In this document: positions 1 to 64,000 of the stretch, piece by piece
How positions within the stretch are numbered: the stretch's first letter is position 1
How the letters are laid out: every line of letters begins with the position of its first letter
Assembly (NCBI GenBank): GCA_007693585.1
Contig: REDH01000196.1
Span: 1 to 64,000, forward strand
DNA from: Deltaproteobacteria bacterium
GTDB lineage: Bacteria; Myxococcota_A; Bradymonadia; REDH01
Direction of reading: 5' to 3'
DNA: 64,000 bases
Program-made: the position numbers and the translations under genes
Notes under the pieces: generated by a model
Seen by the model: only the letters and a program-made list of their open reading frames with translations
The model's database searches: none
What the model was told of the DNA's origin: nothing

Positions 1-78
1 GCGGGGGAGCCTGTCCACCCCAGCCGGGGCCGCCCTGCTGCGGGGGAGCCTGTCCACCCCAGCCGGGGCCGCCCTGCT
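1..78. repeat. 39-bp tandem repeat, two copies, cut by window edge
   Basis: Bases 1-39 and 40-78 are the same 39-bp unit. The length is a multiple of three, so copy-number change would keep frame. On the minus strand it encodes the 13-residue QGGPGWGGQAPPQ unit. More copies may lie outside the window. Confidence 0.85.
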
Positions 79-163
79 GCGGCGCCTGCCAGGGGTTGTG
101 CTGTTGTGCCGGATCGGACGGGGCCCCGGCAGGGCCCTGCGGGGGGGAATTGGGATGCTGCAT
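1..163 (-). CDS. N-terminus of a Gln/Gly/Pro-rich repeat protein (partial, runs off left edge)
   Basis: Only the first 54 codons are in the window, starting at an ATG at 163-161 on the minus strand. The reading MQHPNSPPQ... continues into DPAQQHNPWQAPQQ and then a 13-residue unit (QGGPGWGGQAPPQ) encoded by two near-identical 39-bp tandem copies that reach base 1. Such flexible Gln/Gly/Pro/Trp stretches are typical N-terminal or linker regions in myxobacterial membrane and FHA/GYF proteins, but no domain is visible, so no function is assigned. The minus frame was preferred because it gives low-complexity composition of a familiar kind; all three plus frames are also open here. No strong ribosome site is visible upstream. 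It is transcribed away from the lipoprotein at 344. Confidence 0.55.
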   Translation of the reverse strand, partial: MQHPNSPPQGPAGAPSDPAQQHNPWQAPQQGGPGWGGQAPPQQGGPGWGGQAPP

Positions 164-343
164 GAAGAAGTCTCGTGGAGACGGGAAGAAGGGTGCGGCC
201 GTTCCGGGCCGGTGTCGAACCAGAGTACGTGTCCGTGAACGGTCGGGCAAGGGGCAGCACCGGTGGACACCTTCCGGGGAAGTCGCTAGGCGTGAATGCC
301 CGGAAGCGCTGTGTGCATCCCCCTCGCCCATCTCGGAGTCGTC

Positions 344-1504
344 ATGGTTCGTTCCCCGCACTTCCTCTCGGTGGGCCCTGTTGCCCTGCTCCTGCTGGCC
401 TCGTGCCTGGCCCTGGCGGGCTGTGGCGAGCTGGATGACCTGCTGGGTGGCGAGACGGAGACCGCGCCTGGGTCGCAGGCGCCTCCTCCGGGCGAGCAGA
501 CGTCCGGGGTCCCCACCACCGGCGGTCCGGGAGGAGGGGTGACGGACGGCCCCGGGACGGGTCCGGCACCCGAGTGCACGCGGGACACCGACTGTGCGGG
601 GGCGCTGGTCTGCCGGGAGGAGCGCTGTGTCGAGGCGGGGGATTCGCGCACCCCGGAGCAGCGCGAGGACGAGCGGCGCTGCCGCCTGGACTGCGAGCTG
701 GCGCAGGAGTGCGACGGAGAGCGTTTCTCGTCCACCTACACCTCCGTGGGCGCCTGCACGCAGCAGTGCACCCGGGACATCGACCAGGCGCGGCGGGATG
801 CGGAGCGGGGCTGCTTCAACGCCCAGTACGCGCGCCTGGGGTGCGTGGCGGAGCTCGACGGCTGCGCGGCTCTCGACGCGTACCTCGAAGGCCGCGCCGG
901 CGCGACCTGCGTCGACGAACGCATCGCCGCTGCCGCGGCCTGCGACCCCTTCGCCGCCTTCTGCGCCGAGGACTGCGCCCAGTACGCCACGTGCACTCCG
1001 GACGCGTTCTCCAACGACCACCCCTCGGAGTTCTCCTGCATGGAGTCCTGCATCGACAACCTCGTCGCGTTCGGCATGGAGACCACACCGCAGTGCTTCG
1101 ACTCGTCGTTCGAACTCTACGTCTGCACCGCTGCCCTGGACTGCTCGGGCTACGACGCGTTCACCGCCCGTCAGGGCGAGTACCCGTGCCGGGCCGAGGA
1201 CGAGCGGAGCGCGGACGCCTGCTTCGAGTGGGAGCTGTGCGTGCAGGAGTGTGGCCAGCTCGCCGCGTGCGACCCCGAGACCTTCGCGAGCTACCCGAGC
1301 GCCGCCGCCTGCGAGGACGACTGCGCGGCGGACCTCGAGGCGCTTCGCGAGGGAGTGGGCCCGGCCTGCTACTTCGCCGAGATGGCGCTCTTCGCCTGCG
1401 TGACGGCGCTGAGCTGTGGGGATCTCGACCGGTACTTCAACGACGAGGGCCCCGACTTCCCGTGCCGGGACGAGGTCGTCGAGGCCGAGGCATCCTGCGG
1501 CTGA
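344..1504 (+). CDS. Cys-rich lipoprotein with three ~90-residue repeats
   Basis: Predicted 386-residue secreted lipoprotein of unknown function. The start at 344 has a GGAG six bases upstream. A signal peptide ends in the lipobox LAGC (Cys27), so it is probably anchored in the outer membrane. After a Gly/Pro/Thr-rich linker comes one four-cysteine module of the C-x4-D-C type (about residues 77-95). The rest consists of three diverged repeats beginning near residues 112, 205 and 296. Each repeat has a C-x3-C-x5-C start, a second C-x3-C pair, and a final block with C-x5-6-C followed by an aromatic/Asp-rich segment. Even cysteine spacing implies disulfide bonding outside the cytoplasm. It is nearly convergent with the TonB-like gene (nine bases between stops). 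Confidence 0.85.
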   Translation: MVRSPHFLSVGPVALLLLASCLALAGCGELDDLLGGETETAPGSQAPPPGEQTSGVPTTGGPGGGVTDGPGTGPAPECTRDTDCAGALVCREERCVEAGDSRTPEQREDERRCRLDCELAQECDGERFSSTYTSVGACTQQCTRDIDQARRDAERGCFNAQYARLGCVAELDGCAALDAYLEGRAGATCVDERIAAAAACDPFAAFCAEDCAQYATCTPDAFSNDHPSEFSCMESCIDNLVAFGMETTPQCFDSSFELYVCTAALDCSGYDAFTARQGEYPCRAEDERSADACFEWELCVQECGQLAACDPETFASYPSAAACEDDCAADLEALREGVGPACYFAEMALFACVTALSCGDLDRYFNDEGPDFPCRDEVVEAEASCG

Positions 1505-1513
1505 CGGCTCCGA

Positions 1514-2326
1514 TCAGTCGGGAAAACGGATGACGAAGCCCCGCTGAATCATCTGGTTGCGCAGGCCCTCGTGGGGAATCGAGGCGAGGTCCAGGCGTTC
1601 GCGCCCGACGCGGAACCGGTTGAGCATCGCCTCCACCTGCGTGTCGAACAGGCGATTACCGCTCGACTCGACCACATCCCAGCCGAGGATCTGCCCCTCG
1701 CTGGAGACGCGGATCTGGACCCGGGTATGCAGCCGGCGCAGCTCCGCGTCCGACAGGGTCGCCGGCGGCCGGAACGCGCGCTGAAGCTGCGCGCGAATGC
1801 GGGAGAGCATGTCGCGCTGCGCGCTCTCGGAGAGGCTCGTTCCGCCGATGAACCCGTCCGGGCTCCCGTACATCGGCCCGTCGGTGATCGGCCGGTTGGG
1901 GTTGTGTTCGCCCCGCCAGGGCCGCTCCGGTGCGTCGGCGGCGGCCTGCGCGTCCGTTCGCTCGGGCCGCCGTTCCGGCCGATCGCGCTGCGGCGCCGGT
2001 TCGGGAGGTGGCTCGTCGCGAGGCAGCACGACCTCGTCGGGCGCGGGGGGTTGCTCCTCGGGCTCCGGCGGCGGCGGCGTGTCGGGCCGATCCTGGGGCA
2101 TCGGGGCCGGCGCCGGGTTGGGGATGGACGGCAGTTCGCCCGGATCGGGCATCACCTCCCCCCACCGCAGCAGGTCGGCGCTCAGGACCGGCAGGATGAC
2201 GGGGTCCTCCGCCTCCGCCACCCCCGCCCGGCCGAAGAGCATGAAGGCGAGAAAGCCCCCGTGCACGACCGCCGTGAGGATCGCGCCGAAGACCAGCTCG
2301 AGGGTGTCGCTCTTCGAATCTCCCAT
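1514..2326 (-). CDS. TonB/TolA-like energy-transducing protein
   Basis: 270 residues, the third member of an ExbB-ExbD-TonB type trio. One N-terminal membrane segment lies at about residues 11-33, followed by a Pro/Glu/Arg-rich periplasmic spacer (about 60-140) and a C-terminal alpha/beta domain (about 165-270) with the TonB/TolA C-terminal pattern (RVSSEGQILGWDVVESSG, then a conserved hydrophobic stretch). The family links the proton-driven inner-membrane motor to outer-membrane partners. The ATG at 2326 overlaps the TGA of the ExbD/TolR gene by one base, indicating translational coupling. TonB versus TolA cannot be decided from this window; no Pal or TolB gene is adjacent. Confidence 0.8.
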   Translation of the reverse strand: MGDSKSDTLELVFGAILTAVVHGGFLAFMLFGRAGVAEAEDPVILPVLSADLLRWGEVMPDPGELPSIPNPAPAPMPQDRPDTPPPPEPEEQPPAPDEVVLPRDEPPPEPAPQRDRPERRPERTDAQAAADAPERPWRGEHNPNRPITDGPMYGSPDGFIGGTSLSESAQRDMLSRIRAQLQRAFRPPATLSDAELRRLHTRVQIRVSSEGQILGWDVVESSGNRLFDTQVEAMLNRFRVGRERLDLASIPHEGLRNQMIQRGFVIRFPD

Positions 2327-2832
2327 CAGGGCCCCGGTCTCTGATCGCCGGTGAGGTACTCGGGGTTGGTGACCATCCCCACGGAATGGACACCGGCGAG
2401 GCGGATCCGGTTCATCGAACCGACCACGAACCCATACGGGATGCCGGTGTCGGCCAGCAGATAGAGGGCTCCCTCGTCCTGAAGTCGCGGGTTCTGCCCC
2501 AGCTTCTCCTGAATCTCGTCGAAGCACGGCTCGAAACGCTCGGCGCCGGGCCGATCCAGGGCGGTGGAGCAGTCCGTGATGAGCTCCTCCCCCACGTAGA
2601 CCCGCAGGTTGGCGTCGATGCGCAGGATGAGCTGCGACGTGTCGGTGATGTCCACCACGGTGGGGTTCTCGCGGGTGACGGGCAGGTCCATGGCGATCTC
2701 GCGCAGCATGGCCTCCTCCACGATCATGGGCGTCGCCACCATGAAGATGATGAGCAGCACCATCATGACGTCCACGAGGGGCGTCACGTTGATGTCGCTC
2801 ATCGCGCTGCCGCTACCCATCTCGATGCCCAT
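2326..2832 (-). CDS. ExbD/TolR family biopolymer transport protein
   Basis: 168 residues. A short cytoplasmic N-terminus is followed by a single membrane helix (about 18-38) that carries the family's essential aspartate in the motif PLVDVM (Asp21). The periplasmic part is longer than in minimal ExbD proteins and has the usual late hydrophobic beta elements (about 125-155). The protein forms the proton-conducting stator together with the ExbB/TolQ homologue encoded 40 bases upstream. A GGAG lies about seven bases before the ATG. The stop overlaps the start of the TonB/TolA-like gene. Confidence 0.9.
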   Translation of the reverse strand: MGIEMGSGSAMSDINVTPLVDVMMVLLIIFMVATPMIVEEAMLREIAMDLPVTRENPTVVDITDTSQLILRIDANLRVYVGEELITDCSTALDRPGAERFEPCFDEIQEKLGQNPRLQDEGALYLLADTGIPYGFVVGSMNRIRLAGVHSVGMVTNPEYLTGDQRPGP

Positions 2833-2872
2833 GAACGTCTCCCCGTCGCCGCGCGGGCGGCGTGGCCGGGCG

Positions 2873-3595
2873 TCACTTGAAGAAGTGCCGCTTCACGATG
2901 TTGAGGAAGTCGCTGGAGAAATTCTCCATCTCCACGGCGAGTCCGCGGATGCGCGCGTTGAAGAAATTGAACGCGATGACCGCGGGGATCGCAGCGACGA
3001 GCCCGATGGCCGTCGCGATCAGCGCCTCGGCGATCGGCCCCGAGACCACGTCAATGCCGGCCTGCCCCATGGCGGCGATCTCCATGAAGGCGAGCATGAT
3101 GCCCCACACCGTCCCGAAGAGCCCGACGAACGGCGCCGTGGCGCCCACGGTGGCGAGGAAGGGCATGAGACGCTCCATCTGGTTGATCTCCGCACTCATG
3201 GCCCGGCGCAGGGCCCGCTCGACGTTCTCGATGCCGCCGAGCTGCTGGCTCATCGTCTCCTCGCCTTCGCGTCCCTTCAGCTTGCGCAGCTCCACGTATC
3301 CCGCCTGGAACACCTTGCTCACCGGCGAGTGCGGGAGCGCCTCCGCCTGCTGATAGATGCTGTCCAGCCGTTTGGACTGCCAGAAGACGTCGTGGAAGCG
3401 GCGCGACTGCTGATTGGCCCGCCGCAGGGCCAGCCACTTGTATCCCACGATGAACCAGGTACCGATGCTCGCGGCGATGAGCAGCAGCAGGACCAGCAGG
3501 ACGACGCCGCTGGCCTCGAAGAAGAGGGCCCAGGCCGAGACGTTGCTGCCTCCCGTATCCGCAACCACCAGCTGAACCCAGGTCAGTTCGTGCAT
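2873..3595 (-). CDS. MotA/TolQ/ExbB family proton channel protein
   Basis: 240 residues with the three-helix topology of the family: a first helix at about residues 27-50, a long cytoplasmic loop, and two further helices at about 150-175 and 190-215. The conserved segment TVGATAPFVGLFGTVWG is the diagnostic MotA/TolQ/ExbB signature. It should form a pentameric inner-membrane channel around the ExbD/TolR dimer. The ATG at 3595 was chosen over an upstream in-frame start because it has GAGG about eight bases upstream and gives the normal family length. It is first of the trio and 129 bases downstream of the barrel-like gene. Confidence 0.92.
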   Translation of the reverse strand: MHELTWVQLVVADTGGSNVSAWALFFEASGVVLLVLLLLIAASIGTWFIVGYKWLALRRANQQSRRFHDVFWQSKRLDSIYQQAEALPHSPVSKVFQAGYVELRKLKGREGEETMSQQLGGIENVERALRRAMSAEINQMERLMPFLATVGATAPFVGLFGTVWGIMLAFMEIAAMGQAGIDVVSGPIAEALIATAIGLVAAIPAVIAFNFFNARIRGLAVEMENFSSDFLNIVKRHFFK

Positions 3596-3724
3596 TCCAG
3601 TGCCTCTGTGATTCGTCCGGACCCCCCGGTCGGGTCCCTGTTCTCCGCCACAACCACTGGGCCGGAGCGTGTATTCTCCCCCGCCTAGCACACCGATCCC
3701 GCGATGGCGATCCCCGGTGTGGTC

Positions 3725-4978
3725 TCAGGGTGCAGCGGCCGCCTCGGCAAACACCCAGCGCAACCCGAGCTGCGCGCGAAAGAACGCGCCCTGCTCCAGC
3801 AGCACCTCCGCCCCGATCCGGTTGCGCGGAACGATGCCGAGCCGCCCCCAGAAGACGCCGAGCTGGTCGCCCCAGGTGCCCACCAGAAGGTCGTCCCGAT
3901 GCCGGTAGCCGGCGCTGAGGTGAACCACGGGGTTGACCGCGAGCTCGAGGGCCGTCTCCGACGGAACCGTGATCCGCAGCAGGTCGGCGGTCATGCGACG
4001 CCCCCCCTGCACGCTCTCCAGGGCGAGCGCATCGGCCATCACCCCGACGCGAAGCTCCCAGACGAGCCCGGTCAGGTGCGACACGACCGTGCCCGCATCC
4101 AGACGCATCACGCTCTCGCCCCCGAGCCGTGTTCGGCCCGCACTGCTGGCACGCTGCCACTCGTCGTCCCCGAGGGCACGCAACTCCAGCGAGGACAGCC
4201 GGTCCAGCGGAATCCGCCAGCCGATCGCCAGTTGAGCCCGCCGGTAATCGAAGCGGGTGTCCGCGTGCAGCTCCGGGTGGATGCGCAGCCGACTCCAGCG
4301 CAGCGGGACGGCGATCACCCCGTGATCTCGCACATGCATGCCCTGGGCAAAAAGGCGTGAGAACGCCAGCTCCAGCGAGGCCCCGTCCGGCGTGAACGCC
4401 GGAAAGGCCGCCGGGCTGCCCGTGCCCCGAAACGACCCCACGACGTCCCCCGCCCAGGTCGCGGCGAAGAGCCCGCCGGCGCCGACGGCGAGGGCGTCGC
4501 TCGCCCCGGCGAGTCCCGTCGACCGGGGCGCGATTCGGCGCATGGCGATGCCGGTGGCGAACACCGCGATCGACACCCCCTGGCCGAGGAAGAGCAGCAG
4601 GGCCGTGTCGGGATCGCCGATCATCCAGTGCCCCAGCCCGTGGACCACGAGGCCGGCGGTGCCCGCGGTGAGGCCGGCCACCGCCGTCCCCGGACGGGCG
4701 TCCTCGTCGATGAAGGTCCAGCCGGCAGCGCGCAGCTCCTCGCCGGATGGCGCATCCACCCGCTCCCACGGCGGCACCTCGCCCCCCCGGCGCAACGGCA
4801 TCCGTTCCGGGGCACGACCTTCCTCGTCCACGCGCTCCTCCCCGGACTCCCCCGCGTCCGCCATCTCCGCCCGCGCCACACCAGCGGGAAGAAGCGCGGC
4901 AACGGCAAGGATCAGCATGAGCGCCACCGCCTGCAGGCGACCGCCCCCGAAACCCGTCCGGCCCTCAGCGCGCAACAA
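3725..4978 (-). CDS. Exported beta-barrel-like envelope protein
   Basis: About 417 residues with a signal peptide (hydrophobic core near residues 18-33, ARA/E cleavage region). An acidic linker is followed by two hydrophobic segments (about 100-150) and a C-terminal half of alternating amphipathic strands ending in FRAQLGLRWVFAEAAAAP, reminiscent of an outer-membrane barrel. I do not recognise the family. The start is uncertain: the TTG at 4978 overlaps the upstream gene by 14 bases and gives an Arg-containing n-region, whereas GTG 4927 or ATG 4918 would give shorter signals. The overlap suggests it is translated with the LpoA-like gene. Role unknown; probably part of the same envelope operon as the Tol-like trio. 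Confidence 0.75.
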   Translation of the reverse strand: MLRAEGRTGFGGGRLQAVALMLILAVAALLPAGVARAEMADAGESGEERVDEEGRAPERMPLRRGGEVPPWERVDAPSGEELRAAGWTFIDEDARPGTAVAGLTAGTAGLVVHGLGHWMIGDPDTALLLFLGQGVSIAVFATGIAMRRIAPRSTGLAGASDALAVGAGGLFAATWAGDVVGSFRGTGSPAAFPAFTPDGASLELAFSRLFAQGMHVRDHGVIAVPLRWSRLRIHPELHADTRFDYRRAQLAIGWRIPLDRLSSLELRALGDDEWQRASSAGRTRLGGESVMRLDAGTVVSHLTGLVWELRVGVMADALALESVQGGRRMTADLLRITVPSETALELAVNPVVHLSAGYRHRDDLLVGTWGDQLGVFWGRLGIVPRNRIGAEVLLEQGAFFRAQLGLRWVFAEAAAAP

Positions 4979-6962
4979 GGCGCCCGGCCTGAACCGTGGC
5001 GAACCGCGGCGTCATCCGGGCGTCCCCCGACCCGTCGAACAGGATGCGCCCCGTCACCGTCTCGAACCCCTCGTCCGACTGCATCCGCGCGGCGAACCGT
5101 CGCGGGTTGCGCTGCCCTTCCGCGACCAGCAGCCTGCGAACGATGCTCGCGGCGTCGTGGGCGAACGCCTCCAGCGGCCCCGGCCTGCGGCCGTAGGTGT
5201 GCTCGAACCGCCAGGTGAAGGCGGCCGCGTCCCCGGTCGCCAGATCCGGATGGTACCACCACGGCAGGATCGCCCCGACCAGATATTCCGCCGAGTTGCG
5301 CAGCAGCGACTCGTTGAGCAGAAAGCTGTTGCCCACGTAGGTCACCGCCCGTCGCCCGCCAGGGCCGCTCGTGCGGGCGTCCGTGGCCGACCAGATCCCC
5401 TGGCCGGCCATCCAGGCGACGAACGGCCCCGCCGTCGCCGGCGACAACGCCAGCACCACGGCGTCCGCCTCCGTCGACGCGATGCGACGCACGGCCCGCT
5501 CGGCGCTCTCCTGCAGCGCCGGCCCACGGCCCCCCACGCTCACCTCGAGCAGAACCTCCCCGCCCGCTTCCTCGATCGCCGAGGCCGCGGCAGACGCGAA
5601 GTGATCGAGCCACGGTGACTCGTCCTCCTCGCGCACGATGACGAACCGCTGGCTGCGGCGAACACGCACGGCCTCCGCCACCGCGGATCGGGCCTCCGCG
5701 GACCCATCCACCTGCAGCCGCCAGGTCGCCTCCACCCGCTCCGGCAGGGGCAGCGGGGTCAACGCGACGTAGGGCACACCGTGTCGGGCGGCGGCGCGCT
5801 GCCCCGCCGCGGCGAGCGGGTGCTCGATCGGGCCGATGATCGCGCTGACCCCGAGACCGACCAGCTCCTCCACATGGGCGGTCACCTGCTCGGCGGAGCC
5901 GGCCGCGTCCCGGATCAGGGCAAGGGATACCGCATCCTCGGGCTCGAAGGCCCGCTGCGCGAGGAGAATGGCGCCAAGGGCCTGACGGCCCGCACCCCGA
6001 TCGGGGCCCGAGAGCGAGAGGATCACCCCGTACCGCAGCTCCCGGCGCTCACCGGTGGTTGCGAGGCGCGTCTGCGCCAGCACGAGCGCGTCCACCTGGC
6101 CCGTCGACACCAGCGCCTCGGTGGCAGCCTCGAGCACCGCCACCGCCTCATCGCGCCGATCCGCCTCGAGCAGCGCGAGCACCTGCAGCGGCGCCGCAGC
6201 CGCGCGCTTCACCGTCGCGTCCGACGACGCGGCCCGCCGCAGCGCGTCCGCATCGAGATCGAGCGTCGCAATCTCCACCGCCCGATCCATCGCATAACTC
6301 CGCAACAGCGCGTCCGTGGCCGAGGCGTGCACCACATCCAGATCCCGAAGGGCACCGAGAAACTCCCCCCGCCGGATGCGCGCCTCCGCGAGCAGCGAGG
6401 CGAGCAGCGGCTCATCCCCCGGCACCACCTGCGTCCCGTCCACCCGCGCATCCCGCGTGTCCCGCAGCAGCTCGTCCATCCGCCGATCCCGCAGCTCATC
6501 CTCGCCCTGCAGGGCCGCCACGAAGGCGAGATACAGCCTCGCGCTCGCCCGCGCCTCCGGCACGAGCTCCAGGGAACGGAAGACCTCCTCGGCCTCCCGT
6601 GCGCGACCCGATGCCGCCAGCGAACGCCCCAGATAACGCTCCGCCGGAAGGGTCAACGCGTCCCCGGGAAACTCCGCGGCAAAGAGCCGGAAGGCATCCG
6701 CGGCAGCATCGAACCGGCCCGCCTCGTACAACGCCACCGCGTCCCCGAAGCGCGCCACCGCAGCCGGATCGTCGCTCGCCCGCTCCGGCGTGAACTCCAC
6801 CGGACCGGGCGCGGGAACCGGCCGGTCCGGACGCGCCTGCGGACACCCGGCCAGCAGCAGGGCGAAGAGGACGGGAATCCATGCCCCCTCCCGCCGCACG
6901 CGAACCGCACGACGCCGACCGGCAACTGCCCTCTCTCCCGACTCCGCTCGACGAATCCGCAT
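4965..6962 (-). CDS. LpoA-like penicillin-binding protein activator / periplasmic-binding-fold lipoprotein
   Basis: 665 residues. A long Arg-rich n-region leads to the lipobox LAGC (Cys40). Residues about 50-290 are TPR-like helical repeats. Residues about 325-655 form a type-I periplasmic binding fold (starting RYGVILSLSGPDRGAGRQALGAI-type strand/helix and containing IIGPIEHPLAAAG). This TPR plus binding-fold order is that of LpoA, the outer-membrane activator of peptidoglycan synthase PBP1A, and also of some amino-acid-binding proteins; activator is the better guess. A GAGG lies about eight bases before the ATG. It heads the minus-strand operon that continues through the barrel-like protein and the ExbB/ExbD/TonB trio. 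Confidence 0.8.
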   Translation of the reverse strand: MRIRRAESGERAVAGRRRAVRVRREGAWIPVLFALLLAGCPQARPDRPVPAPGPVEFTPERASDDPAAVARFGDAVALYEAGRFDAAADAFRLFAAEFPGDALTLPAERYLGRSLAASGRAREAEEVFRSLELVPEARASARLYLAFVAALQGEDELRDRRMDELLRDTRDARVDGTQVVPGDEPLLASLLAEARIRRGEFLGALRDLDVVHASATDALLRSYAMDRAVEIATLDLDADALRRAASSDATVKRAAAAPLQVLALLEADRRDEAVAVLEAATEALVSTGQVDALVLAQTRLATTGERRELRYGVILSLSGPDRGAGRQALGAILLAQRAFEPEDAVSLALIRDAAGSAEQVTAHVEELVGLGVSAIIGPIEHPLAAAGQRAAARHGVPYVALTPLPLPERVEATWRLQVDGSAEARSAVAEAVRVRRSQRFVIVREEDESPWLDHFASAAASAIEEAGGEVLLEVSVGGRGPALQESAERAVRRIASTEADAVVLALSPATAGPFVAWMAGQGIWSATDARTSGPGGRRAVTYVGNSFLLNESLLRNSAEYLVGAILPWWYHPDLATGDAAAFTWRFEHTYGRRPGPLEAFAHDAASIVRRLLVAEGQRNPRRFAARMQSDEGFETVTGRILFDGSGDARMTPRFATVQAGRLVAR

Positions 6963-7148
6963 GACTCCAGCCTCGAACGCACGGCTCGGCAACACCCCGG
7001 GGGATCCTCTGCGACAGGGCGGATTCCCTTGTCCGCACGCGGTCGGGCGCGGTACACCCGATCCGGTGCCCCGCGAAGACCACGCCCCCTTGTGCACCAC
7101 CACGCCACTTCCCGCAACCCGGGTCTGCCCGGCTTCCACAGCAACGCC

Positions 7149-8918
7149 GTGTTCGCCCTCCCCTCCCTGCCCGCAGGCCGCAGCCCCCTCGAGCGCGCCG
7201 ATCACCTGATCGCGATCGCCCTGCTGTTCGCCTCCGTGGCCCTGCTCCTCGCCACCGACGGCATGGGGTTCACCCGCGACGAGTCGTACTACTTCCACGC
7301 AGGGCGCGAATACGGCGGGTGGTTCATCGAACTGGCCGCGAACATCCGCGCCGGAACGCCACTCGAGAGCTTCCGGCAGGCCAGCATCGACCACCACTGG
7401 CGCTACAACCCCGAGCACCCGGTCATCGTCAAGACGCTCTTCGCGCTCTCCCGCATCCTCTTCGCCGACCTCCTCGGATGGCTCGACGAACCCACCGCCA
7501 TGAGACTGCCCGGCATGATCTTCGCCGGCGCGCTCGTCAGCCTCACCTTCCTGCTCGCCCGCGAAATGACCGGCGACCGCATCACCGCCACCACCGCCGC
7601 CGTCTCCCTGCTCCTGCTGCCCCGCGTCTTCTTCCACGCGCACATGGCCTGCTTCGACATCCCCATCACCACGATGTGGGTCGCGGTCGTCTACGCCTGG
7701 TGGCGATCCTTCGAGTCCGAACGCTGGGCCTGGGCCACCGGCGCGCTGTGGGGCATCGCCCTCGGCGTCAAGCTCAACGCCTTCTTCCTCCCGATCGTCC
7801 TCGGACTCCACCTCGTCACCACGCGCTGGCTCGCCTGGCGACGCGGCGCCCGGAACGCCCCCTTCCGCCCCCCCACCACCGTCGTCGCGATGGCGATCCT
7901 CGGCCCCCTCCTCTTCGTCGCCCTCTGGCCCCGGCACTGGTTCGACACCATCGCCAGGATTCGCTGGTACGTCGAGTTCCACCTCTTCCACGAACACTAC
8001 TACGTCGACTACTTCGGCCGACACTTCATCGAGCCCCCCTTCCCCGTCGAGTACCCCTTCGTGATGACCGTGGCGACCACGCCGCTCATCTGGCTCCTCG
8101 CCTTCGCCATCGGCACCATCGCCTGGCTGCGGCTTCGCATCGCCAGCCCACCCGCCACCCCGGACGAACCCGGCGACCACCCCATCCCCGCACAGCGTCC
8201 CGGCGACGTGGAACCCGAACGACGCATCGCCATCGACCGCGCCCCCGGCATCCTCCTCGCCCTCAACATCCTCATCCCCTTCCTCGTCATCGCCCGCCCG
8301 GAGACCCCCATCTTCGGCGGCATCAAGCACTGGATGCCCGCGCTCCCCTTCATGGCCATCGCCGTCGCCCACGGACTCCGCACCGTCGCCGCACCCCTGC
8401 GCCGACCCGACGGCTCCACCCACCCCCTCGCCCTCTCCACCGCCTGCCTCGCCCTCCTCGGACCCGTGGCCCTCGCCGCCTGGATGAGCCACCCCTTCGG
8501 CCTCGCCTGGTACGGCGAAGCCGTGGGCGGCGTCACCGGCGCCGCCGACCGCGGCGCCATGCGCAACTACTGGGGCTACACCTCGCGACAGGCACTCCCG
8601 TGGCTCAACGAACACGCCCCGCCGAACGCACGCGTCCACTTCCACCACACCACCGAGCTCGCCGTCCGCGAATACCGCGCCCTCGGCTGGCTCCGCGAGG
8701 ACATCCGAAGCGTCCGGAATGTCGACCACGCCGACATCGTGCTCTACCATCACCCCAAGGCCGTCGGCGCGCGCCTCAACGAACAGTTCGTCTGGCAGCG
8801 CTTCAACACCCTCTCCCCCGTTCACGTCATCTCCCTGCACGGCGTGCCCCTGCTGTCCGTCTACCAGACCCCCGAACGCCCGACCCCCCCAGCCCCCCCA
8901 CCCCGCGAACTGCCATGA
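7149..8918 (+). CDS. GT39-type membrane glycosyltransferase (ArnT/PMT-like)
   Basis: About 589 residues with a dozen or so hydrophobic helices. The first periplasmic loop carries the acidic pair in FTRDESYY (Asp44-Glu45), the catalytic-site pattern of the GT39/ArnT/PMT superfamily, which moves sugars from polyprenyl-phosphate donors onto lipids or proteins in the periplasm. Further family-like features are YNPEHP in the early loop and a soluble C-terminal portion. The acceptor and sugar are unknown. The start is uncertain: GTG 7149 keeps the first helix, while ATG 7263 would remove it. The frame stays open far upstream, but that part is antisense to the LpoA-like gene and is rejected. The stop overlaps the next gene's ATG by four bases. 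Confidence 0.85.
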   Translation: MFALPSLPAGRSPLERADHLIAIALLFASVALLLATDGMGFTRDESYYFHAGREYGGWFIELAANIRAGTPLESFRQASIDHHWRYNPEHPVIVKTLFALSRILFADLLGWLDEPTAMRLPGMIFAGALVSLTFLLAREMTGDRITATTAAVSLLLLPRVFFHAHMACFDIPITTMWVAVVYAWWRSFESERWAWATGALWGIALGVKLNAFFLPIVLGLHLVTTRWLAWRRGARNAPFRPPTTVVAMAILGPLLFVALWPRHWFDTIARIRWYVEFHLFHEHYYVDYFGRHFIEPPFPVEYPFVMTVATTPLIWLLAFAIGTIAWLRLRIASPPATPDEPGDHPIPAQRPGDVEPERRIAIDRAPGILLALNILIPFLVIARPETPIFGGIKHWMPALPFMAIAVAHGLRTVAAPLRRPDGSTHPLALSTACLALLGPVALAAWMSHPFGLAWYGEAVGGVTGAADRGAMRNYWGYTSRQALPWLNEHAPPNARVHFHHTTELAVREYRALGWLREDIRSVRNVDHADIVLYHHPKAVGARLNEQFVWQRFNTLSPVHVISLHGVPLLSVYQTPERPTPPAPPPRELP

Positions 8919-9547
8919 CCCGGCTCGCCCACGGGATCCTCTTCTCGCTCCTCCCGCTGCTCGCCCTCACCGCCACCGCCGGCGCGCAGGATCGCCACGA
9001 CGCCGCCCGACAGGCCTACCTGCAGGGCATCGAGGCCTACGACGCCGGCGCCTTCGAAGACGCCGCTCGCCTGCTCCGACAGGCCTACGCCCTCGACCCC
9101 GACCCCCGCCTCGCCTTCAACGTCGGCCGAGCCTACGAGCTCGCCGGAGAACACGCTCTCGCCCTCGAATTCTTCGCCCTCGCACGCGACTCCGCCCGAA
9201 ACACCGAACTCGCCGATGTCGCCACCGATGCCATCGACCGAGTCCAGCAGGCCCGCACCGCATCCGCAACCCCGACCGCGGACGAACCCTCACCCCCCAC
9301 CGCCACGCCCTCCGCCTCCGTCGGACCCCACGCCGAAGGCGCCCTATTCATCGTCCCCGACCGCGGCCTGCGCGCCGTGCTCGGCAACGCTCCACCCGCC
9401 GAAACCCCCCTCACCCGACTGCTCCCTCCAGGCACGCACCGCGTCGAGGTCCTCACCGGCGACGGTCGCGTCCGACGCTACGAAATCTCCGCCGAACCCG
9501 GCACCGTGATCCTCATCCGGCCCAGCCACGCCCTGCGCACCGAGTAG
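8915..9547 (+). CDS. Exported TPR protein with PEGA-like C-terminus
   Basis: 210 residues. A signal peptide (about 1-24, ending AGA/QD) precedes tetratricopeptide-like helices (about 28-100) with the repeat pattern A-x-Y-L-x2-G-x2-A-Y-D-A-G. A Pro/Thr/Ser-rich linker follows, and then a small beta domain (about 140-205) with PPGTHRVEV, resembling PEGA carbohydrate-binding-like domains. It overlaps the glycosyltransferase stop by four bases (ATGA), so the two are probably co-translated; a common role in surface glycosylation is an inference. Confidence 0.8.
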   Translation: MTRLAHGILFSLLPLLALTATAGAQDRHDAARQAYLQGIEAYDAGAFEDAARLLRQAYALDPDPRLAFNVGRAYELAGEHALALEFFALARDSARNTELADVATDAIDRVQQARTASATPTADEPSPPTATPSASVGPHAEGALFIVPDRGLRAVLGNAPPAETPLTRLLPPGTHRVEVLTGDGRVRRYEISAEPGTVILIRPSHALRTE

Positions 9548-9614
9548 ATCACCCGACGCCGAAGCCCGCGCGGCCACGCCGCCTCCCCACCAACGCGAAC
9601 GGAACCAGCAGCTT

Positions 9615-9644
9615 CTGGCATCCGGGTCGCAGGATCGATACACT
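9615..9644 (+). promoter_or_regulatory. Candidate sigma-70-type promoter for the Cys-rich lipoprotein
   Basis: A -35 like CTGGCA (9615-9620) and a -10 like TACACT (9639-9644) are separated by 18 bases, about 100 bases before the start at 9744. Pattern match only. Confidence 0.4.
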
Positions 9645-9743
9645 GGCGTGCGGCCGAACCGCGTCGCCACCCACCTCGTCCCACTCTCCGCACGCCCGCC
9701 ATGATTCGGCCAGCCCGAACGCGGGCGCCGACCAGGGCCAATC

Positions 9744-12557
9744 ATGGGCTACCCCGCACTCCCCGCACGCGCAGCGCTCGCCCTCGCCGCCTCACTGCTC
9801 CTTCTCGCCGGATGCAGCCGAAGCCCCCTCGGCGAAGCCTGCGACAACGACCGCTGGTGCACCGACGGCCTCGTCTGCATCGAAGGGCGCTGCGCCGAAG
9901 CCAACCCCTGCCAGTGGGACGACCAGTGCTTCGGCGACCGCACCTGCATCGACCGACGCTGCACCACGCCCTGCAGCCGCGACCGCGACTGCCTCCCCGG
10001 TGAACGATGCCTCGACGGCCTCTGCGCCCCCGATGATTCCAGCGCGCCCGGGACCTCCGCCGACGCCTCCGAGGTCCCCGACACCAGCCATGACTCCTCC
10101 GACCCACCGGATGTCACGGACCCCACCGGACCACCACCGCTGTGCACCAGCGACGACGACTGCCCCGAAGGATGGAGCTGCATGGACGGGGAATGCATCG
10201 ACCCGGGATCCACCGGGCCACCGCCGCTGTGCGAGAGCGACGACGAATGCCCCGACGGGTGGACCTGCGTGAACGGACAGTGCGCCGAACCCGGATCCAC
10301 CGGGCCACCGCCGCTGTGCGAGAGCGACGACGAATGCCCCGACGGGTGGACCTGCGTGAACGGACAGTGCGCCGAACCCGGATCCACCGGGCCACCGCCG
10401 CTGTGCGAGAGCGACGACGAATGCCCCGACGGATGGGCCTGCGTGAACGGACAGTGCATCGCACAGCCGCCACCCCAGTGCACCACAAGCAGCGACTGCC
10501 CCGATGGATGGCGCTGCCGCGACGGCCGATGCACCGAACCCGACCCGGTCGGATGCCGGAGCAGCGCGGACTGCGACGACGGGGAACGGTGCCGCGACGG
10601 GCTCTGCGTGCCGCCCCCGCCGCCGGAGTGTCGCGACGACAGCGACTGCGACGACGATGCGTTCTGCGATCCCTTCTCGCGTCGCTGCACCCCCCGCACG
10701 GGATGCGACTCCGATGCCGACTGCGCGGACGGTCGCCGCTGCGTGTCGGGCGAGTGCGTGGCGATCGGCGAGTGCACGAGCGACGCCGACTGCGATGACC
10801 CCCTGCAGTGCACGAACGGCTTCTGCCTGCTCCCGCCCGGATGCGCGGGGGACGAAGACTGCGCGCCCGGCGAGCGCTGTGACCTGGGCATCTGTCAGCC
10901 CGTCGAGTGCCGAACCGATGCGGACTGCGAAGAGGGGTGGACCTGCTTCGCCCAGGTGACGTGTGTTCCGCCAGTGCCCTGCCGGACCGATGCAGACTGC
11001 CCCGAACTCACCCAGTGCATCGATGGCCTGTGCGAGGTCGACCTGCGGTGCAACGCGGCGGGAGAGTGCCCCGAGGGCTACAGCTGCGATCCCGGTGGCA
11101 ACTGCTTTCCGGACAACCTCTGCCTGACGGACGTCGACTGCCCTGAAGGATTCGTCTGCACGTTCCGTGCCTGCGTGCCCGCCCCGGAGTGTCGCGCGAA
11201 CGCCGACTGCGGCCCCCACGAACGATGCGTCGCCGAGCGCTGCGAACCGGTGCTGGAGTGCGTCGAGGACGGGCAGTGTGCGGGCGGAGAGACGTGCATC
11301 GACAACCGGTGCGTCTTCGACGGTCAGTGCAGGACCGACGACGACTGTGCTCCCGGCGAACGGTGCGACGCGTTCCAGTGCGTCTTCGACGGTCAGTGCA
11401 GGACCGACGACGACTGTGCTCCCGGCGAACGGTGCGACGCGTTCCAGTGCGTCTTCGACGGTCAGTGCAGGACCGACGACGACTGTGCTCCCGGCGAACG
11501 GTGCGACGCGTTCCAGTGCGTCTTCGACGGTCAGTGCAGGACCGACGACGCATGCGCTCCGGGAGAGATCTGTACCGGCAACGTCTGCATCCCGGGGTGC
11601 CGGGACGACGACGGCTGCGAGGCCGGGCGAATCTGCACGGGCAACGTCTGTGTTCCGGGATGTCGGGACGACGGCGCCTGCGGCCCGGGAGAGATCTGTA
11701 CCGGCAACGTCTGCATCCCGGGGTGCCGGGACAACACGGGCTGCCCGGAGGGTGCGATCTGCCGGGGAACGACCTGCATTCCGGGCTGCCGCTCGGACGC
11801 GGAGTGCCGGCCCGGTGAGTCGTGCCAAAGTGGACGATGCGTCTTCACGGGCGAGTGCCGGCGGGACGCAGAGTGTGGACCCGGCGAGCGGTGCGAGAAC
11901 TTCACGTGCGTGTTCGACGGAGAGTGCAGGACGGATGCCGACTGCGGACCGGGCGCGGCGTGCGAGGACTTCCGCTGCGTGAGTGTTCCCGACTGCCAGG
12001 TGGATGGAGACTGCGGACCGGGTGAGCTGTGCGTGAACGGATCGTGCGTCTTCTCCGGGGAGTGCCGAACGGACGAGGAGTGCCTTCCGGACGAGCAGTG
12101 CGAGAACTTCGCGTGCGTGCCACGGGAGGTGGACGAGTGCCAGACCGACGGGGACTGCAACCGGGGCGAACGGTGCCTGGATGGGCAGTGCCTTCCGCAG
12201 GGCTCGTGCCTCGTGGACGGCGACTGCCCGTTCGGGGAGGTGTGCGACTCGGGTCGCTGCGAGGCATCGATCCCGTGCGTGTTCAACGAGGAGTGCGGCT
12301 TCGCCGGACTCTGCATCGACGGCATCTGCCGGTTCCAGGAGCCGCAGTGCTTCGAGGACGTCGACTGCGGCGGTGACGGCAACCTCTGCGTCTTCGGGTT
12401 CTGTGCCCAGACGCGTCGATGCTTCGCCAGCTTCCAGTGCGGTCCCGGCCGAGTGTGTCGCAGCGGCTTCTGTGCACCGTCGACCGCACAGTGCACGTCG
12501 AACGCGGAGTGCCCGGGGGCCGAGGTCTGCATCGGCGGAACCTGCAGCGCGCCCTGA
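9744..12557 (+). CDS. Giant Cys-rich lipoprotein with ~37 four-cysteine modules
   Basis: 937 residues. The signal peptide ends in lipobox LAGC (Cys24). Almost the whole mature protein is a chain of about 37 modules of the form C-x4-5-C-x5-6-C-x4-6-C with acidic residues between the first two cysteines (for example CRTDADC...C...C). A Ser/Asp/Pro-rich spacer lies near residues 95-130. Such Dickkopf/EGF-like disulfide knots occur in large numbers in myxobacterial surface proteins; their function is unknown, with adhesion or a stalk-like spacer possible. Two sets of modules are nearly identical at DNA level (87-bp and 69-bp tandem repeats), so copy number may vary. An AGGG lies about seven bases before the ATG. 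Confidence 0.9.
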   Translation: MGYPALPARAALALAASLLLLAGCSRSPLGEACDNDRWCTDGLVCIEGRCAEANPCQWDDQCFGDRTCIDRRCTTPCSRDRDCLPGERCLDGLCAPDDSSAPGTSADASEVPDTSHDSSDPPDVTDPTGPPPLCTSDDDCPEGWSCMDGECIDPGSTGPPPLCESDDECPDGWTCVNGQCAEPGSTGPPPLCESDDECPDGWTCVNGQCAEPGSTGPPPLCESDDECPDGWACVNGQCIAQPPPQCTTSSDCPDGWRCRDGRCTEPDPVGCRSSADCDDGERCRDGLCVPPPPPECRDDSDCDDDAFCDPFSRRCTPRTGCDSDADCADGRRCVSGECVAIGECTSDADCDDPLQCTNGFCLLPPGCAGDEDCAPGERCDLGICQPVECRTDADCEEGWTCFAQVTCVPPVPCRTDADCPELTQCIDGLCEVDLRCNAAGECPEGYSCDPGGNCFPDNLCLTDVDCPEGFVCTFRACVPAPECRANADCGPHERCVAERCEPVLECVEDGQCAGGETCIDNRCVFDGQCRTDDDCAPGERCDAFQCVFDGQCRTDDDCAPGERCDAFQCVFDGQCRTDDDCAPGERCDAFQCVFDGQCRTDDACAPGEICTGNVCIPGCRDDDGCEAGRICTGNVCVPGCRDDGACGPGEICTGNVCIPGCRDNTGCPEGAICRGTTCIPGCRSDAECRPGESCQSGRCVFTGECRRDAECGPGERCENFTCVFDGECRTDADCGPGAACEDFRCVSVPDCQVDGDCGPGELCVNGSCVFSGECRTDEECLPDEQCENFACVPREVDECQTDGDCNRGERCLDGQCLPQGSCLVDGDCPFGEVCDSGRCEASIPCVFNEECGFAGLCIDGICRFQEPQCFEDVDCGGDGNLCVFGFCAQTRRCFASFQCGPGRVCRSGFCAPSTAQCTSNAECPGAEVCIGGTCSAP
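10206..10457 (+). repeat. 87-bp tandem repeat, ~2.9 copies, inside the Cys-rich lipoprotein gene
   Basis: Unit starts are at 10206, 10293 and 10380 (each GGATCCACCGGG). Copies are almost identical; the third changes one residue (Thr to Ala) and diverges after 10457. A more diverged copy precedes them (10119-10205). Each unit encodes 29 residues: a GSTGPPPL linker plus one four-cysteine module. Confidence 0.9.
11313..11549 (+). repeat. 69-bp tandem repeat, ~3.4 copies, inside the Cys-rich lipoprotein gene
   Basis: Identical units start at 11313, 11382, 11451 and 11520 and encode VFDGQCRTDDDCAPGE plus RCDAFQC. The last copy diverges about 30 bases in. Perfect identity, including synonymous sites, indicates recent duplication. 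Confidence 0.92.
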
Positions 12558-12933
12558 ACCCGGAGCGACGCCGGCGGGAGCATCCCATCATCGCGAGAGC
12601 GCTGCAGATGCCGGTCTTCGCCGTGCGGAGGTGAACGGGCTGCGTCGGGCAACCCGTATCGGGAGGGATGCTCCACGCCTCGACCACGTGGCGGCCGTGT
12701 GCCGGCGTACGTGCCGGGCCGGCCGGACCGTCAGCGGCCCGGGATGGAGCACGCCTGCGGCAGAGAGCCTCCGGCAGGGACGGGAATTCCGCACCCGGTG
12801 CGCGGAGCCCTCCGAAACAGGGACACCACCAGTCTCGCTTCACCGACTGGTCAGCGCATCCCTCCGGGGGATTCCATCCGGAGGGGCGTGGTCGCCACGC
12901 TCGGCTCTCGCGGTGGAACCCGGCGCAAAGGCG
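12558..12933. other. Convergent intergenic region without a convincing gene
   Basis: This stretch lies between the plus-strand Cys-rich gene and the minus-strand ihfB-like gene. Open frames across it read as extensions or shadows of neighbours and have no ribosome site or recognisable composition. Two hairpins near 12828-12885 are the only structure I see. Confidence 0.6.
12828..12885. terminator. Two hairpins between convergent genes, possible bidirectional terminator
   Basis: ACCAGTC (12828-12834) pairs with GACTGGT (12845-12851), and CCCTCCGG (12860-12867) pairs with CCGGAGGG (12878-12885); both loops are ten bases. No T-run follows either stem, so they are only candidates for ending transcription from the Cys-rich gene and from ihfB. 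Confidence 0.35.
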
Positions 12934-13224
12934 TCAGGGCTCGTCCGTCAGGGCGTCGACCATCTCGCGCAGCTGCTTGCCGACCTTGAAGTGAATGGCC
13001 TGCTTGCTGTCCACAGGCACTTCCTCGCCCGTCTTCGGGTTGCGGCCGACGTACGCGCGGTGCTGCTTGAGGGAGAAGGAGCCGAATCCCCGGATCTCGA
13101 TGCGGTTTCCGCTCTCGAGCGAAGCAGCCAGGGCCTCGAAGATGCAATTGACGGCTTCTTCCGCTCGCTTGCGCGGAAGATCCTGGGACTGTGCGAGGCG
13201 CTCGATCAATTCACTTTTCGTCAT
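12934..13224 (-). CDS. ihfB: Integration host factor subunit beta (HU/IHF family)
   Basis: 96 residues. The N-terminus [12 protein letters not shown] is that of IHF beta rather than HU, followed by the family core [12 protein letters not shown] and the DNA-minor-groove arm [10 protein letters not shown] with the intercalating proline. It bends DNA as a dimer and supports recombination, replication and sigma-54 promoter looping; rpoN is encoded at 43505. The ATG at 13224 was chosen over a longer frame because family similarity begins exactly there. A well-formed promoter lies upstream. The alpha partner is not in the window, so a homodimeric HU-like role cannot be excluded. Confidence 0.93.
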
Positions 13225-13332
13225 CGCGTGCACCTGATGGATGAGGTCGATGTCCAGTGGAGTGTCTGGCCGGGCCGCGAGGTGCAGTGCACTCAAATTC
13301 AAGTATGCCGCACCGCGACGCAGCGGGGCGTC

Positions 13333-13360
13333 AGGGTACTGCCGTCCGGTTCCCTGTCAA
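13333..13360 (-). promoter_or_regulatory. Predicted sigma-70 promoter of ihfB
   Basis: Read on the minus strand: a perfect -35 TTGACA (13360-13355), 16-base spacer, -10 TACCCT (13338-13333). This gives a leader of about 100 bases before the ATG at 13224. Confidence 0.6.
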
Positions 13361-13493
13361 GGCGCGGATGCCCCTGATTTCGATGTATACGTTCATCAAC
13401 CCGGGCGCCATGTAGGTGTCTCCCTGACACGGGCGCACAGGCTACCGGCGACGCCGAGTCCGGCGGACGCCCCGTACCGATGTCGGACGTCCT

Positions 13494-13521
13494 TTGCAGT
13501 CACACGCACATCCGCTACAAT
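13494..13521 (+). promoter_or_regulatory. Predicted sigma-70 promoter of the first IgGFc-type lipoprotein
   Basis: -35 TTGCAG (13494-13499), 16-base spacer, -10 TACAAT (13516-13521). A start near 13528 would leave about 110 bases of leader. It probably also serves the paralogue at 15761, which follows after 49 bases. Confidence 0.6.
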
Positions 13522-13635
13522 CCCAGCGCTGTGGCGTTTGGCGCCGCATGAGACCGGGCCGAGAGGCTCGCCGGACTTCCGGCACCTCACCGCGCTCCGG
13601 TCGCTCCTTGCCCCCTCCCCGCATCAGGGTTCGCC

Positions 13636-15711
13636 GTGAACATGTCGCGACCGTCGTGGATCATCGTGGTGTCCATTCTCCTTCTCGGGCTCCCCTGGTG
13701 GAGTGCCTGCAGTGACGACGACAACGCCGGTGCAGGGGATGGCGAGTGCCGCTTCGGCGAGGAGCTTCGGGACGGTCGCTGTGTCCGGGTGGGTGGAGGC
13801 GGCGGTGCCGTGGACAGCCGATCCGGGGTGCCCGGCTCGGGCCCCGGAGGCACGGTGACGGACCCCGGCACTCCGACGTCCACGGGGGTGCTCCCGGAGC
13901 TGTCGTGTGACGCGGGCGCGTCCTACTGCGTCAACCCGGGGCTGGCAGCGGTGTGCAACGCGTCGGGGGACGGACACGCCGAAGAGCGGCCCTGCTCGGA
14001 GACGGAGCGGTGCACGATGCGGGATGGCGTGGCCGTGTGCATCCTGGGCAGCCAGGACCGCTGCGACGAGCCCGGCGAGTTCGTGACCTGCTCGGGGCCG
14101 GCGCAATACGTGGCCTGCGGGGACAACGGCTTCGCGGACATGGACAACCTGATCCCGTGCCCGGCCGAGGAGCCCTTCTGCCGGACCGGAATGGGGTGCA
14201 CAGCGTCGATCTGCACCCCGGGCACGCTCCTGTGCGAAGGAAACCAGGTGCGGCGGTGCAACGAGGCGGGCGACGACACGGACTTCGTCGAGAACTGCTC
14301 GGCGGGCTGCGAGGGCAACACCTGCGTGGACCCCTGCTCGGACGACGGGAAGGGCTCCTACGTCGGGTGCGACTTCTACGCCCTCTACCTGGACAACGCC
14401 GAGGACAACGGGCGTCGGGACTGGGCCGTCACCGTCTCGAACGTGTCGCCGAATCCCGTCGAGATCGAGATCGTGGACGGCAACGGGGAGACGGCCGCAG
14501 CAGCGACCATCCCGTCCCGGCAACTCGAGACCTTCCGGCTGCCATCGCGGGCCGCGGGCCGGACGGAGATCCACAACGAAGCCTACCGGATCGTGTCCTC
14601 CGGTGCCGTGACCGTGCACCAGTTCAACCCCCTCGACAACGAAGGCGCCTTCTCCAACGACGCCTCCCTGCTGTTCCCGACCAACGCGATCGGGACGGAC
14701 TATCTCGTTCTCTCCTGGCCGGCCGTCGGGTCGCGCCGCGGATTCGTCACGATCATCGCCACCGAGGAAGAAGCCCCGACCGAGGTTCGCGTCCGCCCCT
14801 CCATCAACGTGGCCGCGGGGGGCGGCGTCCCCGCAATGCAGGCGAACCAGTGGACCACCGTCACGCTGCAGCGCGGGCAGGTGCTCAACCTGAACAGCGC
14901 GGCGGCCGACGCCGACTTCACCGGAACCGAGGTCCAGTCCGATCACCCGGTGGTGGTCTTCGCAGGCTCGGAAGCCACGACCGTTCCCCTGAACACCGCC
15001 TACGCCGACCACCTCGAGCAGCAGCTCACGCCCACCGACACCTGGGGCAGCGACTACATCATCGCCAAGTTCCGACCGCGCGGAAACGAACCCGACGTGT
15101 TCCGCGTCCTCGCCCTCGAGGACAACACCATCCTCATCACCTCCCCGGCGATCCCCAACGTGGACGGCCGGACCCTCCGGCGCGGAGAGTTCGTGCAGTT
15201 CGAGGAGCGACGCAACTTCGAGGTCCGCGGACGAAGCGGCGTCAGCGGAAACCCCGCCCCCATCTCCGTCGGTCAGTTCATGGTCGGATCCAACTTTGGC
15301 TGCACCCAGGGCGCGTTCGGACCCAGCTGCCCCAACCCGCGCCCGATCCCGGCCTCCTCCCGATGCGGCAACTCCGCGATCGGGGACCCCGCGTTCCTGC
15401 TCAACGTGCCCACCCGCCAGTTCCTGAGCGAGTACGTGTTCTACGTCCCGGCCCAGTACCACGAGAACTACATCTCGGTCGTCGCCCGAACCGGCACCGG
15501 GATCCAGCTCGACGGAAGCCCCATGGGCGCCCCGCCACAGCGCGTGGAGGGCACCCCGTTCGACGTCTTCCACATGCCCGTGCAGGCCGGCGTGCGCACC
15601 CTCACCGCCGACCGGGCCGTCGGCCTCTACGTGTACGGCTACGACTGCGACGTCTCCTACGCCTATCCCGGCGGCATGAACCTCGACGTCGACGCCGCCA
15701 GCAACTTCTGA
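13636..15711 (+). CDS. IgGFc-binding-domain lipoprotein, first of a tandem pair
   Basis: 691 residues. The signal peptide ends at Cys25 (WWSAC, a slightly atypical lipobox), followed by a Gly/Thr-rich spacer. A Cys-rich segment (about 90-235, with CDAGASYCVNPGL and PCSDDGKGSYVGCDF) precedes a long beta-rich domain (about 240-690) with the IgGFc-binding N-terminal pattern: VHQFNPL, NDASLLFPTNAIG, LVLSWP, ADHLEQQL and a C-terminal GLYVYGYDCDVSYAYPGGM. The family is found on animal mucus proteins and bacterial surface proteins; its ligand here is unknown. The GTG at 13636 lies six bases after an AGGG; ATG 13642 is the alternative. The next gene is a paralogue of identical length. Confidence 0.85.
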   Translation: MNMSRPSWIIVVSILLLGLPWWSACSDDDNAGAGDGECRFGEELRDGRCVRVGGGGGAVDSRSGVPGSGPGGTVTDPGTPTSTGVLPELSCDAGASYCVNPGLAAVCNASGDGHAEERPCSETERCTMRDGVAVCILGSQDRCDEPGEFVTCSGPAQYVACGDNGFADMDNLIPCPAEEPFCRTGMGCTASICTPGTLLCEGNQVRRCNEAGDDTDFVENCSAGCEGNTCVDPCSDDGKGSYVGCDFYALYLDNAEDNGRRDWAVTVSNVSPNPVEIEIVDGNGETAAAATIPSRQLETFRLPSRAAGRTEIHNEAYRIVSSGAVTVHQFNPLDNEGAFSNDASLLFPTNAIGTDYLVLSWPAVGSRRGFVTIIATEEEAPTEVRVRPSINVAAGGGVPAMQANQWTTVTLQRGQVLNLNSAAADADFTGTEVQSDHPVVVFAGSEATTVPLNTAYADHLEQQLTPTDTWGSDYIIAKFRPRGNEPDVFRVLALEDNTILITSPAIPNVDGRTLRRGEFVQFEERRNFEVRGRSGVSGNPAPISVGQFMVGSNFGCTQGAFGPSCPNPRPIPASSRCGNSAIGDPAFLLNVPTRQFLSEYVFYVPAQYHENYISVVARTGTGIQLDGSPMGAPPQRVEGTPFDVFHMPVQAGVRTLTADRAVGLYVYGYDCDVSYAYPGGMNLDVDAASNF

Positions 15712-15760
15712 CCGGCACCACGCCGGATCCCTCGCCGCAATCTGCCCGGAGCCGGCCACC

Positions 15761-17836
15761 ATGACCGACCACGCGAACGCCCGTCGAATCGCAACACTCC
15801 TGACCGGACTGCTCCTCACGGTCACCGGTTCCCTGGCCGGCTGCAGCGACGAATCCACCGGCGAGGCATCGCCCGAGTGCCGGTTCGGCTGGACCGCCGG
15901 ACCCGACGGAACCTGCATCCCTCCGCGCCCCCCCACCCCCACCATCCCCGGAACCAGCGACGAGCCACCCAGGAGCTCCGAAGGCGACACCTCCGACCCC
16001 CCCTCCCCATCCACGAGCAGCTCCGGGTCCGATCCCGACCTCAGCTGCGAGCCCGGTGCCTCCTACTGCGCCAACCCCGTCACCGCCGCTGTCTGCAACG
16101 AGACCGGCGATGGCCACGTGGAAGAGACCCCCTGCCCCGATGGCGAAGTCTGCCGCCAGCGCGACGCCGTCGCCATCTGCCTCCCCGGCAATGCGGACCG
16201 ATGCGAACCCGGCGACCTCGTTCACTGCGCCGGTCCCGCCAGCTTCGTCGCCTGCGGACAGGACGGCTTCCCGGAGGACGTCCCGTCCAATTGCCCCCCG
16301 GAGACCCCCTTCTGCCGCTCCGGCATGGGCTGCACCGACGCGATCTGCAACCCGGGCATCCGCTCGTGCGACGGCAACCAGGTCGTGGAATGCAGCCAGG
16401 ACGGCCAGTCCCAGACCCCGATCACCAACTGCCCCGCCGGCTGCGCCGCAGGCCAGTGCATCGACCCCTGCGACGATGACGGCAAGGGCTCCTACGTCGG
16501 CTGCGACTTCTTCGCCGTCTACCTCGACAACTCAGTGCCCGCCAACAACGTGCGCAGACCATGGGCCGTCACCGTCTCGAACACCAGCTCCACATCCTCC
16601 GTCGACATCAGCATCCTCGACGCCAACGGAGACGCCCTGCAGGAAAGCACCCTCGGCCCCTCCACACTCGAGACCTTCCAGCTCCCCCCCCGCGAAGCCA
16701 GCCGAAGCGAGATCCACAACGACTCCTTCCGGATCAGCGCCACCGGACCCATCACCGTCCACCAGTTCAACCCGCTCGACAACATCGGCGCCTTCTCCAA
16801 CGACGCCTCGCTGCTCTTCCCCAGCAACGCGCTCGGCCAGCGCTACCTCGTTCTCTCGTGGCCCCGAATCACGAACCGGACCGGCTTCGTCACCGTGATC
16901 GCCGCCGAAGACGACGGCCCCACGGAGGTGCGCATCCGCCCCACCGCCCCGGTCGAATCCGGAAGCGGCGTCCCCGCCATGGCCGTCGGAACCTGGAATA
17001 CCCTCACCCTCAACCCCGGCCAGGTCCTCAACCTCGTCACCCTGGCCACACAGGGCGACTTCACCGGCACCGAGATCGAGGCGGATCGTCGCATCTCCGT
17101 GTTCGCGGGCGCACAGTCCACCCAGGTGCCCATCGGCACCTCCTACGCCGACCATCTCGAACAGCAGCTCTTCCCGACCGAAATCTGGGGGGACAGCTAC
17201 GTCGCCGCCAAGTTCAGACCCCGGGGCAACGAGCCCGATGTCTACCGGGTCATGGCCCTGCACGATGGAACACGGATCGAGACCACGCCAAACATCCCCA
17301 ATGTACACGGACAGATGCTGGCGTCCGGGGCCTACCTGCAGTTCCAGGAGCGTCGCCACTTCGAGATTCGGGGCGTCAACGCCGTCGACGAGACCCCGGC
17401 ACCCATCCTCCTCGGCCAGTTCATGACGGGCTCCAACATGAGCGGTATCCCCAGCACGTGCCCGGCCGGCTGCGGCGGCCTGTTCAGCCCGTGCAGCACC
17501 GGGATCGGCGACCCGACCTACGTGCTCAACGTCCCGACCCGGCAGTTCCTCTCCGACTACGTCTTCTACGTGCCGGCCGACTACCGCGAGAACAACCTCT
17601 CCATCGTCGCCCGTCCCTCCACCACCATCACCCTCAACGGGCAGCCCCTGAGCGCGGCGCCGCAGGCCGTCGAGGGCACCCAGTGGCGCGTGTATCACGC
17701 CCAGGTCCCCGCCGGTGTGAACCGCCTCGGCGCGAGCGACCCGGTGGGCCTGTACGTCTACGGCTACGACTGCGACGTGTCCTACGGCTACCCGGGCGGG
17801 ATGAACCTGGACATCGACGCGATCGTGGACTTCTGA
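15761..17836 (+). CDS. IgGFc-binding-domain lipoprotein, second of a tandem pair
   Basis: 691 residues, paralogous over its full length to the preceding gene. The signal peptide ends in a good lipobox, LAGC (Cys28). After a Pro/Thr/Ser spacer come the same Cys-rich segment (CEPGASYCANPVT, DDDGKGSYVGCDF) and the same beta-rich IgGFc-type domain (VHQFNPLDNIGAFSNDASLL, ADHLEQQLFP, GLYVYGYDCDVSYGYPGGM). The N-terminal spacers have diverged most, as expected for an unstructured anchor. It is 49 bases downstream of its paralogue and probably in the same transcript. A duplicated pair may give two receptors or adhesins with different specificity; this is an inference. Confidence 0.85.
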   Translation: MTDHANARRIATLLTGLLLTVTGSLAGCSDESTGEASPECRFGWTAGPDGTCIPPRPPTPTIPGTSDEPPRSSEGDTSDPPSPSTSSSGSDPDLSCEPGASYCANPVTAAVCNETGDGHVEETPCPDGEVCRQRDAVAICLPGNADRCEPGDLVHCAGPASFVACGQDGFPEDVPSNCPPETPFCRSGMGCTDAICNPGIRSCDGNQVVECSQDGQSQTPITNCPAGCAAGQCIDPCDDDGKGSYVGCDFFAVYLDNSVPANNVRRPWAVTVSNTSSTSSVDISILDANGDALQESTLGPSTLETFQLPPREASRSEIHNDSFRISATGPITVHQFNPLDNIGAFSNDASLLFPSNALGQRYLVLSWPRITNRTGFVTVIAAEDDGPTEVRIRPTAPVESGSGVPAMAVGTWNTLTLNPGQVLNLVTLATQGDFTGTEIEADRRISVFAGAQSTQVPIGTSYADHLEQQLFPTEIWGDSYVAAKFRPRGNEPDVYRVMALHDGTRIETTPNIPNVHGQMLASGAYLQFQERRHFEIRGVNAVDETPAPILLGQFMTGSNMSGIPSTCPAGCGGLFSPCSTGIGDPTYVLNVPTRQFLSDYVFYVPADYRENNLSIVARPSTTITLNGQPLSAAPQAVEGTQWRVYHAQVPAGVNRLGASDPVGLYVYGYDCDVSYGYPGGMNLDIDAIVDF

Positions 17837-17852
17837 GCCACGGTTGCATGCC

Positions 17853-18683
17853 TCAGTTGAGCTCGACCACCACGCTGGTCATCAACCCCACCCCGTAGAG
17901 GCTGTGGCTGCCGTGGTTCTCGGTGAGTGCCTGAGCGTCCTCCCGCGTGACCAGACCGAAGTGCACGGCCTCGATGCGGTACATGCCGGCCGCCGGAAAC
18001 GCGCTGCCGGGCAACCGGGCCTCGTCCCGTGCCCCCGTGCGCAGCCGCTCGAGCGCGAGGGGCACATCGCCGGGGCCTTCCAGACCGAAGCTGGAGAAGG
18101 TCGGCTCCTCGGCACCGCCGAGACGGATGACCCGGAGCCACACGCCGTCGGCGGCGCCCCCGAGGACGATGTCCACGGGCTCTCCGGCGAAGAGCACGAG
18201 CTGCGTGGGAGCGATCTCGAGGGTGTGCTGTCGGGTGGGAGCGGCGATCGCGGCCTCGAATTCGCTCTCGCGGCCCTCCTCGTCGTTGTGCCGGAAGAAG
18301 AAGCGGGTCGTCACCCCCGGCGACACGACCCAGCCCCCGCGGTCGGAGCGGGTCTCGAAGACCCCGCCGAGACTGGTGCCGAAGAACGGGTGTCGCCCTT
18401 CCTCGATCCCGAGCTCGGGCAGGTAGACCCCGTCGAGCCAGGCCGCGTTGCCGCCGTCGATTCGTGCGGTCATCAGCTCAGCCTGGAAGGCGCCGTCACT
18501 GCGCTCGTGCACGAGCCCGATGGCGTGCACGGTCCCGCGCAGGTGCGTGGGGTCGCCTCCGCCCCCCCCATCGGTGGCCCGGAGCTCGGAGCACGAGGCG
18601 AGGGCGACGGACGCGACGAGGAGCAGGAGGGTCCGCGCGGCCCGGGCCGGGCGGTGCGGTCGAGGATCAGTCGAATTCGACAC
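17853..18683 (-). CDS. Hypothetical lipoprotein
   Basis: About 276 residues. The Arg-rich n-region and hydrophobic core end in LASC, a lipobox. A Gly-rich linker leads to a domain with regular beta-strand pattern (TVHAIGLVHER, GGVFETRSDRGGWVVSPGVTTRFFF, EIAPTQLVLFAGEPVDIVLGG) that I cannot assign. The GTG at 18683 overlaps the end of the double-FHA gene by 17 bases; a TTG at 18701 would extend it by six residues. The overlap suggests it is translated with that gene. It converges with the second IgGFc-type gene, with 16 bases between stops. Confidence 0.7.
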   Translation of the reverse strand: MSNSTDPRPHRPARAARTLLLLVASVALASCSELRATDGGGGGDPTHLRGTVHAIGLVHERSDGAFQAELMTARIDGGNAAWLDGVYLPELGIEEGRHPFFGTSLGGVFETRSDRGGWVVSPGVTTRFFFRHNDEEGRESEFEAAIAAPTRQHTLEIAPTQLVLFAGEPVDIVLGGAADGVWLRVIRLGGAEEPTFSSFGLEGPGDVPLALERLRTGARDEARLPGSAFPAAGMYRIEAVHFGLVTREDAQALTENHGSHSLYGVGLMTSVVVELN

Positions 18684-19665
18684 GGAAGAGCTGCTGTCCA
18701 AGGAAGATGAAGTCCCCGGGGCCGAGCTGCTTTCGCTCCCAGATCTTCACCCAGGTGCCGTTGGAGGACTGGAGGTCGACGAGGTAGTAGTGTCCGTCCT
18801 CGCGGGGGAAGACCTGCGCGTGCCGAGAGGACATGAACTTGTCCCGCGGGAAGATGACATCGCCCTTTTCGCGGCCGATGACGGCTCCTGCTTCGGGAAG
18901 GCAGTGGACGTTCTGCACGATTCCCCCGATGCCGATCTGGAGAAGCTTGTACAGTCCACCCGGGGGAGGCGAGCCCATGTAGCGGGTTCCATCGGACGAG
19001 CGTGCGCGGGGAGCGATCTCGTGTTCGAAGCGCTCGAAGCGCAGGACCTGACGACCCATGAGGAAGGTGTCGCCGGGGGTCAGCTTCACCTCCTCGCGCA
19101 GCTTCACGTAGGTTCCGTTGAGGCTGTAGAGGTCCTCGAGGAAGACGCGGTCCCCGTCGGTGGTCACCCGAGCATGCTTCGGGCTCAGGAAGGTGTCCGT
19201 GGGGAAGCGGACATCTCCGCCGCGGCCGACGATCGTGTCGGCGAACTCGAGCCGGATGTGCTGTCCGTCCTTGCCGTCCTCATTGATGGAGACGAGCGTG
19301 ACCCGAGCGGTGGCCGCACGGCGTTCGGCAGTGGGCTGGGAGCGGAGCGCTTCGGCGCGGGCGTGGGCGCCGCGCAGATCGGCCCCGCACTCCTTGCAGA
19401 AGCGAGCGTCGGCCGCGTTCTCGTGGCCGCAATGGGGACACGCCACCGCCGGCGGAGCGGTGGCCACCTGGGCCGAAGATGCGGCGGCCCCTCCCTGGGC
19501 CACACCCCGGAGCGCTCCCGTGGCCGGAGGGACCGGCAGCTCCCGCAGGAGATACGACGGACGCGCCGCCTCCTCGCCCCGGACCCGCAGGACATGGTCG
19601 TCTTCGATCTCCAGGGCCTTGAGAAGGGCCGTGGTCAGGTCGGGATCTGCTTGACTCGTGCTCAT
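18667..19665 (-). CDS. Zinc-ribbon protein with two FHA domains
   Basis: 332 residues. A zinc ribbon (CPHCG...FCKECG, Cys76/79/90/93) follows a variable N-terminus. Two forkhead-associated domains follow, at about residues 122-212 (GRG at 147-149, SPKH 161-164, LNG 182-184) and 237-332 (GRE 264-266, SSRHA 279-283, SSNGTW 300-305). FHA domains bind phosphothreonine peptides, so the protein is probably a reader for Ser/Thr kinases; the divergent neighbour at 20092 encodes such a kinase. The ATG at 19665 was chosen over a 18-residue longer form lacking conserved sequence. Cytoplasmic. Confidence 0.9.
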   Translation of the reverse strand: MSTSQADPDLTTALLKALEIEDDHVLRVRGEEAARPSYLLRELPVPPATGALRGVAQGGAAASSAQVATAPPAVACPHCGHENAADARFCKECGADLRGAHARAEALRSQPTAERRAATARVTLVSINEDGKDGQHIRLEFADTIVGRGGDVRFPTDTFLSPKHARVTTDGDRVFLEDLYSLNGTYVKLREEVKLTPGDTFLMGRQVLRFERFEHEIAPRARSSDGTRYMGSPPPGGLYKLLQIGIGGIVQNVHCLPEAGAVIGREKGDVIFPRDKFMSSRHAQVFPREDGHYYLVDLQSSNGTWVKIWERKQLGPGDFIFLGQQLFRVEFD

Positions 19666-20091
19666 GAGGTCACGCTTCGGAGCCGGGGGGCGGGAATCGG
19701 AAGCAGGCTGCACCTGCACCGGGTGCAGCGTACCACGGCTGCGCCCACGATGGCACTATTCCGCAACCGACGCCGGATCAATCCGGACGTTGAGGATCCG
19801 GTCCGACCTCCCGGTCCGCGTACCGACGATTCCTGCTCTTCCTCTTCGCCCGAATCGTGCTCGATCACGCCACAGATCCTGCGGTCGATCTCCGGGGCGC
19901 ACGGAACGCGAGCGCAGGGACGGTGCGCCGGCCACCCCCTACTTGTGGACCGTGACGCAGCGTGATACGGTCGGAAATTGTGCAGGAGGGACGGCGTTCG
20001 TGACGGCCCGCATCCCCGATGATGTTCAGACTTCCGCTGGTGCGCTGACAGCGATCCGAACTGTCCGCTCTCCCCCCATGGAGTGATTGGC
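19666..20091. other. Divergent regulatory region between the double-FHA gene and the Ser/Thr kinase gene
   Basis: No gene is seen. The region contains a short palindrome, CTGCACC-G-GGTGCAG (19714-19728), about 50 bases upstream of the FHA start, which might be an operator. It also contains a weak plus-strand promoter candidate, TTGTGG (19943-19948) and TACGGT (19966-19971) with a 17-base spacer. Confidence 0.35.
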
Positions 20092-21426
20092 GTGAACTTC
20101 GATACCATGACGGACCAGCTGGCCGAGCCCGCACCCATCGAACTCGAGGGCCGCAAGATCTTCGGTGACTACACCGTCAAGAAGAAGCTCGGCGAAGGGG
20201 GAATGGGCGCGGTATATCTCGTCGAGAACGACGAGATCGGACACCGCATGGCCATCAAGGTGCTGCACGGACACGTCGGTGGAAACTCCGAAATGGCCAA
20301 GCGCTTCAACCGCGAAGCCAAGGCCATCGCGCGGCTGACCAGCCAGAACACCATCCGCGTCTTCATCTTCGGACGCACCGAGGACAACCTCACGTACCTC
20401 GGCATGGAGTTCGTCAAGGGAAAGTCGCTTCGGGACGTGCTCTTCGAGGAAGGACCGTTCGACACGAAGCGCTGCATCAACATCCTCAGACAGTGCCTCC
20501 ACGCGCTGCACGAAGCCCACGAACTCGGCATCGTCCACCGGGACCTCAAGCCCGACAACATCATGATCACGGAGTACCGGAGCACCACCGACTTCGTGAA
20601 GGTCCTCGACTTCGGGATCGCCAAGGTCAAGGAGCCGGACGGAAAGCCCACCCAGAAGCTCACCCAGGCCGGAGTGGTCTACGGAACCCCCGAATACCTC
20701 TCCCCCGAGCAGGCACAGGCCCTACCCCTCGACGGGCGCTCCGACCTCTACTCCCTCGGCGTCATCCTCTACGAGATGGTCACCGGAAAGGTCCCCTTCG
20801 AAAGCGCAACCGCCGTCGGTATCCTCTCCCATCACGTCTACACCGAGCCGACCCCACCCAGCCAGGCCTGCAGGCACCCCGTCGACCCGCGGGTCGAGAA
20901 GATCATCTTGAAGTCCCTCCTCAAGGACCCCGACCAGCGCCACCAGAGCGCCATGGACTTCCTGCAGGAGCTCGAGGACATCGAGAATGATCTCACCGGC
21001 GGCAAGGCCACCCGCACCGCCATGATCGACCCGCGCCAGCTCCACATGGTCATGCAGGCGGCGCGCGCCCGACAGGCCGGAGCCGACGCCAGCGCCAGCA
21101 CCTTCGACATGGAGCGCACCGCGCCCATGAACGACCCGCGGCTCCAGGCACAGCCCCAGCCCACACCTGCGCCACAGCATACACCGCAACCCGGACCGCA
21201 GACCGCGCCCGGACCGCAGGGGCAGTTCCGCGGACACACCCAGCAGACCGTCCAGAACCCGGCACCCCAGGACCGCTCCATGGTCCTCTACGGCGTCATC
21301 GGTCTGCTCGCCGTCATCCTGCTGGTGCTGCTCGCCGCCCTCGCCTGGGTCTCCCTCACGGACAGCGGCGCCACACCCCCGGCCATCGAGGAGGCCGCCC
21401 CGGCCACCGAAGCGGCCGACCCCTGA
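20092..21426 (+). CDS. Membrane-anchored Ser/Thr protein kinase
   Basis: 444 residues. A complete eukaryotic-type kinase domain at about residues 25-295 has the glycine loop GEGGMG (34-39), catalytic Lys56 (AIK), HRDLKPDN (149-156), DFG (173-175) and the APE-like SPEQ. A Pro/Gln-rich linker (about 340-395) leads to one membrane helix (399-421) and a short extracytoplasmic tail, so the kinase sits at the inner membrane. The GTG at 20092 was chosen because GGAG lies eight bases upstream; GTG 20083 and ATG 20107 are alternatives. Divergent from the double-FHA gene, a likely phosphopeptide partner. Confidence 0.92.
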   Translation: MNFDTMTDQLAEPAPIELEGRKIFGDYTVKKKLGEGGMGAVYLVENDEIGHRMAIKVLHGHVGGNSEMAKRFNREAKAIARLTSQNTIRVFIFGRTEDNLTYLGMEFVKGKSLRDVLFEEGPFDTKRCINILRQCLHALHEAHELGIVHRDLKPDNIMITEYRSTTDFVKVLDFGIAKVKEPDGKPTQKLTQAGVVYGTPEYLSPEQAQALPLDGRSDLYSLGVILYEMVTGKVPFESATAVGILSHHVYTEPTPPSQACRHPVDPRVEKIILKSLLKDPDQRHQSAMDFLQELEDIENDLTGGKATRTAMIDPRQLHMVMQAARARQAGADASASTFDMERTAPMNDPRLQAQPQPTPAPQHTPQPGPQTAPGPQGQFRGHTQQTVQNPAPQDRSMVLYGVIGLLAVILLVLLAALAWVSLTDSGATPPAIEEAAPATEAADP

Positions 21427-21438
21427 ACGACCCGCGAC

Positions 21439-22818
21439 TCAGCGACCCCCGCTCAGCTCGATCAGGGCCCAGGCCGCCGAACGAATCCCCTGCCAGTAGT
21501 TCTCCAACTCGAACTTCTCGTTCGGAGAATGCAGGCGATCGTCCTCCAGACCGAAGCCCATCAGCACGCTGGGAAGCCCGAGCAGGCGAACGAAACTCGC
21601 CACCACCGGAATGCTCCCCCCGCTGTGCCCCAGCACCGGCGCCACACCCCAGACCCGCTCCAGCGCTCGGGACACCGCGACGAGCTCGGGCGTATCACGG
21701 TCGATCCGGAACGGCACCCCCCCATGGTGCGGATCCACATCCACCGTGAGCCCGGCCGGACATCGCTCACGGAAGTAGGCCGCAAGCATCGCCGTCACTT
21801 CCTCCGGATCCTGATCCGGCACCAGACGACAGGACACCTTCGCGTGCGCCTCCGCAGGAAGTACCGTCTTCGCTCCCGCACCCGTATAGCCCCCCCACAG
21901 ACCGTTCACATCCACCGTCGGGCGCACCGTCATGCGCTCCAGCGCCGTCCACCCCGCCTCGCCCACGAGCTCCGTCACCCCGATCTCCTCCCGAAGCGCC
22001 GACTCGTCATGCCCCAGCGCCGCCATCTCCCGACGCTCGGACTCCGGAAGATCCCGCACCCGGTCGTAGAAGCCCGGCACGGTCACGCGGCCACTCTCGT
22101 CCAGCAGACCTCCCAGCATCCGCGCGAGACCGAGCGCAGGGTTCGCCACACCTCCGCCGAAGAGCCCGGAGTGGAGGTCGTGCGACGCGCCGCGAACATG
22201 CACCTCGACGTACGACAGCCCGCGCAGCCCCACCGTCAGCATGGGCCGCCCCCGCGCAAACATGCTCGTGTCCGAGATGAGCACGATGTCCGCCGCCAGA
22301 CGATCCCGGTTCTCCTCCAGGTACGCATCCAGGTGACGGCTCCCCACCTCCTCCTCCCCCTCGAAGATCATCTTCACGTTGACCGGAAGCGTCCCCGACG
22401 TGGCCAGCAGCGCCTCCACGGCCTTCACATGGCAGTACATCTGCCCCTTGTCGTCCGTGGCGCCGCGCGCCACGATCCGGGTACCATCCTCGATCACCGG
22501 CTCGAAGGGCGGATTTCGCCAGAGCTCCAGCGGATCCGCCGGCTGAACGTCATAGTGACCGTAGATCAGGACTGTGGGTGCACCGGGAGCATTCAGCCAC
22601 TCCGCGTACACGACCGGATGTCCCGGGGTGGCATGCACCTCGGCCACAAGGCCCGCCTCCTCGCACCGATCGCGCAACCACCGGGCACAACGAGCCACAT
22701 CGCTCGCGTGTGCGGGATCGGTGGACACGCTGGGGATTCGCAGGAAATCCTTCAGCTCTTCAAGGTGGCGCTCACGCTCGCGGTGCAGCCAGTCGTCGGG
22801 GTTCCAGTCTGTGGGCAT
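21439..22818 (-). CDS. M20 family metallopeptidase (dipeptidase)
   Basis: 459 residues, normal for cytosolic M20 dipeptidases. The di-zinc site motifs are present: GHYDVQP (metal His88), GATDDKG (Asp122 region) and EGEEEVGS (catalytic Glu/metal Glu near 155-157), plus the dimerisation-domain insert (about 200-360) and a final HSPNEKF with metal His. It should hydrolyse dipeptides or short peptides in the cytoplasm; the substrate is unknown. The ATG at 22818 has GGAG seven bases upstream and was preferred over GTG 22854. It lies 54 bases downstream of the HEAT-like gene on the same strand. Confidence 0.92.
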   Translation of the reverse strand: MPTDWNPDDWLHRERERHLEELKDFLRIPSVSTDPAHASDVARCARWLRDRCEEAGLVAEVHATPGHPVVYAEWLNAPGAPTVLIYGHYDVQPADPLELWRNPPFEPVIEDGTRIVARGATDDKGQMYCHVKAVEALLATSGTLPVNVKMIFEGEEEVGSRHLDAYLEENRDRLAADIVLISDTSMFARGRPMLTVGLRGLSYVEVHVRGASHDLHSGLFGGGVANPALGLARMLGGLLDESGRVTVPGFYDRVRDLPESERREMAALGHDESALREEIGVTELVGEAGWTALERMTVRPTVDVNGLWGGYTGAGAKTVLPAEAHAKVSCRLVPDQDPEEVTAMLAAYFRERCPAGLTVDVDPHHGGVPFRIDRDTPELVAVSRALERVWGVAPVLGHSGGSIPVVASFVRLLGLPSVLMGFGLEDDRLHSPNEKFELENYWQGIRSAAWALIELSGGR

Positions 22819-22872
22819 CGCTCGCTCCAGGAAGGAAAGGTCCTTGTACTTCACGAAACGGGGGCTCCCCCG

Positions 22873-24741
22873 TCACTGCGGTCCACACTGGCGACGCCAT
22901 GCATCATGCACAAGGATCCCCAGTTCCCGGTATCCGGGCCCCTGAGGAGCACGCGCCGTACGCTCGCGCTCGAGCCAGTCCAGCGGCAAGTCCGTCCCGT
23001 CCGCAGATGCCCGAAGGGCGAGAAGCGTCACCCCCCACCGGTGCCCGGAGCGGGTCACCGGCCCATCCGGATCCGCTTCCGCACCGTACAGACGTTCGAG
23101 TTCCGCAACGGCGTCGACCGACAGTCGGGCCCGCAGCGCGAGCGCCAGCGCACGCTCCGCGATCTCGCGTTCCCCCGAAGCGAGCCCGGAAAGAACGGCT
23201 TCCCGCCACGCCGACGACGCAACCAGCTCGCCGATGACGTGCTCCGACACCCGCGGCGCGAGGAGCCACGTCCCGTCACGCGACAATTCGAGGGCAAGAG
23301 GAGCACCGAACCGGCCCAGCTGCGGCAGCACGCGCTCGAGCCACCATCCCTCGGGCTCGAGCTCCGTCGACAGCGCGGCGACCCACTCTTCCCAGCGGCC
23401 TGCAGACCACAGGCCAGCCGCATGAGAAAGCTGCCACTGCGGCAGGGTACCCTCCCGCATCAGGCCGAGCAGCGGCGCGGGATCGGGCGACGACACGGCA
23501 GCCACCAGCTCCGCGGAGACCTCGCCGTCCAGATCGCGAAGGACCCCCGCGTCCCCCCGATGCCGGGCCAGCGCCAGAACCGAGAGCACCCCCGTACGGC
23601 CTCGTGGCCGACCGGCCTGGTTCGCGAGACGCTCCAGCGCCGCCTCCGGCAGCTCCGCCATCCCCGCCTTCACCATGACAACCGCCACCAGGGCCGCCAT
23701 GGGGCGCGCGTCGCGCTCGACCGTCTCGAACGTCCGCCGCAGACGGCCGTGCGACCGTTCGTCAGCGAGAGACGCTCCGGCACCGAGGAGCGACTGCAGG
23801 AGAAGACTCTCCAGCGCCGTGGACCGCGGGCGCGCGCTCAGCAACTGGAGCCGCACCCTCATCAGGGCCTCCCCTTCCATCCCTGACTGCTCGAGCCGCT
23901 CCACGCTGTCCAGCAACAAGTCGAGATCCTCGTCCCGTAGCGCCTCGGCAGCCGCCTCCCAAGCCTGGAGCGCCCCGTCCCCGAGAACCGCGGCACGCTC
24001 CGCCTGGAGCAGGCGCCGCAACCGCTCCGGCTCCAGGTGGTCCAGCAGCTCCGGAACGACGAACGATGCCTCGATCGCCGCGTACGCACAGGCCCGCTGA
24101 CCCGATACGTCGGCACAGGGAGCACCGGGGCCCCACAACCGCTCCAGCGCGGCCAGAGGATACTGCACCGCCGTCCGCACACCCGACTCCAGAGACCGCT
24201 CACTGCCAGCCCCTCCCTCGTGCCGCGCGATCACGTCCACGAGCCCGTCGATCCCCACTTCCCCTCCCCGCGCAAGGTGATGCACGGCGACGAAGCGTGG
24301 GGCGAGCTCGCCCCGGTGGCGCATGAGCAGACGCACCGCGACCGCCGCCGCATCACGCTCCGACCGGTCGGCAAGTACCTCGAGGAGCAGGGCCCCGTTC
24401 GCATCCGCCTCCACCACCGCGCGCACCCGAGCGTCGATGTCCGCCCCCGTGGCCTCCAGATGCGCGATCTGCGCCTCGACAAGCTCGCGTCGCGCCTGAA
24501 GGGCCGGACCACCTCCTCCACCGCCTGCCGGAAGCGCGCGCAGATGCACCTCGGCCGCAGCACACGCCGCGGCATCGGAGGACACGACCAACGGCTCCGC
24601 CCCCTCCGAACCGGGGGCGGACCCACCGCAGCCGCGCGAACACGAGGCACCCGTCCCCGACAGCAGCGCCACACTGCACAGGAGGGCGAAGGGAACGCGC
24701 GATCGAAAGCGCGCGCGAGCGGACCTGGACGGCATCTTCAT
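22873..24741 (-). CDS. Hypothetical exported helical-repeat protein
   Basis: 622 residues, unknown function. An Arg-rich n-region and hydrophobic segment (about 14-32) are followed by Cys residues (GASCSRGCGG), so it is exported and possibly a lipoprotein with an atypical lipobox. The rest is almost entirely Leu/Ala/Glu/Arg-rich amphipathic helix pairs resembling HEAT repeats, for example LLMRHRGELAPRFVAVHHL. No catalytic motif is seen. The ATG at 24741 was chosen because a GAAG lies upstream and hydrophobic signal sequence starts soon after. It is divergent from hisS and precedes the M20 peptidase on the same strand. Confidence 0.75.
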   Translation of the reverse strand: MKMPSRSARARFRSRVPFALLCSVALLSGTGASCSRGCGGSAPGSEGAEPLVVSSDAAACAAAEVHLRALPAGGGGGGPALQARRELVEAQIAHLEATGADIDARVRAVVEADANGALLLEVLADRSERDAAAVAVRLLMRHRGELAPRFVAVHHLARGGEVGIDGLVDVIARHEGGAGSERSLESGVRTAVQYPLAALERLWGPGAPCADVSGQRACAYAAIEASFVVPELLDHLEPERLRRLLQAERAAVLGDGALQAWEAAAEALRDEDLDLLLDSVERLEQSGMEGEALMRVRLQLLSARPRSTALESLLLQSLLGAGASLADERSHGRLRRTFETVERDARPMAALVAVVMVKAGMAELPEAALERLANQAGRPRGRTGVLSVLALARHRGDAGVLRDLDGEVSAELVAAVSSPDPAPLLGLMREGTLPQWQLSHAAGLWSAGRWEEWVAALSTELEPEGWWLERVLPQLGRFGAPLALELSRDGTWLLAPRVSEHVIGELVASSAWREAVLSGLASGEREIAERALALALRARLSVDAVAELERLYGAEADPDGPVTRSGHRWGVTLLALRASADGTDLPLDWLERERTARAPQGPGYRELGILVHDAWRRQCGPQ

Positions 24742-24855
24742 GGGAGACTTCACAGCGGCCCGGAGCCGGAATTGGAGAGAGGAGAGCGACCGCAGGGCGC
24801 CCGACACCGGAGATACGGTGAACGGTTCCGGCGGACAAGGGCCGCGGCAGACGGG

Positions 24856-24883
24856 TTGCGTCCCGCACACCGACCGCTATGCT
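24856..24883 (+). promoter_or_regulatory. Candidate promoter of hisS
   Basis: -35 like TTGCGT (24856-24861), 16-base spacer, -10 like TATGCT (24878-24883), 43 bases before the ATG. Confidence 0.4.
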
Positions 24884-24926
24884 CGCGCCGCCCCGGCTCC
24901 GCGGCCCCCCACCCTCCACGAGCACC

Positions 24927-26324
24927 ATGGCCCTCTCCACCAAGCCCCCAAGCGGTACCCGCGACTTCCTGGCCCCTGCGGTGCGCCGGAGACGACAGGT
25001 CCTCGACACCATCCGCACCGCGTACGAGCGCCACGGCTTCGAACCGCTGGAGACTCCGGCCTTCGAGCGAATCGACACCCTGACCGGAAAGTACGGTGAC
25101 GAAGGCGATCAACTCCTGTTCCGCATCCTCAAGCGCGGACAGAAACTCGACGAAGCCCTCGCCGCCCGGGACGCGGAACGCCTCGTCGACTTCGGCCTGA
25201 GGTACGACCTCACCGTCCCCCTGGCGCGGGTGGTCGCCGCACACCGCGGACAGCTCCCCGCCGTCTACAAGCGCTATCAGGCACAGCCCGTATGGCGGGC
25301 TGACCGCCCACAGAAGGGCCGGTTCCGGGAGTTCTGGCAGTGCGACGTCGACTGCGTCGGCACCACGAGCATCCTCGCCGAAGTCGAGGTGATCAGCGCC
25401 GTGTCCGAAGCCCTCCGAAGCCTCGGACTCCACGACTTCACCATCCGGCTCAACGATCGCCGCATCCTCGGCGGACTGATGCAGGTGAACGACATCGCCC
25501 CCGAACGCGAGGCGGGCGTGCTGACCATCATCGACAAGCTCGACAAGATCGGCACCGGCGGGGTCCGCAGCGAACTGCTCGCAGGAGGTCTCCTCCCCGC
25601 GCAGGTCGACGCCCTTCTGCACAGTGTCGCACCCGCGACCGCGGAGGCCGAGAGTCGACCCGCAGAGCTTGCGTCCTTCGATGCGCTCTTTCGCGAGCGC
25701 TCCGCGAACGGGCTCGCGGGCGTCAAGAGGCTGCACTCCCTCCTGTCGATGCTCCCCGCCGGTTCCCGACCGCACGGAGAAGGCATCCCCCTCGTGTTCG
25801 ACCCCTCGCTCGCACGAGGCCTGTCCTACTACACGGGCCCGATCTTCGAGATCGCCGTGGACGGGCTCGCCGGATCCATGGGCGGCGGCGGCCGATACGA
25901 CGGGCTGGTCGGCATGTTCGCCGGAAAGGAGATCCCCGCCGTGGGCTTCTCGCTCGGGTTCGAGCGCCTCCTGGTCGTCCTCGAGGAGCGCGGGTTCTTC
26001 CGGGACGAGCTTCCCACCGTCGACGTGCTCGTCGCCCTGCTCGACGAGGATGAACTCCCGCACTGCATCCGGCTCGCGCGGTCGATGCGGCGAGCAGGGC
26101 TGCGTGTCGACGTGCAGGCCGATCCGATCAAGCTCGGCAAGCAGTTTCGGCTGGCCGAGGAACGCGGCATCCGGTTCGTCGCCATCCTCGGACGAAGGGA
26201 GGTCGAGTCCGGAACGGTCAACCTCAAGGACCTGCTGAGTGGCGAACAGACCACCGTGGGCCAGTCCGAGTGTGCCGCTTCTCTTCGCGCGCTGCGGGAC
26301 ACGCGGTCCACGAGACCCGGCTGA
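24927..26324 (+). CDS. hisS: Histidyl-tRNA synthetase
   Basis: 465 residues. Class II synthetase core (about 5-350) contains the HisS signatures RYDLTVPLAR (92-101), motif 2 GRFREFWQCDVD (131-142), the histidine-binding loop RGLSYYTG (297-304) and motif 3 GFSLGFERL (340-348). The anticodon-binding domain follows at about 363-460. It charges tRNA-His. The complete anticodon domain and intact histidine loops argue against the regulatory paralogue HisZ. The sequence is close to the eukaryote-like/archaeal branch in carrying the KYGDEGDQLLFR segment. It converges with hutH, 72 bases apart. Confidence 0.93.
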   Translation: MALSTKPPSGTRDFLAPAVRRRRQVLDTIRTAYERHGFEPLETPAFERIDTLTGKYGDEGDQLLFRILKRGQKLDEALAARDAERLVDFGLRYDLTVPLARVVAAHRGQLPAVYKRYQAQPVWRADRPQKGRFREFWQCDVDCVGTTSILAEVEVISAVSEALRSLGLHDFTIRLNDRRILGGLMQVNDIAPEREAGVLTIIDKLDKIGTGGVRSELLAGGLLPAQVDALLHSVAPATAEAESRPAELASFDALFRERSANGLAGVKRLHSLLSMLPAGSRPHGEGIPLVFDPSLARGLSYYTGPIFEIAVDGLAGSMGGGGRYDGLVGMFAGKEIPAVGFSLGFERLLVVLEERGFFRDELPTVDVLVALLDEDELPHCIRLARSMRRAGLRVDVQADPIKLGKQFRLAEERGIRFVAILGRREVESGTVNLKDLLSGEQTTVGQSECAASLRALRDTRSTRPG

Positions 26325-26396
26325 TCCACCCCCCGGGCCGCGCTCGACCCGCCTGCGCCGGGCGGCGACGCAGATCGGTCCAGGCGGGAGGAGCCC

Positions 26397-27944
26397 TCAC
26401 ACCACCCCCCCGGGCGTGTCGTCCAGGACGCACTCGAACCGGACGAACCGCTTCATCGCCTCGAGATCGGGCGCCAGGTACCGATCCTCCTCGAGGAACG
26501 AAACGCGCCCACGTATCTGGCCCAGCAAGTCGGCGCATCCCCGACCCGGGCGCAACGGATGCCGCAGGTCCACCGCCTGCGCGGCGATCAGAAGCTCGAT
26601 ACCGACGATCTGCTCGGCCAACTCGAGGATCGCAAAGGCGTGACGGCCTGCATGGTGGCCCATCGACACATGATCCTCCATGTTGGCCGAGGTCGGGATC
26701 GAGTCCACGCTGGCCGGATGCGCAAGAATCCTCCCCTCCGCCACAAGCGCTGCGGCGACGTACTGCGGGATCATGTGGCCGCTGTTCAGACCGGGTTGCG
26801 AGACGAGGAACGCGGGCAGACCCTCGTTGAACGCCTTGTCGACGATCTTGGCCGATCGACGCTCCGAGATGTTCCCGATCTCCGCCACGGCGATCTTGAG
26901 ATAGTCCAAGGCCATGGCCACCGGCTGACCGTGGAAGTTGCCTCCCGAGAGGATGTCGCCATCGTCGGGAAACACGAGCGGGTTGTCCGTGACCGCGTTC
27001 GCCTCGCCAAGAAGCACGCTGGCCACGTGTCGCGCGGCGTCGAGACTCGCGCCATGAACCTGTGGCGCGCACCGCAGGCAGTACGAGTCCTGGACGTACT
27101 CCTTCTTGCCCGGCACGGTCGACGGGTCGGCACCGGCGAGTTGGGATCCCTCGCAGAGCCGGCGAATCCGCCGAGCGCTCTCGATCTGACCCGGACGACC
27201 CCGCAGGACATGAATCCGCTCGTCGAACGCCTCCAGCCGTCCCGCGACGGCCTCGAGCGAGAGCGCACACGCCGCATCCGCGATGCGCAACAGACGGCGA
27301 AAGCGATGCAGCACCACCAACCCCAGCGACGTCATGGCCTGGGTGCCGTTGAGCAGGGCGAGCCCCTCCTTGAACGTCAGCCGCCGAGGAGAAAGCCCTG
27401 CCTCCCGCATCGCCTCCAGCGCCGGCTTGCGTTCCCCCGCCACCACCACCTCGCCCACCCCGATGATCGGCAGGACCATGTGCGCCAGCGGGCACAGATC
27501 CCCACTCGCACCCACACTGCCATGCTCCGGCACGACCGGGTGAATGCCCCGGTTCAGCAGATCCACGAGCAGCTGCAGCGTCTCCACCCGCACACCGGAG
27601 TGTCCCTGGACGAGCGCGGCGACCCGCAGAAGCATCATCCCGCGTACGACCGACTCCGGCAGAGGGGCCCCCACACCGCACGCATGACTCAGAATGAGCT
27701 TCTCCTGCATCCGCTCCGCATCGGATGGATCGATCAGCGTGTCCCGGTTCGAGCCAAAGCCGGTCGTGATGCCGTAGATCACACGTCCCTCATCCACCTC
27801 GGACGCGACGAACGCCGCACAGGCACTCACCCGCTCCACCGCCGAGGCGCTCAGCACAACCGGAGCCCGGTCCCAGACCACGCGCGCGAACGCATCGAGG
27901 TCCACGGGCACATCTCCGATCTCGACCGCATCCCCATCGCGCAT
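26397..27944 (-). CDS. hutH: Histidine ammonia-lyase
   Basis: 515 residues. The MIO prosthetic group forms from Ala146-Ser147-Gly148 in GSVGASGDLCPLAH. The active-site loop YGITTGFG (57-64) and the histidine-type selectivity residues Ser86-His87 (LILSHACG) support histidine rather than phenylalanine or tyrosine as substrate. The enzyme converts histidine to urocanate, the first step of histidine degradation. No hutU, hutI or hutG is nearby. An AAGGA ribosome site lies five bases before the ATG at 27944. A conserved Tyr and QDSYCLRCAPQVHG complete the fingerprint. Confidence 0.92.
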   Translation of the reverse strand: MRDGDAVEIGDVPVDLDAFARVVWDRAPVVLSASAVERVSACAAFVASEVDEGRVIYGITTGFGSNRDTLIDPSDAERMQEKLILSHACGVGAPLPESVVRGMMLLRVAALVQGHSGVRVETLQLLVDLLNRGIHPVVPEHGSVGASGDLCPLAHMVLPIIGVGEVVVAGERKPALEAMREAGLSPRRLTFKEGLALLNGTQAMTSLGLVVLHRFRRLLRIADAACALSLEAVAGRLEAFDERIHVLRGRPGQIESARRIRRLCEGSQLAGADPSTVPGKKEYVQDSYCLRCAPQVHGASLDAARHVASVLLGEANAVTDNPLVFPDDGDILSGGNFHGQPVAMALDYLKIAVAEIGNISERRSAKIVDKAFNEGLPAFLVSQPGLNSGHMIPQYVAAALVAEGRILAHPASVDSIPTSANMEDHVSMGHHAGRHAFAILELAEQIVGIELLIAAQAVDLRHPLRPGRGCADLLGQIRGRVSFLEEDRYLAPDLEAMKRFVRFECVLDDTPGGVV

Positions 27945-28088
27945 GTTCCTTCCCCCTGTGGGTACGCCGCCGCCCCGTGACCACGATGTGCGCGGTTACC
28001 CCGGGACGCGCAGGCCGGCAACCCGGCTGCTGCAACTCTCCCTCCCCGTCGAGGGTCGACCCGGGGCGTCCCGGACGAAGACCGGGGC

Positions 28089-28118
28089 TTGCAAGGAATC
28101 CCCCACTCGACATAGGAC
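28089..28118 (+). promoter_or_regulatory. Candidate promoter of the HAD phosphatase gene
   Basis: TTGCAA (28089-28094), 18-base spacer, TAGGAC (28113-28118), 63 bases before the ATG. The rest of the 236-base gap to hutH shows nothing else clear. Confidence 0.4.
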
Positions 28119-28180
28119 GACCCGGCCCCCTCGGGGATCCGCAACCCGCTCCGCCCCACCCCTCTCCCGGACCGAACCCC

Positions 28181-29134
28181 ATGGCGGAATTCGACGGCTG
28201 GCCGGACGAGGCCTCCGAAGCCCTCGCCCGCGTCCTCGACCAGCATCGCATCGACCGCGACGACGACGGGGCGACGCGGCCCGTGATCGCGCTCGACTTC
28301 GACAACACCTGCATCCTTGGCGATGTCGGCGAAACCATCCACTACGTCCTCTGCGATCGGTTCTCCTATGCCCTCGACGATGAAGACTTCTGGGGGGTCA
28401 TCGCACCCGAGGACGGCCGGGAACGCCTGCGCAATTCCTGGAGGGAACTCCGCAGGCAGGGGGTGACCGATGCATCGCAGGGCGAGGACGCACAGGCCTT
28501 CGCGAACGATCTCATCGCCGTCTACGCCAGGCGCGCGGCACGCCTCGGCAAGGAAGCCGCCTATCAGTGGGCGCCCCGCATGCACGCCGGACTGTCGCGC
28601 ACATGGCTGCACCGGGCCGCCCTCGCACACTTCGAAGCGGAAGGCAGCGCCCCCCTGCGAACGGAGGAGCGGATTGCACCCGACGGGGTACGACTCGTCA
28701 TGCAACGGGGACTCCGCGTGAGACCGGCCTTTCGCGAGCTGATCGCCCTCTTCTCGGAGAACGGGTTCGCGGTGTGGGTCGTCAGCGCCACGAACAGCTG
28801 GACCGTTCAGGCGGTCGCGCCCCATCTCGGCGTATCCTCCCGCCGGATCATCGGCAACGCCTGTCGCGTCGAAGGGGACCGGATCACCGATGTCCGCGAG
28901 GGGCCCACGACCTGGCGACGCGGAAAGGTCGAGGCGATCCAGCAGGCCGTGGGACGCCCACCGGTGCTCGCGGTCGGAGACACGTGGACGGATCTGGAGA
29001 TGCTGGAGAGCGCCACGGATCTGGCGATCCTCGTGGATCGCGGCGACCCCGAGCTTGCATCGATCGCGGACGAACGGGGCTGGCTGCGCGTCCCGGCCGG
29101 ATTCTTCGACCTGGAATCGCCTCGGCTGTCCTGA
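28181..29134 (+). CDS. HAD-superfamily phosphatase (SerB-like)
   Basis: 317 residues. HAD motif I is DFDNT (Asp39 nucleophile, Asp41 acid/base), motif II is the Ser in VVSATN (about 204), the Lys lies in WRRGKVEAI, and motif IV is GDTWTDLEM (about 266-274). A helical cap insert of about 130 residues lies between motifs I and II, as in phosphoserine-phosphatase-like (type IB) members. The substrate is not predictable. ATG 28181 was chosen because upstream sequence is Pro-rich and antisense to the hutH promoter region. Cytoplasmic. Confidence 0.87.
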   Translation: MAEFDGWPDEASEALARVLDQHRIDRDDDGATRPVIALDFDNTCILGDVGETIHYVLCDRFSYALDDEDFWGVIAPEDGRERLRNSWRELRRQGVTDASQGEDAQAFANDLIAVYARRAARLGKEAAYQWAPRMHAGLSRTWLHRAALAHFEAEGSAPLRTEERIAPDGVRLVMQRGLRVRPAFRELIALFSENGFAVWVVSATNSWTVQAVAPHLGVSSRRIIGNACRVEGDRITDVREGPTTWRRGKVEAIQQAVGRPPVLAVGDTWTDLEMLESATDLAILVDRGDPELASIADERGWLRVPAGFFDLESPRLS

Positions 29135-29180
29135 CGTCGAGGCCGGACCAGGGGCCCTCTGCAGTACGCCCGAGACCGAC

Positions 29181-29197
29181 GCCGGGCGCACCCCGGC
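29181..29197. terminator. GC hairpin between convergent genes
   Basis: GCCGGG (29181-29186) and CCCGGC (29192-29197) form a six-pair stem with a five-base loop between the convergent HAD and FHA-DUF4388 genes. There is no T-run, so this is weak. Confidence 0.25.
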
Positions 29198-29209
29198 ACC
29201 GGGCCGGCT

Positions 29210-30307
29210 TCAGCCGACGTGTTCGACGTAGTCTCCCTTCAGCAGGGCCAGAAGCTGCTGATAGGTGTCGAGGTCACTCGACTCGGCCCGGTTGAGGATC
29301 GTCTCCACCATCCCGTAGTTGATCACGAGTTGCAGCGCATCGAGCTGCTCCGGAGAGAGGTCCCGCAGCTTCGACTCGAGGGGCCGCTTGATGGTCAGCA
29401 CGTCGTCGTAATCCGGAAGATCCCCGAGATTGTTGATCTCGTCGTGCAGCCGCATCGCCTCCATCATGAGGCTCGTTGTGGGCAGCTCGATCTCCTTGTC
29501 GAAGGCGGGCACCTCCGCGGAGGCATTGAACGCGAACTCGCCCGATTCCCAGGTCAGGACGCGGTAGGCGACCTTCTCCGGATCGGCGTCGATCTCCCCG
29601 TTGACCGAGACGAACACCAGGTCCCCGTTCCGGAGGTAGAGTGTCGCCTCGCGACCACTCTCCTGGGTGAGCTGAACCGTGCCGTTCTTCCGGGCGGAGG
29701 CGAAGAGCATGAGGAGATCGGGAAGAGGCACCTCGCGGATGTCGCCGGTCATGGAGCCGACCATGGTCCGCTTCGCCGAACGCGCATCGTCCTCGGGGGA
29801 CTCCTCGGGCGCCGGCTCCTCCGCAGGGGCCACGACCTCCTCCGGAGCCGCGCCCGCCGCGACCGCCCCCGCGCCGATCGCGCTCATGGCCTGCGTCGCG
29901 CTGGCGGGAGCGCGAGGGGGCGAAGCCGGCGGGGGCGCAGGCTTGTTGACGACCCCCGTGTCCACGGGCGCCGACGGGGCCGAACGCGAAGCTCCGGTGC
30001 GCGAGATGAGCTTGATGATGGACGTCCCGAAGAGAATCCGATCCCCCTCGCGCAGCTCGACGTTTCCGACGCGCTCGCCGTTCACGAACGAACCGTTGGT
30101 GCTGTTGAGATCCTGAAGGATCGGCTGGCCCGAGCGAACGAATACCTTCGCATGCTGCCGGGACACCATGTCCTCGACCACCACGAGATCGCACTCGTGG
30201 CTCCGGCCAATGAGGTATTCGCGGCCTTCCTCGAGCAGGAATTCCTGCCCCTGGTACTTGCCGGAAATGAACTTGAGCAACCAGATCCTGTTCTCGCTCT
30301 CGCTCAC
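29210..30307 (-). CDS. FHA domain protein with C-terminal DUF4388 domain
   Basis: 365 residues. An N-terminal FHA domain (about 1-103; GRS 34-36, SRQH 49-52, NSTNG 68-72) binds phosphothreonine. An Ala/Pro/Glu linker (about 105-180) leads to a DUF4388 (PATAN-like) domain at about 185-300, with GDIREVPLPDLLMLFASARKNG and a WESGEFAF-type strand, which occurs in myxobacterial and cyanobacterial regulators. A helical tail follows. The protein probably relays kinase signals through protein contacts. GTG 30307 was chosen because AGAGGG lies five bases upstream and the FHA fold begins there; upstream codons look non-coding. Confidence 0.88.
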   Translation of the reverse strand: MSESENRIWLLKFISGKYQGQEFLLEEGREYLIGRSHECDLVVVEDMVSRQHAKVFVRSGQPILQDLNSTNGSFVNGERVGNVELREGDRILFGTSIIKLISRTGASRSAPSAPVDTGVVNKPAPPPASPPRAPASATQAMSAIGAGAVAAGAAPEEVVAPAEEPAPEESPEDDARSAKRTMVGSMTGDIREVPLPDLLMLFASARKNGTVQLTQESGREATLYLRNGDLVFVSVNGEIDADPEKVAYRVLTWESGEFAFNASAEVPAFDKEIELPTTSLMMEAMRLHDEINNLGDLPDYDDVLTIKRPLESKLRDLSPEQLDALQLVINYGMVETILNRAESSDLDTYQQLLALLKGDYVEHVG

Positions 30308-30557
30308 CGTTCCCTCTCGACCTGTGGTCTGGATGCGCCGACCCTTCGCACCGTCAACCCCCATCCTGAACCGTCGTCGCGCACGTTCCGGCCCCCGGAA
30401 AGCACCGAACGCCACCGCACCGGGCCGCCTGTACTGTACCACCCGGCCCCGATGTGCAAGTCAGTGCATCCGCGAACCCGCACATCCCAACCTCTTGCCA
30501 TGATTCCGGCCACCACGCAATTCTGCGCAGCCCATCCCCCGCAACTCGCCCTCCACC

Positions 30558-30944
30558 GTGCTCCACGCCTTCCTCGCCATCCTCCTCCTCGGACTCCTGG
30601 CCCTCGCGCTGAACCACCTGCTCCATGGACTCGCGCCAGCACTCCCCGCGCCGACACGATGTCGAGATTGCTTCGACGACGACGAGCTCGTCCTCTATAC
30701 TCTGCCCACAACGTGCCCCGAGATCCCTCGGGAGCACGCCATTCTGCTCAAGCGCTGCGCCCTTCTGGCCGCTGCGCTGCGACATGACGCCCACCAGCGG
30801 CCGGAGGCCATCGAACTGCGCCGGCGCATTCTCCGCACGGCCAGCGCGCTCCCCCATGACCACCGGTCCCGCGAACCCCTCGCCCGCCTCGCGGCCAGGG
30901 CAGTCCGTCTCTCCCATGCACCGCACATCGAGGAGTCCACGTGA
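30558..30944 (+). CDS. Small membrane-anchored hypothetical protein
   Basis: 128 residues. A strongly hydrophobic N-terminal helix (about 3-20) is followed by a Cys pair (CRDC, 35-38), an acidic patch and an Arg/Leu/Ala-rich helical region. No family is recognised. The GTG start has no clear ribosome site, but its stop overlaps the next start as GTGA at 30941-30944, which supports a real, translationally coupled gene. Confidence 0.6.
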   Translation: MLHAFLAILLLGLLALALNHLLHGLAPALPAPTRCRDCFDDDELVLYTLPTTCPEIPREHAILLKRCALLAAALRHDAHQRPEAIELRRRILRTASALPHDHRSREPLARLAARAVRLSHAPHIEEST

Positions 30945-31705
30945 CCCGTCCCCTCTTCCGGTTCCTCTTCGCCCCGTCGATCCTCCTCCTCCTCGGACTC
31001 GCCATCGCACAGATCGCCGGCTGCGCCGACGACGACGATCTGACCGGAGGGCCCACGCTGCCGCCCTCGACAGAGTGCCCGCCCTGCCCCGCCGGACGCA
31101 CCTGCGTCCTCCAGGACGGTGTGCCACTCTGCCTCGCACCGAACTGCGGAGACGCCGTCTGCGCCGAAGGCGCCGCCTGCATCGACGGCCAGTGCCAGTT
31201 CGTCGACCGCGTCTGCGACCCGGAATGCGAGAGCGGACAGATCTGCGTCTACGGCAACTGCATCACCGAGTACTCCACCTCCAACGTCTGCGACCCGTGG
31301 AAGGAGTGCGAACGTCGATGCGTTCGACCGACGGGAGGAGTGGACGCCGTCTGCCTCGCAGCCTGCGAGACATCGCGCTCGGGAACCTGCCTCGGATGCC
31401 TCGAACAGCTGCAGGCCTGCGAAAGCCGGGAGAACTGCGTGGGCAGCGCCACCGACTGCTGCCCCGATCGCTTCTGCGCATGCTTCCCCGAGAACCCGGG
31501 ATGCTCCGACACACCATGCGACATCTGCTACCGGGAGAGCGATGACTCGGCCACCTTCCAGGCCTGCATCAACGACACCCCCGCCTGCTCCTCCTGCCTC
31601 CAGCCGTTCAGCACCTGCAGGGACGCTGGTGGCTCGACCGCCGACTGCATCGACGAACTGTGCCTGTGCCTGTCCCCCAGCGTGGAATCGAGCTGCGCCA
31701 ACTGA
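30941..31705 (+). CDS. Cys-rich lipoprotein
   Basis: 254 residues. Signal peptide ending in lipobox IAGC (Cys28) and an Asp-rich +2/+3 region. The mature part holds about 34 cysteines, starting with a C-x2-C-x5-C / C-x4-C-x5-C-x4-C series like the modules in the giant Cys-rich protein, then a less regular C-terminal half (CERRC, CLGCLEQLQAC, DCCPDRFCACF) more like eukaryotic secreted Cys-rich repeats. Function unknown; extracytoplasmic disulfide-stabilised. GAGGAG lies five to eight bases before the GTG. It is coupled to the preceding small membrane protein and ends seven bases from the convergent dinB stop. Confidence 0.8.
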   Translation: MTRPLFRFLFAPSILLLLGLAIAQIAGCADDDDLTGGPTLPPSTECPPCPAGRTCVLQDGVPLCLAPNCGDAVCAEGAACIDGQCQFVDRVCDPECESGQICVYGNCITEYSTSNVCDPWKECERRCVRPTGGVDAVCLAACETSRSGTCLGCLEQLQACESRENCVGSATDCCPDRFCACFPENPGCSDTPCDICYRESDDSATFQACINDTPACSSCLQPFSTCRDAGGSTADCIDELCLCLSPSVESSCAN

Positions 31706-31712
31706 TGCAGTC

Positions 31713-33011
31713 CTAGCTGTCCCCCCCCGGCCTCGACCGACCGCCCGACACGGCCGCCACAGAGGCTCGACGAACCGCACCGCGGCCAAATCGACGCTCC
31801 ACCGCGTCCAGCGCCTCTCCCAGACGCGACGCCGCCTTCAGATCCGGTACGACGCTTCCATCGCCGGACCCACCAAACAGCTCCAGCTGACCGTCCGACT
31901 CGCTCGACCGAAGCCCCGTCGCCGTGACGCCCACCAGACGCAGCGCCCCGAGCCGGCCCAGCCGTTCCAGCAACGGATCCAGCCCCCACCAGAGACCCGC
32001 CGACGAGTCCACGGACCGCTCGAGTCGCTGCTCACGGGTCATCGTACGAAACGACGAGTCCCGCAGCTTCAGCCGAACGCCCGAGGCCCGCAGACCCTCC
32101 GCGCGAAGCCCTGCGGCCACCTCGTCCACCAGCGGAAGAAGCACGGCACGAACCGCCGCAACGCCGACGATGTCCTCGGGCAGCGTGCGCTCCGCACCGA
32201 GCGACTTGCGCACGCGACCACCGCACACCGGTGCGTCATCGTGTCCGAGCGCGAGCCGGTGCAACGACGGACCCGCCGAGCCGAGAACGCGGGCCAGCGC
32301 CGCCGGGCCGAGCGCGACCACATCCGCCACCGTGAACACCCCCATGCGCTGCAGCCGCTCACACGTCCGCGGGCCCACCCCCGGGAGGCGCTCCACCGGA
32401 AGCGGCGCCAGAAACGCGCGCTCCGTCCCCGGAAGGCACACCGTGACCCCATCCGGCTTGTTCATGTCGGAGGCGATCTTCGCCAGCCGCCGCCCACTCC
32501 CCACACCCACCGAGGCCGTCAACCCCAGCCGCTTTCGAACCGTCGCACGCAGAAGCTCCGCAGCCTCGACCGGAGCCCCATGCACCCGCCCCGTGCCCGT
32601 CATGTCAAGCCACGCCTCGTCCAGACCGAGCGGCTCCACCACCGGACTGAACTCCTCCAGAATCGCGATCAACAACCGAGACACCTGCACATAGTGATCC
32701 ATCCGCGGAGCGACCACGATGGCCATCGGGCAACGACGACGCGCCTCCTCCATCGGCATGGCACTGCGCACCCCGTACCGACGCGCCTCGTACGAGGCCG
32801 TCGTCACCACAGCACGACGACCCGAACCCCCGACCACCACCGCACGGCCCCGCAGCTCCTTCCGATCCCGTTGCTCGATCGACGCGTAGAACGCGTCCAT
32901 GTCGACGTGGAACACCACCCGCGACCAGCCGGCATCCTCCCCTCCTCGGCCAGACCCCTCCCGAACCGCCCCAAGGGAATCTCTTGCATCGCGGGTTGTG
33001 TTGTCCGACAC
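31713..33011 (-). CDS. dinB: DNA polymerase IV (Y family)
   Basis: 432 residues. The Y-family palm has HVDMDAFYASIEQ (Asp37 metal ligand), the steric YEARRYGVRSAMP segment and LGLDEAWLDMTG (Asp131-Glu132). Two helix-hairpin-helix motifs (LPGVGPRTCERL, and the preceding LAKIASDMNKPDG thumb) and a little-finger domain complete it. It performs error-prone translesion synthesis. The C-terminus includes QLELFG, resembling the clamp-binding peptide of DinB proteins. GTG 33011 was chosen because GGAGG lies four bases upstream; it leaves about 33 residues before the polymerase core. Confidence 0.92.
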   Translation of the reverse strand: MSDNTTRDARDSLGAVREGSGRGGEDAGWSRVVFHVDMDAFYASIEQRDRKELRGRAVVVGGSGRRAVVTTASYEARRYGVRSAMPMEEARRRCPMAIVVAPRMDHYVQVSRLLIAILEEFSPVVEPLGLDEAWLDMTGTGRVHGAPVEAAELLRATVRKRLGLTASVGVGSGRRLAKIASDMNKPDGVTVCLPGTERAFLAPLPVERLPGVGPRTCERLQRMGVFTVADVVALGPAALARVLGSAGPSLHRLALGHDDAPVCGGRVRKSLGAERTLPEDIVGVAAVRAVLLPLVDEVAAGLRAEGLRASGVRLKLRDSSFRTMTREQRLERSVDSSAGLWWGLDPLLERLGRLGALRLVGVTATGLRSSESDGQLELFGGSGDGSVVPDLKAASRLGEALDAVERRFGRGAVRRASVAAVSGGRSRPGGDS

Positions 33012-33107
33012 GGTACCTCCGACATGGCCCGCAGGAGCGACTCGCCTCATCGCGAAGTGCCCACCGGGCCGCTCCCGCGCAAGCCCCCTCTCCACCCCCG
33101 TGCTGCC

Positions 33108-33551
33108 ATGGCCCTCCCCCGCATCGCCCACCTCCTCTGCATCGCCGGACTGGCCCTGGTCCTCGCCACCGCCTGCCGAGCCCAGCCCGCCGAACCGGAG
33201 CCTCCGCAGGAAGACGAACCGGAACAGGAGGCCGCTCCCGAGGAGGAAGACGACTCCGACGACGATACCGACGAACCGGATACGCGCCCCGAAGAGGCTG
33301 CAGGCGCCGAGCTGGAAGGCACCGCGGAAAGCGATGCCGACCTCTCCCCCCCACCCCTCCCTACCCTCAGCGCTCCGAGGGAACTGCGCCTCGATCACCA
33401 GCGCTTGGACCTCTCGCTCACGCCCCGGACGTCCCCCGCCACCGGCGGGCTGCGCTCGAGCCCCGACGGAAGCCTGCAGCTCCAGCGTCGCCCCACGACG
33501 CTTCGCCTCGACTCCGGCGCCAGCAGCCTCGAGCCCTCGACCTCACCCTGA
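33108..33551 (+). CDS. Small acidic lipoprotein
   Basis: 147 residues. Signal peptide with lipobox LATAC (Cys23) followed by a strongly acidic, Glu/Asp/Pro-rich region (about 30-85) and a Leu/Arg/Ser/Pro-rich tail. No domain is recognised and it is probably largely disordered. ATG 33108 was chosen; ATG 33024 is possible but would put 28 Arg/Pro-rich residues before the signal. It is divergent from dinB, and its TGA directly abuts the TCA of the convergent mtnA stop (TGATCA at 33549-33554). Confidence 0.65.
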   Translation: MALPRIAHLLCIAGLALVLATACRAQPAEPEPPQEDEPEQEAAPEEEDDSDDDTDEPDTRPEEAAGAELEGTAESDADLSPPPLPTLSAPRELRLDHQRLDLSLTPRTSPATGGLRSSPDGSLQLQRRPTTLRLDSGASSLEPSTSP

Positions 33552-34625
33552 TCAGGCGCCCCCCCCAAGGTCACGCAGTGACCCGGAAAACGGCGGGCGC
33601 GCCACACCCAGCTCCGTCACGATGGACGTGATCAACTCCGCCGGCGTGACATCGAAGGCCGGATGCAGCGCACGCGCACCCTCCGGCGCGATCCGCACAC
33701 CAGCAAGCTCGAGTACCTCGTCCGCGGAACGCTCCTCGATGGGAATGTCCTCCCCGGTCGACGTCCGCGGATCCACCGTCGACCACGGAGCCACCACATG
33801 GAAGGGAAGGCCGTGGTGGCGCGCAAGCACCGCCAGACCATAGGTCCCGATCTTGTTGGCCGTATCCCCGTTGGCCGCGATCCGGTCGGCGCCGACCACC
33901 ACCGCCGACACCTGGCCCGTGCGCATCAGGTGGCCCGCCATCCCGTCCGTCGCCAGACTCACCGGGATCCCGTCACGGGCAAGCTCCCACATGGTGAGGC
34001 GCGCTCCCTGGAGGTACGGCCTCGTCTCGCACGCGATCACACCGGTGATCCGACCATCCCGCCAGGCGCTGCGCACCACACCGAGAGCGGTCCCGTATCC
34101 CGCAGTCGCCAGCGAGCCCGTGTTGCAGATCGTGAGCACAGTCCCCCCTGCAGGGAGCAGTCTCGCCCCCGCATCCCCCATCCGCAGGTTTGCATCGAGG
34201 TCCTCCTTCCGGATCGCCTCGGCCTCACGAAGCAGCACGTCCACGTCGACCTCTCCCGCACACTCGCGCACCCGGCCCAGAACACGCTCCAGGGCCCATC
34301 GAAGATTGACCGCGGTCGGCCGCGCTTCGCCGAGCAAGGCCGCCGAAGGCTCCAGATCGACCGCCCGAATCGGGCCGCCAACCTCCTGGCCTGCCAGGAC
34401 CAGGCCATAGGCTGCAGCGACCCCGATGGCCGGCGCACCCCGGACCACCATCGATCGGATCGCGTCCGCCGCCGCACCCGCCGTTCGACAGCGCACCATG
34501 ACCTCTTCCCCGGGAAGAAGCCGCTGGTCGAGCAGCTGCAGGCAACCCGTGGCCGCATCCCCCACCCACGCGACCGCACGGACGGGTTCGGCGCCTTCGG
34601 TCACACGACCTTCCACTCCGCTCAT
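33552..34625 (-). CDS. mtnA: Methylthioribose-1-phosphate isomerase
   Basis: 357 residues, normal for MtnA. Conserved features are RGAPAIG (62-68), the catalytic cysteine in TICNTG (Cys168) and the catalytic aspartate in VGADRIAANGDTANKIGTY (Asp247). It isomerises 5-methylthioribose-1-phosphate to the ribulose form in methionine salvage; eIF2B-like relatives lack this Cys/Asp pair. GGAGGGG precedes the ATG at 34625 by five bases. No other methionine-salvage gene is adjacent. Confidence 0.93.
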   Translation of the reverse strand: MSGVEGRVTEGAEPVRAVAWVGDAATGCLQLLDQRLLPGEEVMVRCRTAGAAADAIRSMVVRGAPAIGVAAAYGLVLAGQEVGGPIRAVDLEPSAALLGEARPTAVNLRWALERVLGRVRECAGEVDVDVLLREAEAIRKEDLDANLRMGDAGARLLPAGGTVLTICNTGSLATAGYGTALGVVRSAWRDGRITGVIACETRPYLQGARLTMWELARDGIPVSLATDGMAGHLMRTGQVSAVVVGADRIAANGDTANKIGTYGLAVLARHHGLPFHVVAPWSTVDPRTSTGEDIPIEERSADEVLELAGVRIAPEGARALHPAFDVTPAELITSIVTELGVARPPFSGSLRDLGGGA

Positions 34626-34765
34626 GCGCCCCTCCGACAGATTGCGCCCGGTCGGCGTCCGCATCCGATACACTTCCGGACACTCCGTCGACCTCATTCG
34701 ACACAGCCTGCACGCAGGCCTGCCGACGTGCAAGCGCCGTCAGCAACGGGTACGGTCGATGGCCC

Positions 34766-35353
34766 TCAGCAGAAGTTCTGCACGATCCACAGGCGGTGAT
34801 CCCGATCGATGACAATGCCGATGCCCTGCTTCCCCCAGTGCCGATGAAGCAGGTTCGCCCGATGCGGAGGACTGTTCAGCCACCCCTCCACCGAGGCCCG
34901 GGCGATCTCGACATCCGACCTCGTCCGCGCGGGCTCGCTTCGACCGCCCTGCACCTGCCTCACGACGGGCACCTGAGGAATCAACGCCAGATTCTCGCCC
35001 CCGGTCAGGAAACGACCGGGGGTGCCCGTGGCCACGCGACAGACGTACCCCCCACGTTCGTACCGCCCCGACAGCGTGCTGCGGCGAAGCGTATGGGTGA
35101 GCTGATCCGCGCGCCGAAGCTTCACGGCATAGTCCCGGGCGACCGTGGCGAGCGCGTCATCCCATCCGAGGGGAGGCAGACCATGGGTCCTCCGCGCGCG
35201 ATTGACTTCCCCGTGAACGAGTTGCTCGAGCTCATCGAGGGCAGGAGACTGCACCGCGGGCGAGAAGCGCAGATCCACCGGGGAGCGGGCGTCCCGAGGC
35301 GGCCCGCCACACCCGATACCCAGGACCACCACGGTCGCGATGAGGCACCGCAT
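34766..35353 (-). CDS. CAP-domain (SCP/PR-1-like) lipoprotein
   Basis: 195 residues. Short signal peptide ending in the lipobox-like GIGC (Cys15). The CAP domain (about 38-195) contains HGEVNRARRTHGLPPL, His87 of the first CAP motif, GGENLA (118-123), WLNSPPHRANLL (158-169) and the closing WIVQNF. The two His and Glu residues form the usual central cavity. Bacterial CAP proteins are secreted and of mostly unknown role. ATG 35353 was chosen as the start of the signal peptide. It is 140 bases upstream of mtnA on the same strand. Confidence 0.9.
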   Translation of the reverse strand: MRCLIATVVVLGIGCGGPPRDARSPVDLRFSPAVQSPALDELEQLVHGEVNRARRTHGLPPLGWDDALATVARDYAVKLRRADQLTHTLRRSTLSGRYERGGYVCRVATGTPGRFLTGGENLALIPQVPVVRQVQGGRSEPARTRSDVEIARASVEGWLNSPPHRANLLHRHWGKQGIGIVIDRDHRLWIVQNFC

Positions 35354-35409
35354 GGGGCATCGCGAACGCGGACCGACGCTCCCGTCGAAAGGATGCCCTG
35401 TCCCGCGCT

Positions 35410-37011
35410 TCAGGGCTCGCACCCGGGAAGGCTGCTGTCGGGCTCGCATCGCAGGGACCCTTCCTGGTTGCACTGCAGCGAGAGACACTCCCCGCAGATC
35501 TGACCGAGGAGATCGACCTGCTCGTTCCTCCTGACCGAACTGCACGTCCCGCATCCGGACAGCTCGGGCATGTCACAGAAGAACATGCCCCCACCGGCGG
35601 AGGGTTCACCCGCCGTGGACTCGCAACGCACCGAGCCGGCACCACAGGCTCCACATTCCCTGAAGTCGGGGAGATAGGGCTCGGTCAACGAGTCGATGCA
35701 CGCTCCACAGGGTCCCGCTCCGGCCGCCGAACCGCAGTCCAGCTCGTCCGGACCCGCACAGATCACCACACCACTGCTCGGGCATCCCGACAGGCAGGCA
35801 TCCCCGGGCATCAGCGTCCGGTCCGTCGACCACGGCTGCAGCTCTCCGGCTCCGCCGCATGGGTTTCGACTCGCCTCCGGAACCCGGTCCAGACAGTCCA
35901 CACCGGCCGCACCGCACTGCCACGCGCCTCGCTGAACGCCGTCAGCATCACAGTTCGCGTACAACGGGGCCGTGCGGCCCGAACAACCGCCGCAGCTGTC
36001 CGGAGGAGCGACCTCGTCGAAGGCCCCCGACGGCTCGCATCGAACGCCGACCGTGCCCCCGTCCGCTCCGCAGGTCCAGGTTCCCGAGTTCAGGCATCCG
36101 CAGATGCTGTTCGGTGCACCTGCAAGCCGTCCGCAGCCCCCACAGGGGTTGAACTCCTGTTCGCGGATGTCCGGCGACCGGCCGAAGAAGCACTCGAGCT
36201 GGTTGTTGCCGGCACAGCCCAGGACACCGGTGAGCCCGCACTCCGTCTCGCACGGCTCCCCCAGTTCCGCCACCTCGACCCCGTATCGAAGAACGGGTTG
36301 GTCTCCTCCACAGCCGTTGCCCGCGGAAGGCCTGCACTCCAGCTGCTCCCCATCCGCCGAGCAGACATAGGTTCCGGCACCCGCTCCCGAATCGCCTTCA
36401 CAGCCGGACCCGGGTCGGCCCGGCAACTCCGCGCAACCACCGCACGCGTTGAACGTGGGGTTGCTGCAGGTCAGATCGCCCCCCCTCGAGCAGACCCAGA
36501 TCCCGTGGCATCCACATCGCGTGCCCGGCTCCGCCGGCAACACGCCGCGGCTGCCGCAGGCATTGACCTCCGCCTCGAGCGCACAGCGGACGGCGTCGAT
36601 CCCGTTGCACACCAGCCAGCCCTCGCCAAACTCTCCGCAGGGGTCCAGCAGCGAAGCGGGAGACCCCCGCCATGCAAGCGGCTCCTGCCCGCCGCAGGCG
36701 TTCGGCGTACCGGGCGGCTGCGTCTCGACGGTGGAGTCCGTTGCATCGGGAACGACGGTCGACTCGGATCCATCCGGCTCCGATGGACCGCTCGAAGGCG
36801 ACCCGGACACGTCGGTGCCAGACGCACCGCTGCCTGGACCGGACTCCGTGAAGGGCGACTCGGACAGCGGAGCATCCAGCGCCGTGTCACAGCCCACCAG
36901 CGCCGCGCCCACGCACAGGACGGCGATCAGGGCCGCAGCGCCACGAATTCGACGCTCGCGGGCGACAGACTCGCGGGCGACAGTAGTGACGAGGGGTCGA
37001 CGATTTTGCAT
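35410..37011 (-). CDS. Cys-rich lipoprotein with repeated CGGC-type modules
   Basis: 533 residues. An Arg-rich n-region and hydrophobic core end in lipobox LVGC (Cys41), followed by a Ser/Gly/Pro/Thr-rich spacer (about 45-105). The mature region has about ten modules that each begin with an N/x-(A/P/G)-C-G-(G/A/S) element (NACGGQ, NACGGC, NPCGGC, DSCGGC, GPCGAC, SGCGTC) and contain a later C-x3-5-W-x-C or LxC pair. This differs from the modules in the giant Cys-rich protein. Function unknown; probably disulfide-bonded at the cell surface. Start ATG 37011 was preferred over GTG 37026; neither has a strong ribosome site. Confidence 0.8.
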   Translation of the reverse strand: MQNRRPLVTTVARESVARERRIRGAAALIAVLCVGAALVGCDTALDAPLSESPFTESGPGSGASGTDVSGSPSSGPSEPDGSESTVVPDATDSTVETQPPGTPNACGGQEPLAWRGSPASLLDPCGEFGEGWLVCNGIDAVRCALEAEVNACGSRGVLPAEPGTRCGCHGIWVCSRGGDLTCSNPTFNACGGCAELPGRPGSGCEGDSGAGAGTYVCSADGEQLECRPSAGNGCGGDQPVLRYGVEVAELGEPCETECGLTGVLGCAGNNQLECFFGRSPDIREQEFNPCGGCGRLAGAPNSICGCLNSGTWTCGADGGTVGVRCEPSGAFDEVAPPDSCGGCSGRTAPLYANCDADGVQRGAWQCGAAGVDCLDRVPEASRNPCGGAGELQPWSTDRTLMPGDACLSGCPSSGVVICAGPDELDCGSAAGAGPCGACIDSLTEPYLPDFRECGACGAGSVRCESTAGEPSAGGGMFFCDMPELSGCGTCSSVRRNEQVDLLGQICGECLSLQCNQEGSLRCEPDSSLPGCEP

Positions 37012-37079
37012 GCTGGGTCGCGCCACGAGCAGACTCGGAACGAAGAGGGGCCAACGGGCTCTCGCGGAGAGGCCGCCGC

Positions 37080-37108
37080 ATCGTTGCGCGACACGAGAAG
37101 CAGGTCAA
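37080..37108 (-). promoter_or_regulatory. Candidate promoter of the CGGC-type lipoprotein gene
   Basis: On the minus strand: TTGACC (37108-37103), 17-base spacer, AACGAT (37085-37080), about 70 bases before the ATG at 37011. Confidence 0.4.
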
Positions 37109-37230
37109 TAGGCCATCGCTCCCGACTCGGGCGAAACCCCGTCCCCGGGTTCGCCCTGCGTCCGCGGTTCCGCGGTCTGCGACAGGAGCGAGACACCCGC
37201 CGAGGAAAGCCCGGCCGCACGTGACGTGCC

Positions 37231-38721
37231 TCAATCGGGCTGCAGCGCGCGGGACAGGATCTCGTTGACCGCGCGCGGATCGGCCTTCCCGCCGGACGAT
37301 CGCATCACCTGGCCGACGAAGAACCCCATCAGGCCCGTCTTGCCCGCACGGTATGCGGCCACCTTCTCGGGATTCGCCTCCAGCACACCCTGCACCAGAG
37401 CGGAGAGTGCACCCGTGTCACTGACCTGCTCCAGCCCATCTTCCGACACGATGCGCTCCGGCTCCCGGCCATCCGACAACATCCGCTCCCACACGTCGCG
37501 CGCCATCGTCGTGCTCAGACGCCCGTCATCGACGAGCGCCTGCAGCTCGGCGAGCGCCCCAGGCGTGATCGCGTGCCCGGTGCCCGTCACGAACTGCCCC
37601 GCTTCCGACCGGAGGGACCCCTCGTTCAGGGCGGCGGAGACCGCTCCCGCCAGCAGGTTGCACAGGCCCTTGGGGTTGTCATGGATCTTCACCGCCTCAT
37701 CGAAGAGTTCCAGCAGGCCGTCGCCGCTGACCAGCACGTCCGCGTCGTAGGCGGAGAGGCCGTGTTCCTCCTGAAGGCGCTCGCGCTTGCGGGCGGGCAG
37801 CTCGGGCAGGCTGCCACGCAGGCGTTCGATCTCCTCCTGCGTCACGATCAGCGGCGGAAGGTCCGGCTCGGGGAAGTAACGATAGTCCGCGCTGCCTTCC
37901 TTGCTCCGAAGCAGCACGGTCTCACGCCGGGACTCGCTCCAGGTCCGGGTCTCCTGGCGAACCTCGCCCCCACCCTCGATGAGCGCGATCTGGCGCTCGA
38001 TCTCGTGATCGATCCCCTCGCGAAGGAACTTGAAGGAGTTGAGGTTCTTGATCTCGACCTTCGTTCCAAGCGGTGCGTCCTCGCCGCGACGGACCGAGAT
38101 GTTGGCATCACAGCGCATGGAACCCTCGGCGAGGTTCCCGTCGTTGACCCCGAGCGCCATCAGGATCGCACGCAGCTCCTTGAAGTACGCTGCAGCCTCC
38201 GCCGCAGTCCGCAGATCCGGCTCGGACACGATCTCGACCAGCGCAGTCCCCGCCCGGTTCAGGTCGATGCGGCTCCAGCCCTCCTCTCCCCCATGCTGGC
38301 TCTTCCCCGAGTCCTCTTCGAGGTGCAGACGGGTGATGCCACAGGTGACCGAACGACCGTCCACGTCGAACGACAGGCGGCCATGCTCGCAGAGCGGATG
38401 CTCGAACTGGCTGATCTGATACCCCTTCGGCAGATCCGGATAGAAGTAGTTCTTCCGCGCGAACTGACTCCAGGTGTGGACCTCGCATCCAAGGGCGATC
38501 CCTGCGAGAACCCCCAGCTCGACTGCGCGACGGTTCACCGTCGGCAACGTCCCCGGCAGACCCGCGCAGACCTCGTTCACCTGCGAGTTGGGGGGCGCGC
38601 CGAAGGACACCGGCGCCCGACTGAACATCTTCGATGCCGTCCGGAGCTGGGCATGTATCTCGAGACCGATCACGGCGGTCCAGCCGGAACGGGCAGAGGG
38701 GACAGGAGAAGCGGTGGACAT
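37231..38721 (-). CDS. gatB: Aspartyl/glutamyl-tRNA amidotransferase subunit B
   Basis: 496 residues. The cradle domain starts with IGLEIHAQL and contains the GatB signatures SRIDLNRAGTALVEIVSEPD and DYRYFPEPDLPPL. Helical and YqeY-like tail domains follow (about 300-496), ending MGFFVGQVMRSSGGKADP. It binds misacylated Glu-tRNA-Gln (and often Asp-tRNA-Asn) and activates the glutamate before amidation. GAGG lies eight bases before the ATG at 38721. It is third in the gatC-gatA-gatB order, 61 bases after gatA. Confidence 0.95.
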   Translation of the reverse strand: MSTASPVPSARSGWTAVIGLEIHAQLRTASKMFSRAPVSFGAPPNSQVNEVCAGLPGTLPTVNRRAVELGVLAGIALGCEVHTWSQFARKNYFYPDLPKGYQISQFEHPLCEHGRLSFDVDGRSVTCGITRLHLEEDSGKSQHGGEEGWSRIDLNRAGTALVEIVSEPDLRTAAEAAAYFKELRAILMALGVNDGNLAEGSMRCDANISVRRGEDAPLGTKVEIKNLNSFKFLREGIDHEIERQIALIEGGGEVRQETRTWSESRRETVLLRSKEGSADYRYFPEPDLPPLIVTQEEIERLRGSLPELPARKRERLQEEHGLSAYDADVLVSGDGLLELFDEAVKIHDNPKGLCNLLAGAVSAALNEGSLRSEAGQFVTGTGHAITPGALAELQALVDDGRLSTTMARDVWERMLSDGREPERIVSEDGLEQVSDTGALSALVQGVLEANPEKVAAYRAGKTGLMGFFVGQVMRSSGGKADPRAVNEILSRALQPD

Positions 38722-38782
38722 GATCCGGACCTCGGATGGAAGACGCGCGAGAGATGACGACGAAACCGCGTGACCGGGAAGG

Positions 38783-40249
38783 TCAGCGCCCGAGCGCAGG
38801 CAACGGGCCGCGTTCCCGCTCCAGCACCGCTGCCGCCTGGAACAGCCGGGGCTCCTCGAAGGCATCGGCCACGAGCTGGACCCCGATGGGCAGACCCCCG
38901 GAGGAGTGCGCCACCGGCACCGACATGGCCGGAAGCCCCGCCAGGTTCGCCGGAATCGTGAAGATGTCGGCGAGGTACATCGACAGCGGGTCGTCGATCC
39001 GCTCGCCGAGCCGGAAGGCCGGGCTGGGCGTGGTCGGCGTCAGGATCACATCACACAGCGAGAACGCCCGCTCGAAGTCCTGCCGGAACTTCGTGCGCAC
39101 GCGCTGGGCCTGCCCGTAGTAGGCATCGAAGTACCCGGCGCTGAGCACCCACGTCCCCAGCATGATCCGGCGGCGGACCTCCGGACCGAAACCGAGCGTG
39201 CGGGTGCGCTCCAGCAGATCGACGACGCCCTTCGCGTCCTCACAGCGCCACCCGTACCGCACGCCGTCGAACCGGGCGAGATTCGACGACGCCTCCGCCG
39301 ACGCGATGACGTAGTACGTGTCGATGGCCCACGGAAGCAAGGGCAGGGATACGGGAACCAGCTGCGCCCCCGCGGCCTCGAGGAGGGCCAGCGCACGCTC
39401 CGTGGCACGCGCCACCTCGGGGTCGAGACCTTCCGCGCTGCTCTCTTCGGGGACGCCCACGCGCAGGCCCTTCATGCCGGACTGCTCCGCCGCCGCCAGG
39501 CTCGCGTCGAGCGACGGCACGCCCCGGTTCGAACTCGTCGAATCGTCGGGGTCATGGCCGGCGATGGCCTCGAAGGCGAGCGCCGCATCCTTCACGTCCA
39601 CGGCGAACGGACCGATCTGGTCGAGGCTGCTCGCGAACGCCACGAGCCCCCTCCTGCTCACACGCCCCCAGGTCGGCTTCAGACCCACCACCCCACAGAA
39701 AGCCGCGGGCTGGCGGATGGACCCGCCGGTGTCCGACCCCAGGGACAGCGGGACGATCCCGGATGCGACGGCCACCGCGGAACCGGAAGAGGAGCCCCCG
39801 GGCACCCGGGAGCGATCCCACGGATTCAGGGTCGGCTTCACGGAGGAGTTCTCGCCGGAGGACCCCATGGCGAACTCGTCCATGTTCGCCCGTCCGAAGG
39901 AGACTCCTCCCGCCGCCCCCAGCCGGGTCAGCGCGTGCGCATCATAGAATGACTCGAAACCCTGCAGGATTCGGGAGGCGCACGTCGTGGGGACCCCTCG
40001 CTCGCAGAGATTGTCCTTGATCGCGACGGGCACGCCCGCCAGCGCTCCGAGCGTCAGCCCCTTCGACCGTGCGGTGTCCACACGGTCCGCGGCCGCCAGC
40101 ACCCGATCCTCGTCCAGGTGCAGGAAGGCACCCAGATCCGAGCGCGCATCCGCCCGCTCCAGGGCGTCCCGAGCCACCTCCCGCGCCGACACATCGCCAC
40201 GCGCTACCGCGGCCTGAATGGCGCGGGCCGTTCCAAGCTCGACCGTCAT
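38783..40249 (-). CDS. gatA: Aspartyl/glutamyl-tRNA amidotransferase subunit A
   Basis: 488 residues. Amidase-signature family with the Ser-cisSer-Lys triad at Lys78 (AIKDN), Ser153 (GGSSSGS) and Ser177 (SDTGGSIRQPA), spaced as in characterised GatA. It releases ammonia from glutamine and channels it to GatB to form Gln-tRNA-Gln. AGGAGAG precedes the ATG at 40249 by about three to five bases, which decides this start over longer frames. It lies 13 bases after gatC. Confidence 0.95.
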   Translation of the reverse strand: MTVELGTARAIQAAVARGDVSAREVARDALERADARSDLGAFLHLDEDRVLAAADRVDTARSKGLTLGALAGVPVAIKDNLCERGVPTTCASRILQGFESFYDAHALTRLGAAGGVSFGRANMDEFAMGSSGENSSVKPTLNPWDRSRVPGGSSSGSAVAVASGIVPLSLGSDTGGSIRQPAAFCGVVGLKPTWGRVSRRGLVAFASSLDQIGPFAVDVKDAALAFEAIAGHDPDDSTSSNRGVPSLDASLAAAEQSGMKGLRVGVPEESSAEGLDPEVARATERALALLEAAGAQLVPVSLPLLPWAIDTYYVIASAEASSNLARFDGVRYGWRCEDAKGVVDLLERTRTLGFGPEVRRRIMLGTWVLSAGYFDAYYGQAQRVRTKFRQDFERAFSLCDVILTPTTPSPAFRLGERIDDPLSMYLADIFTIPANLAGLPAMSVPVAHSSGGLPIGVQLVADAFEEPRLFQAAAVLERERGPLPALGR

Positions 40250-40262
40250 CGTCTCTCCTGGT

Positions 40263-40568
40263 TCAGGACGACTCATCTTCCCCGACCACTCGCGGCACCA
40301 GGAAGTGCTCCTCGTCCCGCGCCGGGGCACCCGCCAGGATGGCGTCGGGCCCGGGGGGACGCGACGGCTCGTCCGGTCGCAACGACAGGACGAGCGCATG
40401 GGGCTGGCTCGTGGCGGCCACCCCCGCCGTATCCACCTCCCGAAGCCGGTCGACATGCGCGACGATCCGCTGCATCTGGCTCGCCAGCTCCTCCACCTCT
40501 TCCTCGGGGAGCAGGTCGAGATTCAGCCGCGCGAGGCGCGCGGTGTGGCGAAGTGTGTCCTTGTCCAT
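40263..40568 (-). CDS. gatC: Aspartyl/glutamyl-tRNA amidotransferase subunit C
   Basis: 101 residues. Typical GatC N-terminus (RHTARLARLNLDLLPEEE) and helical core, then the extended Pro-rich stretch that wraps around the A-B interface, with the usual C-terminal HFLVPRVV. It stabilises the GatAB dimer and has no catalytic residues. It is the first gene of the gatCAB operon and has a well-formed promoter 54 bases upstream. Confidence 0.93.
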   Translation of the reverse strand: MDKDTLRHTARLARLNLDLLPEEEVEELASQMQRIVAHVDRLREVDTAGVAATSQPHALVLSLRPDEPSRPPGPDAILAGAPARDEEHFLVPRVVGEDESS

Positions 40569-40628
40569 GCCTCACCCGGGTTCGGGACGATGCGCCCGAG
40601 TCCGCGGGTTCGCGGACGGCGCGGCGGC

Positions 40629-40656
40629 AGCATACCCGGCCGGCCGCTCCGTGCAA
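40629..40656 (-). promoter_or_regulatory. Predicted sigma-70 promoter of gatCAB
   Basis: On the minus strand: TTGCAC (40656-40651), 16-base spacer, TATGCT (40634-40629). It implies a leader of about 55 bases before the gatC ATG. Confidence 0.6.
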
Positions 40657-40720
40657 GGGAAGGCTGCCCTCCGCACGAACCGGCACTGCACGGACACCGG
40701 CGGCGACCGATGAACAGGAG

Positions 40721-43286
<2,566 letters not shown>

Positions 43287-43396
43287 CCCCGTACGCCTGC
43301 CTCGCGCCCGTTTCGACGCGACATTCGGACGCTCGCGAGCCAGGCGAAGCGAGGCGCCCGACTATTCAAGCTTCGTGCCGAGTTCGAAGGTCGGAC

Positions 43397-43425
43397 TTGA
43401 GCAGATGCCCGTTCGGCCCTACTCT
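43397..43425 (+). promoter_or_regulatory. Candidate promoter of rpoN
   Basis: TTGAGC (43397-43402), 17-base spacer, TACTCT (43420-43425), 80 bases before the ATG. Confidence 0.4.
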
Positions 43426-43504
43426 CCCGACGAACAGTCCGGTGCGCCCACGGAACGCCACCGGACTTCACCGGAGAAGAACGGCCAACGCTCGAGGAGA
43501 ACCC

Positions 43505-44932
43505 ATGGGCATGGAGATGAAGCAGACAGCTCGCCTCGTGCAGGAGCTGCGGATGACCCCGCAGCTCCTCCAGGCGATCAAGCTGCTGCAGCTCTCCCGC
43601 CAGGAGCTCACCGAGGCCATCCGGGAGGAGCTCGAGGCCAACCCCCTCCTCGAGGAACGGAACGAACAGGAACCAGCCACCGACGAAACCGAGCGTCGGA
43701 CCGAAGAACCGCAGACCGACACGGACGCCAGGGAAGCCAGCGACGCCGTCGAACAGATCGACTGGGAGCGGTATCTCGAGAACTACTCCTCGCCACTCCC
43801 CGCCGGGGGCGGCGGGCTGCCCGACGACCTCCCCGGGGTGGACCAGACCCTCACCCGGGACGATACCCTCGCCCAGCACCTCACCGCCCAGCTCGGACTC
43901 CTCCCCGCCTCCGAGACCGAGCGGAGAATCGCCGAGGTGATCATCAACTCCCTCGACGACGAAGGCTACCTCCGGGACACCTCTCTCGAGGACATCGCCG
44001 AGCTACTCGGCTGCTCCCCCGAAGAAGCCGAGGATGGGCTCGCCATCGTTCAGGAGCTCGAACCCACCGGCGTCGGCGCCCGAGACCTCCGGGAGTGCCT
44101 CCTGCTCCAGGCCCGCGCCCTGACGGGGGACCAGACACTCCTGATCCGGCTCATCGAGGACCACCTCCATGACCTCGAGACCCGGAACTACACCGTCATC
44201 GCGCGCGCCCTTCGCATCTCCCGCGACGACGTCAGCGACCTGCACCGAACCCTCACCCATCTCGAACCGCGGCCCGGAAGGAGCTTCTCCAACAGCAGCA
44301 CCATCTACGTCACCCCCGACGTCTACATCGTCCGGCGCGGCGACGAGTGGGTCCCGCAGCTCAACGAGGACGGACTCCCCCGGCTCCGAATCTCCAACTA
44401 CTACCGAAAGGCCATCCGCGAAGACGGGGGCCGGGAAGCCAGACAGTACGTCCAGGAACGGCTCAACAGCGCATGGAGCCTCCTGCGGGCCATCGACCAG
44501 CGTCAGGAGACCATCCTCAAGGTCACCGCAGCCATCATCGACTTCCAGCGCGACTTCTTCGACCAGGGCATCCATCACCTCAAGCCCCTCGTCCTGCGCG
44601 ACGTCGCCGACGCCATAGGCCGGTCCGAATCCACCGTGTCGCGCGTCACCCGCAGCAAGTACGTCCAGACCCCACGCGGCATCTTCGAGCTCAAGTTCTT
44701 CTTCAACTCCACCATCTCCCGAGACGGTGGAGACGACATGGCCGGCACCGCCGTCAAGCACTACATCCGCCAGCTCATCGAGGAGGAGCCCGCGAGCAAG
44801 CCTTTCAGCGACCAGCGAATCGCCGATCTCCTCATGGAGCGACACCAGATCGACATCGCGCGCCGGACGGTCGCCAAATACCGGGAGTCCATGAACATCC
44901 TGTCCAGCTCGAGACGAAAGCGCTTCACCTGA
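43505..44932 (+). CDS. rpoN: RNA polymerase sigma-54 factor
   Basis: 475 residues. Region I is Gln/Leu-rich (QTARLVQELRMTPQLLQAIKLL), region II is acidic (about 50-110), and region III holds the core-binding and DNA-binding parts including the HTH (LRDVADAIGRSESTVSRVT). The RpoN box is present as ARRTVAKYRE (452-461). It directs polymerase to -24/-12 promoters and needs an AAA+ activator. GAGGAG lies about six bases before the ATG. No hpf/yhbH or lptB genes flank it, unlike the arrangement in many proteobacteria. Confidence 0.96.
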   Translation: MGMEMKQTARLVQELRMTPQLLQAIKLLQLSRQELTEAIREELEANPLLEERNEQEPATDETERRTEEPQTDTDAREASDAVEQIDWERYLENYSSPLPAGGGGLPDDLPGVDQTLTRDDTLAQHLTAQLGLLPASETERRIAEVIINSLDDEGYLRDTSLEDIAELLGCSPEEAEDGLAIVQELEPTGVGARDLRECLLLQARALTGDQTLLIRLIEDHLHDLETRNYTVIARALRISRDDVSDLHRTLTHLEPRPGRSFSNSSTIYVTPDVYIVRRGDEWVPQLNEDGLPRLRISNYYRKAIREDGGREARQYVQERLNSAWSLLRAIDQRQETILKVTAAIIDFQRDFFDQGIHHLKPLVLRDVADAIGRSESTVSRVTRSKYVQTPRGIFELKFFFNSTISRDGGDDMAGTAVKHYIRQLIEEEPASKPFSDQRIADLLMERHQIDIARRTVAKYRESMNILSSSRRKRFT

Positions 44933-44998
44933 GCCAGCAGGACCCGGACCTCCGCGAACCCCGGCGATCCCGCGCAACACCCACCGTCGTCTCCCCCG

Positions 44999-47797
44999 TC
45001 AGGGCGCGATCGACACCACTGCATCGCCCTCGAGCCGGACCAGGAGAAGGCGACCCTCCTCCCCGGTCCACCAGTACTCACCCGACCCATGGGGCGTACC
45101 GTCCGGTCGTTCCACCAACTCGACGGTCGCGTCCCCCCGCCGGAGCGTGACCGCAGAGACGCCGTTCGCCATCTCCGTGCCCGCCAGCTCGACCTCCACC
45201 ACCACGAACTCCGGCGGGAAGGCGATCTCCGGATGAACATCCGGGTCCACGTCGGTCGTCCGCACCGAGAGCCGCAAGGCCTGACCCGCCTGCCGTGCAA
45301 GCATCTCCACCCGCAATCCGTTGAACAGCCGCAGCGAACCCGATGCGCCGGGCACCGCTCGCACCCTCATCCAGCGCGCATCCTCCCACGCGGTCACCCC
45401 ATCCGCCTCCGCAGGCATCAGCGACACCACCTCCGGAGGCAGCAGGGGCACCAGCGCGCCGACACGGACGTGCGCGGCAAACTCGTCGAGCGCCACCGCA
45501 CGCGTGATCGCCTGCCCGCCCGGCCGGCGCTCCCCGGTCAACCAGTCCACCCACTCCCCCGGCGGAAGCCACAGCTCACGCTCCGTGGCTCCCTCCACGA
45601 ACACCGGCGCCACCACGAAGTCCGGCCCAAACCAGAAGTCGCGATCGAAGCCCCGCCAGGCCTCCTCATCGGGATGCATCATCCACAACGATCGGATCAG
45701 TGGAGTTCCGTCCACGCTCGCCCGACGAAGCTGCTCGTGCACGTACGGGACGAGCGCCATCCGCTCGGCGAAGAATCGCCTCGTGATCCGCAGCGCCTCC
45801 TCGTCATACGGCGTGTCTTCGCTCCACGGCATGTGGGTACGCCCTCCGCCCCCGAGCTGCATCACGCCGTTGAAGATGCCGAACGCCATCCAGCGAAGCA
45901 GGTTCTCCTGACTCGGCTGACCGTTGCGATAGCCCCCGATGTCCGAGGCAAAGCACGGAAAGCCCGAAAGCCCCAGCGAGATGTTCGCCACCACCGCCGC
46001 AGGGAGACCGCCGACGTTCCACTGCCGCTGAAGCTCCGACGGCCCCCGGGTATGCTCCGTGAAGTCGTTGTCCAGATCGCCGGGCCACACACAGGTGCTC
46101 CACTGCTGGTCCCGAGGCGAACCGTGCCGCACGAGCGTGAACGCCGGCTCTCCGATCGCCTGGGTGAAGCCCTCCAGCAGAGCCTTGTGATAGAGCGCCG
46201 AGTACCAGCTCTTCATGGTCATGTTGGTCTCGCCGTTGTGGAATTGCAGATCGAGCCGCACCGGCCCCACATTCGGCTGAAGATACTCGTCCCAGTCCAT
46301 CTTCACCCCGACCACGCCGAGATCGGCCACCCGGGGAATCAGCTCGTGCACCGCCTGCACCGCCGCGGGGTTTGACCAGTCCACGAACGCGCCCTGCCCT
46401 CCCCCCCACGGGAAGATGAACGGATCACCGCGACCGTCCACCACAACCCAGCCGTTCTGTACGTAGGTCTCGTAGAGACCCTCGCTCGCGTCCTCGCCGC
46501 CGGCGATCGAGCTTGTCCCCGGCACGTTCACCTGAGGGGAGTGATGCAGCAGGCTTCGGTACCCGAGAGAGCGCAACTCCGCGAACATCGCTTCCGGATC
46601 GGGGAACTGGACCGGATTGAAGCGAAAGTTCTGATAGTAGGTCTGCCACGGTCGATCGATCCACATCAGCGAACCGCCCAGATCACTCTCGCGCGCCCGC
46701 CGCGCATCCGACAGGACCTCGTCCGCGTCCACATTGCGGTTTCGCCACCACACCGGACCGAGCGACCAGTACGGGACCGTTGCAGGCCGCGCCGTGAGCG
46801 CCGTGTAGCGACGCACCATCTGCACCGGGTCCGGATCCACGAGGATCCACGCCTCGAATTGGTGCACGTTCCAGGTCGTCCGCACCCGATCGGGCCGGGT
46901 CGCCGCGACGTCGAACGCACCCGGCCACCGGCTGTCCACGAAGAGCGACCACCCGCGCGACGCGTGCAGCAACGGCACCGGCACATGCACCTCGTTGGTA
47001 CCGCTCTCCGACGAACCCTCCGCCTGGATCATCATCGTCCGGATCAGTCCCCGGTTGTCCACGCGATCGAACTGCTGTCCGAGACCGAAGAAGGCCTCGT
47101 CCGCCGCCGCCTCCAGAGACATCGCCGTCAGGACATGCTCCGGCTCCGACGCGACCGACAGCGCCATGCGCACGCCGAGGGAGCCCGGGATCAGCCGGAG
47201 GACGATCTCCGGACCGGGCTCCTCGCCCCCGATGCCGAGCGACGCCAGGCGAAGGATCCACTCCCCGTTCACCCCCTCGCTGGCCTCGGTCACGTGGGAC
47301 GCCGTGAACCAGTCGTAGCCACGACCTCGGCCATCCGGCTCCCCGATCGCCGGATCGTAGAACGTCCCGCGCCGGAACGTGCGTGCCCGCGCCATCGCCA
47401 GCCCGCCGAAGTGCGGCGACTCCAGATCCGCCCCCATCAGCCGAGTGACCTCCGCGCCCTCCGCGTCATGAACGGTCACCTGCAGCGGCGCCGATCGGAC
47501 CAGGACGGTCACCGAGCCATCAAAGGCTTCCACCGTCACGTCCACGACGGGCTCCTCCGGCTCGCTTTCGGCGGTCGGAACCGGCGCCTGCGACTCCTCC
47601 GGTGGCACGCCATCGGAGGACGACACGTCGCCCGCAACGGACGTGGGCGCGCCGGAGCCGGGTACCTCCGACGAGCCACCCCCGTCACCGCCACAAGCCA
47701 GTGTGAGCGAAAGCTGGCCGAGGGCGAGGGCGAGGAAACCGGCCATTCCCCGGTGGGAGAGAACCACCCCGCGCACCGTTCCGTTCAAGTCACGCAT
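44999..47797 (-). CDS. Glycoside hydrolase family 31 lipoprotein
   Basis: 932 residues. A signal peptide ends near LTLACGG (likely lipid-attached Cys35, lipobox imperfect), followed by a Gly/Ser/Pro/Glu-rich spacer (about 40-90). An N-terminal beta domain leads to the GH31 catalytic barrel (about 340-720): WIDRPWQTYYQNFRF, the nucleophile in KMDWDE (Asp501), the acid/base region VWPGDLDND and FASDIGGY. C-terminal beta domains follow. GH31 enzymes cleave alpha-glucosides, alpha-xylosides or sulfoquinovosides; the substrate here is undetermined. The surface location suggests digestion of external glycans. GGAG lies six bases before the ATG at 47797. Confidence 0.88.
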   Translation of the reverse strand: MRDLNGTVRGVVLSHRGMAGFLALALGQLSLTLACGGDGGGSSEVPGSGAPTSVAGDVSSSDGVPPEESQAPVPTAESEPEEPVVDVTVEAFDGSVTVLVRSAPLQVTVHDAEGAEVTRLMGADLESPHFGGLAMARARTFRRGTFYDPAIGEPDGRGRGYDWFTASHVTEASEGVNGEWILRLASLGIGGEEPGPEIVLRLIPGSLGVRMALSVASEPEHVLTAMSLEAAADEAFFGLGQQFDRVDNRGLIRTMMIQAEGSSESGTNEVHVPVPLLHASRGWSLFVDSRWPGAFDVAATRPDRVRTTWNVHQFEAWILVDPDPVQMVRRYTALTARPATVPYWSLGPVWWRNRNVDADEVLSDARRARESDLGGSLMWIDRPWQTYYQNFRFNPVQFPDPEAMFAELRSLGYRSLLHHSPQVNVPGTSSIAGGEDASEGLYETYVQNGWVVVDGRGDPFIFPWGGGQGAFVDWSNPAAVQAVHELIPRVADLGVVGVKMDWDEYLQPNVGPVRLDLQFHNGETNMTMKSWYSALYHKALLEGFTQAIGEPAFTLVRHGSPRDQQWSTCVWPGDLDNDFTEHTRGPSELQRQWNVGGLPAAVVANISLGLSGFPCFASDIGGYRNGQPSQENLLRWMAFGIFNGVMQLGGGGRTHMPWSEDTPYDEEALRITRRFFAERMALVPYVHEQLRRASVDGTPLIRSLWMMHPDEEAWRGFDRDFWFGPDFVVAPVFVEGATERELWLPPGEWVDWLTGERRPGGQAITRAVALDEFAAHVRVGALVPLLPPEVVSLMPAEADGVTAWEDARWMRVRAVPGASGSLRLFNGLRVEMLARQAGQALRLSVRTTDVDPDVHPEIAFPPEFVVVEVELAGTEMANGVSAVTLRRGDATVELVERPDGTPHGSGEYWWTGEEGRLLLVRLEGDAVVSIAP

Positions 47798-47924
47798 GCC
47801 GGCTCCGGAGTCATGGAGGGAAGTCGCCGGCACCAGCTGCGCAGCGACCGCAAGGATGCCGGGCGGACCACGCACCGGCTGCCTCATCGCACCTTGACCA
47901 GATTCACGGGGAGCGGGCCGGCCG

Positions 47925-50900
47925 TCAACTGCCGCGATCCTCGTCCCAGGACTCGAGCATCCGCCGGCCCAGCCCTCGATGACCGAAGACCACGACCTTC
48001 GACCGCGCCCGGGTGAGGGTCACGTTCATCCGCCGACGATCGAAGACGAAGTCGTTCCACTCACGGGTCACCAGACTCACCAGCATCGCCTCCTTCTCCC
48101 GCCCCTGGAACCGCTCCACCGTATCCACCTCGATGCGCCGCGCCAGGTCCCGACCCAGACGCTCCTGCAGCGCCGCACGGATCGCGTGGCACTGGGCACG
48201 AAAGGGCGCCACGACGCCGATCCAGTCGTCGGGGCACCCTGTTTCCGCGCGGGACAGCGAGGCCAGCGCCACGGCCGTCTCCACAACCGCCTCCACCTCG
48301 TCCCGGTTGCAGTGTCCGTCTTCGTCTCCCCCCGGATCCACCCAGACCAGCGGACGCTCCGGGTCGAGCCGGCGACGAAGCTCTCCGGACAGCGACTCCA
48401 GCGCATCCCTGGACACGGGAAGCCGGCGTTCGGCGACCCCCCCGGCGGGCCGAAGCCGACCCTCGTAGAACAGCCGACTTGGCACCGCCTGCACCCCATC
48501 GTTCATCCGGTATTGCTCCTCCAGCATCACCCCGGGGAGAAAGGGCCGCAACCGCTCGAAGAGCGATCGTTCCAGACCCGACACCCCCGCCTCTCGCAGC
48601 TCCTCGGGCACCTCCGACCGCACCGCCGTGGAGAGCGCGTCCGCGGCCGACACCACGGGCGGCAACTGACAGTCGTCGCCGACCAGGATGAACCGCCGCC
48701 CGCGCAGGAGAGCCCCTACCGCGAGCGGCTCCGTCAACTGGCTGGCCTCGTCCACGATCACCACGTCGAACAACGGTGCCGTCCCGTGTGGCGCGCCGTC
48801 GGTCTCCGCGCCCCGCTCGAGAATGTCGAACACCACGTGGCGAACGCAAGCGTGTGTGGTCGCCGCCACCACCGGAACATCCCGAAGCCGCCCCGAGAGA
48901 CGCCCCAGCGAAGCGGCCCGTCGCGCCAGCGTATCCGAAAAGTGCGTTTCCGGCTCACGGCCGGCTCCCTCCAGCGCCGCCACGAGCTCCCGCCCCGCGG
49001 ACACCGCATGCCCCACCCGCAGCACGTCCGTGACCCCGGCCAACACCACCCGGGCGAGCATCGTGTCCACCGCCGTATTCGTGTGCGCAGCCAGCAGCAC
49101 GCGCTTGCCACGGGCCACCAGCCGTCGAACCAGCTCGGCGATCACCGTCGTCTTCCCCGTTCCCGGCGGCCCCTGAATCAGGAACCCACGCTCCGCCTCC
49201 AGTGCCCGCTCGATGGCTGCCTCTTGCCGGGCGTTCAGCCCGCCCGCGTGGGCCATCTCCGCCGATCCCAGCGAGTCGTCCCGCTCGCGCTCCAGCAGCG
49301 AGATCTGTCCCAGGCGCTCGTGAACATGAGGCCGGACGAGCAGGTCGAGCAGCCCACGCTGCGGGGACAGCAACGCACGGTACAGGGCCACGTGCATGTC
49401 GCGGAACCCGATGCGAGCCGGCTCGCGCTCGAGGAACCAGCCTTGCTCGGGCAGCAGTTCCACAAGCCCCGCTCCGTCTCCTGCGAGCGTCACCAGGGTC
49501 CCGGAGACCTCCCGGACGATCCCGTGCAGCGTCGGCGCATCGTCCACCGCCCCCCGGTGCGCCAGCAGACGGTCTCCCTCGTGCACCCGGGCCAGCCGAG
49601 GTACCCGGAACACCACGCGCGAACGCTCCGCATCCACGGAGATCACTTCCGCCCCCTCCACCGCATCCCCCGCGCCCACGCGATCAGCGAGTGACTCCGG
49701 CCGCAACAGCCGGCCCATCGCCATCGACGCCGCCCGATACTCCCGCTCGATCAGACGCACGAAGTGGAAGTACCAGGCCCGGGCCGCCCGGATCAGGGGC
49801 GCCGGCGTGTCCCCCCACATCTCCGACGACGCCCCCAGCTCTCCTGCCGTACCACACTGGCTGCCCAGCACCGCCGTCTGCCGCCGGCACTCGTCCCGCA
49901 GCCATCGACAGGGCGCGTCGCTGCACAGCTCCGGCTGCTGCATCCACGAGGGCGGCCGGTACGAGGTATCCGAATCCGAAAAGTGTCGGTGAAGGGCCAC
50001 GATGTCGTTGCGCGCCGCGAGCACCCGCCGCTCCTCGGCGTGGGATCCGCGGCGCAGGGACTTCTCCCGTCCAGTCTTCGAGTACAGCAGGGTACCCTCG
50101 ACGTGCCGCCCGAGGGCCTGCGCCGCTTCGTCCCACAGCAGCGTGTAGCACCTCAGCTGCTGTTCGTGCTCCGTCGTCTCGCGACGGCCGGTCTTGAGCT
50201 CGACGATGTGAAGCCGCTGTTCGTCCACCAGGGCCAGGTCGATCCGGCCCTCGAGGCCGTATCGCCCCGAGAGCCTTCTGGCCTCCGCCGCTCTTGCTCC
50301 CGCCGCGCGCGCCCGCTCCGTCCAGGGCGCGAGAAACGTGAAGTGCGCGTGCATCCGGTCACGCAACTCCGGCAGGTCCACATCGCCGAACCCGGCCGCC
50401 AGCAGCTCCAGCCTGCTCTCGGCCAGGGCGCGCTCGAAGGCCGTGCCGAAGTCCGGTCGCTCGCTCCCGGTCCCCAGCATCAGGTGTTCCAGGATCCGGT
50501 GCGCGAGAGAACCCTCGACCAGATAGTGCTCCCGAGCCCGGGGCTCCCTCATGGCGACCAGCAACCGGGTCGCGCACGGCGCCGCCCGCACCCCGTCCAC
50601 CCGCGCCACCTCCGTCACGGACACGGGAAAGCCGGGCTCGATCACCGGTACCGTCTCGCCGTCCGCCAGCACGAACCCCTCGCCGCTCCGCGTCAGCGCC
50701 CGCCCCCCGAACAGGCTCACCTCCGCCCCCTCCCACAGGCGCGACAGCGTGTCGTGGGTCCGCCGGTCCGCCGGCGAGCCCGTCGCCCAGGCGAACACGC
50801 CCATCGCCGGGGCCGCGGGCGCCTCGCCGTCCACCGCGCGCAGGCGAACGCACTCGCCCCGCTCGGGATGCACGATGCGCTCGACGTCCCGGACCACCGC

Positions 50901-51818
50901 CTCCCGAAGGTCCGTGCGCGTGTCGTGTGCCCTCACCCGCGCCGCACCTGCCATGCTCGTCGCTGCCAGCTTCCACACGATGCGTCGCAGCTCCTCGGCG
51001 ACCTGCTCCGCCGTCCGCGGCCGATCGAAGGGATCGGTCGAGAGACAGCGCTGCACAAGCTCCCGCAGGGGCTCGGGAAACGATTCCGGAAACTCGAACG
51101 ATCCCGCCAACTGACGGCGCACCGTCGCGAACAGCCCAGGCGCGCTGAACGGTCCCTCCCCCGCGAACACCGCGAAGATAGTCGCCCCGAGGCTGTAGAG
51201 ATCCGCCCGATGGTCACAGGTCAGCCCGTCCCCGTCGAGCAGCTCCGGCGCGAGGTATCCCGGCGTCCCCACGCGTTGCGTTGCCCCGCGCTCCGACTGC
51301 AGCATCCACGACAGGCCGAAGTCCACCACCCGGGCCCGCCCCCCCTCCTCCACCAGGATGTTGTGCGGCTTGAGGTCGCGATGGACCACACCACGCTCGT
51401 GCGCATGGCCCAGCCCGTCGGCCACCGCGATCAACAACCGCACCGTCTCCGTCACCCGCGCGAGGGCCACCGCGCCCATCCGCATCGACAGCGGCTCGCC
51501 ATCCACATGCTCCATGGCGAGCCACGGGTGCGGGGAACACCCGTGGTGATAGACCGTCACGACGTTCGGGTGATTCAGCCGGCACAGCGCCCGCAGTTCC
51601 GCCTGGACACGGCGGGGCTCCACATCGTCGTGAAAGACCTTGAGGGCCACCTTTCGAAGCGCGACCGGATCTCCGTCCCCTTCCCGCGACAGCTCCTCGA
51701 ACACGGCCCCGCTGCCCAGCTCCTCGGCGAGGTATACCACCCCGTATCCCCCGCGGCCGAGCTCCCGCAGGATCCGGAAGCGGTCGGACAGGAAGTGGAC
51801 ATCTGCAGGCTCGGGCAT
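47925..51818 (-). CDS. Ser/Thr kinase - Fe-S PD-(D/E)XK nuclease - SF1 helicase fusion
   Basis: 1297 residues. Residues about 12-285 form a complete protein kinase: GRGGYG (21-26), Lys60 (VALK), HRDLKPHN (146-153), DFG (166-168), APE (190-192). Residues about 400-650 carry a RecB/Cas4/Dna2-type nuclease: Cys415, His440, Asp527 (GRIDLAL), Glu540 and Lys542 (VELK), the Q-x3-Y motif (Gln554, Tyr558), and Cys632, Cys637, Cys644, which with Cys415 could bind a 4Fe-4S cluster. Residues about 860-1285 form an SF1 (Upf1/Dna2-like) helicase: GPPGTGKT (883-890), DEAS (1023-1026), EQYR, VDTVERFQGREKE and NVTLTRAR. The last two parts resemble Dna2. The ATG at 51818 has GGAGG 11 bases upstream; a TTG six bases earlier is better spaced. 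DNA repair or defence is inferred. Divergent from slt. Confidence 0.9.
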   Translation of the reverse strand: MPEPADVHFLSDRFRILRELGRGGYGVVYLAEELGSGAVFEELSREGDGDPVALRKVALKVFHDDVEPRRVQAELRALCRLNHPNVVTVYHHGCSPHPWLAMEHVDGEPLSMRMGAVALARVTETVRLLIAVADGLGHAHERGVVHRDLKPHNILVEEGGRARVVDFGLSWMLQSERGATQRVGTPGYLAPELLDGDGLTCDHRADLYSLGATIFAVFAGEGPFSAPGLFATVRRQLAGSFEFPESFPEPLRELVQRCLSTDPFDRPRTAEQVAEELRRIVWKLAATSMAGAARVRAHDTRTDLREAVVRDVERIVHPERGECVRLRAVDGEAPAAPAMGVFAWATGSPADRRTHDTLSRLWEGAEVSLFGGRALTRSGEGFVLADGETVPVIEPGFPVSVTEVARVDGVRAAPCATRLLVAMREPRAREHYLVEGSLAHRILEHLMLGTGSERPDFGTAFERALAESRLELLAAGFGDVDLPELRDRMHAHFTFLAPWTERARAAGARAAEARRLSGRYGLEGRIDLALVDEQRLHIVELKTGRRETTEHEQQLRCYTLLWDEAAQALGRHVEGTLLYSKTGREKSLRRGSHAEERRVLAARNDIVALHRHFSDSDTSYRPPSWMQQPELCSDAPCRWLRDECRRQTAVLGSQCGTAGELGASSEMWGDTPAPLIRAARAWYFHFVRLIEREYRAASMAMGRLLRPESLADRVGAGDAVEGAEVISVDAERSRVVFRVPRLARVHEGDRLLAHRGAVDDAPTLHGIVREVSGTLVTLAGDGAGLVELLPEQGWFLEREPARIGFRDMHVALYRALLSPQRGLLDLLVRPHVHERLGQISLLERERDDSLGSAEMAHAGGLNARQEAAIERALEAERGFLIQGPPGTGKTTVIAELVRRLVARGKRVLLAAHTNTAVDTMLARVVLAGVTDVLRVGHAVSAGRELVAALEGAGREPETHFSDTLARRAASLGRLSGRLRDVPVVAATTHACVRHVVFDILERGAETDGAPHGTAPLFDVVIVDEASQLTEPLAVGALLRGRRFILVGDDCQLPPVVSAADALSTAVRSEVPEELREAGVSGLERSLFERLRPFLPGVMLEEQYRMNDGVQAVPSRLFYEGRLRPAGGVAERRLPVSRDALESLSGELRRRLDPERPLVWVDPGGDEDGHCNRDEVEAVVETAVALASLSRAETGCPDDWIGVVAPFRAQCHAIRAALQERLGRDLARRIEVDTVERFQGREKEAMLVSLVTREWNDFVFDRRRMNVTLTRARSKVVVFGHRGLGRRMLESWDEDRGS

Positions 51819-51890
51819 CGGCAAGGGAACCTCCGCGAACGGAATGTCGGTGGATTGCGAGCGCGACTGCCGAGGAATCGGTCCGTCGGC

Positions 51891-51919
51891 GACCGCGTTG
51901 CGGTCACACCCCCTTTTTT
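51891..51919 (+). terminator. Hairpin followed by a T-run in the kinase-helicase leader
   Basis: GACCGC (51891-51896) and GCGGTC (51900-51905) form a six-pair stem, followed after eight bases by six T (51914-51919). Oriented plus, it would stop transcripts antisense to the kinase-helicase gene before slt. The spacer before the T-run is long, so this is weak. Confidence 0.25.
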
Positions 51920-51946
51920 GCACGCCGACCCGCTCCCCGGTAGAGA
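51918..51946 (+). promoter_or_regulatory. Candidate promoter of the lytic transglycosylase gene
   Basis: TTGCAC (51918-51923), 17-base spacer, TAGAGA (51941-51946), 59 bases before the ATG. It directly follows the hairpin and T-run. Confidence 0.35.
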
Positions 51947-52005
51947 AAAGGTGGGTGCAGCACCGCGCGGCACCGCGCCACACTCCTGCCTCCCGTCCCG
52001 AATCC

Positions 52006-54324
52006 ATGTTCCGAAGCGCTCTCCTGCTCCTCGCCGTGTCGCTCATCCTGGCCGTCCTTCCCACCCGGGACGCGACGGGTGAGCCGCAGCTCCGGAGGCT
52101 CTCCCGTGAACCCGGGGCGGCGGCCGGTCCCCCTGGCGTTCGCCTCGAAGCGCTCACACCGCTCCATGACGATGCCAGCCTGCGCCGCGCCCTCGCGGAC
52201 TTCGACCGTGGCCGCACACAACGTGCCGTGGACGCCTTCACCCCGCGCATCGACGACGCGCCCGAACGCGCCGAGCGCCAGCGCGCCCTCTTCCTGGTGG
52301 GATGGGGCCTCGCCGAAGCCGAGCGCCACGAGGAAGCCCTCGAGATCCTGACCCGCTGTGTCGAGGACGCGCCGCTCTTTGCGGACTACTGCGCGTGGAG
52401 AGCGGCCGAGGCCACCGAGGCGCTCGAACGCTTCGCCGAGGCCGAAGCCTGGGCGCGGATGGTGCGCCCGGACGCCGTCTTCGGCCCAAGGGCCCGCTAT
52501 CTCCGGGGACGGGTCACCGCCGCCCTGCAACGCCACGAGGAGGCCGTCCGGATCTTCCTCGACTTCCTGGGCGACCATCCGAACGCCTTCTATCGGACCG
52601 AGCTGGAGTTCGACCTCATCTCCTCCCTGCTTGCCATCGAGGACATCGACGAGGCCGCGCTGGCCCTCCACCGGGTCATCGTCAACAATCCCGGCACACC
52701 GCATGAGACCCGTGCGCAGCGCATTCTCGGCGGCATCCAGGCCGGACTGTCCAGCGACGTCACGAGCCGGATCGCCCCCTCGTCCCATGAGGACCGGATT
52801 CGGCGAGCCGAGGTGCTTTACGGCCGACACCGCAGCGAGCAGGTGATCGAGCTGCTCATGCCGGTTCACGGGAGCGAGGGAACCCGAACCGGCGCAGGCT
52901 GCCGGGCCACCTGGCTCATCGCGCGGTCCTGGTCGAAGCTTCGGCGACACGCCAACGCCGCCCCCTTCTATGACGAGATCGTCGGTCAGTGCGACGAGGA
53001 GCTGACGCTACGAGCACTGTACAACGGTGGACGCGCCTGGTGGAACGCGGGCGAGCGCGACCGGGCATTCGACACCTTTCAGCGCATCTGGACCGAGCAC
53101 CCCGAGCACTCGTTCTCCGATGATGCCAAGCTCTTCGCGGCCCGCATCCGACGCTCCCAGGGGCGGGAGGACGAGGCGGTCCGCATCCTCGAGGCCCAGA
53201 TCGCCGCCTACCCCGACGGCGACATGTTCAAGGATGCCGTCTGGCTCCTCATGGCACGGCACATGCTCGCCGGCGAGTACAGACAGGCCGTTCGCTTCGC
53301 AGAGGGAGTCGCCAGCCACACCGGGGAGGACGATCTGTACTCGCGGGGCCGGATCGCATACTTCCAGGGGCGCGCCCTCGAGCGGCTGAGCCTGCATCGC
53401 GAGGCGCGCAGCACCTACACGCAGGTCCTGCGGGATCACCCGATGGGCTACTACAGCCTCCTGGCTCTCAATCGCCTCAAGCGCCTCGAACCGGAGCATG
53501 CGAGAGGACTCGTCGCGGAGCTCCGACGGGACTCCCCCCGGACGGAGGGATTCATCCAGCTCGCTCCGGCGCTCGCCCACGACGACGCCTTCCGCCTCGG
53601 GCGCGAGTTCCTCCGCATGGAGCTTCCGACCTTTGCCCAGCGGGAGTTCAACCGGCTGCAGTCCGCCCACCCCAACGACACGGAGCTCGGCTGGGCGATC
53701 TCGCTGTTCTTCCATCACGCGGGCATCCACCACATCTCCCACAACGTGCCCGGATCCCGCACCGGCCTCAATCTCGCCTACCCGGCCGCGAGCAACCGGG
53801 AACGCTGGGAGGTCGCCTACCCACGCCCCTGGTGGGACGAGGTCCAGGACGCCGCCCGCGAACGGGGACTGGATCCCCACCTGATCTACGCCATCATGCG
53901 CGAGGAGAGCGGCTTCCGTGCCCAGGTGGAGAGCTGGGCAAACGCACTCGGGCTGCTGCAGCTGATGCTTCCGACCGCCAACGACATGGCACGACTCACC
54001 GGCCGCGGCTCCGTCACGCGACAACAGCTCCTCGACCCGGCGATCAACATCGAGCTCGGCACCATGTTCATGCGAACCCTCGCCGACCGATACGATGACC
54101 ACCCCGGACTCGTCATCGCGGGCTACAATGGCGGGACCGGCAATGTCGGCAACTGGCTGCGCGAGCGCGGCGACATGGACTTCGATCTCTGGGTCGAGGA
54201 GATTCCCTTTGGCCAGACCCGCAACTACGTGAAGCGGGTGTCCATGACCTACTGGGTCTACCGCTGGCTATACGACGAGCATGAACCATGGCTGGACATG
54301 CCGGACCGGCTCCCCTCGCGCTGA
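52006..54324 (+). CDS. Slt70-like soluble lytic murein transglycosylase
   Basis: 772 residues. A signal peptide (about 1-24) is followed by a long superhelical region of TPR-like pairs (about 60-600), the U-shaped ring typical of Slt70, and the C-terminal SLT domain (about 605-770). The catalytic glutamate lies in MREESGF (Glu634), followed by NALGLLQLM and the AGYNGG loop (705-710) and YVKRV. It cleaves peptidoglycan to 1,6-anhydro products in the periplasm. The TPR part is longer than in E. coli Slt. The methyltransferase gene follows after 26 bases on the same strand. Confidence 0.9.
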   Translation: MFRSALLLLAVSLILAVLPTRDATGEPQLRRLSREPGAAAGPPGVRLEALTPLHDDASLRRALADFDRGRTQRAVDAFTPRIDDAPERAERQRALFLVGWGLAEAERHEEALEILTRCVEDAPLFADYCAWRAAEATEALERFAEAEAWARMVRPDAVFGPRARYLRGRVTAALQRHEEAVRIFLDFLGDHPNAFYRTELEFDLISSLLAIEDIDEAALALHRVIVNNPGTPHETRAQRILGGIQAGLSSDVTSRIAPSSHEDRIRRAEVLYGRHRSEQVIELLMPVHGSEGTRTGAGCRATWLIARSWSKLRRHANAAPFYDEIVGQCDEELTLRALYNGGRAWWNAGERDRAFDTFQRIWTEHPEHSFSDDAKLFAARIRRSQGREDEAVRILEAQIAAYPDGDMFKDAVWLLMARHMLAGEYRQAVRFAEGVASHTGEDDLYSRGRIAYFQGRALERLSLHREARSTYTQVLRDHPMGYYSLLALNRLKRLEPEHARGLVAELRRDSPRTEGFIQLAPALAHDDAFRLGREFLRMELPTFAQREFNRLQSAHPNDTELGWAISLFFHHAGIHHISHNVPGSRTGLNLAYPAASNRERWEVAYPRPWWDEVQDAARERGLDPHLIYAIMREESGFRAQVESWANALGLLQLMLPTANDMARLTGRGSVTRQQLLDPAINIELGTMFMRTLADRYDDHPGLVIAGYNGGTGNVGNWLRERGDMDFDLWVEEIPFGQTRNYVKRVSMTYWVYRWLYDEHEPWLDMPDRLPSR

Positions 54325-54350
54325 ACGGCCTCGAACCACAAGCACAGTCC

Positions 54351-56222
54351 ATGTCCGTCCACGCCTCCCTGCGCGTGCTGCTGCACCGTGATCATCCCCG
54401 CCGACGGGACGGCATCCACCTCGAGGCCCACCGGCGCCGGGAAGAGCTCGATCCGATGATCGACGCGACCGCAGTGCACCTCCACGACGCTTCCCGCCAG
54501 GACCCGACGCTGCCGGTGGATCGCCTGCTCGCGGAGATCGTTCGCTCCCTGGCGAAACCCCCTGCACACCTGCCCGGGCCCGGAGGGCTCCTGCGGCAGG
54601 TTCCCGGCACACTCCCCGCCCCACCCCGCCAGCTCGTCCGAACGGTGACGCTGGCGGTGGGCCCCTCGGCGGAGCTCGACCAGCCAGTCCTGCGGCTTCT
54701 TCTCGATCCGGGTGGCCCGACCGCACCGGAGCTCCGCGCGGACGGTGAGTGTGCCTGCGCGAGGGTTCGTCCCCCGAGGGGTGGCTCGCGCCCGCTCGCG
54801 CGCACGCTCGTCCAGGGGCTGGCGGCGGTGTTTCCAGGCATGACGAGCCTCGAGGAGGAGCTCGTCACGGAGCTGCAGGCCGCCATCGAGGGCGATGATC
54901 TCGTCGATGTCCCTCCTGCCGTGCCGACACTGGAGGAGCGACTCGACGGCCTACTGCACGCCCAGCTCCTTCCGCTCGACGCCACTGCGGCGCGAGCCGA
55001 GACCAGGCGTCTGTTCCTGATGTCCGTGCGCGCTCATCTTCGTCCGGTGCTGATGGAGAGAGGAAGACTGGATGAGGTCACCCGGGCGCTGCGCAGGCCC
55101 GCCATCGCGAGTCGGGCGATCCAGCCTCTGCGCGGTGTGCATGTCATCTGCGCCGACAACGTTGCGGCCATCAGTGCGCTGCGAGCCGAAGGCACGGCCT
55201 TTGACGTCGCCCTTCTCGACCCCCCCTACAACACGGGCAACCGGTCACGGCCGTATGATGATGCCCATGAAACGAGCACGTGGCTGACGGGAATCGAGTA
55301 TGTGATCCAGTCCCTGGAAGCGCTGCTGCACGAGCGGGGCAAGTGCTTCACTCACATCGATGACCACCATGTCAGCGACGTCCGGCTGATCTTTCGGGAA
55401 CGAGGATGGCACGAGCTTGCGTGTGTCGTGGTGAAGATGAGCGAACTGTCGGGGGTCAAGATGACCCATGCCGCGACAAGGCTCCCTCGGCTCAAGGAGT
55501 ACGTCCTCGCGCAGGGGCGCTCCCCGCGCGCCGAGCTCCACGTCCCTCGCATCCCCAAGGAGCGCGAGACCCTTCGGCGCTATGCCGCATACTACACGCG
55601 CATCGTTCGCAACCCCGAGGACCCACCGGAGCGCTGGATCCTGCAGCCGGTCCGGGAGGCGATGGCCGAGGAAGGTCTGGATCCCGGAGACGAGGACGCG
55701 CTGCTGGACTATCGCATCCGGCACGCCGACCGGGTCGTCTACCGGACGAACAACCGGACGATAGCCGCATGGCGGACGCGGCACCCCGACGCCCCGCCCA
55801 TCTGCCGCGTCACCTCCCCCGATGGCCGGAGCTGGATCGCGTGGGGCGACCGAGAGCTGCTGGTGCTGTCGCGCTTTCTGGACGCACCGCTCGGCGATCT
55901 CTGGCTCGACATCTCCACGATCAACCTTCGACGCGAGCTCCTCGGGCTCCCGGTCTACCGGGGAGGACAGAAGCCCATCGCACTCACACACCGTCTCCTG
56001 GACCTCCTGCCCGACAACCCGCTCCGCGTTCTGGACCCCTGGGCCGGCTCCGGCACCACCGGACACGCGGTGCTCGATGTCCTCGCCGGTGGCCGCGAGG
56101 CGTCTGCCGTGCTCGTGGAGGTGATCCCGGATGTCGCCGCGCGCTGCACCGAGCGCCTGCGACGTGCTGCCGCCGCGCATGACTTGCCGGCGAACGTGGT
56201 GCAATTCACCCGCCTCGGCTGA
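54351..56222 (+). CDS. Beta-class DNA methyltransferase (type III Mod-like) with unusual N-terminal region
   Basis: 623 residues. The methylase core spans about 260-623: motif IV is DPPYNTG (290-296), consistent with N6-adenine (or N4-cytosine) methylation, and the SAM site is DPWAGSGTTG (562-571), preceded by KPIALTHRLL. Motif IV before motif I makes it beta class, like type III Mod subunits. The insert between them (about 370-540) probably recognises DNA. Residues 1-255 are Arg/Leu/Pro/Ala-rich and match nothing I know. No Res or other restriction subunit is in the window, so it may be an orphan. ATG 54351 was chosen; ATG 54288 would overlap slt. Confidence 0.85.
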   Translation: MSVHASLRVLLHRDHPRRRDGIHLEAHRRREELDPMIDATAVHLHDASRQDPTLPVDRLLAEIVRSLAKPPAHLPGPGGLLRQVPGTLPAPPRQLVRTVTLAVGPSAELDQPVLRLLLDPGGPTAPELRADGECACARVRPPRGGSRPLARTLVQGLAAVFPGMTSLEEELVTELQAAIEGDDLVDVPPAVPTLEERLDGLLHAQLLPLDATAARAETRRLFLMSVRAHLRPVLMERGRLDEVTRALRRPAIASRAIQPLRGVHVICADNVAAISALRAEGTAFDVALLDPPYNTGNRSRPYDDAHETSTWLTGIEYVIQSLEALLHERGKCFTHIDDHHVSDVRLIFRERGWHELACVVVKMSELSGVKMTHAATRLPRLKEYVLAQGRSPRAELHVPRIPKERETLRRYAAYYTRIVRNPEDPPERWILQPVREAMAEEGLDPGDEDALLDYRIRHADRVVYRTNNRTIAAWRTRHPDAPPICRVTSPDGRSWIAWGDRELLVLSRFLDAPLGDLWLDISTINLRRELLGLPVYRGGQKPIALTHRLLDLLPDNPLRVLDPWAGSGTTGHAVLDVLAGGREASAVLVEVIPDVAARCTERLRRAAAAHDLPANVVQFTRLG

Positions 56223-56306
56223 ACCCGCACAACTTGACCCTGACGTCCGGGCGTCGCTAGCTGTCATTCGGCGAGCCGAACGAACCACTTCAGGATGGAG
56301 GAGGCC

Positions 56307-58217
56307 ATGGCGACCGGATGGAGAGGGATGCACACACTGGGCGTGATGGGCCTCCTGGCCACGACGGTGTTCGGGGGCACGGCGTCCGCGGGCGAGCAGG
56401 CAGGAGAGCCCGCATGGGGGGTGGAGGGTGCGCCCACGTCGACCGGGGTTTCCGGGCTGAACCGGGTTCCCACGGCCACCGGTATCGACGCCGGTCAGGT
56501 CGCGTTCGGCGTCCACGGCAGTTTCTTCCGGGGCTCGGACGCCGTGCGCCGGGGGGACGAGACGCGCCGGAACACCGGATCCTTCACGCTGAGCATTCGC
56601 CCCCTCGAGGAGCTCGAGGTCTTCGCCTCGCTCTCCTCCCGCGCCGTGCGCAACAGCTTCGCCAACCCCGAGCTGATGCAGAGCACGGGCAACCTCGGCC
56701 TGGGATCCCGGGGAGGAGTCGAGGTGTTCGACGGGCTGCACGTGGGCGGAATGCTCGCCTTCGACTTCCCGGCGGGTGCGGAGAGCGTGGGCATCGCCTT
56801 CGACAGCTCGACCATCACGCTGCTCGCGATGGGCACGGCGGACCTGCGCACCCTCGTGGACGAGACCGTTCCCGTCCGGGCTCACCTCGCCACCGGGCCC
56901 GTGATCGACAACACGAGGAACCTGTTCGCGCAGGAGCTCACGCGCCCGGAGCGGTTCGGACAGGACGTCACCGCCTACAGCCGCTGGCGACTCGGCCTCG
57001 GCGTCGACGCGCCGCTGCCCTGGGTCACACCGTACGTCGAGTGGGTGCTCGACATTCCGATCAACCCGCCCTGCTCCAACACCCTCACGGTTCGGTGCGT
57101 GGGAGACAGCGGCTTCGCCGCCTTCCCCTCGTTCGTGACCCTCGGGGCCCGGGGCACGCCCATGGTGGAGGGTCTCGTGCTCCACACCGGGGTCGAGCTG
57201 GGCATGACCACCAACGAGTCCCAGGGCACCCCGGCGATTCCGGCATGGAACTGGATCTTCGGTGCATCGTGGGCCTTTGACGCCATCGGCCCGGCCGCGT
57301 CGCGCGAGCGCGGAGCGCCCACGGAGCGCGCTTCGCGCGGCGCCGAGTTGGCCTCCGTGTCCGGGCGCGTGGTGGACAGCCATACCGGCGAGTCCCTCGC
57401 CGGGGTGCGCGTCCGCTGGGCGGATCAGTCGTGGTCGGACCAGGTCGTCGATGACGCGGGGCGGTTCCTCTCGGCGCCGGTTCTCGTCGGCACGGAGGCG
57501 GCCATCGAGTTCTCGCGGGAGGGCTACGAGACGCGCACCGAGCGGTTCCGTGTGCCCGCCGAGGGGCTGGCCCTCGACATCGCGATGGACGAAGCCATCG
57601 AAGGTGCGCGCTTCGCGGGCACGGTGACGCTCGAGCAGGGCACGGCCGAGGCCGCACGCCTTCACGCCGTGCGGCCGGGCGAGCACGAGGAGATCGCCGT
57701 CACCGCCGACGGGCACTTCGAGGCCGACCTCGAGCCGGGCACGTGGCTGCTGTACGTGACCGCGCCCGGACACCGGACGGTCCGTCAGCGTCAGCCCCTC
57801 GAGGCCGGTCGACAGGAGGCCGCATTCGATCTCCCGCTGCTCGAGCCGGGAGAGCCGCGCCTCCTCCCCGACCGTCTCCTGTTCGACGACCCGATCGACG
57901 AGGTCGTGTTCGACGGAGAGTCCCTCGATCCCGGCTCCATGGACGCCATCGCACGGATCGCGACCCTCCTGGACGCCACACGGGGGCTTCGACTCCAGGT
58001 GCGCACCCACACCGACGACAGGGAGGACGAAGAAGAGGAGCGGCGACTGACCGAAGCGCGCGCGCAGGCCGTCCTCGACGCATTGCTCGCAGCCGGGGTC
58101 CAGGAGGGCCGCGTGACCTCCGAGGCGGTGGGTGCAGCCGAGCCGCTCGTTCCGAACCTCAACGAGCGCAACCGTGCCCGCAACAACCGGGTGGAGTTCG
58201 TCGTCATCGGCCCCTGA
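56307..58217 (+). CDS. OmpA-family outer-membrane protein with carboxypeptidase-regulatory-like domain
   Basis: 636 residues. Signal peptide with ASA/GE cleavage (after residue 28). A barrel-like region (about 45-325) of alternating strands is followed by Ig-like carboxypeptidase-regulatory repeats (about 345-490; SGRVVDSHTGESLAGVRV and FAGTVTLEQG) and a C-terminal OmpA/Pal-type peptidoglycan-binding domain (about 505-636). The latter has VRTHTDDREDEEEERRLTEARA and ends LNERNRARNNRVEFVV, giving the NxxL...D...R-type diaminopimelate site. It links the outer membrane to the cell wall. GGAGGAGG lies directly before the ATG at 56307 and decides this start over ATG 56295. Confidence 0.87.
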   Translation: MATGWRGMHTLGVMGLLATTVFGGTASAGEQAGEPAWGVEGAPTSTGVSGLNRVPTATGIDAGQVAFGVHGSFFRGSDAVRRGDETRRNTGSFTLSIRPLEELEVFASLSSRAVRNSFANPELMQSTGNLGLGSRGGVEVFDGLHVGGMLAFDFPAGAESVGIAFDSSTITLLAMGTADLRTLVDETVPVRAHLATGPVIDNTRNLFAQELTRPERFGQDVTAYSRWRLGLGVDAPLPWVTPYVEWVLDIPINPPCSNTLTVRCVGDSGFAAFPSFVTLGARGTPMVEGLVLHTGVELGMTTNESQGTPAIPAWNWIFGASWAFDAIGPAASRERGAPTERASRGAELASVSGRVVDSHTGESLAGVRVRWADQSWSDQVVDDAGRFLSAPVLVGTEAAIEFSREGYETRTERFRVPAEGLALDIAMDEAIEGARFAGTVTLEQGTAEAARLHAVRPGEHEEIAVTADGHFEADLEPGTWLLYVTAPGHRTVRQRQPLEAGRQEAAFDLPLLEPGEPRLLPDRLLFDDPIDEVVFDGESLDPGSMDAIARIATLLDATRGLRLQVRTHTDDREDEEEERRLTEARAQAVLDALLAAGVQEGRVTSEAVGAAEPLVPNLNERNRARNNRVEFVVIGP

Positions 58218-58407
58218 GGGGGCCCCTGCGCACACGTCGCGCACGCGCTCCGGCTGCAGGTCTCGGCCTCGTGGCGCCCAACCGGTGCACCGTTCCGCTG
58301 GCCGGAGAGGGTACCTCCCTTGCACGCGGGGGACTGGCGCCTCAACAGGAGCAGCGGGTGCGCCGCGCCGGTTGCGGGGCAAGCACGACCAGGCTCGAGG
58401 GGACGAC

Positions 58408-59286
58408 ATGACCGCCGACGCGCTGAGTGTGGGAGGAGTGCCCGAGCACTTCAACCTTCCGTTCGAGGACTTGACCGAAGGGGGACACTCGCTCCTCCGG
58501 TGGCAGAGCATGCCGTCGGGCACCGGATCCATGTGCCGGGCCCTCGACGACGGGACACTGGATGTCGCGGTGCTTCTCACGGAGGGCATCGTGCGCCACA
58601 TCCACGAGGGAAGTGCGGCACGGATGGTGGGGACATTCACCGAGACGCCGTTGCGGTGGGGGGTGCACGTGGCAGCGGACAGCCCGGTCGTGCACGAGGA
58701 GGACCTGCGGGCGCTGCGGTTCGGCATCAGCCGCTCGGGGTCGGGCTCGCACCTGATGGCGTGCATCCACGCATCATCGCGCGGCTGGCCCGTGCCGGCG
58801 TTCGAGGAGGTGGGCGGCTTCGAGGGTGCGCGCGCGGCGCTGCGGGAGGGGAAAATCGACGCATTCCTCCACGAGAAGACGATGGCCCTGCCGCTCGTGC
58901 ACGCGGGAGAGTGGCGTCGTGTTGCGGAGGTGAGCGGACCCTGGCCGGCTTTCGTGTACGCCGTTCGGGAGGGCCTGATGCAGGATCGGGCGGAGGATGT
59001 CGCGAGACTGATCCGGCTTGCGGACGAGGCCGCCGGAGCGAGGGCGTCGGCACCCGACGGCACGGTCGCCGCGATCGTGGCGCTGCACGGGATCCCGGCG
59101 GACGATGCCCGCGCGTGGCTTGCGGAGACTCGCTGGAACTCACGGATGGAGCTGTCATCGGGGATGCTCGACCGGGTCACGTCGACGCTCGCGCGTCATG
59201 GGTTGCTCGACGCGCCGCTGCCTCCTTCGGATCTTCTGGCCCCAGGGGTTGTGCTTCGGGCGCAGGGTGCTGCGGGGCACGCATGA
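58408..59286 (+). CDS. Periplasmic-binding-fold (type 2) protein without signal peptide, Ca3427-like
   Basis: 292 residues. The sequence VGGVPEHFNLPF, SGTGSMCRALDDGTLDVAVLLTEG and RFGISRSGSGSHLM is that of type-2 periplasmic binding folds related to NMT1/THI5 and to the fungal Ca3427 group. No signal peptide or lipobox is present, so it should be cytoplasmic and is unlikely to feed an ABC importer; none is encoded nearby. Cytosolic members of this fold include enzymes such as MqnA/MqnD and pyrimidine-synthesis proteins. Ligand unknown. GAGGGG lies five bases before the ATG. Family recall is from memory and moderately sure. Confidence 0.75.
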   Translation: MTADALSVGGVPEHFNLPFEDLTEGGHSLLRWQSMPSGTGSMCRALDDGTLDVAVLLTEGIVRHIHEGSAARMVGTFTETPLRWGVHVAADSPVVHEEDLRALRFGISRSGSGSHLMACIHASSRGWPVPAFEEVGGFEGARAALREGKIDAFLHEKTMALPLVHAGEWRRVAEVSGPWPAFVYAVREGLMQDRAEDVARLIRLADEAAGARASAPDGTVAAIVALHGIPADDARAWLAETRWNSRMELSSGMLDRVTSTLARHGLLDAPLPPSDLLAPGVVLRAQGAAGHA

Positions 59287-59316
59287 CAGCCGGACCGGCC
59301 CGGGTCATGCGCCCTG

Positions 59317-59345
59317 TTGACCATCCGGCCGCCCGCCGTTAGAGC
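59317..59345 (+). promoter_or_regulatory. Predicted promoter of the lpd-E2 pair
   Basis: TTGACC (59317-59322), 17-base spacer, TAGAGC (59340-59345), about 100 bases before the start at 59448. Confidence 0.45.
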
Positions 59346-59447
59346 TACGCGCGCCGCGCCGGACGGGGGACTCGCTGCCTGCGGGAAGCGAGCGTTCGGC
59401 CTGCGGGGAAGATCGGTCCATCGCCCACTGCACGACGAGGAGTGCCC

Positions 59448-60854
59448 GTGTCCGCAAACCAGGTTGACGTAACCGTCATCGGCAGTGGCCCAGGGGGCTA
59501 CGTGGCTGCCATTCGCTGTGCCCAGCTCGGTCTGAAGACCGCGATCGTGGAGAAGGACGACCGGCTCGGCGGGACTTGTCTTCTCCGGGGCTGCATCCCC
59601 ACGAAGGCCCTGCTGGAGAGCGCTCATCTCTATGACAAGATGCAGAAGGCGAAGACCTGGGGCATCCGGGCGGACGGGGTGGACGTGGACTTCGCCGGCG
59701 TCCAGAAGTATCGCGGGAAGGTCGTGACGCAGAATTCGAAGGGCGTCGCGTTCCTGATGCGGAAGAACAGGATCGAGGTCCACCAGGGACACGGGCGCCT
59801 TGCGGGCAAGGGGCGCGTGACGGTGACCGCCGCGGATGGTTCGGTCACCGAGCTGCGCACGAAGCACGTGATCCTGGCGACGGGATCGGTGTGCAAGGAC
59901 CTCCCGTTCATCGAGATGGACCACCGGCGCACCATCAACTCGGACGACATCCTCGAGATCGACCGGATCCCGGAGCGCCTTATCGTGATGGGCGCCGGGG
60001 CGGTCGGCACGGAGTTCGCCAGCATCTACAATTCCTTCGGCTCGAAGACGACACTCGTCGAGTTTCAGGAACACATCCTGCCCATCGAGGACACGGACGT
60101 CTCGGTCGAGCTGGCCCGCGTGCTCGGCAAGCGCGGCATCGATGTTCGGACCGGAACGGCCATCAAGACCGTCGACTTCACAAGGGACGGCGTGAAGGTC
60201 ACCATGGAGAAGGACGGCCAGAGCGAGACGCTGGAGGCCGACGTCCTGCTCGTGGCGGTCGGGCGGGCCCCCGTGACCGGCGACCTCGGGCTCGACGGGA
60301 CGGGCGTGAAGCTCGATGATCGCGGTCAGGTCGAGGTCGACGATCACCTCCGCACGGGAGAGCCGAACGTCTGGGCGATCGGCGACATCATCGCGACGCC
60401 CTGGCTCGCGCACGTGGCCAGCCATGAGGGCGTGCTCGTGGCCGAGCAGATCGCGGGGAAGAAGGTTCACCCGTTCAACTACGACCACACGCCGAACTGC
60501 ACCTACTGCGACCCCGAAGTGGCTTCGGTGGGCCTCACCGAGCGGGAGGCGAAGAAGCGCGGGTACGATGTGAAGACCGGGGTGTTCCCCTTCAGCGCGA
60601 GCGGAAAGGCCCGGATCATGGGAGAGGACGCGGGCTTCATCAAGCTCGTGGCCGAGACGAAGTACGACCAGCTCCTCGGCGCCCACATCATCGGTCCCAA
60701 GGCCACCGAGCTGATCGCCGAGCTCGCGGTGGCGCTCCACCTGGAGTCGACCGTGGAAGAGATCTTCCACACCATCCATCCGCACCCGACCCTCTCCGAG
60801 GGCGTCGGCGAAGCTGCCGCCGCCGCCTTCCTCGGCGCTCCCATCCACTTCTGA
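59448..60854 (+). CDS. lpdA: Dihydrolipoyl dehydrogenase (E3)
   Basis: 468 residues. The FAD site is VIGSGPGGYVAA (10-21), the redox-active disulfide is in GGTCLLRGCIPTK (Cys44, Cys49), the NAD site is VMGAGAVGTEFASIY, and the interface acid/base is HPHPTLSE. It reoxidises dihydrolipoamide on E2 and reduces NAD+. GAGGAG lies five bases before GTG 59448; a GTG six bases earlier is also in frame but too close to that site. It is followed by the E2 gene after 11 bases, so the two are probably one operon. Confidence 0.95.
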   Translation: MSANQVDVTVIGSGPGGYVAAIRCAQLGLKTAIVEKDDRLGGTCLLRGCIPTKALLESAHLYDKMQKAKTWGIRADGVDVDFAGVQKYRGKVVTQNSKGVAFLMRKNRIEVHQGHGRLAGKGRVTVTAADGSVTELRTKHVILATGSVCKDLPFIEMDHRRTINSDDILEIDRIPERLIVMGAGAVGTEFASIYNSFGSKTTLVEFQEHILPIEDTDVSVELARVLGKRGIDVRTGTAIKTVDFTRDGVKVTMEKDGQSETLEADVLLVAVGRAPVTGDLGLDGTGVKLDDRGQVEVDDHLRTGEPNVWAIGDIIATPWLAHVASHEGVLVAEQIAGKKVHPFNYDHTPNCTYCDPEVASVGLTEREAKKRGYDVKTGVFPFSASGKARIMGEDAGFIKLVAETKYDQLLGAHIIGPKATELIAELAVALHLESTVEEIFHTIHPHPTLSEGVGEAAAAAFLGAPIHF

Positions 60855-60865
60855 CGAGGAACAGC

Positions 60866-62212
60866 ATGCGCGTCGAAGTCATCATGCCCCAGATGGGCGA
60901 GTCGATCGTCGAGGGAACCGTCGTCGAGTGGCTCAAGTCCGAAGGAGACACCGTGAAGCGGGACGAGGACATCTTCGTCCTGTCGACCGACAAGGTGGAC
61001 GCGGAGGTCCCGAGCCCAACCGACGGGGTGCTCGTGGAGATCCTCGCCCAGCCCGGGGATACCGTGGAGGTGGGCACCGTGGTCGCGTGGGTGGAGACGG
61101 ATGCTGCTGCTGCGAGCGCAGGACCGGCCCCCGCGGAGGAAGCGCCCGCGAAGAAGGAGACGCAGGCGAAGAAGGAGACGCAGGCGGCCGCGGCGCCGCC
61201 TGCGGGCGGGAAGAAGGACGCGCAGGGCGCCACTTCGGCAGCGAGCCCTCCCCGTCCGGAGAGCGCCGGAGCCTCGCGCGACGAGCTGCGCCGGGTCCGG
61301 TCGACTCCGCTCGTTCGTCGCATCGCCTCCGAGCATGGCATCGAGGACCTGACGGCCATCGAAGGCACCGGCATCAGCGGACGTGTCACGAAGAAGGACA
61401 TCCTCGCCTTCATCGAGAAGGGGGAACCAGCACCTTCCGCAGGCTCGCCCACCGCGCCGATCGATCGGGATGTCCCCAGCGGCTATCGCGTGGCGCTCGA
61501 GAAGGTTCCCCGGGTCCATGTCTACGACAGCGACCGTGTGGAACCCATGTCCCGCATGCGGAAGAGCATCGTGGAGAACATGCTGCAGGCCCGCCGCACG
61601 ACAGCGCACTGTCACACGGTGTGGGAGGCGGACGTCACGGGCATCGTCCGGGCGCGGCGATCCCTCCGGGACGAGTATGCCGCGCGAGGGGCAAGGCTCA
61701 CGTTCACGCCGTTCTTCGTGGCCGCGGTCGTGCAGGGCCTGCGCGAGTGGCCGCTGATGAACGCCGCCATCGACGGAGACAGCATCGTCTACCGCAGCCA
61801 GGTCAACATCGGCGTCGCCGCGGCGATCGACGAGGGACTGATCGTGCCGGTGGTCAAGGGGGCAGACGGCCTCAACCTTCTCGGCATCGCCAAGGCGGTC
61901 AACGATCTTGGCGAGAGGGCCCGCACGAAGTCGCTGAAGCCTGCGGACGTTGCGGACGGTACCTTCACGATCTCGAATGCAGGGGTCTTCGGCTCGCTGT
62001 TCGGCATTCCCATCCTCGTGCAGCCTCAGGTCGGGATCCTCGGCATCGGCGGCATCAAGAAGCGCGTGGCCGCCGACGACAACGACAACATCCGGGTGCG
62101 CTCGTTCGTGACCATGTGCCTGACGTTCGACCATCGACTGATCGATGGGGAGACCGCGGACGGGTTCATGCGGACAGTGACCCGCGCCCTGGAGTCGGCC
62201 TCGATGACCTGA
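60866..62212 (+). CDS. Dihydrolipoamide acyltransferase (E2)
   Basis: 448 residues. The lipoyl domain (about 1-77) has the modified lysine in STDKVDAE (Lys43). An Ala/Pro/Lys-rich hinge contains a short duplicated KKETQA segment. A peripheral-subunit-binding domain (about 144-180; RSTPLVRRIASEHGIE, GTGISGRVTKKDI) precedes the catalytic domain (about 225-448) with the active-site FDHRLIDG. The MPQMGESIVEGTVVEW start is typical of branched-chain and 2-oxoglutarate E2 rather than pyruvate E2, but the substrate is not certain. GAGGA lies five bases before the ATG. No E1 gene is adjacent. Confidence 0.93.
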   Translation: MRVEVIMPQMGESIVEGTVVEWLKSEGDTVKRDEDIFVLSTDKVDAEVPSPTDGVLVEILAQPGDTVEVGTVVAWVETDAAAASAGPAPAEEAPAKKETQAKKETQAAAAPPAGGKKDAQGATSAASPPRPESAGASRDELRRVRSTPLVRRIASEHGIEDLTAIEGTGISGRVTKKDILAFIEKGEPAPSAGSPTAPIDRDVPSGYRVALEKVPRVHVYDSDRVEPMSRMRKSIVENMLQARRTTAHCHTVWEADVTGIVRARRSLRDEYAARGARLTFTPFFVAAVVQGLREWPLMNAAIDGDSIVYRSQVNIGVAAAIDEGLIVPVVKGADGLNLLGIAKAVNDLGERARTKSLKPADVADGTFTISNAGVFGSLFGIPILVQPQVGILGIGGIKKRVAADDNDNIRVRSFVTMCLTFDHRLIDGETADGFMRTVTRALESASMT

Positions 62213-62272
62213 GCGCCGCGCCGCCGCGTCCGACCCGGCGTCGCGAGCCAGGGGTGCGCCCGCCCACGAGTG

Positions 62273-62311
62273 CGCGCCGCCGAACCCCGCGACGCCTGTT
62301 CGGGCGGCGCG
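62273..62311 (+). terminator. Likely intrinsic terminator of the lpd-E2 operon
   Basis: A 13-pair stem with one bulged base, CGCGCCGCCGAAC (62273-62285) against GTTCGGGCGGCGCG (62298-62311), has a 12-base loop and is followed by TTTG. It lies 60 bases after the E2 stop, between convergent genes. Confidence 0.6.
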
Positions 62312-62432
62312 TTTGCGGTCTGGTGGGCTCGTGCCACGCGAGCAAGGGCCCTGTCCGCCAGCGGGACGCACTCGCCCGGTCAGCGGCGAGCGCCTCCGGC
62401 CGGGAGCCGCGCGAAGACGGACGTTCCGGCGG

Positions 62433-63224
62433 TCAGCGGCGGGCGCGTCCGGGGGAGGGCCACTCGACTCCGACGGTGCCCAGCACCTGCCAGGTCGACT
62501 CGACCAGGTAGCGCCCGGGGTCGTCGTCCGAAGGGCTGGCATCGAGCCGATCCGCCGTGCTGCCGGGGTAGGTGAGGTTTCTCACCAGCCGGATGCCGAC
62601 GGGCACGGTCAGGTGACCTGCGTCGATGGCGACGGCGACCTCGGTGTAGGCGAGGAGGGATGTGCCGACGCGGATCGGCGGTGCCGGGGACTGGTCCTCG
62701 AGGTTGAAGCGTCGTTCCCGCGCCCGTGCCCGCGCGCCGAAGCGCGGCCCGAGGCCCGCCTCGGTGCGGAGTTCGACGCTGCCGAACCTCCTGTACGCCT
62801 CGGCTCCGGCGGTGACGTCGAGAGAGGTAAGCGAGAGGCGCAGTTCCCGCCGTGCGTCGCCGCGCTCGGCGAATCCCTCGGTGCGGGTGAAGCCGATGCC
62901 GGCGTCACCGACGAGGCGCAGCCACGGGAGGGCGCGCCAGGCCGCGGCGGTTCCGCCCCGGACGGACCAGCCGCGGAAGGCGGTCCCGTAGAGCAGGCTT
63001 GGTTCGCCCTCGTCGGATGGTCTCGGGGAGTGGGCGTGCCCTCCCTGCAGCCGGAGCCGAAGGGACCACACTTCCGCTTCCGGCTCGGTCTCGACCTGCC
63101 GTTCTACGCCGGCGGGTTCCTGCGCAGCGTGCGCCTGGTCGGCGAGGCCGGCGGAGGTCATGAGGAGCAGAACGGTGGGCGCGAGCGTTGCGATGGAGCG
63201 TCCTGGGGCGAAGGTATTCGCCAT
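62433..63224 (-). CDS. Exported barrel-like hypothetical protein
   Basis: 263 residues. Signal peptide with AHA cleavage (about residue 33). The mature part alternates amphipathic strands separated by short polar turns (WSLRLRLQGGHAH, GWSVRGGTAAAWRAL, LRLVGDAGIGF, VELRTEAGLGPRFGARARA), as in a small outer-membrane barrel. No family is recognised. Next to a cyclophilin on the same strand (33 bases), which is probably co-transcribed and upstream; no functional link is proposed. Confidence 0.7.
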   Translation of the reverse strand: MANTFAPGRSIATLAPTVLLLMTSAGLADQAHAAQEPAGVERQVETEPEAEVWSLRLRLQGGHAHSPRPSDEGEPSLLYGTAFRGWSVRGGTAAAWRALPWLRLVGDAGIGFTRTEGFAERGDARRELRLSLTSLDVTAGAEAYRRFGSVELRTEAGLGPRFGARARARERRFNLEDQSPAPPIRVGTSLLAYTEVAVAIDAGHLTVPVGIRLVRNLTYPGSTADRLDASPSDDDPGRYLVESTWQVLGTVGVEWPSPGRARR

Positions 63225-63257
63225 GTCACCGCCGTCGTGTGGGGAGGAGAAGGGGGG

Positions 63258-63806
63258 TCAGCCGGCCTTGCGGAAGAAGGTGACGGACTCGAGGACGACG
63301 TCCTCGCGGGGGCGATCGCGGGGGTCGCGGGGGACGCCGGTGATCTGGCTGACGAGTTCGACGCCCTCGACGACGACACCGAAGACGCTGTGCCGGTTGT
63401 CGAGGTGAGGGGTGGGCACCTCGGTGATGAAGAACTGGCTGCCGTTGGTATTGGGCCCGGCGTTGGCCATGGAGAGGATTCCGGGGCGGTCGTGGCGAAG
63501 CTCGGGGTGGAACTCGTCGGCGAACCGGTAGCCGGGACCGCCGGTGCCGGTGCCGGTCGGGTCGCCGGCCTGCACCATGAAGTTGGGGATGACGCGGTGA
63601 AAGATGGTTCCGTCGTAGTAGGGGCCGCTTCCGGGCTGTCCGGTGCGGGGGTCGGTGTAGTCCTTCGCCCCGGTGGCGAGTCCGACGAAGTTGTCGATCG
63701 TGTTCGGCACCTTGTCCTCGAAGAGGCGCGCGGTCATGGACCCGAGGGAAGTCTTGAAGGTGACATGGAGAGCGCCTTCACCGGGGATGCTGGCTGCGTG
63801 GGACAT
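63258..63806 (-). CDS. Peptidyl-prolyl cis-trans isomerase, cyclophilin type
   Basis: 182 residues without signal peptide. The cyclophilin core contains the active-site segment [29 protein letters not shown], the [17 protein letters not shown] motif and a C-terminal GVELVSQI. It catalyses proline isomerisation and assists folding in the cytoplasm. Length and lack of export signal are as for PpiB. The ATG at 63806 is supported by the family N-terminus. It is the last complete gene; the 194 bases beyond it show no convincing gene. Confidence 0.94.
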
Positions 63807-64000
63807 GGGGAACTCCGTGGAAGTCGGTGCGATGAGCGAGTGACGGGAAGGGGGAGCGCGTCGGGCCGGGTCGGGTCATCGGGTGACGCGGTCGGCGGCG
63901 CACTGGACGAGCGTGGCGCAGGGTATGCGCTGCGGCGTCGGCTGTCGAGCGTGGAGCGCTGTGCCATTCCGGTACACTGTTGCGCTGGTGTGCACGACGC

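Follow-up and report, generated by a model that had tools for sequence, protein, structure and literature searches.

A predicted lipoprotein built of 37 four-cysteine modules and its family in the Bradymonadia

A described counterpart of the locus analysed here is the TraA/TraB system of Myxococcus, in which, according to the accessible parts of the published accounts, TraA, an envelope protein with cysteine-rich repeats of proposed stalk function, acts together with TraB, the product of an adjacent gene, which has an OmpA-like domain. The 2012 TraA paper, in its accessible portion, already proposed a "rigid stalk" for the same cysteine repeat. Further comparisons are offered, as far as the available excerpts of these papers describe them, by Dumpy, a huge matrix protein whose DPY modules are interspersed among EGF modules (PMC2930355), and by Min-23, a peptide that has two disulfides and the CSB motif (PMC2659701); the cysteine repeats of Rusticalin (PMC6339383, in excerpt) were weighed as a comparison as well.

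The window, that is, the whole stretch of 64,000 nucleotides analysed here, carries on its forward strand an open reading frame (9,744-12,557) that begins with ATG and encodes a pure module-array protein of 937 residues. Its GC content by codon position (0.65/0.60/0.84, in a window of 69% GC) fits the expectation for a coding frame. The original prediction of a 937-residue lipoprotein with roughly 150 cysteines in about 37 four-cysteine modules proved accurate: the protein contains 149 cysteines (15.9% of residues), of which one, Cys24, ends the signal peptide MGYPALPARAALALAASLLLLAG-C24 (9,744-9,815; lipobox LLAG-C24, recognised by a regular expression and seen in the N-terminus comparison of the arrays), and the other 148 fall into exactly 37 consecutive modules with none left over. 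Strict C-x5-C-x5-C-x4-C spacing is kept in 33 of the 37 modules; 2000 shuffles of the mature protein average 0.041 such motifs and never yield more than 2. The regularity expected of the array holds for this spacing and not for its layout, in which modules 1-3 (9,840-10,025, residues 33-94) are separated by a 39-residue linker rich in D, S, P and T (10,026-10,142, residues 95-133) from modules 4-37 (10,143-12,545, residues 134-934, four cysteines each), all on the same strand. Modules 5 and 6, which are 87-base units (10,230-10,403), are 100% identical in their DNA, as are modules 20, 21 and 22, which are 69-base units (11,328-11,534), and these identical neighbours are recent tandem copies. 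The last module stops three residues short of the protein end and no further domain follows. The protein is acidic (186 D+E, or 20%, versus 61 R) and has no lysine in its 937 residues.

Structure prediction, which the original prediction had suggested for module pairs, was carried out with AlphaFold, which is sure of each module: mean pLDDT is 96.4 with a pTM of 0.60 for the five modules 27-31, and 84.8 with a pTM of 0.37 for the ten modules 28-37, the latter from a thinner alignment. In alignment A4, 51 of 55 rows were kept and four that were out of register were dropped; alignment A5 comprised 18 of 30 ten-module segments. Both models have a hairpin mini-fold in every module except the last, where only single bridge residues were assigned, and they suggest, as a new point, that nearly every module takes one and the same hairpin mini-fold. 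A hairpin mini-fold, which the predicted one resembles locally, also forms the core of Min-23 and of the squash inhibitor EETI-II, and the cystine-stabilised beta-sheet fold has two disulfides, 1-3 and 2-4, on a hairpin. Min-23 and the squash inhibitors, the latter with three disulfides, are however stand-alone peptides, whereas the bacterial modules stand in tandem in a lipoprotein. The pTM values of 0.60 with five modules and 0.37 with ten lend no support to a rigid rod; of the rigid stalk originally envisaged, the stalk itself stays plausible, as printed for the TraA repeat in the accessible text, and the rigidity is not borne out by these models.

The DPY module of Drosophila Dumpy shares the C-x5-C-x5-C-x4-C spacing with the bacterial modules and has like residues and a like predicted fold. 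With its cysteines held fixed, DPY scored on a par with genuine bacterial modules, at 13.0 bits, a value reached by 2 of 100,000 shuffles, and three of ten segments from relatives, scanned singly, pass the Pfam DPY model (PF21164, cut-off 27 bits) with 37.5, 36.8 and 28.3 bits. The five-module segment from the window stays below that cut-off (12.1 versus 27 bits) and Pfam does not list DPY for the whole window protein; among whole arrays of relatives, L108 scores 20.4 bits, also below 27, and three others are not listed at E up to 0.01. By Foldseek, the module model locally fits DPY (1oig) to 1.3 A over 20 columns (E 4.9) and EETI-II to 0.6 A over 22 columns (E 5.3), both non-significant; its highest-ranked hit is the N-terminus of Dkk4 (E 0.19). 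Generic cysteine-rich models match as often as DPY does: among 51 segments EB matched 50, Dickkopf_N 46, WAP 37 and DPY 36. The window protein itself passes Dickkopf_N (PF04706; 74.8 bits, cut-off 25) and EB (26.3 bits, cut-off 24.3), overlapping cysteine-rich models that match the same modules, and Pfam finds no other Dickkopf domain in it. A phmmer search of the whole protein against the PDB returned nothing at E up to 0.01; the best PDB profile matches, to Nab2 (E 0.001), were judged cysteine-spacing matches and set aside, and VIA-align gave no match at Z >= 2, the DPY chain being too short for this program. Dumpy also mixes DPY with EGF modules, whereas the bacterial lipoprotein is an array of one module type.

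The module type is already known, since the window protein matches both Pfam DUF7107 (PF23416; 179.8 bits, cut-off 24.6, 28 stretches) and NCBIfam TIGR04201, Myxo_Cys_RPT (116.1 bits, cut-off 25, 18 stretches), and thus has the same four-cysteine repeat as the TIGR04201/DUF7107 proteins of Myxococcota. It differs from those other proteins in consisting of a lipid anchor, 37 modules and one linker, with no other domain. Of 140 genomes sampled from the phylum, 84 contain DUF7107, and the four-cysteine module is present in all 38 genomes of the class Bradymonadia that were searched. The search for module-array relatives, proposed at the outset for predatory bacteria, succeeded in this class, which includes predators: pure arrays of 31 to 79 modules occur in four of its families, and the all-module protein belongs to a conserved family. 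The cultivated Lujinxingia vulgaris, of the Bradymonadales, has an array of 46 modules on contig NZ_VOSL01000036.1. The view that such a cysteine content is extreme for a bacterium consequently holds less inside the class, in which one relative has an array of 79 modules with 334 cysteines. Which of the 38 genomes carry arrays was decided on search rows together with fetched loci, for G023 on search rows only, and the arrays of G001, G005, G028 and G034 are cut by contig ends. A tblastn search of the genome contigs with the window array as query found no relative, and an open frame of 26,329 codons in G008 was rejected as a protein because the stretch contains 2000 N. A strong disulfide machinery had been expected to accompany so many cysteines, and the genome indeed encodes a VKOR-DsbA fusion; Pfam detects neither VKOR nor DsbB in 6 of 19 genomes, all six of which carry arrays or array fragments.

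The pure arrays also form a family with a shared N-terminal motif, which is new here. The mature N-terminus of the window protein, C-S-R-S, fits the motif C-[GS]-[RK]-[ST], found in 19 of 27 arrays versus 1 of 191 other lipobox ORFs; the arrays of G001, G003, G004 and G005, which are without it, were grouped by C-terminal likeness and by the collinearity of L103 with the window array. In module order the window array is collinear with L100 from the same family (rho 0.79, 11 pairs, 0 of 300 shuffles) and follows L103 with a rho of 0.69 (5 of 300). L122, which represents the f2/f6 arrays in this comparison, gave a rho of 0.53 against the window array (7 of 300) and of -0.28 against L108 (254 of 300). 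No significant collinearity links the window array to the f5 arrays L108 (rho 0.45, 37 of 300) and L123 (rho -0.18); among the f5 arrays tested pairwise, module order is kept across genera (rho 0.83-1.00). A second array of the same genome, L088 with 38 modules on contig C60, was treated separately, its collinearity with the window array not being significant (rho 0.26, 76 of 300). Downstream of the array gene lie, on the reverse strand, a convergent neighbour encoding an HU-type DNA-binding protein (12,934-13,302) and a gene for a protein with a zinc ribbon and two FHA domains (18,667-19,719); of 29 array loci, the same 9 have both neighbours. We rejected the idea that the arrays of families f2 and f6 occupy the same locus as these HU-linked arrays, to which they are linked only by the N-terminal motif, the architecture and weak collinearity.

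A candidate partner emerged from the f2/f6 loci. In all ten motif-bearing arrays of these families with upstream sequence, a gene for an OmpA-domain protein lies directly upstream on the same strand, overlapping the array gene by 4 bases in eight of them. The OmpA domain is of the cell-wall binding type. Pfam recognises it in all four partner copies scanned and has no match for their N-terminal region, so that a barrel nature of this partner is a guess. The window contains a homologue (56,295-58,217, forward strand; 29% identity to the f2 copy over the main stretch), 44 kb from the array; in the f1 and f5 loci examined the OmpA-type gene is likewise not adjacent to the array, and two other f2 arrays, L119 and L124, which lack the motif, have no OmpA-domain neighbour. 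Among the 38 genomes, 24 have both array and OmpA-type partner, four the array only, ten neither and none the partner only, in our reading and by a partner threshold chosen after the rows were seen and with the partner of G033 being a 149-residue piece at a contig end. This co-occurrence tracks phylogeny, as eight of the ten genomes with neither belong to one family, f3.

The best reading of array and partner is by analogy a pair that would be TraA/TraB-like in logic, yet not a TraA. As in TraA/TraB, according to the accessible accounts of that system, the f2/f6 relatives combine a cysteine-rich repeat protein with an adjacent OmpA-domain gene. Unlike in TraA/TraB, the OmpA-domain gene comes first in f2/f6 and is not adjacent in the window, and the window array has a lipobox instead of MYXO-CTERM. 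The window protein scores 19.4 bits against the TraA model (cut-off 750), and Pfam and NCBIfam find neither a PA14-like domain nor MYXO-CTERM in it; the four f2/f6 partners scanned match the TraB model (cut-off 700) with 34.5 to 75.9 bits, through the OmpA domain only.

We favour, with about even confidence, an outer-membrane lipoprotein whose 37 modules serve as a tether or stalk anchored by its lipid and by the OmpA-domain partner, most likely on the surface. The mature protein would be a string of mini-modules, 37 in number and each folding on its own, with a short helix turn and a hairpin held by four cysteines, which we infer to be oxidised and expect to pair 1-3 and 2-4. At its base, the string would be held in the outer membrane by the lipid and by a putative physical partnership with the OmpA-domain protein, and it would reach out as a long acidic tether, probably at the cell surface, where it may take part in contact with other cells or prey. 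Array length would shift through tandem duplication of whole modules.

An adhesin, which the original prediction had also named, is possible if unlikely: here the modules would themselves bind prey or kin, with specificity residing in the differences between their sequences, and would not act as an inert spacer. Module identity and order are kept across genera in f5, more than a mere spacer needs, and Bradymonads attach to prey, in the accessible part of the report via type IV pili (PMC7460792); yet Pfam and NCBIfam find no known adhesin or other binding domain, and the identical tandem modules in the window suggest an array whose length can change freely. We think it improbable that the lipid faces inward and that the array, with its partner, is a periplasmic spacer that connects to the cell wall or crosses it. 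The OmpA domain of the partner (four of four copies scanned) would suit such a position and the sequence gives no proof of surface exposure, but an extended string of 37-79 modules, at an estimated 1.5-2 nm each, would exceed the width of a periplasm. A sink for metals or oxidants is very unlikely; despite 16% cysteine and 20% D+E, the fixed x5/x5/x4 spacing, the lack of any CxxC pair anywhere in the protein, the confident hairpin fold with its disulfide-rich local matches and the VKOR-DsbA of the genome all argue against it. It is just as improbable that squash- or WAP-type modules act as a polyvalent inhibitor or decoy of the cell's own or rivals' proteases: the local EETI-II match and the Squash (9 of 51) and WAP (37 of 51) segment matches at E up to 1 point that way, but the matches are all weak, and squash inhibitors carry their inhibitory loop outside the two-disulfide core held in common. 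A repeat expansion without selected role, which the active duplication of identical modules might suggest, is scarcely credible and already disfavoured: the frame is open, the cysteines are strictly retained, neighbours and N-terminal motif are shared, and relatives occur in four families of the class.

Returning to the tether reading, our analysis turns DUF7107, named but uncharacterised as far as literature searches showed, into a testable pair, in which the all-module lipoprotein is joined by its OmpA-domain partner and which is found across families of a class with predatory members, and it links a bacterial repeat to the mini-folds of animal DPY and the squash inhibitors. More speculatively, and on balance doubtfully, array and partner might serve the predatory Bradymonadia as a second contact machine, independent of TraAB. 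It would be a module-counted disulfide fibre, made of the module type found in Dumpy, an animal protein that bears tension; anchored through the outer membrane, it would keep prey or kin at a fixed distance or sense them there. The range from 31 to 79 modules offers a natural series for asking whether the reach of cell contact is set by the number of modules.

The forward-strand ORF at 9744-12557 encodes a lipoprotein of 937 aa with 149 cysteines: one sits in the lipobox, the remaining 148 make up 37 four-cysteine modules and none is unassigned, which bears out the original prediction of a Cys-rich 937-aa lipoprotein of about 37 modules. The strict spacing C-x5-C-x5-C-x4-C is kept in 33 modules (0.041 expected and a maximum of 2 in 2000 shuffles). 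The modules form beads of ~18 residues on mostly short linkers; the one between modules 3 and 4 has 39 residues and is rich in D, S, P and T. Modules 5 and 6, as well as 20, 21 and 22, are fresh tandem copies with identical DNA. The serine following the lipid cysteine agrees with outer-membrane sorting under the E. coli rule. Two curated models match the array far above their thresholds: Pfam DUF7107 with 179.8 bits (24.6 required) and NCBIfam TIGR04201 with 116.1 bits (25 required). TIGR04201 was first defined in the TraA paper, which already proposes a stalk, so this idea of the original prediction was in print for a relative in 2012 (PMC3325183). The names and accessions of the two models returned no literature beyond that paper, and no title or abstract opening among the matches listed tied DPY, the Dumpy module of Drosophila, to bacteria. 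The repeat itself is ordinary and a protein consisting only of it is unusual; newly linked here are the array, a likely partner and a known mini-fold.

Second, the window array belongs to a wider set of proteins. The module is present in 38/38 genomes searched in the class and in 84 of the 140 genomes of a phylum sample, including all 27 class members among the matches listed. Searching related bacteria for module-array proteins, as proposed with the original prediction, yielded pure arrays (lipoproteins that are nearly all modules) of 31 to 79 modules in families f1, f2, f5 and f6; the Cys-module proteins of f3 differ in build (for example L189 and L193, of 1154 and 1162 aa, in each of which 25 modules stand alongside other segments). 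The motif C-[GS]-[RK]-[ST] at the lipid cysteine occurs in 19 of the 27 arrays with a detected lipobox versus 1/191 other lipobox ORFs from the same loci, related genomes each being counted separately, and two of the eight misses (L100, CGRSSLG; L204, CGRSSLT) are wrong lipobox calls by the rule used. An HU gene (12934-13302, reverse strand) and a zinc-ribbon/FHA gene (18667-19719, reverse strand) lie beside the window array and are found in 9/29 array loci in all, which fall in f1 and f5, though not in every member. A scan for the FHA neighbour gave 23 loci, several from the same genomes as the array loci, with an array within range in nine and none in range in the other 14. One lies in Lujinxingia vulgaris TMQ2, a genus placed by taxonomy look-up in the Bradymonadales; bradymonads are described as predators (PMC7460792), and we infer a predatory habit for the window's own organism. 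The f5 pairs tested keep their modules in collinear order (rho 0.83 to 1.00), as do the window array and L100, a member of its own family (rho 0.79; 0/300 shuffles), with no significant collinearity between the window array and f5 arrays L108 (rho 0.45; 37/300 shuffles) and L123 (rho -0.18); modules have probably been reshuffled in the window's lineage. The source assembly (4.97 Mb, 223 contigs) holds a second array, L088 (contig C60, 8339-12025, reverse strand), with 38 modules and N- and C-termini unlike those of the window array, and this is nearer to L101 (rho 0.65) and L125 (rho 0.53) than to the window array.

Third, pure arrays of f2 and f6 adjoin a candidate outer-membrane partner. The same-strand gene directly upstream encodes an OmpA domain in all four cases scanned, together with PEGA (3/4) and CarboxypepD_reg (4/4, one below cut-off). 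This partner precedes 10/10 motif-bearing f2/f6 arrays with upstream sequence, one partner being only a 149-aa piece at a contig end; f2 array L120, which starts at a contig edge, lies outside this count. In eight pairs the two reading frames share 4 bases, two of which pairs depend on picking the lipobox start, and the remaining two stand at -35 and +67. No OmpA-domain gene lies directly upstream of f2 arrays L119 and L124, from which the motif is absent. The N-terminal region of the partner, a putative beta-barrel, has no Pfam match. The window encodes a homologue at 56295-58217 (query residues 104-567 align at 29% identity, and the OmpA domain matches as well), partner relatives with E below 1e-25 occur in 21 genomes including its own, and G008, G033 and G035 are three further genomes in which the gene adjoins an array. 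Array and partner occur together in 24 genomes, array only in four (all in at least 350 contigs), neither in ten and partner only in none (Fisher P 2e-6, the genomes not being independent and eight of the ten 'neither' genomes belonging to f3); counted by genus, 17 have both, three the array only and five neither. Separately, an insert of ~120-140 residues is found in f2/f6 arrays L114, L115, L118, L120, L121, L122, L126 and L127, where it shares a pattern towards the C-terminal end and is perhaps a beta-sandwich domain, and in L203-L205, where it is known from gap size only.

Fourth, structure prediction, also proposed originally, was run on five and ten modules and gave a helical turn and hairpin per module. 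For modules 27-31 (51 aligned segments; pLDDT 96.4, pTM 0.60), AlphaFold models a three-residue helical turn and a hairpin in each, the last having only single bridge residues; for modules 28-37 (18 segments; pLDDT 84.8, pTM 0.37) the elements are unchanged, and the lower pTM may come from the thinner alignment as well as from flexibility. Foldseek returned no significant row for the module model (best E 0.19, Dkk4). Short local matches are close for EETI-II (0.6 A over 22 columns) and for DPY (1.3 A over 20 columns, 40% identity), whose peptide has the same Cys spacing (profile E 0.031). With cysteines fixed, this peptide scores 13.0 bits versus means of 10.7 for real modules and -14.6 for shuffles, and 2/100,000 shuffles reach it, a value flattered by its choice through a database search. 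With E values as high as 1 allowed, Pfam Dumpy_DPY matches 36 of the 51 segments, the strongest at 1.2e-11, and other models match at least as many (DUF7107 51, EB 50, Dickkopf_N 46, DUF5885 41, WAP 37); three of ten segments scanned singly pass the DPY cut-off, and the window's own stays below it (12.1 bits).

For disulfide formation, the single VKOR match of the source assembly is part of a 402-aa fusion with a DsbA-type domain. By Pfam model, DsbB was found in 0/19 genomes, six control genomes including E. coli giving matches, and neither VKOR nor DsbB in six of the 19 (G001, G003, G004, G005, G010, G013), all of which carry arrays or array fragments; G010 is a single contig with a 31-module array. 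The fusion as protein query against eight relatives (E up to 10) gave many matches, to the DsbA-type half only.

Exported-type ORFs of the window also stand out in composition. Eight picked by hand (296-1504, 9744-12557, 13636-15711, 15761-17836, 17853-18701, 30941-31705, 56295-58217 and 62433-63224) have 0 to 0.39% lysine (mean 0.12) and six hand-picked cytoplasmic-type ORFs 1.9 to 6.0% (mean 3.9), a comparison that took 14 of 28 listed ORFs, some unclassified ones being low as well; this scarcity may be salt adaptation. Two further forward-strand lipoprotein-type ORFs are Cys-rich, 30941-31705 (254 aa, 37 Cys, 14.6%), with spacing unlike the window array, and 296-1504 (402 aa, 37 Cys), with other spacing and a weak Dumpy_DPY match (E 0.039). 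The forward-strand ORFs at 13636-15711 and 15761-17836 form a tandem IgGFc_binding pair (691 aa each; E 8e-69 and 2e-66), each with an N-terminal cysteine behind a hydrophobic stretch.

Finally, the closest working analogy to array and partner is TraA/TraB, the Myxococcus outer membrane exchange pair, from which they depart in all three features tested and to which they are not assigned. The ~18-residue beads on mostly short linkers, the OmpA-domain partner in relatives and the window array's lack of a recognised catalytic domain together point, at the level of sequence, to a putative tether or stalk, which may work with an OmpA-domain partner like that encoded beside the arrays of relatives.

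Follow-up and report, generated by a model that had tools for sequence, protein, structure and literature searches.

We found that the window, as we call the whole 64,000-nucleotide stretch of DNA analysed here, encodes one polypeptide in which a Hanks-type Ser/Thr kinase domain is followed by what is predicted to be a complete Dna2. On balance, we think it probable that this protein is a Dna2-type nuclease-helicase, specific to its clade and inherited vertically, which would act on chromosomal DNA intermediates beside RecBCD and carries a built-in Ser/Thr kinase. The sequence and model data behind this explanation are the domain order, the complete Dna2 architecture, the intact catalytic residues in the window's family (f1), vertical inheritance, a housekeeping context and the decay of the kinase in the sister families (f5 and f7).

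Identification of the fusion gene

The open reading frame containing the gene spans 47925-52250 on the minus strand. Alignment with three orthologues from f1 favoured ATG 51818 as the start codon, and an in-frame TTG at 51824, closer to a GGAGG sequence, is also possible. An earlier note on this DNA had reported a kinase, a nuclease and a helicase in one polypeptide at 47925-51818. Its coordinates held, the residues that it named in the motifs of all three enzymes were reproduced when counted from 51818, and the three domains were borne out by motifs, orthologues and Pfam matches (Pkinase, E 2e-41; PDDEXK_1, E 2e-12; AAA_12, E 4e-37; AAA_11, E 6e-34); the strand, which it had not given, is minus (Table 1). 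The domain order was identical in 21 of 21 orthologues. As this order and the residues are invariant and the orthologue matches contain no stops, the fusion is the product of neither chance nor chimeric assembly. A promoter and terminator scan found nothing.

Table 1. Positions of the fusion gene, its domains and its conserved neighbours in the window
Feature	Position	Strand	Remarks
Kinase-Dna2 fusion gene, whole	47925..51818	minus	1297 aa; fusion shared by the orthologues
Hanks-type Ser/Thr kinase domain, aa ~15-273	51000..51776	minus	PF00069, E 2e-41
OB-like beta domain, aa ~301-393	50640..50918	minus	AlphaFold model; aligned with Dna2 as part of the whole; name inferred
Dna2/Cas4-type nuclease, aa ~401-647	49878..50618	minus	Residues invariant in aligned orthologues; profile matches Dna2
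Beta-barrel (1B-like) domain before the helicase, aa ~719-779	49482..49664	minus	AlphaFold model; structural match to Dna2
SF1B helicase, Upf1/IGHMBP2/Dna2 type, aa ~859-1281	47976..49244	minus	PF13086/PF13087; motifs
TPR-SLT lytic transglycosylase, divergent neighbour	52006..54324	plus	Conserved in the window's family; start estimated
OmpA-domain protein	56295..58217	plus	Belongs to the neighbourhood conserved in the family
lpdA and 2-oxo acid dehydrogenase E2 genes	59442..62212	plus	Same conserved neighbourhood

The part behind the kinase corresponds to Dna2

The nuclease of the window protein carries the residues C415, H440, D527, E540-x-K542, Q554-x3-Y558 and C632/C637/C644, and the helicase contains Walker A, DEAS and NVTLTRAR motifs. 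The nuclease, cysteine and core helicase residues were invariant in the 21 orthologues. In terms of sequence, the best PDB match of the helicase was Dna2 (E 4e-43). Dna2 was also matched by a profile built from the nuclease only (E 2.6e-15), with UvrD/AdnAB-type helicase-nucleases far behind. When residues 272-1297 were modelled with AlphaFold (pLDDT 83.5, pTM 0.86), the best PDB match was again Dna2 (E 7e-48, 1137 columns, TM 0.68), Ighmbp2 and Upf1 ranking clearly behind. Taking these structural and profile matches into account, the part behind the kinase is, as modelled, a complete Dna2 composed of an OB-like domain, a four-cysteine nuclease, a beta-barrel and an SF1B helicase. The original identification of the enzymes was thus right, and the nuclease profile and the structural match have sharpened it.

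The eukaryotic Dna2 structures (5EAN/5EAW/5EAX) share with the window protein an OB-like domain, a RecB-type nuclease with four cysteines, a barrel and an SF1B helicase in the same order. The window protein differs in the added N-terminal kinase, in its identity of only ~22-23% and in its cysteines. The sequence and fold features expected of a Dna2-family member were present: domain order and fold, and in the nuclease the D/ExK/QxxxY residues and four cysteines. Of these cysteines one is N-terminal and three are C-terminal, the latter spaced C-x4-C-x6-C, compared with C-x2-C-x5-C in Dna2, Cas4 and AddB. The arrangement as in Dna2/Cas4 that had been noticed previously stands for the one-plus-three placement, while the spacing is slightly wider.

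Among bacterial proteins, the DNA2-like Bad from Geobacillus contains an Fe-S cluster, cuts ssDNA as an endonuclease and works as a 5'-3' helicase (PMC7430649). By its description, Bad resembles the window protein in being a bacterial Fe-S nuclease fused to an SF1B helicase, but the word kinase is absent from the text of PMC7430649. By analogy with Dna2 and Bad, the window protein may contain an Fe-S cluster, translocate 5'-3' on DNA and cut flaps or ssDNA. We also noticed a 1149-residue protein on a plasmid of Thermomicrobium roseum (L175:1063-4512), with RecB-type nuclease-like motifs, a helicase that falls near the PLuB clade (see below) and no kinase. Judging from its sequence, it is a candidate kinase-free Dna2-like relative.

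The kinase is intact in the window's family and degraded in two sister families

The kinase domain of the window protein contains a G-loop, Lys60, HRD146-148, DFG166-168 and APE, and these motifs do not vary among the four family members that were aligned (the window protein and three f1 orthologues). The VAxK lysine, HRD, DFG and APE of active Hanks-type Ser/Thr kinases are thus all present in f1, as are Ser/Thr residues in the activation loop. The HRD aspartate has been lost in f7, and most of the catalytic motifs are gone in f5. Mean identities follow the same direction: 49.7% for the kinase versus 50.6% for the helicase in f1, 45.0% versus 60.4% in f7, and 35.8% versus 52.3% in f5. The f5 domain is nevertheless still homologous in a profile comparison (probability 98.6%) and is predicted to retain the kinase fold. 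As far as motifs can tell, only the window's family has a kinase with a full catalytic set, the two sister families having a degraded pseudokinase. The earlier note had named a degraded nuclease or kinase site as evidence against its proposal; degradation was found in the kinase of the f5 and f7 relatives, that of the window's own family being intact.

The decay of the kinase in the sister families, with nuclease and helicase sites remaining invariant, suggests that DNA processing is the constant task of these proteins. Kinase catalysis appears to be an extra that f1 uses. This bears on the possibility that the protein is primarily a DNA-damage signalling kinase, in which binding of flaps or ssDNA by the Dna2 part activates a kinase acting on other proteins. 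Such a role would suit the complete and strongly conserved f1 kinase with its activation-loop Ser/Thr residues, and Dna2-type parts do recognise ss/ds junctions (PMC7430649). On the other hand, it is the nuclease and helicase residues that are kept everywhere and the kinase catalytic residues that are lost in two of the three families, and no substrate or partner is conserved beside the fusion gene. We consider this role unlikely.

Kinase-fold domains on DNA2-type proteins have a precedent in the DLHK pseudokinases, which are linked to helicase/DNA2 domains in proteobacteria and in which the beta3 lysine is missing and the DFG degraded (PMC12599244). The window protein shares this combination of domains with DLHK, but both the lysine and the DFG of its kinase are intact.

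Distribution and inheritance of the fusion gene

Relatives were searched with the NF040671 model and a nuclease profile. The fusion gene, a single-copy gene, was confined to one class among the 284 genomes sampled from the phylum. Of these, 28 carried an orthologue (all six f1 genomes, 19 from f5 and three from f7), and the other 256 had none. The gene is not indispensable in the class, since the other families and some members of f7 lack it. A GTDB genome scan returned 18 loci, many of them contigs already met among the relatives. That scan looked for exact matches to conserved peptides and may have overlooked distant fusions, so that confinement to one class can be taken as firm for the phylum sample and not beyond it. 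Named matches such as Lujinxingia vulgaris suggest that the group belongs to a Bradymonadia-type lineage of Myxococcota, the class name being deduced from them.

In the nuclease-helicase tree, f1, f7 and f5 separate, and the branching within each largely matches that of the rpoB tree, which argues that the fusion gene is, as far as trees can tell, vertically inherited and lineage-specific. A mobile or viral origin was rejected, as no copy was found in plasmids, phages or IMG/VR, all three of which were searched. In the window and in three f1 relatives, the fusion gene lies divergent from a lytic transglycosylase gene, which is followed by the OmpA-like, lpdA and E2 genes. The other immediate neighbour in the window, a downstream GH31 gene, is not conserved. 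A Type III-like N6/N4 adenine methylase gene (54288-56222, plus strand; PF01555, DPPYN motif) is situated between the transglycosylase and OmpA-like genes; it is missing at the same place in the three relatives, and no restriction partner was seen for it.

The evidence speaks against a mobile anti-phage gene

The earlier note had left a choice between phospho-controlled DNA processing and phage defence. A defence effector would sense phage DNA with its helicase, signal through its kinase and destroy the DNA with its nuclease. Defence proteins do include kinases and Upf1-like helicases, both the kinase and the helicase parts of the window protein match the MkoA profile of PADLOC, and the fusion gene evolves faster than rpoB. 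The kinase matches in PADLOC are, however, generic: an ordinary kinase from a relative yielded the identical list, and a defence-specific kinase was rejected on this ground. Ten neighbours scanned in the relatives gave nothing apart from generic methylase- and kinase-domain matches. Neither the association with defence islands or mobile elements nor the patchy distribution expected of an anti-phage system was seen. On the contrary, the vertically inherited single-copy gene keeps to fixed housekeeping neighbourhoods, a context that the earlier note had itself set against its defence idea, and plasmid, phage and viral copies are lacking. By these features the fusion gene bears little resemblance to a mobile anti-phage gene, and we regard a defence function as fairly unlikely; phospho-controlled DNA processing is the half of the earlier proposal that remains the best idea.

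Among defence proteins, MkoA of Mokosh type I resembles the window protein in having an N-terminal kinase domain and a C-terminal Upf1-like helicase. The window protein could then be a Mokosh type I variant in which a PD-(D/E)XK nuclease takes the place of the PLD partner. The shared order of kinase, middle region and Upf1-like helicase and an MkoA profile score of 336 bits are in line with this. Nevertheless, the MkoA proteins found here lack a nuclease, the neighbours of the fusion gene (GH31 and SLT transglycosylase) include no adjacent PLD-family partner gene, and one relative (G002) has both genes. The helicase tree placed the window's group with IGHMBP2-type helicases that have no kinase, and a clade of PLuB and MkoA helicases was rejected (AU p 0.006 and 0.001). 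On the basis of this tree and the absence of a nuclease in MkoA, Mokosh membership was rejected, and we judge the variant highly improbable. As the clade with MkoA was rejected, the kinase fusion probably arose independently of MkoA, at least as far as the helicase sequences indicate. Kinase/Upf1-like-helicase fusions have thus probably arisen more than once, and profile matches alone do not suffice for a Mokosh or defence label.

True MkoA proteins occur patchily in the phylum. That of the f1 genome G002 (L159), which accompanies a kinase-Dna2 gene, has an intact-looking kinase and helicase and no nuclease. The MkoA-like proteins L154, L156, L157 and L158 from other genomes of the phylum have degraded kinase motifs, for example HRNLHPGS, and resemble the published DLHK pseudokinases.

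Possible action of the fusion enzyme

The genome of the window contains recD, recB and recC together on another contig (C204; recD-recB-recC operon, L150:52-11563). A replacement of RecBCD/AddAB by the fusion protein, an idea raised by the lone PDDEXK_1 match in the genome, was rejected on this account. The RecB nuclease falls below the PDDEXK_1 threshold, and counting PDDEXK_1 alone would wrongly suggest that RecB is absent.

In the DNA-processing explanation that we favour, the Dna2 part would process 5' flaps, ss/ds junctions or stalled forks next to the RecBCD of the same genome. The kinase probably phosphorylates the Dna2 part of its own molecule, or a close partner, so that the nuclease is restrained or released. 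The pseudokinases of the sister families would exert the same control allosterically. For the enzyme's substrate, its physiological role and the direction in which it is controlled, we give here what we infer. Eukaryotic Dna2 is regulated by separate kinases. Here the kinase resides within the same polypeptide, and phosphorylation within this one molecule may serve as the switch for its DNA processing.

A bolder form of this explanation, which we find distinctly unlikely, is a one-protein DNA-structure checkpoint. The Dna2 part would sense flaps, ssDNA or stalled forks and switch a kinase controlling both its own nuclease and other proteins, the kinase domain of the sister lineages being catalytically dead and acting allosterically. 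If true, a single enzyme would exist in nature in a graded set of forms, its kinase ranging from active to pseudokinase. Kinases with intact and dead active sites on otherwise invariant orthologues offer a clear test of whether catalysis or the fold is the regulator.

Relationship to the PLuB family

NF040671 (PLuB_AAA, 'PLuB system helicase-like protein') is orthologous to the window protein over residues 214-1426 of the long reading frame, with the same domain order. The window protein scores 809 bits against this model, below the 999-bit cut-off, and the NCBIfam family represents a sister branch. With these results the uninformative name PLuB_AAA gains a concrete enzyme identity. The myxosortase paper does not mention a PLuB system.

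In the f5 branch, with its degraded kinase, genes for a PQQ-repeat lipoprotein and the myxosortase MrtP (NF040673 and NF040674) directly follow the pseudokinase-Dna2 gene at nearly every locus, as in L026:5385-12083 and L025:5639-11848. This operon-like run speaks against a plain DNA-repair role, which does not explain it. Together with the orthology over most of the protein, it raises the possibility that the window protein belongs to the PLuB system and functions at the surface or envelope with the lipoprotein and MrtP. In the window's branch, however, unlike in f5, the kinase is intact and the lipoprotein/MrtP operon is absent. Applying the adjacency defined by the f5 operons, we found no lipoprotein gene in the window genome, and its MrtP is on another contig (C139). 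In addition, the score lies under the cut-off and MrtP occurs class-wide, also where the helicase gene is absent. Such membership seems very unlikely to us. The PQQ-repeat lipoprotein itself is restricted to f5.
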